Of a stretch of DNA of 38,544 bases, positions 1 to 38,544 are shown in pieces. The first letter of the stretch is position 1. Each line of letters opens with the position of its first letter. Origin of the DNA: Thermithiobacillus tepidarius DSM 3134 (GTDB lineage Bacteria; Pseudomonadota; Gammaproteobacteria; Acidithiobacillales; Thermithiobacillaceae); NCBI RefSeq assembly GCF_000423825.1, contig NZ_AUIS01000027.1, positions 1 through 38,544 of the forward strand, given 5' to 3'. The notes beneath the pieces are model-generated. The model was given only the letters and a program-made list of their open reading frames with translations. It was not told where the DNA came from and did no database searches. A program made the position numbers and the translations under genes.

Positions 1-95
1 GAGGAAGAGGGAGGAAGAGGGAGGAAGAGGGAGGAAGAGGGAGGAAGAGGAAGAGGAAGAGGAAGAGGAAGGAGCGGCTTCAGTCGCGAACACCC
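1..95. repeat. GA-rich tandem repeat plus REP-like tail (left terminal copy)
   Basis: The window opens with tandem copies of a 10-mer (AGGAAGAGGG), changing to 6-mer units (GGAAGA) around 50-70, and then a short tail containing GGAGCGGCTTCAGTCGCG. The tail resembles the dispersed GAGCGGCTTC..TCGCGA repeats known from several gammaproteobacteria. The same 95 bases, without a mismatch, end the window at 38450-38544. No gene is present. Confidence 0.95.
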
Positions 96-144
96 ACGGG
101 TTCACCCCTCACCACGCCCGGCCGCCGCGGTGTCGCGTCCGGCC

Positions 145-376
145 GTAGGAGCGAGCTTGCTCGCGATCCACTGTGCCGACCAGCGCGCAATCGCGGGCAA
201 GCCCGCTCCCACAGCCTGGGATGCCGGTCCGCCAGGCTTGGCACGGCGCCGCAGTCGCCCGGGACACCCTCTCCCTTGGTGGAGAGGGCAGGGTGAGGGG
301 ACAGTGGTGCGAAGGCCCGACTATCGCCCCGGACCGCGCTGCCGCCGCCAGCCGTAGGAGCGGGCTTGCCCGCGAT
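145..376. repeat. REP-like repeat cluster with a hairpin, downstream of the PAP2 gene
   Basis: This holds three REP-like units of the form GTAGGAGCGAGCTTGCTCGC or its GCGGGCTTGCCCGC variant: direct at 145-167, inverted at 188-210, direct at 354-376. Between them, at 267-300, is a second repeat type with an 8-bp stem (267-274 pairs with 281-288, CCCTCTCC/GGAGAGGG) followed by GCAGGGTGAGGGG. The same element types recur at 5402-5550 and 37118-37265. The rest of 96-472 shows no convincing gene; short frames there are shadows of the repeats. For the minus-strand PAP2 gene this is the 3' side, where such elements often affect transcript ends. Confidence 0.85.
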
Positions 377-472
377 GATTCATCATCCCGGCCGTCGCGC
401 GATGACAAGCCAGCCCGCTACTGCATTCCCTCTGGCGAGCTTGGCCAGACGCCGACACCAGCTCAGGTTTCC

Positions 473-1453
473 TCAAAACTTCCCGAACACCCCGAGCCCG
501 TTGCCCGTGAACAGCATGCCCACGTCGCCCTTGGGGAAGCGGTGATAAAGGAAATCCGCGGTGTAGTAGCCGAGAAAGCCGCCGGCGACCACGTCCGAGA
601 ACCAATGCGCATCGTCCAGCACGCGCCCGACGCCGGAGATCACCGGCAGGGCATAGAGCCAGGGCGCGTCATAGGCCTTGGCGTAGGGTGTCACCACCGC
701 CCAGGACAGAGAGGTGTGCCCGGAAGGGAAGGACGGGCCGTTCAGGAACACGTCGTACTTGCCGCTGAAGGGCTCGAACTTGGTGGGATCATCCGTATCG
801 CCCGGCCGCCAGCGGCCCGTGATCTGCTTGATGGCGATGGTTTCGACGTAGGTCAGCGCCCCGGCGGCGAGCGCCACGGTGGAGGCGTGGGCCAGCTTCT
901 CGTTGGCCCAGGGGCTCTGGAAGCTGGTGGCCGCGGCGAAGCCGATGGCGTAGATCGGCAGGATGTCCTTGGTGTCGCCGAGGATGCGGTTCAGATCTTT
1001 TTCATGGTTGCGCTTGGCCCACTGGTCCAGCTCGCGATCCGCCAGCATGGACAGGCCGGTGGCGCCAATGGCGATGGCGGCCTTGCCGGCGGTGGTGTGC
1101 CACCAGCGGGGCGGCGTCTGCGGCGCGGCGGCCGCGCTATCGATGCTGGCCGCTCCTGCCGGGGCGGGGGCCGGCATGGCGGCGGGCGCGGCCGGATCGG
1201 GCGCTGAGATGTCGGGACTGCTGATGCGTCCGGCCAACGGGTCGGCGGCGGCCATCGTCTGCGCCGGACCTGCTGAGGCATCGGCGGATATTTTGAAATA
1301 AGGTGCGAAAAATACATTGTCCGGGGCGGAGTTGCCTTGGGCAACGTTGATGTTGTAGTCTGCGCCCCAGGCAAGGGAAGAATATGCCAGCATGCCTGCT
1401 ACCAGCATGGCAGAAGTCCGCCGGAGCCGTTGCGGCCAAAGTTTCAATTTCAT
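473..1453 (-). CDS. PAP2-family phosphatase, exported
   Basis: This 326-aa protein has a likely Sec signal (basic N-terminus, hydrophobic core about 15-28, cleavage near AWG-AD at 29-32) and an Ala/Pro-rich linker to about 115. The three PAP2 signature motifs are intact: K209-x6-R216P217, P243-S-G-H246, and R277-x5-H283-x3-D287. Members of the family remove phosphate from lipid phosphates or pyrophosphates. Beside a polysaccharide export operon the obvious role is recycling of undecaprenyl pyrophosphate or processing of a lipid-linked intermediate, but this is inferred from context. It is the only minus-strand gene and diverges from the SLBB gene with about 80 bp between the starts. Apart from the signal region, hydrophobic stretches are modest, so it may be a soluble periplasmic type like the bacterial class A acid phosphatase relatives. 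Confidence 0.88.
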   Translation of the reverse strand: MKLKLWPQRLRRTSAMLVAGMLAYSSLAWGADYNINVAQGNSAPDNVFFAPYFKISADASAGPAQTMAAADPLAGRISSPDISAPDPAAPAAMPAPAPAGAASIDSAAAAPQTPPRWWHTTAGKAAIAIGATGLSMLADRELDQWAKRNHEKDLNRILGDTKDILPIYAIGFAAATSFQSPWANEKLAHASTVALAAGALTYVETIAIKQITGRWRPGDTDDPTKFEPFSGKYDVFLNGPSFPSGHTSLSWAVVTPYAKAYDAPWLYALPVISGVGRVLDDAHWFSDVVAGGFLGYYTADFLYHRFPKGDVGMLFTGNGLGVFGKF

Positions 1454-1534
1454 GATAGTGGCTTCCCGTTGAAAACCCGTTGTTGTGTTCTATTTGATGA
1501 ACTCTTTAGGGCGTGGAATTTAGCAGGGTACCTA
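1454..1534. promoter_or_regulatory. Divergent promoter region between the PAP2 and SLBB genes
   Basis: These 81 bp separate two divergent start codons and are AT-richer than the flanking genes. On the + strand TTGAAA (1469-1474) could be a -35 element; the best -10 at 16-bp spacing, TATTTG (1491-1496), is weak. The location makes a promoter necessary, but the exact elements are uncertain. Confidence 0.4.
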
Positions 1535-4012
1535 ATGCTTGCCAATAGCCGGCGCTTGCTCGTCGTTGTTTTCCTCATTGCGATTTCCTATGCTCTTCCC
1601 CAACGCGGCCACGCGCAGGAGATAGATCCGGCGGTGGCCGCCGCCTTGCTGCAAAGCCAGATGCAAGCGGCGCCGCAGGCCGGCGGCTCGGCCCAACTGC
1701 CGATGCAGCTGCCCAGCACCACGCAGACGCTACAGGGCCAGGGCGGCGGCCTGCCCGCTTATTCCGTCTCCGCGCCCTCCTTGGGTGGCGTGGGCAAGCC
1801 CACCATCCGCGGCGGCACGCCCGCGGAAAAGACCCGGCTCAAAACGGGCGACGAGCGTGAAAAGGCGCCCCCGGCGGAGAGCCCGTTCCAGAAGTTCGTC
1901 GCCCAGGGCGAAAACCTCGGCATTTCCACCCAGCTCCCGCTCTTCGGCCAGCAGTTCTTCCAGCAGGCGCCTTCCACCTTCGCCCCGGTCGAGAACGTGC
2001 CGGTGCCCGGCGACTATCAGATCGGCCCGGGCGACGAGATCATGCTGCGGGCCTGGGGGCAGGTGGACATCGACTACCGCGCCACGGTGGACCGCTACGG
2101 CAACTATTACGTGCCCACCATCGGCAATATCCACGTGGCCGGCCTCAAGTTTTCCAGCCTGCGCGACTACCTGCGTACCGCCATCGGCCGCGTCTACCAG
2201 AATTTCGATCTGGACGTGAGCATGGGGCAGCTGCGCTCCATTCAGGTTTTCGTGTTGGGCCAGGCCAGCCAGCCCGGCACCTACACCATCTCCTCCCTGA
2301 GCACGCTGGTGAACGCCCTCTTCGCCGCCGGCGGCCCCAGCCCGCAAGGCTCCCTGCGCGCCATCCAGCTCAAGCGCCAAGGCAAGCTCGTCGCCGAATT
2401 CGACCTCTACGACCTCTTGCTGCGCGGCGACAAGTCCAAGGACCTGCCCCTGCTGCCCGGCGACGTCATCTTCATCCCGCCGGTCGGCCCGCTGGCGGCG
2501 GTGGCCGGCAACGTGAACGTGCCCGCCATCTACGAGCTGAAAGGCCCCACCAGCCTGGGACAGCTGCTGGATCTCGCCGGCGGCCTGGCCTCCACGGCCT
2601 ACGGCCAGAAGGTCAACATCGAGCGCATCGTCAACCGCGAGCGTCGCCAGATCGAAGAGCTGCCGCTGGACGACGCCGGGCGGGCCCGTCAGGTCCACGA
2701 CGGCGATCTGGTGCGCGTCTTCGCCGTGCCCACCAAGTTCGACAACGCCGTCACCCTGCGCGGCAACGTGGCCTGGCCGGGGCGCTATCCCTGGACCCAG
2801 GGCATGCGCATCAAGGATCTCATCCCCAACAAGGAAAGCCTGATCAACCAGGCCTACTGGAGCCAGCTCTACAGCCAGATCTACGCCAAGCCGCAGGCCC
2901 CGCGCCGGGCCGAGGCGAAAGCCGCCGACCAGGCCGCCGAGCCCGGCAGCGCGGCGGCGCAACCGGGTGGGCAGCCGGTGAAGACCGAAACCGCTACGCT
3001 CGGCGAGACCCAGGCCAAGCCGGGAGCTGAAAAAAGCGCCGCGGCGGAGATCACCCGCACCCTGCCCGAGCCCAACTGGGACTACGCCGTCATCGAACGC
3101 ATCAACCCGTCGGATCTCAGCACCCAGCTCATCCCCTTCAACCTGGGCCGGGCGCTCCTCGACGGCGATCCCCGTGACAACGTGCTGCTGCAGCCCGGCG
3201 ACGTGATCACCATCTTCTCCAAGGACGACGTGCAGGTCCCCGAAGCCCGGAAGACCAAGTTCGTCCGTCTGGAAGGCGAAGTGCGCAACCCCGGCATCTA
3301 CCAGGTCATGCCCGGCGACACGCTGCGCACCATCATCCAGCGCGCCGGCGGCCTCACCGACCAGGCCTTCCTCTTCGGCGCCAGCCTGACCCGCGACTCA
3401 GTGCGCAGGCTGCAGCAGGAGCGCCTGAAGGAGACCCTCGACAACCTGGAGCAGGAGATCAACCAGAGTGCCGCGCGGGCGGCGGCCCAGGCCCTGAGCC
3501 CCGACGCCGCGGCGGCGGCCCGGGCGCAGTACGAGGCGCAGCGCGCGCTGCTGGCGCGCCTGCGCCAGGCGCAGCCGCAGGGCCGCATCGTGCTCGGCCT
3601 GGCGCCCGATGCCCGTGACGTGGGCGCACTGCCGGAGCTGCCGCTGGAAGACGGCGACCGCCTGGTGGTGCCGGTCAAGCCGGTGCTGGTCAACGTCATG
3701 GGCACCGTCTACAACCAGAACGCCTTCATCTACAAGCCCAAGGCCGACATCGGCGACTACCTGGCCCAGGCCGGCGGGCCGACCCGCGACGGCGACAAGG
3801 GCAGCCTCTATGTGATCCGGGCGGACGGCTCGGTGGTCAGCAACCGCCAGCGCGGCTGGTTCAGCGGACTGGAGGGCGAGCCGGCCCTGCCCGGCGACAC
3901 CGTGGTGGTGCCCCTGCAGACCCAGCGGGTGGCCTGGCTGCGCGAGCTGCGCGACATCACCCAGATCGTCATGCAGATCGCGACCACGGCGCTGATCGCC
4001 GTGCGCCTGTGA
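1535..4012 (+). CDS. SLBB-domain polysaccharide export protein (Wza-like, long form)
   Basis: This 825-aa protein is the outer-membrane or periplasmic exporter of the locus. I start it at ATG 1535 because a clean signal peptide follows (hydrophobic core about 9-21, cleavage near GHA-QE at 27); upstream in-frame codons lie in the divergent promoter. It has no lipobox cysteine, unlike E. coli Wza. A Poly_export domain (about 155-235, with the GDYQIGPGDE motif at 159) is followed by SLBB-type beta-grasp units near 237-290, 322-375, 405-440, 575-620 and 718-760. There is an Ala/Pro-rich linker at about 452-505 and a Gln/Ala-rich, probably helical segment at 625-680. The last 28 residues form a hydrophobic or amphipathic helix, as in the Wza barrel. 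It is about twice the length of Wza, as in other long SLBB exporters. The Wzz-like gene follows after 10 bp. Confidence 0.92.
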   Translation: MLANSRRLLVVVFLIAISYALPQRGHAQEIDPAVAAALLQSQMQAAPQAGGSAQLPMQLPSTTQTLQGQGGGLPAYSVSAPSLGGVGKPTIRGGTPAEKTRLKTGDEREKAPPAESPFQKFVAQGENLGISTQLPLFGQQFFQQAPSTFAPVENVPVPGDYQIGPGDEIMLRAWGQVDIDYRATVDRYGNYYVPTIGNIHVAGLKFSSLRDYLRTAIGRVYQNFDLDVSMGQLRSIQVFVLGQASQPGTYTISSLSTLVNALFAAGGPSPQGSLRAIQLKRQGKLVAEFDLYDLLLRGDKSKDLPLLPGDVIFIPPVGPLAAVAGNVNVPAIYELKGPTSLGQLLDLAGGLASTAYGQKVNIERIVNRERRQIEELPLDDAGRARQVHDGDLVRVFAVPTKFDNAVTLRGNVAWPGRYPWTQGMRIKDLIPNKESLINQAYWSQLYSQIYAKPQAPRRAEAKAADQAAEPGSAAAQPGGQPVKTETATLGETQAKPGAEKSAAAEITRTLPEPNWDYAVIERINPSDLSTQLIPFNLGRALLDGDPRDNVLLQPGDVITIFSKDDVQVPEARKTKFVRLEGEVRNPGIYQVMPGDTLRTIIQRAGGLTDQAFLFGASLTRDSVRRLQQERLKETLDNLEQEINQSAARAAAQALSPDAAAAARAQYEAQRALLARLRQAQPQGRIVLGLAPDARDVGALPELPLEDGDRLVVPVKPVLVNVMGTVYNQNAFIYKPKADIGDYLAQAGGPTRDGDKGSLYVIRADGSVVSNRQRGWFSGLEGEPALPGDTVVVPLQTQRVAWLRELRDITQIVMQIATTALIAVRL

Positions 4013-4022
4013 GGACCACGGC

Positions 4023-5246
4023 ATGACTACGCCCACGCGCGACATGGACCAGCGGGACGGCAGAGCGGCGGACCGGGACGAGGAGGAGATCTCCCTGCTG
4101 GATCTCCTGATCGTGCTGGCCAAGCGCAAGCGCCTGATCGCCACGGTCACCCTCGTCCTGGTGCTGGCCGCGGTGGCGGCCAGCCTGCTGATGACCCCCA
4201 TCTACACGGCCACCACCAAGATCCTGCCGCCCCAGCAGCAGCAAAGCGGCGCCGCGGCCATGCTGGCCCAGACCCTGGGCGGCATGGCCGGCTTGGCGGG
4301 CGGCGCGTTGGGGCTGAAGACCCCCAACGACCTCTACATCGGCATGCTCAAGAGCCGCACCGTCGCCAAGACCCTGATCGACAAGTACGACCTGCAGAAG
4401 CGCTACAAGACCAAGACCCTGGACGACACCTACAAGGCGCTGGAAGCCAACACCGAGATCAAGGCGGGCAAGGACAACATCATCAGCATCGCCGTGGACG
4501 ACAAGGACCCCCGCTTCGCCGCCAAGCTGGCCAACGCCTACGTGACCGCGCTGGAGGGCCTCACCGACAAGCTCGCCGTCGGCGAGGCCTCGCAGCAGCG
4601 CGTGTTCTTCGAGCGCCAGCTGAAGACGGCCCACACCCAGCTGTCCGAGGCCGAGGACCAGTTGCGGGCCATCCAGGAAAAGACCGGCGTCATCCAGCCC
4701 ACCATGCAGGCCAGCATGGTCATGCAGGCGGTGGCGCAGGCCAAGGCGGAAATCGCCGCCAAGGAAGTGCAGCTGGCCGGCATGCGCGCCTTCGCCACCG
4801 CCCAGAATCCCGACTACGCCCGCGCCCTGCAGGAGCTGGACGCCCTGCGGGCCAAGCTGCGGCAGTTGGAGCAGAGCAACCCCGAGGCCAAGGGCGACGT
4901 CATGACGCCCACCGGCGAAGTGCCGAGGCTGGGGCTGGCTTATGGCCGCCAACTGCGCGAGGTGAAATACCGCGAGGCGCTCTTCGAGCTCATGGCCAAG
5001 CAGTACGAGATGGCGCGGCTGGACGAGGCCAAGGAGGCGCCGCTGATCCAGGTGCTCGATCCGGCCACGCCGCCGGCCCACAAGAGCAAGCCCAAGCGCA
5101 TGCTCATGGTTGCCCTGGCCGGCGTGGTGGGCCTGTTCATCGGCATCTTCTGGGCCTTCATCCGCGAAGCCGCCGAGCGCCAGCGCCAGGACCCCGAGCA
5201 GGCCGAACGCCTGGCTCTCCTGCGCCGCTACACCTGGGGCCGCTGA
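4023..5246 (+). CDS. Wzz/GumC-type chain-length determinant, no kinase domain
   Basis: This 407-aa inner-membrane polysaccharide co-polymerase has the family layout. A short cytosolic N-terminus is followed by TM1 (about 38-58), then a large periplasmic region with a long Gln/Ala/Glu-rich helical stretch (about 190-330), a Pro-rich motif ([14 protein letters not shown], about 345-359), and TM2 (about 360-380). Such proteins set the modal chain length and contact the Wzy polymerase and the outer-membrane exporter. After TM2 only 27 residues remain, with no Walker motifs and no Tyr-rich tail, so this is not a Wzc-type autokinase, and no separate kinase or phosphatase gene lies in the window. 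It is probably co-transcribed with the SLBB gene (10-bp gap). Confidence 0.9.
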
Positions 5247-5275
5247 CTCCAGCCCCGCAGCGACCGGCACGGGCC

Positions 5276-5584
5276 GTAGGAGCGAGCTTGCTCGCGATAA
5301 ACATTTTCTTTATCGCGCAGCCCCCCGCAGCCCAGGATTGCGGGAATCAACTGTCCGCGATCAGTTCCCGCTGCCGCCGCGGCATCCCGCGGCCACAAGC
5401 AGTAGGAGCGAGCTTGCTCGTGACCGGCCTTTCGTCCGGCGTGATTCGCGGGCCAGCCCGCTCCTGCAACGTCCGGCACGCAGCGTCGGAGCGGGCAAGC
5501 CCGCAACCCGCTTTGCTCCCTCTCCCGCCGGGAGCGGCCCAGGGTGAGGGCAGCACAACCTGTAGGAGCGAGCTTGCTCGCGAA
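5276..5584. repeat. REP/BIME-like repeat block between the export and galU operons
   Basis: The 470-bp gap 5247-5716 holds REP-like units GTAGGAGCGAGCTTGCTCG(C/T) at 5276-5298, 5402-5424 and 5562-5584, inverted units near 5446-5470, and a GC-rich unit near 5486-5508. A CCCTCTCCCGCCGGGAGCGG element follows at 5518-5537. The part 5402-5550 is a composite that recurs almost unchanged at 37118-37265; 5425-5485 matches 37141-37201 with two differences. An open frame runs through the block into galU, but it is repeat-derived and I do not treat it as coding. The last 80 bp before galU are AT-richer (around 5668-5685) and probably carry its promoter, although I see no strong consensus pair. Confidence 0.9.
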
Positions 5585-5716
5585 AAAACGCCCCGGGGGG
5601 CCACACGCCGCCCCCTCGGAAAAACCGGCGCAAAGGCGAACGATATCGATCGGCCCGGGTCCGATCCTTACATATTACTAAAACAACGATCACACCAAAG
5701 GTTGAGAGGCACGCAG

Positions 5717-6655
5717 ATGACCAAGATACGCAAGGCGGTATTTCCGGTGGGTGGATTGGGGACGCGGTTTTTGCCGGCGACCAAGGCCAGCCCGAAGGAG
5801 ATGCTGCCGATTGTCGACAAGCCGCTGATCCAGTATGCCGCCGAGGAAGCCATTGCCGCCGGCTGCGACCAGCTCATCTTTGTCACCGGGCGCGGCAAGC
5901 GCGCCATTGCCGACCACTTCGACGTCTCCTACGAACTCGAAGCGGAACTGGAAAGCCGCGGCAAGCAGGCGCTCTTGGAGCAGGTGCGCAAGATTCTGCC
6001 CAAGCACGTCTCGGCGGTGTTCATCCGCCAGGCCCAGCCGCTGGGGCTGGGGCACGCGGTCTACTGCGCGCGCCCGGTGATCGGCGACGAGCCCTTTGCC
6101 GTCTTGCTGGCCGACGACCTCATCCTGGCCGAGCAGCCGGTACTGGCGCAGATGGTCGAGCGCTTCGAGCGCTACAACGTCGGTCTTCTGGCGGTGCAGG
6201 AAGTGCCGCGCGCCGAGACCAAGCACTACGGCGTGGTGGACGGCAAGCCCTGGGACGAGCGGCTGCACCATGTTGCCGGCCTGGTGGAAAAGCCCAGTCC
6301 CGAGACGGCGCCCTCCAACCTGGCGGTGATCGGCCGCTACATCCTGCCGGCGCGCATTTTCCATCACCTGGAGCACACCCCGACGGGGGCGGGCGGCGAG
6401 ATCCAGCTCACCGACGCCATTGCCCGGCTGCTCGAAGAAAAGCAGGTGCTGGCCTACCAGTTTGCCGGTCAGCGCTTTGACTGCGGCGACAAGCTCGGCT
6501 ACCTCAAGGCCACCCTCGAATACGCCCTGCGCCACCCGCAGGTCGGCCAAGCCTTCGCCCAATACCTCAGCCACTACTGCCAGGAACTGGGCATCGGGAA
6601 CGAGGAACTGGTGGCCAAGCAGGCGGACATGGTGCTGCCCAAGATGGTGGGTTAG
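5717..6655 (+). CDS. galU: UTP--glucose-1-phosphate uridylyltransferase
   Basis: This 312-aa cytosolic enzyme makes UDP-glucose from UTP and glucose-1-phosphate. The nucleotide-binding loop ([20 protein letters not shown], residues 12-31) is canonical, as is the following [13 protein letters not shown] segment; the LLADDLIL metal and sugar site is also present. The length is normal for bacterial GalU. ATG 5717 is chosen because it begins exactly at the conserved [13 protein letters not shown] start. The in-frame extension upstream would translate REP repeats. UDP-glucose feeds Ugd (8913) and GalE (37380) in the same window. A 127-bp gap separates it from gmd. Confidence 0.96.
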
Positions 6656-6782
6656 TGCTTTGTCTGTCGGCTGGGGAAGGCTGCATTCGCGAGCCAGTTC
6701 CGTCGGGAATGGCCGAAAGCATGTCGCAGCGCCGATTCATGAAAACTCTGTATGCTACCAAGCACTTGTGCGGGGAGAATAA

Positions 6783-7895
6783 ATGAAGAAAGCATTGATC
6801 ACCGGGGTGACGGGGCAGGATGGAGCGTATTTGGCGGAGTTTTTGCTCAAGCAGGGTTATGAGGTGCACGGCATCAAGCGGCGCACGTCGCTGTTCAACA
6901 CCGATCGCATCAACCACCTCTACCAGGATCCGCACGAGCCGCAGCGCCGCTTCATCCTGCACCACGGCGACCTGACCGACTCCTCGAGCCTGCTGCGCAT
7001 CATCCAGCAGGTGCAGCCGGACGAGCTCTACAACCTGGCGGCGCAGTCGCACGTGGCGGTCAGCTTCGAGGAGCCCGAATACACCGCCAACTCCGACGCC
7101 CTGGGCACCCTGCGCCTCCTGGAAGCCCTGCGCATCCTCGGCCTGGAAAAGACCACCCGCTTCTACCAGGCCTCCACCAGCGAGCTCTACGGCCTGGTGC
7201 AGGAGATCCCGCAACGGGAGACCACGCCCTTTTACCCGCGCAGCCCCTATGCCGTCGCCAAGCTCTACGCCTACTGGATCACCGTCAACTACCGCGAAGC
7301 CTACGGCATGTACGCCTGCAACGGCATCCTCTTCAACCACGAATCGCCGCTGCGGGGCGAGACCTTCGTCACCCGCAAGATCACCCGGGCGCTGGCGCGC
7401 ATCAAGCTGGGCCTGCAGAACTGCCTGTATCTGGGCAATCTCTCGGCCAAGCGCGACTGGGGCCATGCGCGCGACTACGTGGAAATGCAATGGCTGATGC
7501 TGCAGCAGGCGCAGCCCGAGGACTTCGTCATCGCCACCGGCGAGCAGCACAGCGTGCGCGCGTTCGTCGAGGCGGCGGCGGCCGAGCTCGGCATCCGCCT
7601 GCGCTGGGAAGGGCAGGGGGTGGAGGAGCAGGGCATCATTGCCGGGCTCAGCGAGCCGAGTGCGCACCTGGCCGTCGGCGACGTCATCGTCGCGGTGGAC
7701 CCCCGCTACTTCCGGCCGGCCGAAGTCGAGACCCTGCTCGGCGACCCCAGCAAGGCCAAGGAAAAGCTCGGCTGGACCCCGCGCGTGCGCTTCGCCGAGC
7801 TGGTGCGCGAAATGGTGCAGGCCGACTACCAGGCCGCCCAGCGCGACGAACTGGTGCGCAACCACGGTTATTCCGTGTTTGCGCCGCAGGAGTGA
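6783..7895 (+). CDS. gmd: GDP-mannose 4,6-dehydratase
   Basis: This 370-aa SDR-superfamily enzyme converts GDP-D-mannose to GDP-4-keto-6-deoxy-D-mannose. Visible features are the Rossmann motif GVTGQDG (8-14), the dehydratase active-site segment STSELYG (131-137, Thr132/Ser133/Glu134 region), Tyr156-x3-Lys160, and the Gmd-specific NHESPLRGE stretch near 200. The length is typical. A GGGGAG ribosome site lies 5-6 bases before the ATG. It is 7 bp upstream of fcl, and manC (31856) supplies GDP-mannose, so a GDP-L-fucose route is encoded. The same 4-keto intermediate could also serve other 6-deoxy or C-methylated sugars. Confidence 0.97.
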
Positions 7896-7902
7896 GCGCG
7901 CC

Positions 7903-8916
7903 ATGACCCAGTCTGCGTCCCTCTCTCAGCCAGCCGTGACGCCGGCGCCCTACCTGGCCCCCGACGCCCGCATCTACGTGGCCGGGCATCGGGGCTTGGT
8001 GGGTTCGGCGTTGCTGCGCGCCCTGCAACGCCAAGGCTATACCAACCTCATTACCCGCAGCCATGCCGAGCTCGATCTCACCGACGCCGCCGCGGTGGAG
8101 CGCTTCTTCGCCGAGGCGCGGCCCGAGTGCGTGCTGCTGGCCGCCGCCAAGGTCGGCGGCATCCACGCCAACCACAGCTATCCGGTGGACTTCCTGCAGC
8201 AGAATCTCGCCATCGAGCTCAACGTCATCCCGGCGGCCTACCGCCACGGCGTGCAGCGCCTGCTGTTCCTGGGCTCGAGCTGCATCTACCCCAAGCTCGC
8301 GCCGCAGCCCCTCAAGGAGGACTCCCTCCTGAGCGGGCCGCTGGAGCCGACCAACCGGCCCTACGCCCTGGCCAAGATCGCCGGCATCGAACTGTGCTGG
8401 GCCTACAACCGCCAGTACGGCACCCAATACCTGGCGGTCATGCCCACCAACCTCTACGGGCCGGGCGACAACTACGACCTCAACACCTCCCACGTGCTGC
8501 CGGCCTTGATCCGCAAGTTCCACGAAGCCAAGCAGCAGGGCGCCCGGGAAGTGGTGGTCTGGGGCACCGGCACGCCGCGGCGCGAGTTCCTGTACAGCGA
8601 CGACCTGGCCGAGGCCTGTCTCTTTCTGCTGAACCTGCCGCCGGCCCGCTATCAGGCGCTGCTGGCGACGGCGGAACAGCCGCCGCTGATCAACATCGGA
8701 GTCGGCGAGGACCTCAGCATCCGGGCGTTGGCCGAGCTGGTGGCCGACGTGGTAGGCTTTCGGGGTGCATTGGTCTTCGATCCGAGCAAGCCCGACGGCA
8801 CGCCGCGCAAGCTGCTGGATGTCAGCCGCCTGCAGCAACTGGGCTGGCGTGCGCGCGTGGCCCTGCGCACCGGCATCGAACTGGCTTACCAAGATTACAA
8901 GGAGAACTACCTGTGA
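7903..8916 (+). CDS. fcl: GDP-L-fucose synthase (GDP-4-keto-6-deoxymannose 3,5-epimerase/4-reductase)
   Basis: This 337-aa enzyme completes GDP-L-fucose synthesis with NADPH. The NADP-binding GHRGLVG motif (28-34), SSCIYP (125-130) with the catalytic Cys127, Tyr154-x3-Lys158 and His197 (in NTSHVLP) correspond to Cys109, Tyr136, Lys140 and His179 of the E. coli enzyme with a constant offset of 18, which reflects an extra N-terminal tail of about 18 residues. ATG 7903 is chosen because it follows the gmd stop by 7 bp; the longer upstream frame would run inside gmd. Its TGA overlaps the GTG start of ugd (GTGA at 8913-8916), so the two are translationally coupled. Confidence 0.95.
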
Positions 8917-10292
8917 ACATTACCGTGATCGGAACCGGCTATGTGGGTCTGGTGACCGGGGCGTGCTTTGCCGAGATGGGCAGCAACGTCACCTGCGTGG
9001 ACGTGGATGCCGCCAAGATCGAAGGGCTCAAGCAGGGCATCCTGCCCATCTACGAGCCGGGGCTCGAGCCCATCGTCGTCAACAACTACAAGGAAGGCCG
9101 CCTGCGCTTCACCACCAGCCTGCCGGAAGCCATGGCTGATTCCAACCTCTACTTCATCGCCGTGGGCACGCCGCCCGGCGAGGACGGCTCGGCCGACCTG
9201 CAGTACGTGCTCGCCGTGGCGCGCGAGATCGGCCAGCACCTCAAGGCCTACAGCATCATCGTCGACAAATCCACCGTGCCGGTCGGCACGGCCGAGAAGG
9301 TGCAGGCCGCCATTCAGCGCGAGCTGGACGCCCGCGGCGTGCACATCCCCTTCGACGTGGTCAGCAATCCCGAATTCCTCAAGGAAGGCGCGGCGGTGGA
9401 AGACTTCATGCGCCCCGACCGCATCATCGTCGGCGCCGAAGCCGAGCGGGCGCGCGAGGTGATGCGCAACCTCTATGCGCCGTTCAACCGCAACCGCGAG
9501 CGCACCCTCTTCATGGGCGTGCGCGAGGCGGAGATGACCAAGTACGCCGCCAATGCCATGCTCGCCACCAAGATCTCCTTCATGAACGAGATCGCCAATC
9601 TCTGCGATCTCATGGGCGTGGACGTGGAGAGCGTGCGCGAGGGCATCGGCTCGGATGCGCGCATCGGCTACAGCTTCATCTATCCGGGTTGCGGCTATGG
9701 CGGTTCCTGCTTCCCCAAGGACGTCAAGGCGCTCATTCGCACCGCCGCCGAGCACGGCTTCGACACCCAGGTGCTCAACGCCGTGGAAGCACGCAACAAC
9801 CAGCAAAAGACCGTGCTCTTCGACAAGATCACCCGCCATTTCGGCGCCGATCTGAGCGGCCTGCACTTCGGCGTCTGGGGGCTGGCCTTCAAGCCCGGCA
9901 CCGACGACATGCGCGAGGCCTCCTCGGTGGTATTGCTGGAGGCCCTCATTGCCGCCGGCGCCACGGTCAAGGCCTATGACCCGGTGGCGCGCGAGGCGGC
10001 GCGGGCGACGCTGCCGGCCGACTGGTTCGCGAGCGGCCGGCTGGTGCTGACCGAGCACCAGTACGATGCCCTCAAGGACGTGGACGCCATGGTGCTGGTG
10101 ACCGAGTGGAAGCCGTTCCGCCACCCGGACTTCGAGGCCATGAAGCGGCTGATGAAGCAGCCTGTCATCTTCGATGGCCGCAACCAGTACGACCCCAAGC
10201 AGCTGCAGGCCCTCGGCTTCCGCTACGCCGGCATCGGCCGCGGCGAACACCAGCCCGCCACGCGCGCCGAACTGAAGATCGTGGCCGGCTAG
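8913..10292 (+). CDS. ugd: UDP-glucose 6-dehydrogenase
   Basis: This 459-aa enzyme oxidises UDP-glucose twice to UDP-glucuronate using NAD. The N-terminal GTGYVG Rossmann motif (7-12), the middle-domain KSTVPVGT (119-126), NPEFLKEG (152-159) and the catalytic Cys266 in [10 protein letters not shown] (261-270) are intact. The start is GTG 8913, overlapping the fcl stop by 4 bases, with AAGGAG at 8899-8904 about 8 bases upstream. The long upstream frame in the same phase is an out-of-frame reading of fcl. It provides glucuronic acid for the glycan, and it is the natural precursor source if the Asn-synthetase-like gene at 21008 makes a uronamide. It is the last gene before a hairpin and a 391-bp gap. 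Confidence 0.96.
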
Positions 10293-10683
10293 GGGATGCC
10301 CGCAAGCAGGCAATGCCAAGCGGCGGAAGGGCGACTTTCCGCCGCTTCGCGTTTGTCGGCGTGCGCCGGTTCTCGTGGATGGAGTTGACAGGGGGCCGCC
10401 CGGCCTTGCCTGCGATCCGCACCCCGCTTTCCCGTGTTGCCGCCTTTCCCCTGGGCTGGCCATGGCTGCCCACACGGTATTCTCATCGGCGCAGGTGCTC
10501 AATTAGCCCGATAGCCAGGGCGGGAAACTTTGCTAAAGTTGTTGCGGAGCTGAACCCCAGCACCCCATTGCTAAAAACGGCTTCTGCCATTGCCGGCCGA
10601 TCAGCGGGCGGGGCACAGAGGCTACCCTGCGGCACTCAGCCAAATCCAGTGTGGATCCGGACCAACCAAAGAGGCCCTAGAGC
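10293..10683. other. 391-bp intergenic region between ugd and wzx
   Basis: No gene is supported here. The proximal part holds the hairpin at 10318-10347. TTGACA at 10385-10390 is a perfect -35 hexamer but has no good -10 at normal spacing. A 15-base inverted repeat, AACTTTGCTAAAGTT (10526-10540), lies in the less GC-rich part and could be an operator or part of a promoter for the flippase operon. AAAGAGG at 10668-10674 is the probable ribosome site for the TTG start at 10684. Confidence 0.6.
10318..10347 (+). terminator. Probable intrinsic terminator after ugd
   Basis: A perfect 11-bp stem (10318-10328 AAGCGGCGGAA pairs with 10337-10347 TTCCGCCGCTT) with an 8-base loop lies 26 bases after the ugd stop. 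The T-run after it is poor (CGCGTTTG), so it may be a weak terminator or a transcript-stabilising hairpin. Confidence 0.6.
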
Positions 10684-11964
10684 TTGTTCAATAAAGATCG
10701 GACGCGCTATTGGTCGTTGCTGCTGAGCAAGTTTCTTGCGGGGCAGGGACTGACGCAGCTTACCAATCTGTTGACGGGGCTGCTGCTGCTGCGCCTGCTG
10801 CCCTTGGAGCAGTATGCGCTCTACACCATCGCCAACGTCATGCTCGGCATGGCTTCGGTGGTGGCGGATCTCGGCTTGTCCCACGGCGTCATGAGCATCG
10901 GCGCGCGCCTGCGGGAAGACCGCACCAGCCTGAGCCGGCTGATCGCCTCGGCGCAGCGCTACCGCTGGGTGCTCGGCAGCATTGCCATCGTGCTGCTCTT
11001 CGTGCTGACGCCGTTCATGACCGGCAAGCACGGTTGGTCGGTCACCCAGATCGGCACGGTCCTGCTCATCATTACGCTGAGCATCTGGGTCAGGCTGGTG
11101 ATCGGCCTGCGGGGCACGGTCTTCGAGATCTACCACGACGCAGACAGCGTCACCCGGACGGATCTGCCGGCCGCGTTCCTCCGCCTGGCAGTGACGGGGA
11201 TAAGTTGCGCCCTGTTCCCGCTGGCGGTGGTGGCGCTGGCGGCCAATCTGTTCTCGCTGATGGTGCAGAGCCTGCTGGTGGCTCGCCGGGCCAAGCGCTA
11301 CATCGATTTTTCCGCCCCCCGCGATCCGGCGCATAGCCAGGCACTGAAGCGCTTTTTCTTCCCGCTGATCCCCAGCACCCTGTACTACGCCTTCCAGGGA
11401 CAGATTTCGATCTTCCTGATCAGCCTTTTCGGCAGCTCCACGGCGATTGCCCAAGTGGGCGCCCTGGGGCGCCTGGGGCAGATCCTGGGCGTGTTGGGTG
11501 CTTTGAACGGCTTTTTCGTGCTCCCGTATTTTGCCCGCATCGCCAGCCGGGAGCTGTTCGTCAAGCGGGCCGCCCTGCTGCTGGGTGCGCTCTTTCTCTT
11601 TGCCGGGATCCTGATCTTGAGCGCCTATGTCGTGCCGGACTGGTGGTTGCTCATCCTGGGGCAGCACTACAATGATCTGCATCGGGAGCTGCCGGTGGCC
11701 ATTGCCGCTTCCATGATCGCTTTCATCGCCGGCATCACTTACACCTTGCTGATCGCCAAGGGGGCGACCGCTGGCCAGCATTTTCTGATCTACGTGAATC
11801 TGTCGATTCAGGTCGCCTTCATCGGCCTGATCGGGGTTCAATCGACCTATGAGGCCTTCCTGCTCAATCTGGCCATGGCCTTGGGCACCCTGTCCGTGAA
11901 CATGATCCTGCTCATCAGGATGAGCGTCCGGCAACAGTCCTGGGCCCCGGCGGGATCCGCATAG
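10684..11964 (+). CDS. Wzx-type lipid-linked oligosaccharide flippase
   Basis: This 426-aa polytopic membrane protein has about 12 hydrophobic helices spread over its whole length and the N-terminal pattern of the polysaccharide-specific MOP exporters: a basic start, LLSKFLAGQGLTQLTNLLTG, then RLLPLEQYALYTIAN, equivalent to the usual LxxxEYG motif. It would flip the undecaprenyl-linked repeat unit to the periplasm. The start is TTG 10684, the first start codon after an in-frame stop at 10678-10680, with AAAGAGG 9 bases upstream. Together with the Wzy-like gene (15750) and the WbaP-like gene (33573) it defines a Wzx/Wzy pathway. The family is divergent, so substrate cannot be read from the sequence. 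Confidence 0.87.
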   Translation: MFNKDRTRYWSLLLSKFLAGQGLTQLTNLLTGLLLLRLLPLEQYALYTIANVMLGMASVVADLGLSHGVMSIGARLREDRTSLSRLIASAQRYRWVLGSIAIVLLFVLTPFMTGKHGWSVTQIGTVLLIITLSIWVRLVIGLRGTVFEIYHDADSVTRTDLPAAFLRLAVTGISCALFPLAVVALAANLFSLMVQSLLVARRAKRYIDFSAPRDPAHSQALKRFFFPLIPSTLYYAFQGQISIFLISLFGSSTAIAQVGALGRLGQILGVLGALNGFFVLPYFARIASRELFVKRAALLLGALFLFAGILILSAYVVPDWWLLILGQHYNDLHRELPVAIAASMIAFIAGITYTLLIAKGATAGQHFLIYVNLSIQVAFIGLIGVQSTYEAFLLNLAMALGTLSVNMILLIRMSVRQQSWAPAGSA

Positions 11965-12037
11965 CAGCCGGCAGCGTGTGCCGAGACCGATCCGGGCGGG
12001 GCCTGCCTGCGCAGGAGACATCTTGCTAGGAGGATGC

Positions 12038-12973
12038 GTGAGATCCACTGTATGCACCCTGTTCGAAGGCGACTACCACTTCGGTGTGGGAGCGCTGGTG
12101 AATTCGCTGTACTACCACGGATTCCGCGGCGTGTTCTGGGCGGGCTACCGTGGGGCGCTGCCGGTCTGGGCCCACCCCTTGCGTGAGGCCGGCGGCTACC
12201 AGGAGTTTGCGGTGGCCAAAGACTGCGTCATCCGCTTCATCCCGCTCGACACCTACAAGCATCTCAACAATTACAAGCCGGATTTCATGCTGCGTCTGTG
12301 GGAGTCCCACTGCCCGGAAGCGGAGACCCTGTTCTACATCGATCCGGACATCACCATCAAATGCCGCTGGTCATTTTTCGAGGAGTGGGCCAGCCGGGGC
12401 CTGGCCCTGTGCGAGGACATGTACAACCTCATGCCCGCCGATCATCCGTTCCGGCTGGCTTGGCGGGAATTCGCAGAAAACAGCGGCTTCGCCTGCAGCC
12501 GGGAGCTGCAACGATACTTCAATGCCGGCTTTGTCGGCCTCCGGCAAGGGGACCGTGACGTGTTGCGGCTCTGGCAGACCCTTATGACCGCCGCCGAGCA
12601 GCAGGGGCTTTTCGATTGCCGGCGAATGTGGATGGATCAACACGCTTTTCCCCACCTGCGCAATGACCAGGATGTGCTCAACCTGGCGCTGATGGTCGGC
12701 GCTACGCCACTGAGCACCATCGGCGCGGACGGCATGGATTTCATCCCGGGTATCTTCATGTCCCATGCGGCCGCCGTCACTAAGCCCTGGCGCAAGCCCA
12801 TGCTGCCCAAGGCGCTGAACGGCGTGCCGCCGACCCGGGCGGACAAGGGCTTCTGGCAGCACGTGGAAGCGCCCATCCGCTTGTATTCCAAGCCGCACTT
12901 GCTGTGGCGGCGCATCGATCTGCTCATGGGATCGGCCGTCGGCCGTCTGATCTCCCGTGCGCCGGGTGGCTGA
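12038..12973 (+). CDS. Putative GT-A-like glycosyltransferase, family unassigned
   Basis: I do not recognise a named family for this 311-aa protein. It has GT-A hallmarks: a DxD-type motif DPD (102-104) after LFYI, a FNAGFVGL segment (161-168) like the one that closes the sugar site in GT8-type enzymes, and DQDVLNLAL near 228-236, again GT8-like. No membrane segment or signal is evident. GTG 12038 is chosen for the AGGAGG at 12028-12033, though the 4-base spacing is short. A TTG at 12023 with AGGAG upstream is an alternative that adds 5 residues, and an upstream ATG at 11978 is also in frame. It lies 73 bp after wzx and 38 bp before the next transferase, so an operon member that adds a sugar to the repeat unit is the best guess. 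Confidence 0.6.
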   Translation: MRSTVCTLFEGDYHFGVGALVNSLYYHGFRGVFWAGYRGALPVWAHPLREAGGYQEFAVAKDCVIRFIPLDTYKHLNNYKPDFMLRLWESHCPEAETLFYIDPDITIKCRWSFFEEWASRGLALCEDMYNLMPADHPFRLAWREFAENSGFACSRELQRYFNAGFVGLRQGDRDVLRLWQTLMTAAEQQGLFDCRRMWMDQHAFPHLRNDQDVLNLALMVGATPLSTIGADGMDFIPGIFMSHAAAVTKPWRKPMLPKALNGVPPTRADKGFWQHVEAPIRLYSKPHLLWRRIDLLMGSAVGRLISRAPGG

Positions 12974-13011
12974 GCCGGCGGTCTGGATGCCGTTTCTTCA
13001 GGAGGACTTGG

Positions 13012-14181
13012 ATGAGCCTATGCGTGATTGCACCGCGTTTGCCGCCTGCCATCGATGGGGTCGGCGATTACTGCTATCGCCTGTGGGAGCACTGGCCAGA
13101 AGCCGCGCCCCGCTGGCAGCTGCTGGTGACCGAAAAGGCGGAAGCCAGCCAAGCGGACTGGCCGCAGGTGCTGGTCCGCGGCTTCGAGCGCAGCGAGGCA
13201 GGATTGCTGAGCGCCTTGACCCGGATCGATTCGGCCACGCTGGTGCTGCATTACGTGGGCTACGGCTATGCGCCTTCGGGCGCGCCGGACTGGCTCCCGC
13301 GCGCCCTGCGGCAATGGAAGGCGGAGCGCGCGGAGCGGCGGGTCGTGGTGGTGTTTCACGAACTGTATGCCGTGGGGCCCATTTGGCGCCGGGCGTTCTG
13401 GACCAAGCGCGCGCAGCGGCGGATCGTGGCCGAGCTGGTGGCGCTGGCGGACCGCTGGACCACCAGTTGCCCGCGCTACTGGACCCAACTGCAGGAAGAG
13501 TTCGCCGCAGAGCCCCGGCGCGGTGCCCTGGTGCCGGTGGGCGCCAATATCGTGCCGGCCCGGTCCGTGGACCTGTCCCGCACCTGGCCGCTGGCGGCTG
13601 GCGGCCGGCTGCGGCTGGTGGTGTTCGGCCTGCCCCATACCCGCCTGCGTGCGCTGGCCACCCACGCGGATCTCGTGAAGGCTTTGTGCGAGCGCGGCTG
13701 GGTGGAAAGCATCACGCTGCTGGGCCGTCGGGACAGCAACGCCAAGACGCAGCGGCAGATGGCGCAGTGCCAAGCCGGCATCGGCCATGCCGGCCTGTGG
13801 CGCGAGGCCTTCGATCTGCCGGCTGACGCGGTTTCCGGCGTCCTGCTGGAGCAGGACCTGGGGCTGCTTGGCAACACCGCCGACACCTTGACCAAATCCG
13901 GCGTTTTTGCCGCTTTGAGCGCCCACGGCGTGCTGCCGCTGGTCCGGTCGGGCCATGCCTCGTGCCAGGCGGAGCTTGGCCAAGCCGGGCTCTTTTACGA
14001 GCGCGGCGCGCAAGTGGATCAGGTCCTGGATGCGCTGTGGAATGAGCGTGTCATGCAGGAGAAAAGGCGCACCCTGGCGAAGCTCTCATCCAGCTACCTG
14101 AGCTGGCACGGCATCGCCGCGGCCCAGCACGCGGCTGCGTCGGCGCAGCCCGCGGCCGGCTTGCTCGATGTGGCGGTGTGA
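13012..14181 (+). CDS. Putative GT-B glycosyltransferase (GT4-like)
   Basis: This 389-aa protein has a Rossmann-type beginning (LCVIAPRLPPAIDGVGDYCY, 3-22) whose DGVGDY motif is typical of GT4-like acceptor domains. In the middle is a second Rossmann start (GGRLRLVVFGLPHTR, about 197-211). The usual C-terminal E-x7-E motif is not clear: the equivalent region (KSGVFAALSAHGVLPLV, about 298-314) keeps the shape, with an Ala/Gly-rich helix followed by VLPLV, but not the acidic pair. It may be a divergent or impaired transferase. ATG 13012 is supported by AGGAGG 6 bases upstream; the longer frame overlaps the previous gene. A 331-bp gap with a possible promoter follows. Confidence 0.65.
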   Translation: MSLCVIAPRLPPAIDGVGDYCYRLWEHWPEAAPRWQLLVTEKAEASQADWPQVLVRGFERSEAGLLSALTRIDSATLVLHYVGYGYAPSGAPDWLPRALRQWKAERAERRVVVVFHELYAVGPIWRRAFWTKRAQRRIVAELVALADRWTTSCPRYWTQLQEEFAAEPRRGALVPVGANIVPARSVDLSRTWPLAAGGRLRLVVFGLPHTRLRALATHADLVKALCERGWVESITLLGRRDSNAKTQRQMAQCQAGIGHAGLWREAFDLPADAVSGVLLEQDLGLLGNTADTLTKSGVFAALSAHGVLPLVRSGHASCQAELGQAGLFYERGAQVDQVLDALWNERVMQEKRRTLAKLSSSYLSWHGIAAAQHAAASAQPAAGLLDVAV

Positions 14182-14512
14182 CACGGCTGGCGCCGCGCGG
14201 GCAATCGGCTTGGCAAAACCGCGGAAGTGGCGGCAAGCGGCCGCATCCGACCAAAGCAAGAGAGAAATCGGTTCTGCGGGCTCGCTATAATGCTCAACAA
14301 CTTGCATGAAGCAAGATAAATAAAATTTTTCCCCAAAATTGCACAATTTGCTTTGGCGCGAGGCCGGTCCGACCCGGTTCGGCGGCTGTCAGCGCGGTTC
14401 GCGTGTGTCCGGCCAGCCCGGTTCCGGGGCCAGTCCGGCGATGCGCTCATCCTGGTGGCTTGATTTCAGTGGTACAGCAACACTTCGTCATGATGCGGAG
14501 GCCCCTGTCGAC
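14182..14512. promoter_or_regulatory. AT-rich leader with a consensus -10 element
   Basis: This gap is unlike its GC-rich surroundings around 14280-14350. TATAAT at 14286-14291 is a perfect -10 hexamer, but there is no good -35 at 16-18 bp. Just downstream are CTTGC-ATGAA-GCAAG (14301-14315), a small perfect hairpin, and AATTTTTCCCCAAAATT near 14324-14340, a second weak hairpin. Transcription from here would give a leader of about 210 bases before the gene at 14513. A reading frame enters from a TTG at 14339, but the residues it adds look non-coding. Confidence 0.5.
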
Positions 14513-15769
14513 ATGATGCTGATGAGTCACCCCACCGGCAATTCCAACGTGCGCAACGCGGCGCTGGCTTTGGCCGAAGCCGGGATGCTGGGAGAGTTCT
14601 GGACCTGCGTCAGTTGGAATCCGGATTCCTGGCGGAGCCGGCTGCTCCCGGCCGGCCTGCGTACCCAGTTTGCGCGCCGTGCCTTGCCGGATCCGGTGCA
14701 GCCTTACGCGCGCTACTTCCCCTGGCGAGAGATGGGCAGGCTGATGGCGGTGAAATTCAGCGGCAAGCGCCTGATCCGCCACGAGCGCGGCCCGTTTTCG
14801 GTAGACGCCGTCTACCGCACCTTGGATAAGCGCGTATCCGCGCGCTTATCCAAGCTGTCGGCCTTGCAGGGGGTTTACGCTTACGAGGATGGCGCCGCCG
14901 CCACCTTCCGCGCTGCGCGGGAAAAGGGGCTTGCCTGCGTTTACGATTTGCCCATCGGCTACTGGCGGGTGCATCGGGAGGTCCTGCGCGAGGAAGCCGA
15001 GCGCGAGCCGGAGTGGGCCGGGACCCTGGCCGGCAATCTGGACAGCGAGGAGAAGATGGCACGCAAGGATGAGGAAATCCACTTGGCGGATCAGGTCATC
15101 GTGGCCAGCAGCTATACCAAAAAGACGCTGGCGTTGGCGCCGGACATGCGTGCGCCCATTCACGTCATACCTTACGGCGCACCCCTGCTGCCCATGCTGG
15201 GCCCGGACGCCAAGGCGCCGGCCCGCAAGTTGCGGGTGCTTTTCGTCGGCTCGCTGGATCAGCGCAAGGGCTTGGCCTACCTGCTGAAGGCCGTCGGCCT
15301 GCTTGGCGGCGAGATCGAGTTGACCCTCGTCGGTCGGAAGCCGCAGGCCCACTGCGCGCCTCTGGAAGCCGCCCTGAAGGTGCACCGCTGGATTCCCTCG
15401 CTCCCGCATCGAGAGCTCCTGCAGGAATACGGCAGGCACGACGTCTTCGTGTTTCCTTCCCTGTTCGAAGGCTTCGGCCTGGTCATACTGGAAGCCCTGT
15501 CCCAGGGCTTGCCGGTCATCACCACGCCCCACACGGGCGGACCGGACATTCTCGAAGAAGGTCGGGACGGCTTCATCGTTCCCATCCGCTCCCCGGAGGC
15601 CATCGCGGAAAAACTGCTGTTGCTGGCTCGCGACCGGGACTTGCTCCAGGCCATGAGCCAGGCGGCGCGGCAAAAAGCCGCCATGCTTCCGTGGGAAAAC
15701 TATCGCCAGCGGCTGGTCAGCGTCATCGGAAACGCACTAGGAGGAAGACATGATAACGGGCGAGGCTAG
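14513..15769 (+). CDS. GT4-family glycosyltransferase
   Basis: This 418-aa GT-B enzyme has an N-terminal acceptor domain and a C-terminal GT4 (Glycos_transf_1) domain from about 238. Diagnostic features are FVGSLDQRKGLAYLLKA (244-260), the nucleotide-sugar phosphate-binding region, and the E319-x7-E327 motif in FEGFGLVILEALSQG, followed by GLPVITT. ATG 14513 is preferred over upstream starts because MMLMSHPTGNSNVRNAA is where the fold begins; GGAGG lies at 14497-14501, a somewhat long 11-base spacing. The last 20 bases overlap the Wzy-like gene start, indicating coupling. Donor and acceptor are unknown. Confidence 0.88.
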   Translation: MMLMSHPTGNSNVRNAALALAEAGMLGEFWTCVSWNPDSWRSRLLPAGLRTQFARRALPDPVQPYARYFPWREMGRLMAVKFSGKRLIRHERGPFSVDAVYRTLDKRVSARLSKLSALQGVYAYEDGAAATFRAAREKGLACVYDLPIGYWRVHREVLREEAEREPEWAGTLAGNLDSEEKMARKDEEIHLADQVIVASSYTKKTLALAPDMRAPIHVIPYGAPLLPMLGPDAKAPARKLRVLFVGSLDQRKGLAYLLKAVGLLGGEIELTLVGRKPQAHCAPLEAALKVHRWIPSLPHRELLQEYGRHDVFVFPSLFEGFGLVILEALSQGLPVITTPHTGGPDILEEGRDGFIVPIRSPEAIAEKLLLLARDRDLLQAMSQAARQKAAMLPWENYRQRLVSVIGNALGGRHDNGRG

Positions 15770-17141
15770 TAGTAGAGGAGTGCGCAGTGCCGCCTGGCAG
15801 ATGCCGTTCATGCAGTCGGCCGTCGAATCCCGGGAAGCGGTTCGCAAGCGGATCGTAACCCTGGTCTTCGTGGTCTACTGGCTGCTCATCTTCGAGGGCG
15901 TGCTGCGGAAATGGGTGCTGCCGCAACTCAGCGATGTGTTGTTCTTCCTCAAGGATCCCTTCGTCATCGCCATTTATTATCTGGCGTTCCGCTATCGGCT
16001 CTGGCCGCAGAACTCGACCATGTTCTGGCTCGGCGTGCTGCTTGCCGCCCTTTACATTCCGCTGGTCCTGCTGCAGGCCATCTCGTATGACTTCCCGATC
16101 CTGGTCTCGGGCTACGGCTGGCGCAATTACTTCTTCTACCTGCCGCTGGCTTTCATCATCGGCTGCAACTTCCGCGGCGAGGACCTGGCGCGCCTGGTGA
16201 AGTACACGCTGCTGGTGGCGATTCCGCTGGCCGTGCTGGTCTTCTTCCAGTTCCTGTCGCCGCCGGACGCCTTCGTCAACAGGACCTACAGCGAAGACGC
16301 GGAAATCTTCACGGTCACCAAGGACATCGTCCGCACCTACGGCACCTTCACCTTTACCACCGGTCAGGTGATCTTCGTGGCCAGCACCATCGCCATGCTG
16401 CTGGCCGTCTGGATTCTGCCCAAGGACCAGCGGCCCCTGCATCCCATGCTGCTGATCGCGGCCACCGTGGCGGTGATCACCAGCTTTGCCGTGAACGGCA
16501 GCCGGGCCATTTTCTTCTACACGGCGCTGACCCTGGCGGCTACCGTCTTCAGCGGCATCATCGCCGCCAAACAGCGCATCCGCTTCCGCGCGGCCATCCT
16601 GCCCATCGTGCTGGCCACTGCGGGCGCGTTGATCTTCATCAACGTCTTCACCACTTCCTGGGAAGCCATCCAGGAGCGCCAGCAGGTTGCCTCGGGCATC
16701 GAAGGCTCCCCCGTGGCGCGCGCGCTCAAGAGCTTTACCGAGTTTACGAACTACATCATCGAAACACCCGTGCTGGGGCACGGGGTGGGCTACGGCACCG
16801 GCGGCGGCGCCAAGCTCGCCACCGGCAAGATGGACTTCACCCTGGTGGAAGACGAGTGGTCCCGCGTGCTGCTCGAATCCGGCGTCGTCCTGGGGCTCCT
16901 CTACATCGCCTATCGCATTCTGCTGGTGTCCTGGCTCTTCGTGCAGGCCGTGCGGGCGACGCGCCGCTCGCACAATCCGTTGCCGCTTGCCCTGCTGGGC
17001 TTCATCGGCATCGTGCTGCTCAACGGCCAGATCACTTCCCAGGGCACCATCATGGGCTATGGCTGGCTCTTCGCCGGCTTCCTGATGGCGGCGAACCGGC
17101 TCGGCCTGCGCCCGGGCTCGGAAGCGGATGCCTGGAAATGA
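15750..17141 (+). CDS. Wzy/O-antigen-ligase-like polymerase
   Basis: This 463-aa inner-membrane protein has roughly 10-11 hydrophobic helices and a long soluble loop (about 310-375). It ends with the pattern usual in the Wzy_C/O-antigen-ligase superfamily: PVLGHGVGYGTGG (about 342-354) and DEWSRVLLESGVVLGLLYI (about 368-386), then three helices. It would polymerise flipped repeat units in the periplasm. AGGAGG at 15739-15744 precedes the ATG by 5 bases. The superfamily also includes the WaaL ligase; the position inside a Wzx/Wzz cluster favours polymerase. The next glycosyltransferase starts 13 bp after its stop. Confidence 0.82.
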   Translation: MITGEASSRGVRSAAWQMPFMQSAVESREAVRKRIVTLVFVVYWLLIFEGVLRKWVLPQLSDVLFFLKDPFVIAIYYLAFRYRLWPQNSTMFWLGVLLAALYIPLVLLQAISYDFPILVSGYGWRNYFFYLPLAFIIGCNFRGEDLARLVKYTLLVAIPLAVLVFFQFLSPPDAFVNRTYSEDAEIFTVTKDIVRTYGTFTFTTGQVIFVASTIAMLLAVWILPKDQRPLHPMLLIAATVAVITSFAVNGSRAIFFYTALTLAATVFSGIIAAKQRIRFRAAILPIVLATAGALIFINVFTTSWEAIQERQQVASGIEGSPVARALKSFTEFTNYIIETPVLGHGVGYGTGGGAKLATGKMDFTLVEDEWSRVLLESGVVLGLLYIAYRILLVSWLFVQAVRATRRSHNPLPLALLGFIGIVLLNGQITSQGTIMGYGWLFAGFLMAANRLGLRPGSEADAWK

Positions 17142-17154
17142 AAGAGCCGGCCGC

Positions 17155-18321
17155 ATGAAGGTCTTGCTGCTGGCCAACTATCGTCCCGACGGCCAGGAGA
17201 GCATGCAGCGCTTCGCCGACATGCTCTCCGACGGCCTGACGCAGCACGGCCATGAAGTGCGCGTGCTCAGGCCCGAGCCGCGGCTGCTGAAGGCCGGCGG
17301 TACGCCCAAAAAGCTGGAGAAATGGCTGGGCTATGTCGACAAGCTGGTGCTCTTTCCGAGCGTCCTGCGCGAAGCCGCGCGATGGGCGGACATCGTGCAC
17401 ATCTGCGACCACTCCAATGCGTTCTACGTAAAGTATCTGGATGGCCGGCACCACCTCGTGACCTGTCACGACATGCTGGCAATCCGCTCGGCCATGGGCG
17501 AAATCCCGCAGAACCGCACCCGCTGGTCGGGCCGGGTCCAGCAACGCATGATCCTGCGGGGCCTGCGGGCCGCGCAGCACATCGCCTGCGTGTCGCGCCA
17601 GACGCAGAGCGAGGTCCAGCGCATCGTGCAGCGGCCCGAGGGCGACACCACGTTGGTCTACAACGGCTTGAACTATCCGTACGCGCCCATGGGTTGGGCG
17701 GCGGCGGATCAGCGGCTCGGCAAGCTGCTGGGTGCGGCGCCCGGGCCCTTCTTCCTGCACGTGGGCGGCAACAACTGGTACAAGAATCGGCCCGGCGTGC
17801 TGAAAATCTTCAGGCGCCTGGCCGTCATGCCGCAGTTTCGCGAGCACCGGCTCCTGATGGTGGGCAAGCCGTGGACGCCGGCCATGCGCCAGTATGTCCA
17901 CGCGCATGGCCTGGCGGAGCGGGTGCTGGAAATCCACAACGTGGATAACGAGGATCTGCGCGCCTGCTATTCCCGGGCCAGCGCACTGCTTTTCCCCTCG
18001 CTTCAGGAGGGCTTCGGCTGGCCCATCGTCGAGGCGCAGGCTTGCGGCTGCCCGGTGGTCACCAGTCAGCGGGCACCAATGACGGAGGTGGGCGGCAGCG
18101 CCGCCGTGTACATCGATCCTGAGCAGCCGGAGGCGGCGGCCGGCATCATTGTCAGCCGGCTCGCCGCCGCCGAAGCGATCCGCCAGGCCGGCCTGAAGAA
18201 CGCCCAGCGCTTTTCCCCGGATGGCATGATCACCAGCTACATCCGTCTCTACGCCGAGGTTTGCAATGAAAATCCTGCGTTCGATCAGATCCGTGAACCC
18301 CGCCGTCGGCGGTCCTGTTGA
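17155..18321 (+). CDS. GT4-family glycosyltransferase
   Basis: This 388-aa GT-B enzyme begins at MKVLLLANYRPDGQESM, a typical start of the acceptor Rossmann fold. The C-terminal domain shows FFLHVGGNNWYKNRPGVL (199-216), the donor phosphate site, and the E285-x7-E293 motif in QEGFGWPIVEAQACGCPVV. The start is ATG 17155, 13 bp after the polymerase. Its final 56 bases overlap the next gene, and the last 18 or so residues, ending in a very basic RREPRRRRSC-like tail, lie in that overlap and look unlike a normal GT4 end. This may be harmless read-on or a lost stop codon. Confidence 0.87.
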   Translation: MKVLLLANYRPDGQESMQRFADMLSDGLTQHGHEVRVLRPEPRLLKAGGTPKKLEKWLGYVDKLVLFPSVLREAARWADIVHICDHSNAFYVKYLDGRHHLVTCHDMLAIRSAMGEIPQNRTRWSGRVQQRMILRGLRAAQHIACVSRQTQSEVQRIVQRPEGDTTLVYNGLNYPYAPMGWAAADQRLGKLLGAAPGPFFLHVGGNNWYKNRPGVLKIFRRLAVMPQFREHRLLMVGKPWTPAMRQYVHAHGLAERVLEIHNVDNEDLRACYSRASALLFPSLQEGFGWPIVEAQACGCPVVTSQRAPMTEVGGSAAVYIDPEQPEAAAGIIVSRLAAAEAIRQAGLKNAQRFSPDGMITSYIRLYAEVCNENPAFDQIREPRRRRSC

Positions 18322-19456
18322 GGGCGTCAAGCAGGTCTCCCGGGTCATGGAAGACATGGGGCATCAGGTGGAGATCGTCTCCCTGGATGCGCCGCACGAT
18401 CCCTGGGTTGCGGAGTTCCCCTTCCGGGTCCATGCCATGGGGCCGGTCGGCGGCAAGTACGGCTATTCAGCCCGGCTGGTGCCATGGCTGCGCGAGCACG
18501 CGCCGCGCTATGACGCCGTCATCGTGCATGGCCTGTGGCAGTACTCCAGCTTCGGCGTCTGGCGGGCGCTGCGCGATCTGCCGGTCCCTTATTTCGTCTA
18601 CGCCCACGGCATGCTGGACCCCTGGTTCAAGCAGGCCTACCCGCTCAAGCACCTGAAAAAGTGGCTTTACTGGCCCTGGGCGGAGTACCGGGTGCTGCGC
18701 GACGCCAAGGCCGTCTTCTTCACCAGCGAGGAGGAGCGCAGCAAGGCCGGCCGTTCCTTTTGGCTGTCGCGCTGGAATGACATGGTGGTCAATTACGGCA
18801 CCGCCAAGCCCATGGGCGATGCCGCCGCCCAGCGGCAGACGTTTCTGGCGCGCCACCCGGAGCTGGCGGGCAAGCGGGTGCTGCTGTATCTGGGACGAAT
18901 CCACGAGAAGAAGGGCTGCGATCTGCTCATCCAGGCGTTTGCCCGGGTCGCGGGCAGCGACCCGGCGCTGCACCTGGTGATGGCCGGGCCCGACCAGACC
19001 GGCTGGCAGCGGGAGCTGCAGGCGCTGGGCGAGCGGCTGGGCATCGCGCAGCGGATCACCTGGACCGGCATGCTGAGCGGCGATCTCAAATGGGGCGCCT
19101 ATCACGCGGCCGACGCCTTCGTGCTGCCTTCGCATCAGGAGAATTTCGGCATCGTGGTCGCCGAGGCCCTGGCCTGCGGTCTGCCGGTGCTGATCTCCAA
19201 CAAGGTGGACATCTGGCGCGAGATCGAGGGGGCCGGTGCGGGACTGGTGGCCAACGACACTCTCGACGGCACCGCCGACCTGCTGGCGCGCTGGCTGGCC
19301 CTGCCGCCGCAGGGCCGGGCGGAGATGCGCCAGCGCGCCAAAGCCTGCTTCCAGCAGCATTTCGACATCGAAAATGCCGCGCGGCATCTGATCGATCTGT
19401 TCCAGCGCGGCGGAGTGCTGGGCGGAACGGGCGCGAAGGTCCGCGGCGCGGCCTAG
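18266..19456 (+). CDS. GT4-family glycosyltransferase
   Basis: This is a 396-aa GT-B enzyme. The N-terminal domain carries NPAVGGPVEGVKQVSRVME (11-29), the acceptor-side glycine loop of many EPS transferases, and the segment YFVYAHGMLDPWFK (109-122). The donor domain has LLYLGRIHEKKGCDLLI (206-222), and E292-x7-E300 in QENFGIVVAEALACG. ATG 18266 lies inside the previous gene (56-bp overlap), with GAGG about 6 bases upstream, so expression is probably coupled. After it a 77-bp gap leads to the methyltransferase. Confidence 0.9.
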   Translation: MKILRSIRSVNPAVGGPVEGVKQVSRVMEDMGHQVEIVSLDAPHDPWVAEFPFRVHAMGPVGGKYGYSARLVPWLREHAPRYDAVIVHGLWQYSSFGVWRALRDLPVPYFVYAHGMLDPWFKQAYPLKHLKKWLYWPWAEYRVLRDAKAVFFTSEEERSKAGRSFWLSRWNDMVVNYGTAKPMGDAAAQRQTFLARHPELAGKRVLLYLGRIHEKKGCDLLIQAFARVAGSDPALHLVMAGPDQTGWQRELQALGERLGIAQRITWTGMLSGDLKWGAYHAADAFVLPSHQENFGIVVAEALACGLPVLISNKVDIWREIEGAGAGLVANDTLDGTADLLARWLALPPQGRAEMRQRAKACFQQHFDIENAARHLIDLFQRGGVLGGTGAKVRGAA

Positions 19457-19533
19457 GACGCACAAAGTTTTTGCAGTCGGTGCTTGAGCGGTAACCACTC
19501 TCAACATGCGCACAATCACAAAGAGGTGATGCT

Positions 19534-20838
19534 ATGGAAAGTTCGGAATCGACCCTGCTGGCTGCTTCCCAGGTGGTGGACTTCCCCAACGGCGAGGCCG
19601 CGCCCAGGAAGAAATGCTGCCGCGCCTGCGGCGCGGAGCTGCAGCATGCCTTCGTGGATCTCGGTATGTCGCCCCTGGCCAACTCCTATCTGAAGGCCGC
19701 CGACCTGGACCGCATGGAGCCCTTTTACCCGCTGAGCACCTACGTCTGCGACCAGTGCCTGCTGGTGCAGCTGGAGGAGTTCGAGAGCCCCGAGGCCATC
19801 TTCGGCGATTACGCCTATTTCTCCTCCTACTCCGACAGCTGGCTCAGGCACGCCAAGGCCTACACGGAGATGATGGTGGCGCGCTTCGGTTTCGATGCCG
19901 GCAGCCAGATCATGGAAATCGCCAGCAATGACGGCTACCTCCTGCGCAACTTCAAGGACATGGGCATCCCCGTGCTCGGCGTGGAGCCGGCCCGCAACGT
20001 GGCCAAGGTGGCCGAGGCGGCGGGCATCCCGACCGTGGTCAAGTTCTTCGGCGTGCAGACCGCCCAGGAGCTGAAGGCGCAGGGCCGGCAGGCGGACCTG
20101 CTGATCGGCAACAATGTGCTGGCCCACGTGCCGAATCTGAACGACTTCGTCGGCGGCATGAAGATCGTGCTGAAGCCGCAGGGCATCATCACCATGGAGT
20201 TCCCCCACCTGCTGCAACTGATGCAGCAGAACCAGTTCGACACCATCTACCACGAGCACTTCTCCTACTTCTCCTTCCTGACCGTGGAACAGGTCTTCGC
20301 CCGCCATGGCCTGACCCTCTTCGACGTGGAGGAGATCCCCACCCATGGCGGCTCGCTGCGCATCTACGGGCGGCATGCCGAGGACGCCGGCAAGCCCGTC
20401 TCCGAGCGGGTAAGCCGCCTCAAGGACAAGGAGCAGCAGGCCGGCCTGGACGAGCTGGCCACCTACGCCGCCTTCGGCCAGCAGGTGCGCGAGACCAAGC
20501 ACGCGCTGCTGGACTTCCTCATCCAGGCCAAGCGCGCGGGCAAGACGGTGGTGGGCTACGGCGCGCCGGCCAAGGGCAACACCCTGCTCAACTACTGCGG
20601 CGTGCGCACCGACTTCATCGACTACACCGTGGATCGCAATCCGCACAAGCAGGACCGCTTCCTGCCGGGTACCCACATCCCCATCCACGGCCCGGAGATG
20701 ATCGAGCAGACGCGGCCGGACTATCTGCTGATCCTGCCCTGGAACCTGAAGGAAGAGGTCATGGAGCAGATGGCGCATATCCGCACTTGGGGCGGCCAGT
20801 TCGTCGTGCCCATTCCGACGCTGCAAGTGTACCCGTGA
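19534..20838 (+). CDS. Sugar C-methyltransferase (TylC3/KijD1-like)
   Basis: This 434-aa protein has the three-part layout of nucleotide-sugar C-methyltransferases. An N-terminal zinc module contains Cys29-x2-Cys32 and Cys72-x2-Cys75, the SAM-binding fold contains MEIASNDGYLL (127-137), and the C-terminal putative sugar-nucleotide domain contains GYGAPAKGNTLLNY. The YHEHFSYFS stretch (239-247) with Glu241-His242 matches the catalytic region known for the family (KijD1, TcaB9). Known members methylate C3 of 4-keto-6-deoxy nucleotide sugars, giving branched sugars. Here the 4-keto donor could be the Gmd product or the CDP-linked product of 24067-29478. A strong ribosome site (AAAGAGGTGAT) precedes the start. 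No rRNA-type or small-molecule methyltransferase alternative fits. Confidence 0.88.
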   Translation: MESSESTLLAASQVVDFPNGEAAPRKKCCRACGAELQHAFVDLGMSPLANSYLKAADLDRMEPFYPLSTYVCDQCLLVQLEEFESPEAIFGDYAYFSSYSDSWLRHAKAYTEMMVARFGFDAGSQIMEIASNDGYLLRNFKDMGIPVLGVEPARNVAKVAEAAGIPTVVKFFGVQTAQELKAQGRQADLLIGNNVLAHVPNLNDFVGGMKIVLKPQGIITMEFPHLLQLMQQNQFDTIYHEHFSYFSFLTVEQVFARHGLTLFDVEEIPTHGGSLRIYGRHAEDAGKPVSERVSRLKDKEQQAGLDELATYAAFGQQVRETKHALLDFLIQAKRAGKTVVGYGAPAKGNTLLNYCGVRTDFIDYTVDRNPHKQDRFLPGTHIPIHGPEMIEQTRPDYLLILPWNLKEEVMEQMAHIRTWGGQFVVPIPTLQVYP

Positions 20839-20943
20839 TCCCGCTCGCCCTGGGCCGGGCCGCCCGCTGACACCGCGGAGCAGCCCCGGCCCCGCCCGTG
20901 CGCCGCGGCGCGACTCGCTTGCCGCAGGCCACGGGAGCTTCGG

Positions 20944-20961
20944 CAGAAGCCGCGGCTTCTG
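20944..20961. promoter_or_regulatory. 18-bp perfect palindrome upstream of the Asn-synthetase-like gene
   Basis: CAGAAGCCGCGGCTTCTG equals its own reverse complement and lies 46 bp before the ATG at 21008. It is not followed by a T-run on the + strand, so it is a poor terminator for the methyltransferase gene. It could be an operator for a dimeric regulator or an RNA hairpin with a 4-base loop. Confidence 0.45.
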
Positions 20962-21007
20962 TCAAAAAGCACCCTCATCGCTTACTCACCAACGTATCGA
21001 GGATCCC

Positions 21008-22567
21008 ATGGCGAACGGCGACGGATTCAGCATGCGGGTCACCGGCTTCTGCGGCCTGGGCCAAGGGACGCTGGCGCAATGCTTCGCCAGCGGCTCGGTG
21101 GAGGACATCATCCAGGCGCCCGGCGACTTCTGCATTGCCTTCGAAGGCCAAGGAGAGACCATGCTGCTCTCCTCGCTCTACTGCGTCACCAACTATTTCT
21201 ACGCGGATACGCCCGACGGCTTCTTCCACGGCGCGTCCGTCATGGAGGTGCTGCAGCAGGCGCGGCTGCCGTGGCGCACCAATTACCGGGCGCTGGCGGA
21301 CTTCATCCAGCTCGGCCACGTGGTGGACAACGACAGCCTCCACGCGGCGGTGCGGCGGGTTCCGCCGGCGAGCATGCTCAGATACAAGGACGGCAAGCTG
21401 TCCATCACCACCTATCCCTGGGAGCGCTTTCATCACCGCCAGGTGCCGCAGAACGATCCCGCCCAGGCGCTGAATGCCCTGAACCAGTTCATCGGGCGCT
21501 ATGCCGACGATGACACCATCGTGTCCATGTCCGCCGGCTTCGATTCCCGCGTCATCCTCAGCGCCATGCTGAAGAACGGCATCAAGCCTAAGCTGCTGTG
21601 CATGGGCTTCGACCGCAGCACGGACGTGCAGGCGGCACGCTTCTTTTCGAAGAAGTTCGGGCTGGAGCTGGACTGCGTCGAGCTGTCCATGGACGACTAC
21701 GTCGACCAGGGCAGAAAGATCGCCAGCCTGACCAACGGCACCAAGAGCGCCGAGAACTGGCACACCAGCGTCTATGTGCACAAGAGCGGCTACGCCCCGG
21801 GCTCCCGCATTCTGATCGGCTCCAACGGCGAGTTCGCGCGGACCTATTACCTGGACCGGGGCATCTGGGGGCTGGCGGGCCTGGTGGCGGATTACGGGGG
21901 CAGCCAGGCCATCCAGCAGTTCTGGCGCAAGAAGCTCAAGCAGTCGTTCGCGCCGGACGAAGCCGCCCTGTTCCCGGCGGAGCTGCAGTACCAACTGAGC
22001 GGGGAAGGGCTGGAACAGCGGATCGACCGGCTGACGGCGCTGAGCAATCCGCGGCTGCTGCCGGGCCTGGACCGCTTCTACCTGAACCAGCGGGTCCGCA
22101 ACTTCATCGGCAACGGCCTGAAGCTGGTTGCCGAACGCTATCAGTGGCACAGCCCCTTCCTCGATCAGAACTGGGTCTCGGCCGTCGAGGGCCTGGACCG
22201 GCAGTGGAAGCTCGGGTCCAACTGGCACCGCTACGCCATCGCGCAGAACCACCCGGAAATCCTGGAGTTTCCGCAGACCGGCTACGCCGGCCCCATGCGC
22301 GAACGGGCACCTTTCCTGTACTGGCTGCTGTGGAAAAAGGGGGCGGCGGAGGTCGGCTATGCGGACTACGACACCTGGTTCAGGCAGGGGCCGCTCTACG
22401 ACCGCTTCATGAGCAACAGCCCCGCCCTGGAGCGCTTCCTGGGGGCTGACTATGTCCGGCGGCTGCAGCAAACGGGCACGCAGGCATACTCGGCCCCGAA
22501 AATGGGCATGCTGCTGGCCCTTTGCGAGTTCGGCGCCGGCATCGACGAAATGAGACTGGCGGGCTAG
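21008..22567 (+). CDS. Asparagine-synthetase-like amidotransferase lacking the catalytic N-terminal Cys
   Basis: This 519-aa protein resembles asparagine synthetase B. The C-terminal half has the ATP-pyrophosphatase loop SMSAGFDSR (173-181; the classical form is SxGxDS), then a PP-loop fold. The N-terminal part (about 9-140) looks like a reduced glutamine-amidotransferase domain, but residue 2 is Ala, not the nucleophilic Cys that hydrolyses glutamine, and no Met-Cys start is available downstream. It may therefore use free ammonia, another amine, or only adenylate a carboxylate. Relatives in O-antigen and capsule clusters convert uronic acids to uronamides; with ugd in the same locus this is the most economical guess, but it is inference. 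GAGGA lies about 5 bases before ATG 21008. A 216-bp gap without genes follows. Confidence 0.75.
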   Translation: MANGDGFSMRVTGFCGLGQGTLAQCFASGSVEDIIQAPGDFCIAFEGQGETMLLSSLYCVTNYFYADTPDGFFHGASVMEVLQQARLPWRTNYRALADFIQLGHVVDNDSLHAAVRRVPPASMLRYKDGKLSITTYPWERFHHRQVPQNDPAQALNALNQFIGRYADDDTIVSMSAGFDSRVILSAMLKNGIKPKLLCMGFDRSTDVQAARFFSKKFGLELDCVELSMDDYVDQGRKIASLTNGTKSAENWHTSVYVHKSGYAPGSRILIGSNGEFARTYYLDRGIWGLAGLVADYGGSQAIQQFWRKKLKQSFAPDEAALFPAELQYQLSGEGLEQRIDRLTALSNPRLLPGLDRFYLNQRVRNFIGNGLKLVAERYQWHSPFLDQNWVSAVEGLDRQWKLGSNWHRYAIAQNHPEILEFPQTGYAGPMRERAPFLYWLLWKKGAAEVGYADYDTWFRQGPLYDRFMSNSPALERFLGADYVRRLQQTGTQAYSAPKMGMLLALCEFGAGIDEMRLAG

Positions 22568-22783
22568 GCCGGGCCGGTTTTCCACGCCCCTCAGGTGCGA
22601 CCAAGGCCGCTAGCCGGCGGGCGCCGCTTCTGGAATGGTGGCGATACGAATAGCCCGCTCCCTGTGGGGCAGCTTGCTCAGCGCCCGCAGATCAAAAAAG
22701 CAGCGCGGGCGATGAATGCGGGGCAGGCGATCTGGCAGACGACCTGGCCTTGTTTCTCCACTTCCTGCATTTGAAAAGAACCC

Positions 22784-23995
22784 ATGAAAATTCTCATATG
22801 CGGCATCAACTATGCCCCGGAGCTGACCGGCATCGGCAAGTACACCGGGGAAATGGCCGAGTGGCTCGCCGCCCAGGGCCATGAGGTGCGGGTGGTCACC
22901 GCGCCGCCCTATTACCCGGCCTGGCGGGTGGGGGAGGGGTACACGGCCGCGCGCTACCGGCGCGAGCAGCGCAATGGCGTGGATGTGTGCCGGTGCCCCT
23001 TGTGGGTGCCCCGGCAGCCCAGCGGCCTGAAAAGAATCCTGCATCTGACGAGCTTCGCCCTGAGCAGCCTGCCGCCGATTCTCTGGCAGGGCTTGCGTTG
23101 GCGTCCGGATCTGGTCTGGGTGGTGGAGCCGCCGCTCCTGTGCGCGCCCGCCGCCCTGCTGGCGGCCCGCCTGGCCGGCGCGCGCGCCTGGCTGCACGTG
23201 CAGGATTTCGAGGTGGATGCGGCCTTTGAATTGGGCCTCTTGCCCGACGGCCCGTTGCGGCGCTGGGTGGAAGGCTTCGAGCGCTGGCTGATACAGCGCT
23301 TCGATCGCGTGTCCAGCATTTCCGACCGCATGGTGGAACGCCTGATCAGCAAAGGCACGATGCCGGGGCGGCGCCTGCTCTTCCCCAACTGGGTGGACAC
23401 CGACGCCGTCCATCCGCTGGGACGGGAGAGCCGTTTCCGACAGGAACTCGGCATTAAGGCGGATACGGTCGTAGCCCTCTACTCCGGTAACATGGGCGAA
23501 AAACAAGGACTCGAAATCCTGATCGAGTCTGCACAAAAACTGGCGGATGTCCCGGAGATCCTGTTCGTGCTGTGTGGGGACGGCGCCGCGCGCCAGCGTC
23601 TGCTGAAGATGGCGGACGGGGCCGCCAACATCCGTTTTCTTCCGCTGCAACCCAGCGAGCGTTTGAACGAACTGCTTAACCTCGCGGATATCCATTTGCT
23701 CCCCCAGCGGGGAGACGCGGCCGACCTGGTGATGCCCAGCAAGCTGACCGGCATGCTGGCTTCCGGACGGCCGGTGGTGGCGACGGCGCATGCCGGCACC
23801 CAGGTGGCGCGGGTGGTCAGCCAATGCGGGCTGGTGGTGGCGCCGGAGGATGCGGACGCCCTGGCGGCGGCGGTGCGGCACTTGGCAGCGCGCCCAGACG
23901 AGCGCGAGACGCTGGGACATGCCGCGCGTCACTATGCGGTGTCGCACTGGGGGCGGAACGAGGTGCTGACGCGCGCCTTCCAAGGCGCCGCGTGA
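22784..23995 (+). CDS. wcaI: GT4-family glycosyltransferase, WcaI-like
   Basis: This 403-aa GT-B protein matches the WcaI type of colanic-acid transferases. It begins [20 protein letters not shown], has the APPYYPAW segment (41-48) typical of that group, and [15 protein letters not shown] (137-151). The donor domain has [17 protein letters not shown] (229-245) and [17 protein letters not shown] (about 317-333) in place of a clear E-x7-E motif, as in other WcaI proteins. WcaI is thought to transfer fucose in colanic acid synthesis, which fits the GDP-fucose genes here, but donor specificity cannot be read from the sequence. The 71 bp after it lead to rfbF. Confidence 0.82.
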
Positions 23996-24066
23996 ACCCG
24001 TTCCGCGGACAACAATATTCACGCTGCAAGCCGAGGCAGACAGTACTATCCGACAAGGGGGCATGC

Positions 24067-24924
24067 ATGAAAGCAGTGATTCTGGCGGGTGGCTACGGCA
24101 CGCGCATCAGCGAGGAAACGCAGATCCGGCCGAAGCCCATGGTGGAAATCGGCGGCAAGCCGATCCTGTGGCACATCATGAAGATCTATTCGGCCCACGG
24201 CATCAATGACTTCATCATCTGCTGCGGCTACAAGGGCTACATGATCAAGGAGTACTTCGCCAATTACGCCCTGCACATGTCGGACATCACCTTCGACCTG
24301 AGCAGCGGCCAGATGACCACCCACTCCAACGCCGCCGAGCCCTGGCGGGTGACGCTGGTGGACACCGGCGAAGGCACCATGACCGGCGGCCGGCTCAAGC
24401 GCGTGCGGCACCACCTGGGCGACGAGACCTTCTGCCTGACCTACGGCGACGGCGTCTGTGACGTGGACATCACCCGCCTGATCGAGTTCCACAAGCGCCA
24501 GCAGACCTATGCCACCCTGACGGCGACCCAGCCGCCGGGCCGCTTCGGCGCCTTCACCCTGGAGCATGGCCAGGATCGCATCGTCAGCTTCCGCGAGAAG
24601 CCCGACGGCGACGGCGCCTGGATCAACGGCGGCTTTTTCGTTCTGGAGCCGGAAGTGCTGGACTACATCGACGGCGACAGCACCGTCTGGGAGCAGGAGC
24701 CGCTGCAACGGCTGGCGCACGACGGCCAGCTCTCCGCCTACAAGCACAGCGGCTTCTGGCAGCCCATGGACACGCTGCGCGACAAGCACTACCTGGAGGA
24801 ACTGTGGGCTTCGGGCAAGGCGCCCTGGAAGGTGTGGTACACCACCCGCCGCCCGGAGGTGGAAAGCGTCTACACCGGCAAGGAGCGGCGCGCTCCCCTG
24901 CGGGAAGCCGCGGTGAACTCCTAG
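24067..24924 (+). CDS. rfbF: Glucose-1-phosphate cytidylyltransferase
   Basis: This 285-aa enzyme forms CDP-glucose from CTP and glucose-1-phosphate. The N-terminus [18 protein letters not shown] and [19 protein letters not shown] are the RfbF signatures, and [11 protein letters not shown] and [16 protein letters not shown] are further family-specific segments. Residues 1-257 end exactly where normal RfbF proteins stop (APWKVW); a further 28 basic residues follow, an unusual tail. ATG 24067 is the conserved start. The normal partner, RfbG (CDP-glucose 4,6-dehydratase), is absent from the window; the next gene, 8 bp away, is a flavoprotein. CDP-glucose is a precursor of dideoxy and branched sugars. 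Confidence 0.95.
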
Positions 24925-24932
24925 GCCGCGCC

Positions 24933-26132
24933 ATGCCCAACTCCGACTTTCTGGTGATCGGCGGCGGCGTCATCGGCCTCAATATCGCCCGCGAGCTGCG
25001 GCAGCGCCATCCGGACGCCGACGTGACCCTGATCGAGAAGGAAAGCGGCTGCGGCCAGCACGCCAGCGGCCGCAACAGCGGCGTGCTGCATGCCGGCTTC
25101 TACTACACTCCCGACAGCCTCAAGGCGCGCTTCACGCGCGACGGCAACCGGCTGCTGACCGACTACTGCGAGCGGAAAGGCATTCCCATCAACAAGTGCG
25201 GCAAGCTCGTGGTGGCCAGGGATGCCGACGATCTGCCCTTCCTGGACGAGCTGCTGGCCCGGGGCCGCAAGAATGGCGTGGAGCTCTACGACATCGACGA
25301 GGTCGAGGCGCGCAGCATCGAGCCCCGCGTCATCACCCACCAGCGTGCCATCTTCTCGCCGAACACCGCCTCGGTGAACCCGGCGGACGTGATGCGGGCC
25401 ATGCAGGCCGATGCGGAGCGCGAAGGCGTGCGCATCCACCTGGGCGTGCGCTACCTGCAGCAGAAAGGACGCAGCGTGCGCACCTCCGCGGGCGACTACC
25501 AGGCCGGCTACGTGGTCAACGCCGCCGGGCTTTACGCCGACAAGATCGCCAAGGACTTCGGCTTTTCGGAGCGGTACCAGATCCTGCCCTTCAAGGGGCT
25601 GTACCTCTATTCGGACGAGCCGCCCGGCTCGGTGCGCACCAACATCTACCCGGTGCCCGACCTGCGCAATCCCTTCCTGGGCGTGCACTACACCGTGACG
25701 GTGGACGGCCGCGTGAAGATCGGCCCGACGGCCATTCCCGCCTTCTGGCGAGAGCAGTACCAGGGCTACGGCCGCTTCAGCCTGCCCGAGTTCGCCGACA
25801 TCGCCCGGCTGCAGTTGGGGCTCTTCACCCAGTCCAGCTTCGACTTCAAGCGCCTGGCCATGGAGGAGATGCGCAAATACTCGCGCAGCCGCATGGTATC
25901 CCTGGCCGCCGGCCTGTTGCGCGACGTGGACCAGCGCCACTACCTGCGCTGGGGCAAGCCCGGCATCCGCGCCCAGCTGCTGGACGTGCGGAGCCGCAAG
26001 CTGGAAATGGACTTCGTGCTGGAAGGGGATGACCGCTCCATGCACGTCCTGAACGCCGTGTCGCCCGCCTTCACCTGCTCCATCCCGTTCTCGCGCCACG
26101 TGTGCGACCGGATCGAGGCGGCAGTGCATTAA
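24933..26132 (+). CDS. LhgO-like FAD-dependent oxidoreductase
   Basis: This 399-aa protein of the DAO/LhgO group has the FAD-binding GGGVIG motif (10-15), the acidic end of the second strand (TLIEKE), and the conserved ASGRNSGVLHAGFYY segment (45-59), which is characteristic of L-2-hydroxyglutarate dehydrogenase/oxidase. A second FAD-contact segment, VVNAAGLYADKIAKDFG, lies at about 193-209. LhgO proper acts on L-2-hydroxyglutarate in central metabolism. Wedged 8 bp after rfbF and 55 bp before an SDR gene, this copy more probably oxidises a hydroxy-acid or sugar-acid intermediate of a nucleotide-sugar route. That is inferred only from context. A free-standing metabolic role cannot be excluded. 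Confidence 0.85.
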   Translation: MPNSDFLVIGGGVIGLNIARELRQRHPDADVTLIEKESGCGQHASGRNSGVLHAGFYYTPDSLKARFTRDGNRLLTDYCERKGIPINKCGKLVVARDADDLPFLDELLARGRKNGVELYDIDEVEARSIEPRVITHQRAIFSPNTASVNPADVMRAMQADAEREGVRIHLGVRYLQQKGRSVRTSAGDYQAGYVVNAAGLYADKIAKDFGFSERYQILPFKGLYLYSDEPPGSVRTNIYPVPDLRNPFLGVHYTVTVDGRVKIGPTAIPAFWREQYQGYGRFSLPEFADIARLQLGLFTQSSFDFKRLAMEEMRKYSRSRMVSLAAGLLRDVDQRHYLRWGKPGIRAQLLDVRSRKLEMDFVLEGDDRSMHVLNAVSPAFTCSIPFSRHVCDRIEAAVH

Positions 26133-26187
26133 AGATCAACGAAACTGGCAACTTTCCTCACCGCGGCTTTTCATTCTGGAGGCTGAA

Positions 26188-27273
26188 ATGAAGATCCTGA
26201 TCACCGGCAACATGGGCTACATCGGTCCGACCGTCATCCGGCAGTTGCGCGCCTCCTATCCGGAAGCGACCCTGATGGGCTTCGACATGGGCTACTTCGC
26301 CCACTGCCTCACCGACGCCGAGATCTTCCCCGAATGCCGTATCGACGTGCAGCACTTCGGCGACATGCGCCAGTTGCCGGACACGCTGTTGTATGGCGTG
26401 GACGCAGTGGTGCACCTGGCCGGCATCTCCAACGATCCCATGGGCAACAGCTTCGAGCAGGTGACTCTGGACATCAATCTGCGTTCCAGCATCGAGCTGG
26501 CCAAACAAGCCAAGGCCGCCGGCGTGCGCAGCTTCGTCTTCGCCTCCAGCTGCAGCGTCTACGGCTTTGCCGAGGACGGCGCGCGCACCGAGTCCTCCCC
26601 GGTCAATCCGCTGACGGCCTACGCCAAGTCCAAGATCCACACCGAGCGCGAGATCGAGCCGCTGGCCGACAAGGATTTCCGGATCACCAGCCTGCGCTTC
26701 GCCACCGCCTGCGGCATGAGCGAGCGCCTGCGCCTGGATCTCGTGCTCAACGACTTCGTGGCGGGGGCGGTGAGCGGCGGCAAGATCACCATCCTGAGCG
26801 ACGGCACCCCCTGGCGGCCGCTGATCGACATCAAGGACATGGCCCGCGCCATCGACTGGGCGGTGGACCGGCCGCTGGACGCCGGCGGTGCCTTCGTGGC
26901 CGTGAACGTCGGCAGCAACGAGTGGAACTACCAGGTCCGCGATCTGGCCGAGGCGGTGGCCAAGGTCATCCCCGGCGTGGAAGTTTCCATCAACAAAGAC
27001 GCTCAGCCCGACAAGCGCTCCTACCGGGTCAGCTTCGATCTCTTCAAATCCCTGGCGCCCCGGCACCAGCCGCAGGTGGACCTGATGACCGCGGTGCGGG
27101 AGCTCAAGGAGGGCCTGGAGCGCATGCGCTTCAAGGACCAGAATTTCCGCAATTCCCAGTTCATGCGCCTGAAAGTGCTGACCCACCTGCGCGAGCAGAG
27201 GCTGCTCACCGACCAGCTGACCTGGGCCCGCGCCGAAGCGCACACGCCGCGGCTGGCCGCCGTGGGAGCCTGA
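26188..27273 (+). CDS. NAD(P)-dependent SDR epimerase/reductase of the sugar cassette
   Basis: This 361-aa extended SDR has GNMGYIG (7-13), DVQHFGDMRQL (a DxxD-like adenine contact), HLAG (76-79), the active-site SSCSVYG (120-126) and Tyr145-x3-Lys149. The SSCSVYG motif lacks the Thr-Asp/Ser-Glu pair of 4,6-dehydratases, so it is not RfbG. It should act as an epimerase, reductase or decarboxylase on a nucleotide sugar. The C-terminus (about 300-361) is longer than in GalE and predicted helical. The gene follows a clear GGAGG site and lies between the LhgO-like and RmlC-like genes. Substrate is unknown; a CDP-sugar is the natural guess. Confidence 0.85.
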   Translation: MKILITGNMGYIGPTVIRQLRASYPEATLMGFDMGYFAHCLTDAEIFPECRIDVQHFGDMRQLPDTLLYGVDAVVHLAGISNDPMGNSFEQVTLDINLRSSIELAKQAKAAGVRSFVFASSCSVYGFAEDGARTESSPVNPLTAYAKSKIHTEREIEPLADKDFRITSLRFATACGMSERLRLDLVLNDFVAGAVSGGKITILSDGTPWRPLIDIKDMARAIDWAVDRPLDAGGAFVAVNVGSNEWNYQVRDLAEAVAKVIPGVEVSINKDAQPDKRSYRVSFDLFKSLAPRHQPQVDLMTAVRELKEGLERMRFKDQNFRNSQFMRLKVLTHLREQRLLTDQLTWARAEAHTPRLAAVGA

Positions 27274-27291
27274 GGCGCGCAACGAGGCGCC

Positions 27292-27353
27292 ATCGCGGGT
27301 ACGCCCGCTCCTGCGCTGCATGTTTTGGACGTAGGAGCGAGCTTGCTCGCGAT
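27292..27353. repeat. REP-like inverted pair inside the sugar cassette
   Basis: An inverted unit (27292-27315, TCGCGGGTACGCCCGCTCCTG type) and a direct unit (27331-27353, GTAGGAGCGAGCTTGCTCGC) face each other across a 15-base spacer, in the 150-bp gap between the SDR gene and the RmlC-like gene. Transcribed, they could form a long hairpin and lower expression of the distal genes. Confidence 0.88.
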
Positions 27354-27423
27354 TTAAGCCTCATGCTGCACACGAATGACGGCAACAGCCACATCCGCCG
27401 CTTGCCGCCCTACAGGACGAAGC

Positions 27424-27975
27424 ATGATCTTCACGGAAAGCAAACTGCCTGGCGCATTCATCATCGAGGTCGAAAAGCGCAGCGACGAGCGCGGCTTCTT
27501 CGGCCGCAGCTGGTGCGCCCGCGAATTCGAGACGCATGGATTGTGCACGCAGATGGTGCAAAGCAACATCTCCTTCAATCATCGCAAAGGCACCCTGCGC
27601 GGCATGCACTTCCAGAAGCCGCCCTACGGCGAGGCCAAGCTGATCCGCTGCACCCGCGGCGCCATCTACGACGTCATCATCGACCTGCGGCCCCAGTCGC
27701 CCACTTACAAGCAGTGGCTCGGCGTGGAGCTGACGGCGGACAACTACGCCATGCTCTACGTGCCGGAAAATTTCGCCCACGGCTTTCAAACGCTGACGGA
27801 CGATGCCGAAGTCTTTTACCAGATCTCCCAATATTACACCCCCGGCGCCGAGGGCGGATTGCGCTGGGATGATCCGGCCTTCAAAATTCAATGGCCGCAA
27901 GCGCAGCCCAGCGTCATTGCCGAAAAAGACAAGCAGTGGCCCCTGTTTCGGGAGGTCCGGGAAAAAGCTTTGTAA
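27424..27975 (+). CDS. RmlC-like nucleotide-sugar 3,5-epimerase
   Basis: This 183-aa cupin has the full active site of dTDP-4-dehydrorhamnose 3,5-epimerase: RGFFGRS near 23-29, LRGMHFQ (58-64) with the base His62, Tyr132 in VFYQIS as acid, and Asp169 in AEKD completing the His-Asp pair. The length is standard. No rmlA, rmlB or rmlD gene is in the window, so the donor is unlikely to be the normal dTDP-rhamnose intermediate made locally; the neighbours suggest a CDP-linked ketosugar. ATG 27424 is the conserved start (MIFTESKLPGAFIIE); the upstream frame adds only repeat-side residues. Confidence 0.9.
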   Translation: MIFTESKLPGAFIIEVEKRSDERGFFGRSWCAREFETHGLCTQMVQSNISFNHRKGTLRGMHFQKPPYGEAKLIRCTRGAIYDVIIDLRPQSPTYKQWLGVELTADNYAMLYVPENFAHGFQTLTDDAEVFYQISQYYTPGAEGGLRWDDPAFKIQWPQAQPSVIAEKDKQWPLFREVREKAL

Positions 27976-28167
27976 TTGAGTCGCTTGTCGTGCTGGCGCG
28001 AAAATCGGCCGTGGTAATCCCGCAACAATAATAAGCCCTAAGTAAGATGCCAAAACCTCAGGCCCTGGGGTTAAATAAAGCCAATTAATCAAATCAAAAG
28101 CGTGCATCTGCTTGCACGCAGAAAGTCTTCATTCATCCCATTCCTTCTGTTTACTTCGGAGCTGCAC

Positions 28168-29478
28168 ATGATCATCGTGGACAAGGCGCTGCAAAGAAGG
28201 GAAGACGAAGGCAATCCCATTCGGATCGGCATGGTCGGGGCGGGCTTCATGGGGCGCGGCATCGCCCTGCAGATCCTGTCGGCCATGGTCGGCATGCGCC
28301 TGGTGGCCATTTCCAACCGCAACCCGGCCGAGGCCGAGCGCGCCTACCGCGAGGCGGGGGCGGACGAGGTCCGGCCGGTGGCCACGGTGGCGCAGCTGGA
28401 AGACGCCGTTGCCCGCGGGCAATATGCCGTCACCGACGACGCCATGCTGCTGTGCGAGGCGGGCAACATCGATGCCATCATCGAAGTCACCGGCGACGTG
28501 GAGTTCGGCGCCCATGTGGTCATGCGCGCCATCGAGCACGGCAAGCACGTGGTGCTCATGAACGCGGAGCTGGACGGCACCATCGGGCCGATCCTCAAGG
28601 TCTACGCCGACCGCGCCGGGGTGGTGCTGACCAATGCCGACGGCGACCAGCCGGGCGTCATCATGAATCTGTACCGCTTCGTCAAGTCCATCGGCTGCAA
28701 CCCGATCATGGCCGGCAACATCAAGGGCCTGCACGATCCGCACCGCAATCCGGAGACCCAGAAGGCATTCGCGGCCAAGTACCATCAGAAGCCGCACATG
28801 GTGTCTTCCTTCGCCGACGGCACCAAAGTTTCCTTCGAAATGGCCATCATCGCCAACAACACGGGCTTCCGGGTGGGCAAGCGCGGCATGTACGGCCCCG
28901 ACTGCGCCCACGTCACCGAGGCGGCCAAGCTCTTTCCCCTGGAGCAGATGCTCAACGGCGGCCTGGTGGACTACATCGTCGGCGCCGAGCCCGGCCCCGG
29001 CGTCTTCATCCTCGGCTACCAGGAGCACCCCATCCAGCAGCGCTATCTGAAGCTCTACAAGCTGGGCGATGGGCCCCTGTATACCTTTTACACGCCGTAC
29101 CATCTTTGCCACTTCGAGGCCCCGCTGACCGTCGCCCGCGCCGTCCTCTTCCAGGACGCGGCCGTGGCCCCGCTCGGCGGGCCGGTGGTGGATGTGGTCA
29201 CCGCGGCCAAGCGCGATCTCAAGGCCGGCGAGGTGCTGGACGGCTTCGGCGGCTTCATGTCCTACGGCATCGCCGAGAACGCCGACGTCTGCCAGGCCGA
29301 GAAACTGTTGCCCATGGGTTTGTCCCCGGGCTGCCGGATGAAGCGCGACGTGCCCATGGATCAGGTGCTGACCTACGCGGACGTGGAACTGCCCCAGGGC
29401 CGGCTCTGCGACCGGCTGCGCGCGGAACAGGATGCCTACTTCGCCTCTGCGGCAGTGCCCGCGGCGGTGGTTGCCTAA
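28168..29478 (+). CDS. SAF-domain NAD(P)-dependent oxidoreductase
   Basis: This 436-aa protein pairs an N-terminal homoserine-dehydrogenase-type Rossmann domain (IRIGMVGAGFMGRGI, 18-32; EVTGDVEFG and GKHVVLMNAELDGTIG in the nucleotide and catalytic face) with a C-terminal SAF-like domain (about 345-420, KRDLKAGEVLDG, also seen in antifreeze/FlgA/sialate proteins). It is not homoserine dehydrogenase, since it lacks the ACT domain and the substrate Lys pattern. Proteins of this layout are found beside nucleotide-sugar and branched-sugar genes but their substrates are mostly unproven. The preceding 192-bp gap is AT-rich and may hold a promoter. ATG 28168 has GGAG about 6 bases upstream; an ATG at 28102 is in frame but adds a hydrophobic, unconserved stretch. 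Confidence 0.8.
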   Translation: MIIVDKALQRREDEGNPIRIGMVGAGFMGRGIALQILSAMVGMRLVAISNRNPAEAERAYREAGADEVRPVATVAQLEDAVARGQYAVTDDAMLLCEAGNIDAIIEVTGDVEFGAHVVMRAIEHGKHVVLMNAELDGTIGPILKVYADRAGVVLTNADGDQPGVIMNLYRFVKSIGCNPIMAGNIKGLHDPHRNPETQKAFAAKYHQKPHMVSSFADGTKVSFEMAIIANNTGFRVGKRGMYGPDCAHVTEAAKLFPLEQMLNGGLVDYIVGAEPGPGVFILGYQEHPIQQRYLKLYKLGDGPLYTFYTPYHLCHFEAPLTVARAVLFQDAAVAPLGGPVVDVVTAAKRDLKAGEVLDGFGGFMSYGIAENADVCQAEKLLPMGLSPGCRMKRDVPMDQVLTYADVELPQGRLCDRLRAEQDAYFASAAVPAAVVA

Positions 29479-29517
29479 CGGGCGCTGACGCCGCCCGTCC
29501 GGTTAAAGGAGCGAATT

Positions 29518-30492
29518 TTGGCTACTCAGTTGCCTTTGGTCAGTGTGATCATTCCGGCTTACAACCGGTCGCAGTACCTGCGGGAAGCCATTGCCGGCGC
29601 CGTCGCCCAGACGTATCGCAACATCGAGATCATCGTTTCCGACGACGCCAGCCCGGACAGCCCGGAGCCGTTGGTCCGCAGCTTCAACGACCCGCGCATC
29701 CGCTTCCGCCGCAACGTGAGAAATCTCGGCATCGGCGGCAATGTCACCGTCGCCTGCCGCGAGGCGCAGGGCAAGTACCTGGCCTTTTTGAACGATGACG
29801 ACGTGTGGCATCCGGATTTTCTCGAAAAGCTGGTGCCGCCGCTGGAAGCGAATCCTGATTTGGTCATCGCCTTTTCGGATCACTATCTCATGGATGCGGA
29901 TGGCGCGATCGACTTTGCGGCTACGGAGCAAAATACCCGCCGCTACAAGCGCGACCGCTTGCGGGAAGGGGTCTACAAACCGTTCATTCGCATGGCCCTG
30001 CTGGATCTGACCGTGCCGGCGGCCATGGCCACCGTGTACCGCAGGGACGCCATTGAGTGGGACGTGCCGCCGCAGGCGAGCTACAACTACGATTTCTACT
30101 TCATGTATCTTGCCTGCCGCGATGGACGAGGGGCCTATTACTGTCCGGAACGGCTGACGCGCTATCGCAGCCATGGCAGTTCAGCAACCGCCGCTGTGGG
30201 CATGCATCTGGCAGGCTACTTCGTGCATTGGTACGAGCGTTTTTTGCAGGACGAACGTCTGCGCCCGTTTCACCCGCTCTTCAGAAAGAAGTTGGCGCAG
30301 CGGAACCAGACCTGGGGTTATGCCTTGCTGAGCGAGGGCCGGCTCTCGGAAGCGCGCGGCAGGCTGATGGCAGCGCTTCGCGGCGGCAGGCTCAACCCGG
30401 GGCTGCTCACCGCGATCCTGCTCAGCTACACCTCGCCGGCACTGGTTGGCGGGGCACTGGCTACTTATCGGTCCATCAGGTCCGCGTTGTGA
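29518..30492 (+). CDS. GT2-family glycosyltransferase (tandem copy 1)
   Basis: This 324-aa GT-A enzyme has LVSVIIPAYNRSQYL (7-21), IEIIVSDDASPD and the DxD site in LNDDDVW (91-97). It begins with TTG 29518, preceded by AAAGGAG with 6-base spacing. No ATG is nearby, so the TTG start is likely genuine. The C-terminal third has no membrane segment and carries aromatic-rich YFMYLACRDGRGAYYCPERL (about 193-212), which is shared with the next gene. The 135 bp between the two hold no gene. It probably adds a sugar to the repeat unit; donor unknown. Confidence 0.92.
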   Translation: MATQLPLVSVIIPAYNRSQYLREAIAGAVAQTYRNIEIIVSDDASPDSPEPLVRSFNDPRIRFRRNVRNLGIGGNVTVACREAQGKYLAFLNDDDVWHPDFLEKLVPPLEANPDLVIAFSDHYLMDADGAIDFAATEQNTRRYKRDRLREGVYKPFIRMALLDLTVPAAMATVYRRDAIEWDVPPQASYNYDFYFMYLACRDGRGAYYCPERLTRYRSHGSSATAAVGMHLAGYFVHWYERFLQDERLRPFHPLFRKKLAQRNQTWGYALLSEGRLSEARGRLMAALRGGRLNPGLLTAILLSYTSPALVGGALATYRSIRSAL

Positions 30493-30627
30493 GGACAGTG
30501 GCATGGAAAAGCGCACAGCAGTCGAAAGGGAGTGATGAAAACGCTTGGGGGGAGGCCGGCGCACAGGTGGGGCGTGGGCATCCGGGATAGATCATCACAG
30601 CTGTAGAAAGACAACGGAGGGGAGCGC

Positions 30628-31656
30628 ATGTCCATCACGGCAGAAGCACAAAAATCCTTGGTAAGCGTCATTATTCCAACCTATAACCGTCCGAAATACC
30701 TGCCGGCCGCCATCGCCAGCGCCGTTGCCCAGACCTATCGCAACATCGAGATCATCGTCTCCGACAATGCCAGTCCGGAGAGCCCGGAATCGCTGGTCCG
30801 CAGCTTCAACGACCCGCGCATCCGCTTCCGCCGCAACGGCACCAACGTCGGCATGCTGGCCAACTTCCTGGCCGCCGTGCGGGAGGCCAAGGGCAAGTAC
30901 GTCGCCTTTCTCCACGATGACGACACCTGGCTGCCCGAGTTCCTGGAACGTCTGGTCCCGGCACTGGAGGAAAGCCCGGATCTGGTGCTGGCTTTCTCCG
31001 ACCTGCATTTGATGGATGCCAAAGGCGCCATCGACCGCGCCGCGACCGAAAGGCACAAGCTCCACTACAATCGCGGCGGCCTGGGCCAGGGCATCTACAA
31101 GCCTTTCATTCGGCTGGGCCTGGTGGACCGCGCCGTGCCCGCGGTCATGAGCACCATTTATCGCAAGGACGCCATCGACTGGAACGCTTTCCCGCCGGAG
31201 TCCGAGCATACCTACGATCTGTACCTGACCTACCTCGCCTGCCGCGACGGGCAGGGGGCCTACTATTGCCCCGAGCGCCTCACCAACTACCGGGTCCACG
31301 AATCCCAGGTGACCAATACCGGCCGCCTCAAGCTGGCCAAGTCCTTCGTCTTCTGCTACGAGCAGTTCCTCAAGGACGAACGCCTGCGCGCCTATCACCC
31401 CGAGTTCCGGAAAAGGCTCGCCTTCCACCAGGAAGCGCTGGGTTGCGCCCTCCTGCGTGCCGGCCAGGCCCACGAATCGCGCCAGGCGCTGCTGAAGGCG
31501 ATCAGAGGCGGGCGCGTCAATCTGCACACCGTCGGCGCGCTCATGGTGGGAGCGGCTCCCAAGCCGCTCAGCAGCCATATCGTGGATGACAAAAAAAAGC
31601 CGCCGGTGACCCTGCCGCCTGCCACCGTGTCCCAGGCCGGAGGCCAGAAGGCGTGA
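30628..31656 (+). CDS. GT2-family glycosyltransferase (tandem copy 2)
   Basis: This 342-aa paralogue of the preceding gene has LVSVIIPTYNRPKYL (11-25), the DxD site in LHDDDTW (95-101) and the same AYYCPERLTNYR segment. The two proteins align over their length, with copy 2 adding a Lys/Pro-rich tail (about 318-342). At the DNA level 30794-30838 is identical over 45 bases to 29672-29716, so the pair arose by duplication or gene conversion and has since diverged. A GGAGGGGAG site precedes ATG 30628. The duplication suggests two similar linkages or donors in the repeat unit. Confidence 0.92.
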   Translation: MSITAEAQKSLVSVIIPTYNRPKYLPAAIASAVAQTYRNIEIIVSDNASPESPESLVRSFNDPRIRFRRNGTNVGMLANFLAAVREAKGKYVAFLHDDDTWLPEFLERLVPALEESPDLVLAFSDLHLMDAKGAIDRAATERHKLHYNRGGLGQGIYKPFIRLGLVDRAVPAVMSTIYRKDAIDWNAFPPESEHTYDLYLTYLACRDGQGAYYCPERLTNYRVHESQVTNTGRLKLAKSFVFCYEQFLKDERLRAYHPEFRKRLAFHQEALGCALLRAGQAHESRQALLKAIRGGRVNLHTVGALMVGAAPKPLSSHIVDDKKKPPVTLPPATVSQAGGQKA

Positions 31657-31855
31657 ACGGCAATACGGCAAAAGGCCGGCTGGAGACTATCTGCATGGCA
31701 TGGCAGAATGCTGCAGCCGCTGTTGCCGGCCTGCGCTCGGCCCGAAATTCCATGCCGGCTTTCTCCGGTGCGGCGCTTTCAGCTGCGACGTGCCATCCGG
31801 ATCGCCAGGCTCGCTCGTGTCAACCCTGCAGAATAAGCAGAAAGAGGAGTATTCC

Positions 31856-33322
31856 ATGCTGACCCCCGTCATCCTGTCCGGCGGTGCCGGCACCCGCTTG
31901 TGGCCGGTCTCCCGCGAGGCGCATCCCAAGCCTTTCATGATGCTGCCCGAAGGCCGCAGTCTGTTGCAGAAGACCCTGCTGCGGGTGGCTGGCATTCCCG
32001 GGGTGCAGCGCGTCCTCACCTTGACCAACCGCGAGTACTTCTTCAAGACCAAGGACGAGTACACCGCCGTGAAGGCCGCCGCCGATCTGGCTTTCGACTA
32101 CGTCCTGGAGCCCTGCGGGCGCAACACGGCCCCCGCCATCGCCATGGCGGCCCTGCGCCTCCTGGAAGCGGACGGCCCCGAAGCCACCCTGTTGGTGCTG
32201 CCGGCCGACCACCTGATCGAGGATCAGGCGGGCTTCGAGCGCGCGGTGCAGCAGGCCGCGCATCTGGCCCGGGACGGCTATCTCGTCACCTTCGGCATCC
32301 AGCCCAATTATCCGGAAACCGGTTTCGGCTACATCGAGACCGGCGAGACGCTGGCCGCCGATGCGGGCAACGGCGGCGAGACCGTGGCCTGCGCCTCCGG
32401 ACTGGCGCCCTGCCTGGTGAAATGCTTCGTGGAAAAGCCCGACTTCATGACGGCCACGGAGTACGTGGCCTGCGGCCGCTTCCTGTGGAACTCGGGCATG
32501 TTCTGCTTCAAGGCCGAAACCTTCCTCGACGCGCTGCGGGAGCACGCGCCGGAAGTGCACGAGCGCGCCCTCAGGTGCTGGGAGGCAACGGCGTGCGACA
32601 GCGCCCCGGTGGAACTGGACGGCACCCACTTCGCCAACATGCCCGACATCTCCATCGACTATGCGGTGATGGAAAAGGCGGCACGGGTGGCGGTGGTGCC
32701 CGGTGATTTCGGCTGGAGCGATATCGGCTCCTGGAGCGCGGTCAGCGAACTGACGCCGCCGGACGAGATGGGCAACCGGGTTGCCGGCGAGGCCGTGCTG
32801 GTGGACAGCACCAACTGCTACGTCCAGAGCGACGGGCGCTTGGTGGCGGCGGTGGGGGTCGACAACCTCATCGTCGTGGACACGCCCGACGCCCTGCTGA
32901 TCGCCAACCGCGACCGCGCCCAGGACGTCAAGAAAGTGGTGCAGGAACTCAAGCTCCTCGACCACGAGGCCTATCGCCTGCACCGGACCGTGTCCCGGCC
33001 CTGGGGCACCTATACGGTGCTGGAAGAGGGTCGGGGCTTCAAGATGAAGCGCATCGTGGTGAAGCCGGGTGCGGCCCTGTCCCTGCAGATGCATCACCAC
33101 CGCAGCGAGCATTGGGTGGTGGTGTCCGGCACCGCCCGGGTGGTCAACGGCGACGGCGAGATCCTCGTTCGCACCAATGAATCCACCTACATCCCGGCGG
33201 GCACGCCGCACCGGCTGATCAACCCCGGCGTCATCGATCTGGTCATGATCGAGGTGCAGAGCGGCGAATACCTGGGCGAGGATGACATCGTCCGCTTCGA
33301 CGACCGCTACGGTCGCGCCTGA
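31856..33322 (+). CDS. manC: Mannose-1-phosphate guanylyltransferase / mannose-6-phosphate isomerase
   Basis: This 488-aa bifunctional enzyme makes GDP-mannose for Gmd. The guanylyltransferase domain opens with VILSGGAGTRLWPVSREAHPK (5-25), and has LVLPADHLI, ETGFGYIE and FVEKPD. The C-terminal cupin PMI domain (about 370-488) has RPWGTY, LSLQMHHHRSEHWVVVSG with the metal-binding His/Gln/Glu set, and STYIPAGTPHRL. The size matches AlgA/ManC. ATG 31856 has AGAGGAG a few bases upstream; the frame extends upstream without a plausible domain. No phosphomannomutase (manB) lies in the window, so mannose-1-phosphate must come from a gene elsewhere or from the PMI arm plus a distant PMM. Confidence 0.95.
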   Translation: MLTPVILSGGAGTRLWPVSREAHPKPFMMLPEGRSLLQKTLLRVAGIPGVQRVLTLTNREYFFKTKDEYTAVKAAADLAFDYVLEPCGRNTAPAIAMAALRLLEADGPEATLLVLPADHLIEDQAGFERAVQQAAHLARDGYLVTFGIQPNYPETGFGYIETGETLAADAGNGGETVACASGLAPCLVKCFVEKPDFMTATEYVACGRFLWNSGMFCFKAETFLDALREHAPEVHERALRCWEATACDSAPVELDGTHFANMPDISIDYAVMEKAARVAVVPGDFGWSDIGSWSAVSELTPPDEMGNRVAGEAVLVDSTNCYVQSDGRLVAAVGVDNLIVVDTPDALLIANRDRAQDVKKVVQELKLLDHEAYRLHRTVSRPWGTYTVLEEGRGFKMKRIVVKPGAALSLQMHHHRSEHWVVVSGTARVVNGDGEILVRTNESTYIPAGTPHRLINPGVIDLVMIEVQSGEYLGEDDIVRFDDRYGRA

Positions 33323-33572
33323 GCGGCAGGCGCCGCGCAGGCTGCAGGAGAGCGAGCGGGCTCATGATCGACGGGCCGAGCACGCGGACAGCGGCGGCAG
33401 CAGAACGTATTGATACCCGTGCTGGATGCGCTTCTCAGGCCAAGCACACGGATCTTCGCAACAACAGCGCAGTAAAGGATCGACTCAGGCTACACGCATA
33501 ACAACCATTTAAACCCGCGCGGGCTGAGCCACTAGCCACGCACTGGATGATTGCTGGACGCAGGAGGGCTGC

Positions 33573-35087
33573 ATGAGTAATGTCGTCGTCTCCCAACAAG
33601 CATCGGTACGGACTTTCTTCTGCTGCGCTCGTGAGGAAAAATTTCTTCTGCTGGGCGGCGATATCCTGGCGCTGCTGCTGGCCTTTTTCCTCGGCCGCAC
33701 CGGCTATTGGCTATGGAGCGGCTCTTCGCTGGCGGAGATGACCAGCGCCTACGCCGGCTGGTGGGGCTTTCAGGGCGAGCTACGTTTTTCCCTCTATCTC
33801 GGCTTGGTCTTCATCGCCGTATTCTGGTTCTGGAACCTGGGCCACTACTCCCAGCGCAAGCCCTTCTGGGATGAAATCCAGCAGACCCTGAAAGTCCTGT
33901 CGGTGGTCGCGGTCATGGACGCGGCCCTGGTGTTCTTCGGCAAATGGGAGTTCTCCCGCGCCTGGTTGGTGACCACCTGGGCCCTGGCCCTGCTGTTCAT
34001 TCCCTTCTTCCGCGTCCAGATCAAGCGGGCGCTGATCCGCGCCGGCGGCTGGGTGCGGCCCACCGTCATCCTCGGCATCGGCCAGAACGCCAAGGATGCC
34101 GCCAAGGCCTTGTGGAGCGAGCCGCTGCTCGGCTTCGACGTCATTGCCTTCCTGGCCGTGCCCTCCCAATCCGAGCAGGACCGGCAGCCGCTGCCCGAGC
34201 ACGTGGAGCTGGAAGACCGCTGCGTGCCGGTGCTGCCCCTGGGCGACCAGCCCGAAGCGGTCCTGGAGACGCTGGGCAATCCGCACGTGGTCGTCGCCCT
34301 GAATTTCCGCGGCTGGTACGAGAACCAGGCACTGCTGCAGCGCCTGAGCATGCGCCAGACGGACATGAACATCGTGCCGGCCATCGGCGGCCTGCCGCTC
34401 TTCGGCATGGAGATCACCCACTTCTTCCGCCACGAAGTGCTGCTGCTGCGGGTGCGCAACAATCTCTCGCGCACCGGGGCGCAGATCGTCAAGCGCAGCT
34501 TCGACATCATCGCCTCGGGCATCCTGCTCCTCTTGCTGGCGCCCCTGATCGCCTTCATCACCTGGCGCATCCGCCGCGAGGACGGCGGCCCCGCCTTCCT
34601 GTCCCAGGAACGGGTCGGACGCAACGGCAAAATTTTCAAGTGCCACAAGTTCCGCAGCATGGTCCAGAATGCCGACGAAATCCTGGCTCAATGGCTGCGC
34701 GAGCGCCCCGAGATCCGCGAAGAGTTCTCCCGCAACTTCAAGCTGAAGAACGATCCGCGCGTCACCGCGGTCGGCAAGTGGATCCGCAAGACCAGCCTGG
34801 ACGAGCTGCCGCAGCTCTGGAACGTGTTCGTCGGCGAGATGAGCTTCGTCGGCCCGCGGCCGTTGCTGGAGCGCGAGCTGCCCACCTACGGCCCGTCCAT
34901 CGAGATGTACAAGGAGGCGCGGCCGGGCATCACCGGCGTCTGGCAGATCAGCGGCCGCAGCGAGACCTCCTTCGCCGACCGCGTCTACCTGGATGCCTGG
35001 TACGTGAAGAACTGGTGCCTCTGGTACGACATCGTAGTGCTGCTCAAGACCGTCCAGGTCGTGCTCGCCCGCAAGGGGGCCTACTGA
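33573..35087 (+). CDS. WbaP-like undecaprenyl-phosphate sugar phosphotransferase
   Basis: This 504-aa polyprenol phosphate transferase probably starts the repeat unit. The N-terminal half has four to five membrane helices (about 24-41, 70-92, 105-123, 130-147) and a CoA-binding-like Rossmann section (163-300). The C-terminal catalytic domain has the re-entrant helix [19 protein letters not shown] (307-325), FKCHKFRSM (355-363), the catalytic Asp410-Glu411 in [19 protein letters not shown] (425-430) and [12 protein letters not shown] (452-463). The long form matches WbaP (galactose) and similar (glucose) enzymes; sugar choice cannot be read. It sits 250 bp after manC; a degenerate REP (33343-33370) lies in that gap. 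GalU and GalE would supply both possible donors. Confidence 0.9.
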
Positions 35088-35187
35088 CGGCCCGCCGGGC
35101 GATGGGCAATGCGGATGTTTACGCTGGCTTCACTTTAGAGCGGTTTTCCTCGCAGGTTCGCACAACGAAGAGATATGGGGGTAATTC

Positions 35188-37047
35188 ATGGCTTTTGTTT
35201 TGGGCATCAATGCATACCACGGCGACGCCGCCGCCTGCCTCATCCAAGACGGCAAGCTGATCGCGGCGGCGGAGGAAGAGCGCTTCCGCCGGATCAAGCA
35301 CTGGGCCGGTTTCCCGTCCGAAGCCATCCGCTACTGCCTCGATGAAGCGGGCATCAAGCTCGACCAGGTCGATCACGTCGCCATCAATCGCGATCCCAAG
35401 GCCAACATCTGGAAGAAGCTGAGCTTCACCCTGGCCAAGCGGCCCGATTTCGGCCTGGTGCGCGACCGCATCAAGAACGCGCGCGAGTGGGCCTCCATCG
35501 AGGAGGAGCTGGGCCGCGCCTTCCCCGGCGAGCGCTTCCGCGGCCAGGTGCACAACATCGAGCACCACATGGCGCATTTGGCGTCCGCCTTCCTGGTCTC
35601 GCCCTTCGAAGAAGCGGTGGCCGTCTCCGTGGACGGCTTCGGCGACTTCGCCAGCGCCGCCTGGGGCGTGGGCCGGGGCAGCGAGATCACCGTCGAGGAC
35701 AAGGTCTACTTTCCGCACTCGCTGGGCATCTTCTACCAGGCCCTGACCCAGTACCTGGGCTTCCCGCACTACGGCGACGAGTACAAGGTCATGGGCCTGG
35801 CGCCCTACGGCCAGCCGCGCTACATGGACGAGATGCGGCGCATTGTCGCCCTGCAGGACGACGGCTCCTTCCGCCTCAACCTGGACTACTTCCGCCACCA
35901 CAAGGAAAAGGTCGAGTACGAGTGGGAAAACGGCATCCCCGCGGTCGGCCGCCTCTTCACGCCCGCCTTGGAGGAGCTGCTGGGCAAGGCGCGCGACAAG
36001 AGCGACGAACTCACCCAAAAGCACAAGGACATCGCCCGCTCGGTGCAGGCCATGTACGAGGAAGCCTTCTTCCACCTGCTCAACACCCTGCACCGGCGCC
36101 ACGGGCTGGACGCCGTCACCCTGGCCGGCGGCTGCGCCATGAACTCGGTGGCCAACGGCAAGGTGTACCGCAACACGCCCTTCAAAAAGGTCTACATCCA
36201 GTCCGCCGCCGGCGACGCGGGCGGCGCCATCGGCGCGGCCTTCGTGGTCTGGCATCAGGTCAGCCAGGACCCGGCCCGCTTCGTCATGGACCACGCTTAC
36301 TGGGGCCCGCAGTTCAGCGACGATGCCGTGGGCGAGCTCGTGGCCGGCAAGCAGCAGGCGCTGGCGGACGAACGCTGCTCGGTGGAGCGCGTGCAGGACG
36401 AGGCCGAGCTGTGCCGCCGCACCGCCCAGGCCATCGCCGAGGGCAAGGTGGTGGGCTGGTTCCAGGGGCGCATGGAGTGGGGCCCGCGCGCCCTGGGCAA
36501 CCGCTCCATCGTCTGCGACCCGCGCCGCGCCGACATGAAGGACATCCTCAACCTCAAGATCAAGCGCCGCGAATCCTTCCGTCCCTTCGCGCCGTCCATC
36601 CTGCGCGAGGCGGTGCCGGCCTGGTTCGAGACCGACGACGACGTGCCCTTCATGATGCAGGTCTACCAGATCCGGGAGGACAAGCGTCCCGAGATCCCCG
36701 CCGTCACCCACGTGGACGGCTCCGGGCGCCTGCAGACGGTCTATGCGGACACCAATCCGCGCTACCACCGGCTGATCAAGTCCTTCGAGGAGCTCACCGG
36801 CGTGCCCATCGTCCTCAACACCTCCTTCAACGAGAACGAGCCGGTGGTCTGCCGCCCCATGGAGGCGCTCGACTGCTTCCTGCGCACCAAGATGGACGTG
36901 CTGGTGCTGGGCGACACCTTCATCAGCCGGCGCGAGGCCGCAGAGGGCACCGAGCCGGCCGGCTCCGAAGCCAACGCGGACGCCGCTGACGGCATGGCGG
37001 ACACCGGCACTTACGCCGGCGGCAGGACGCGGCGGGTGGTGCCCTGA
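35188..37047 (+). CDS. NodU/CmcH-family carbamoyltransferase
   Basis: This 619-aa enzyme transfers a carbamoyl group from carbamoyl phosphate, through carbamoyl-AMP, to a hydroxyl. The N-terminal kinase-like domain begins VLGINAYHGDAAACLI (4-19) and has EHHMAHLASAF (125-135), with the metal-binding His126/His130 region, and SVDGFGDF (147-154). Further on are TLAGGCAMNSVANGK (about 309-323), GDAGGAIGAAF, and the C-terminal domain GRMEWGPRALGNRSI and FRPFAPSI. In polysaccharide clusters (NodU-like in capsule and O-antigen loci) it O-carbamoylates sugars. The last 40 residues are low-complexity (Ala/Gly/Thr) and may be frayed. GGGGGT lies before ATG 35188. It may be co-transcribed with the WbaP-like gene (100-bp gap). 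Confidence 0.93.
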   Translation: MAFVLGINAYHGDAAACLIQDGKLIAAAEEERFRRIKHWAGFPSEAIRYCLDEAGIKLDQVDHVAINRDPKANIWKKLSFTLAKRPDFGLVRDRIKNAREWASIEEELGRAFPGERFRGQVHNIEHHMAHLASAFLVSPFEEAVAVSVDGFGDFASAAWGVGRGSEITVEDKVYFPHSLGIFYQALTQYLGFPHYGDEYKVMGLAPYGQPRYMDEMRRIVALQDDGSFRLNLDYFRHHKEKVEYEWENGIPAVGRLFTPALEELLGKARDKSDELTQKHKDIARSVQAMYEEAFFHLLNTLHRRHGLDAVTLAGGCAMNSVANGKVYRNTPFKKVYIQSAAGDAGGAIGAAFVVWHQVSQDPARFVMDHAYWGPQFSDDAVGELVAGKQQALADERCSVERVQDEAELCRRTAQAIAEGKVVGWFQGRMEWGPRALGNRSIVCDPRRADMKDILNLKIKRRESFRPFAPSILREAVPAWFETDDDVPFMMQVYQIREDKRPEIPAVTHVDGSGRLQTVYADTNPRYHRLIKSFEELTGVPIVLNTSFNENEPVVCRPMEALDCFLRTKMDVLVLGDTFISRREAAEGTEPAGSEANADAADGMADTGTYAGGRTRRVVP

Positions 37048-37084
37048 AGGCCGCCCGAGCCCGCTCCTGCATCGCACGCTGGAC

Positions 37085-37265
37085 GTAGAAGCGAGCTCGC
37101 CCGCGATCTCGCCAATCGTAGGAGCGAGCTGGCTCGCGATCGGCCTTTCGTCCGGCGTGATTCGCGGGTAAGCCCGCTCCTGCAACGTCCGGCACGCAGC
37201 GCAGGAGCGGGCTTGCCCGCGATCCGCATCGCTCCCTCTCCCCCGGGAGAGGGCCGGGGCGAAGG
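37085..37265. repeat. REP/BIME-like repeat block between the carbamoyltransferase and galE
   Basis: This contains direct REP-like units at 37085-37107 and 37118-37140, an inverted unit at 37159-37182, and another direct unit at 37201-37223. A 9-bp GC stem follows (37234-37242 pairs with 37245-37253, CCCTCTCCC/GGGAGAGGG). From 37118 on it is the second copy of the composite at 5402-5550. The stem could end transcription of the carbamoyltransferase gene, but no T-run follows. Confidence 0.92.
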
Positions 37266-37321
37266 CGATGTCTCCCGGTGCCGTCCGCCTCCTGAGGGAA
37301 AACCATCCCTCCATGCCATGC

Positions 37322-37350
37322 TTGCCCGCCATCCCGCCACTCCCGATAAT
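37322..37350 (+). promoter_or_regulatory. Candidate sigma-70 promoter for galE
   Basis: TTGCCC (37322-37327) and GATAAT (37345-37350) are separated by 17 bp. They match the -35 consensus in 4 of 6 bases and the -10 in 5 of 6. The -10 lies 29 bp before the galE ATG, which would give a short leader. No competing gene is in the region. Confidence 0.55.
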
Positions 37351-37379
37351 CTACTGACTATCCCTCACCGGAGACACCC

Positions 37380-38357
<978 letters not shown>

Positions 38358-38430
38358 GGGGAGATGAGCCTTTAGGCGGCATCCACCGCGTCGGAAATGA
38401 CAGGAATGGGGAGAGCAGAGGGAGAGAAAG

Positions 38431-38544
38431 AGGAAGAGGGAGGAAGAGGGAGGAAGAGGGAGGAAGAGGGAGGAAGAGGGAGGAAGAGGGAGGAAGAGGA
38501 AGAGGAAGAGGAAGAGGAAGGAGCGGCTTCAGTCGCGAACACCC
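38431..38544. repeat. GA-rich tandem repeat plus REP-like tail (right terminal copy)
   Basis: The 10-mer AGGAAGAGGG repeats six times from 38431, changes to 6-mer units at about 38497, and ends with the same GGAGCGGCTTCAGTCGCG tail as the window start. The last 95 bases (38450-38544) are identical to 1-95; the right copy has two further 10-mer units upstream that the left copy lacks because the window starts there. Confidence 0.95.

What the first reader, a model, noticed from the sequence alone, without database searches (positions are those of the whole stretch)
5402..5550. Composite BIME-like element duplicated at the two ends of the cluster
5402-5550 and 37118-37265 share the same order: direct REP, conserved spacer, inverted REP, conserved spacer, second unit and GC hairpin. 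5425-5485 and 37141-37201 differ at only two of 61 bases, including spacer not required for the REP stems. This suggests mobilisation of the whole composite, not independent REP hits. The two copies bracket the core of the locus in direct orientation, so recombination between them could delete or swap about 31.7 kb.
Basis: partly seen in the sequence, partly recalled or inferred. Interest (0 to 1): 0.5.

Follow-up and report, generated by a model that had tools for sequence, protein, structure and literature searches.

The report
Ordinary REP repeats, bracketing mostly incidental
Two copies of a scattered bacterial repeat flank part of a sugar-polymer gene cluster; such repeats are abundant in this genome, and the apparent bracketing of 31.7 kb probably reflects how the draft assembly cut the chromosome at a different, much longer repeat.

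Summary
In detail: window 5402-5550 and 37118-37265 match at 130 of 149 columns, and the middle 61 bases differ at 2. The genome matches Thermithiobacillus tepidarius DSM 3134T in size. The element is a GTAG-type REP composite (REPIN/BIME mosaic): 268 REP-core hits here, 0-1 in each of 39 related genomes. A REP-associated tyrosine transposase gene lies among REPs on contig C1. This exact spacer occurs only twice, but near-identical spacer pairs are common (29 pairs among 52 REPINs, 26 between contigs), and extended composites recur (20 of 171 pairs of chosen stretches share at least 110 bp at 80% or more). Whole-composite copying is plausible but routine. The bracketing claim fails on context. 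The window is a whole contig whose first and last 95 bases are identical, and its galU holds an 876-bp block 100% identical to one on C1 with unrelated flanks. Re-pairing the flanks of that repeat gives one linear chromosome, collinear with a related genome, in which the composites lie 6.7 kb apart around galE-PAP2-wza-wzz. If about 38 kb is ever deleted or excised, the galU repeat is the likelier cause. No reads were available to prove the re-linked order.

The parts
5402..5424 (+). copy 1, REP with GTAG tag, 1 mismatch to the core pattern
5425..5445 (.). copy 1, spacer between the inverted REPs, found only here and at 37141
5446..5467 (-). copy 1, inverted REP
5468..5484 (.). copy 1, linker, shared in diverged form by other sites of the genome
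5485..5507 (+). copy 1, third REP
5518..5550 (.). copy 1, GC palindrome CCCTCTCCC...GGGTGAGGG; a similar element lies at 267-299
37118..37140 (+). copy 2, REP with GTAG tag
37141..37161 (.). copy 2, spacer identical to copy 1
37162..37183 (-). copy 2, inverted REP, 1 mismatch to the core pattern
37184..37200 (.). copy 2, linker
37201..37223 (+). copy 2, third REP
37234..37265 (.). copy 2, GC palindrome, diverged from copy 1
147..212 (.). another REPIN of the same family in the window, with a different spacer
354..376 (+). single REP
5276..5298 (+). single REP just upstream of copy 1
5562..5584 (+). single REP just downstream of copy 1
27293..27353 (.). REP pair inside the locus core (inverted plus direct REP)
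37085..37107 (+). degenerate REP (1 mismatch) just upstream of copy 2
5717..6592 (+). 876-bp block inside galU, 100% identical to C1:127619-128494, flanks unrelated; the only stretch of 50 or more exact bases shared by this contig and C1:66000-148500
1..95 (.). contig start, identical to 38450-38544; no other match in the assembly: self-overlap
38450..38544 (.). contig end, identical to 1-95 (GAGGAAGAGG tandem array plus flank)

Best explanation
The two elements are copies of a non-autonomous REP composite of the GTAG type: a REPIN (two inverted REPs around a short spacer) joined by a linker to a third REP and followed by a second, GC-rich palindrome. The genome holds a few hundred REPs of this family. 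They were most likely spread by the cell's REP-associated tyrosine transposase (RAYT/TnpA-REP) acting on folded single strands; nested insertion and occasional gene conversion between copies would produce shared spacers and extended mosaics. The two window copies are sisters by spacer. They do not mark the ends of a mobile 31.7-kb cassette. The contig is probably a stretch of the chromosome that the assembler closed into a loop at an 876-bp identical galU repeat. In the re-linked chromosome the copies are 6.7 kb apart and flank galE, PAP2, wza and wzz. Shown: sequence, hit numbers, transposase gene and its REP flanks, self-overlap, galU identity, gene order in the relative. Inferred: transposition as the cause of spread, gene conversion, and the re-linked order.
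For: 268 exact REP-core hits in this genome (128 + and 140 -, control 1 and 0) against 0-1 in each of 39 relatives. 63 BLAST matches of the composite in its own genome, none in 39 relatives at E <= 0.001. 56 REPINs and 7 pairs of the opposite type by strict patterns. RAYT gene at C1:124600-125064: NF047646 161 bits vs cut-off 80, Y1_Tnp 41.3 bits vs 23, solved TnpA-REP 4er8 at 7.4e-10, REP cores within about 40 bases on both sides. Spacers at edit distance 3 or less: 29 pairs among 52 REPINs, 26 between contigs; minimum of 3000 shuffled pairs 9. 20 of 171 stretch pairs share 110 bp or more at 80% or more, 19 of the 20 between contigs, 7 direct and 13 inverted. Re-linking: self-overlap found nowhere else; dovetails of 95 bases (3 pairs) and 116 bases (2 pairs) among other contig ends; 876-bp exact galU block; order Wza349-ManC-sugar transferase-Ugd-PAP2-Wza-Wzz-GalU-RfbA in relative G001.
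Against: Of 10 REPIN pairs at spacer edit distance 1 or less, the window pair is the only one on a single contig. The homology also covers linker, third REP and GC palindrome, so a plain one-REPIN hop does not explain all of it. The middle 61 bases are better conserved than the rest (2/61 vs 16/87, Fisher p 0.005), which one simple event does not predict. In DNA folds both copies pair REP2 with REP3, not the REPIN doublet REP1-REP2; in RNA only copy 1 pairs REP1 with REP2. 21 of 39 relatives have Y1_Tnp matches without this REP core, so a Y1 transposase alone does not predict these REPs. The C-terminus of the window GalU looks slightly closer to that of G001 than the C1 copy does (by eye), a weak point against re-pairing at galU. 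No reads were available.
Confidence: 0.82

Rival explanations
1. The composite moved as one larger unit (REPIN plus linker plus REP plus GC palindrome) by RAYT-mediated transposition, and the pair is a recent two-member family.
For: Homology stops at element borders and covers all parts. Other sister pairs also share 110-300 bp, more than one REPIN.
Against: The GC palindrome and outer REPs are more diverged than the middle. Linker and palindrome types recur elsewhere, so they could have joined separately.
Confidence: 0.35
2. The pair arose by local duplication or gene conversion within one gene region, not by transposition.
For: In the re-linked order the copies are 6.7 kb apart in direct orientation. 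Another close spacer pair is local (C6:105778/115194), and linker-type copies at C1:88939/95892/98103 look alike by eye. The better-conserved middle fits a conversion tract.
Against: 26 of 29 close spacer pairs are on different contigs, so dispersal is the rule.
Confidence: 0.35
3. One reading: the copies are cassette ends, and recombination between them deletes or swaps the 31.7-kb core.
For: Direct orientation and 31,716-base spacing in contig coordinates. Longest exact shared run 31 bases.
Against: The self-closed contig and the galU repeat imply another order. REPs also lie inside the core and outside the pair. An 876-bp identical repeat is a far better substrate.
Confidence: 0.05
4. C25 is a genuine extrachromosomal circle carrying the polysaccharide locus.
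For: 95-base self-overlap found nowhere else in the assembly, of the same length as three other contig-end dovetails.
Against: No replication, partition or mobilisation family among 28 ORFs scanned with Pfam at E <= 1e-5; 5 of the 28 had no family. In the plasmid collection no record covers 80% of window 1-25000, the best covers 5%. The galU repeat and the gene order of G001 explain the loop.
Confidence: 0.12

Closest known systems
GTAG-tagged REPs (Di Nocera et al. 2013, PMC3733652; abstract, passages, sections 7 and 14 seen)
   Same: GTAG tag, short GC stem-loop, high copy number, dimers with spacers, REP-flanked RAYT
   Different: Thermithiobacillus and Acidithiobacillus are not named in its main text; assignment to one of its 24 GTAG families was not tested
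REPINs (Bertels and Rainey 2011, PMC3116915; abstract and section 11 seen)
   Same: inverted REP doublets with short spacer as repeated unit; clusters explained by insertion into or beside existing REPINs; cluster beside the RAYT
   Different: here the REPIN is embedded in a larger mosaic with a third REP and a second palindrome, and the DNA folds do not favour the doublet hairpin
BIMEs (bacterial interspersed mosaic elements)
   Same: alternating REP orientation
   Different: another REP sequence; protein binding known for BIMEs elsewhere was not tested
RAYT / TnpA-REP (NF047646; PDB 4er8; PMC8266576, abstract seen)
   Same: gene at C1:124600-125064 over the curated cut-off, flanked by REPs
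   Different: activity on this REP untested; a second Y1_Tnp gene on C31 scores under the cut-off (69.6 vs 80)

Membership tests
GTAG REP family | GTAG tag next to a short palindrome | tested here: met
   GTAG at 5402 and 37118 and at many other cores; inner REPs of the composites carry variants (GCAG, GTCG)
GTAG REP family | high copy number in the genome | tested here: met
   268 exact hits, control 1 and 0; a few sites are hit on both strands, such as C2:195575/195578
GTAG REP family | mainly extragenic | tested here: inconclusive
   both composites lie between annotated-size ORFs (5246-5717; 37047-37380); not tested genome-wide
REPIN | inverted REP doublet with short spacer, many copies | tested here: met
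   56 by strict pattern; 34 of 52 examined have a 28-base stretch between cores
REPIN | doublet folds into one hairpin | tested here: inconclusive
   RNA fold of copy 1 pairs REP1 with REP2; RNA fold of copy 2 and DNA folds of both pair REP2 with REP3
REPIN | doublet is the replicating unit | tested here: inconclusive
   dispersed near-identical spacers support it, but homology often extends further
BIME | REPs in alternating orientation | tested here: met
   + - + order in both copies
RAYT (TnpA-REP) in the same genome | transposase of the REP-associated family over the curated cut-off | tested here: met
   P0001: NF047646 161 bits vs 80
RAYT (TnpA-REP) in the same genome | gene flanked by the cognate REPs | tested here: met
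   REP cores at C1:124567 and 125097 and further out around 124600-125064
RAYT (TnpA-REP) in the same genome | cleaves and joins these REPs | not testable with these tools
   needs a protein assay
plasmid (for contig C25) | replication or mobilisation gene | tested here: not met
   none among 28 window ORFs scanned at E <= 1e-5; 5 of the 28 had no Pfam family
plasmid (for contig C25) | circular molecule | tested here: inconclusive
   95-base self-overlap, explained as well by the galU repeat

The most novel reading that the evidence does not exclude
The polysaccharide locus of T. tepidarius is flanked in the chromosome by two identical 876-bp galU segments in direct orientation. Recombination between them pops the locus out as a 38.4-kb circle, so that cells switch between a form with the locus and a form without it, and the draft assembly caught the excised state.
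Probability: 0.12. Interest if true: 0.5.

Novelty: new member of a known kind. Interest (0 to 1): 0.25.

Why it matters
It documents a REP/REPIN expansion with its RAYT in the deep-branching Acidithiobacillia, not seen with this core in the 39 relatives searched. It also shows that repeat-bracketing read from one draft contig can be reversed by a long exact repeat elsewhere. The galU repeat is a testable candidate for locus loss; the REP pair is a poor one.

Tried and rejected
Exact spacer pattern in genome contigs found nothing; records of this genome may be left out there. The search for related loci with the carbamoyltransferase returned 80 loci from mixed phyla and did not name the organism; those loci were not used further. 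The name rests on genome size (2,958,498 bp) and the assembly description (44 contigs in 43 scaffolds), not on a sequence match. Rfam: no match in the window at the gathering threshold. Tandem duplication of the locus in the chromosome was considered and set aside: neighbours carrying the terminal 95 bases would be expected and were not found. The library's insert size is not given in the section read; about 270 bp is recalled.

Limits. One search used 58 termini: the starts of all 43 contigs (C14 and C34 read N there) and the ends of 15, C25 included. The REPIN sister analysis used 50 of 56 strict REPINs (the listing stops there) plus the two window copies; the shuffles did not keep the few conserved bases at the spacer edges, so the null is somewhat lenient. 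The extended-composite comparison used 19 stretches picked because most held close spacer sisters, so 20 of 171 is not a random sample. The 268 core hits include some sites hit on both strands and a few other GC palindromes. G001 is unnamed.

Literature. Search listings. Abstract and outline of PMC5037610, PMC3733652, PMC3116915 and PMC8266576; passages and section 9 of PMC5037610; passages and sections 7 and 14 of PMC3733652; section 11 of PMC3116915; passages of PMC10561277. In one search, 124 papers held two of the terms and 12 were listed, none of the 12 naming Thermithiobacillus; one search listed 2 papers, known to me by title and start of abstract only. So absence from print is not shown.

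Full report
Identity and setting. The window is a whole contig, C25 of 43, of a 2,958,498-base genome. That size is the published one of Thermithiobacillus tepidarius DSM 3134T (abstract), assembled from Illumina reads with Velvet and Allpaths-LG into 44 contigs in 43 scaffolds. The contig is a polysaccharide locus: PAP2, Wza-like export protein, Wzz, GalU, Gmd, an epimerase, Ugd, glycosyltransferases, ManC, a bacterial sugar transferase, a carbamoyltransferase and GalE (gene names follow from family and order). Of 28 ORFs scanned, 5 had no Pfam family at E <= 1e-5.

The observation. The two composites match at 130 of 149 alignment columns, with 2 differences in the middle 61 bases. They are each other's best match genome-wide, and their spacer occurs only at these two places at up to 3 mismatches. 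This is far beyond chance.

What it is. REP-core hits number 268 in this genome, with a control of 1 and 0; a few sites are hit on both strands. Each of 39 relatives has 0 or 1 (6 of them have 1). Strict patterns give 56 inverted doublets and 7 doublets of the opposite type. A RAYT gene at C1:124600-125064 passes the NCBIfam cut-off (161 vs 80 bits), has a solved TnpA-REP relative and lies between REPs. A second Y1_Tnp gene on C31 scores below that cut-off (69.6). The nearest relative G001 has no Y1_Tnp match and 1 core hit. Against a simple rule, 21 of 39 relatives do have Y1_Tnp matches without this REP core; they may serve other repeats, which was not tested.

Is the shared composite special? 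Among 52 REPINs (50 of the 56, plus the two window copies), 29 pairs have spacers at edit distance 3 or less, 26 of them on different contigs; 3000 shuffled pairs never came below 9. Of 171 pairs among 19 chosen stretches, 20 share at least 110 bp at 80% or more, 19 of these between contigs, 7 direct and 13 inverted. The window pair is therefore one of many mosaics, although of the 10 pairs at edit distance 1 or less it is the only one on a single contig. Its middle is better conserved than its outer parts (2/61 vs 16/87, p 0.005), which would fit a gene-conversion tract; that is inference.

Does it bracket the core? REPs also lie at 147-212, 354-376, 5276-5298, 5562-5584 and, inside the core, 27293-27353. 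More important, the first and last 95 bases of the contig are identical and had no other match in the assembly. Among 58 contig termini, three other pairs dovetail by exactly 95 bases (C3 end with C16 start, C16 start with C22 start, C4 start with C23 start) and two by 116 (C6 end and C26 end with C35 start), so the self-overlap looks like an overlap left by the assembly graph. Within galU, 876 bases (5717-6592) are identical to C1:127619-128494, while the sequence on either side is unrelated. In G001 the order is Wza349-ManC-sugar transferase-Ugd-PAP2-Wza-Wzz-GalU-RfbA-RfbC. In this genome C1 reads Wza349-Wzc-like protein-GalU-RfbA-RfbC, and C25, read through its own junction, ManC-sugar transferase-carbamoyltransferase-GalE-PAP2-Wza-Wzz-GalU. 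Exchanging the flanks of the galU block gives one linear chromosome that keeps the G001 order on both sides. In that order composite 2 precedes composite 1 by 6,733 bases and the pair flanks GalE-PAP2-Wza-Wzz. The C-terminus of the window GalU looks slightly closer to that of G001 than the C1 one does (by eye), a weak point against.

Mechanism. Most likely the RAYT spread REPs and REPINs as folded single strands, as proposed for other species (PMC3116915 abstract and section 11; PMC8266576 abstract); later insertions beside existing copies and conversion between copies built the mosaics. Shown here are the anatomy, numbers and gene; movement is inferred. Folds are stronger than shuffles (DNA z -2.16 and -4.50; RNA z -2.16 and -4.67), but only the RNA fold of copy 1 forms the REP1-REP2 hairpin that defines a REPIN; the other three pair REP2 with REP3.

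Recombination. The longest exact run shared by the composites is 31 bases, against 876 for the galU block. If the locus is ever lost or excised, the galU repeat is the likelier cause; the product would be the 38,449-base circle that the contig resembles. A plain assembly artefact explains the same data with fewer assumptions, and no replication gene was found among the 28 ORFs scanned.

Verdict. Real observation, ordinary element, incidental bracketing.

Noticed in passing
1-95 and 38450-38544: Contig ends are identical over exactly 95 bases, with no other match in the assembly: the contig closes on itself.
   Followed up: yes
5717-6592: 876-bp exact identity with C1:127619-128494 inside galU, flanks unrelated: recent conversion, duplication or a collapsed assembly repeat.
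   Followed up: partly
L123 (C1:121500-128500): The RAYT gene sits between RmlD-like and RmlC-like sugar genes; around it single REPs recur at 66-base spacing in one orientation. G001 has no Y1_Tnp match.
   Followed up: partly
L122 (C1:86000-104000): Many REPs of the linker type lie in a second polysaccharide region, some looking alike by eye.
   Followed up: partly
267-299, 5518-5550, 37234-37265: A second GC palindrome family (CCCTCTCCC...GGGTGAGGG) follows REPINs at these three places of the window.
   Followed up: no
38417-38520: GAGGAAGAGG tandem array between galE and PAP2, a possible variable-number repeat.
   Followed up: no
29536-29835 and 30658-30957: 300-base direct repeat at 77%: two neighbouring family-2 glycosyltransferase genes, likely a tandem duplication.
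   Followed up: no
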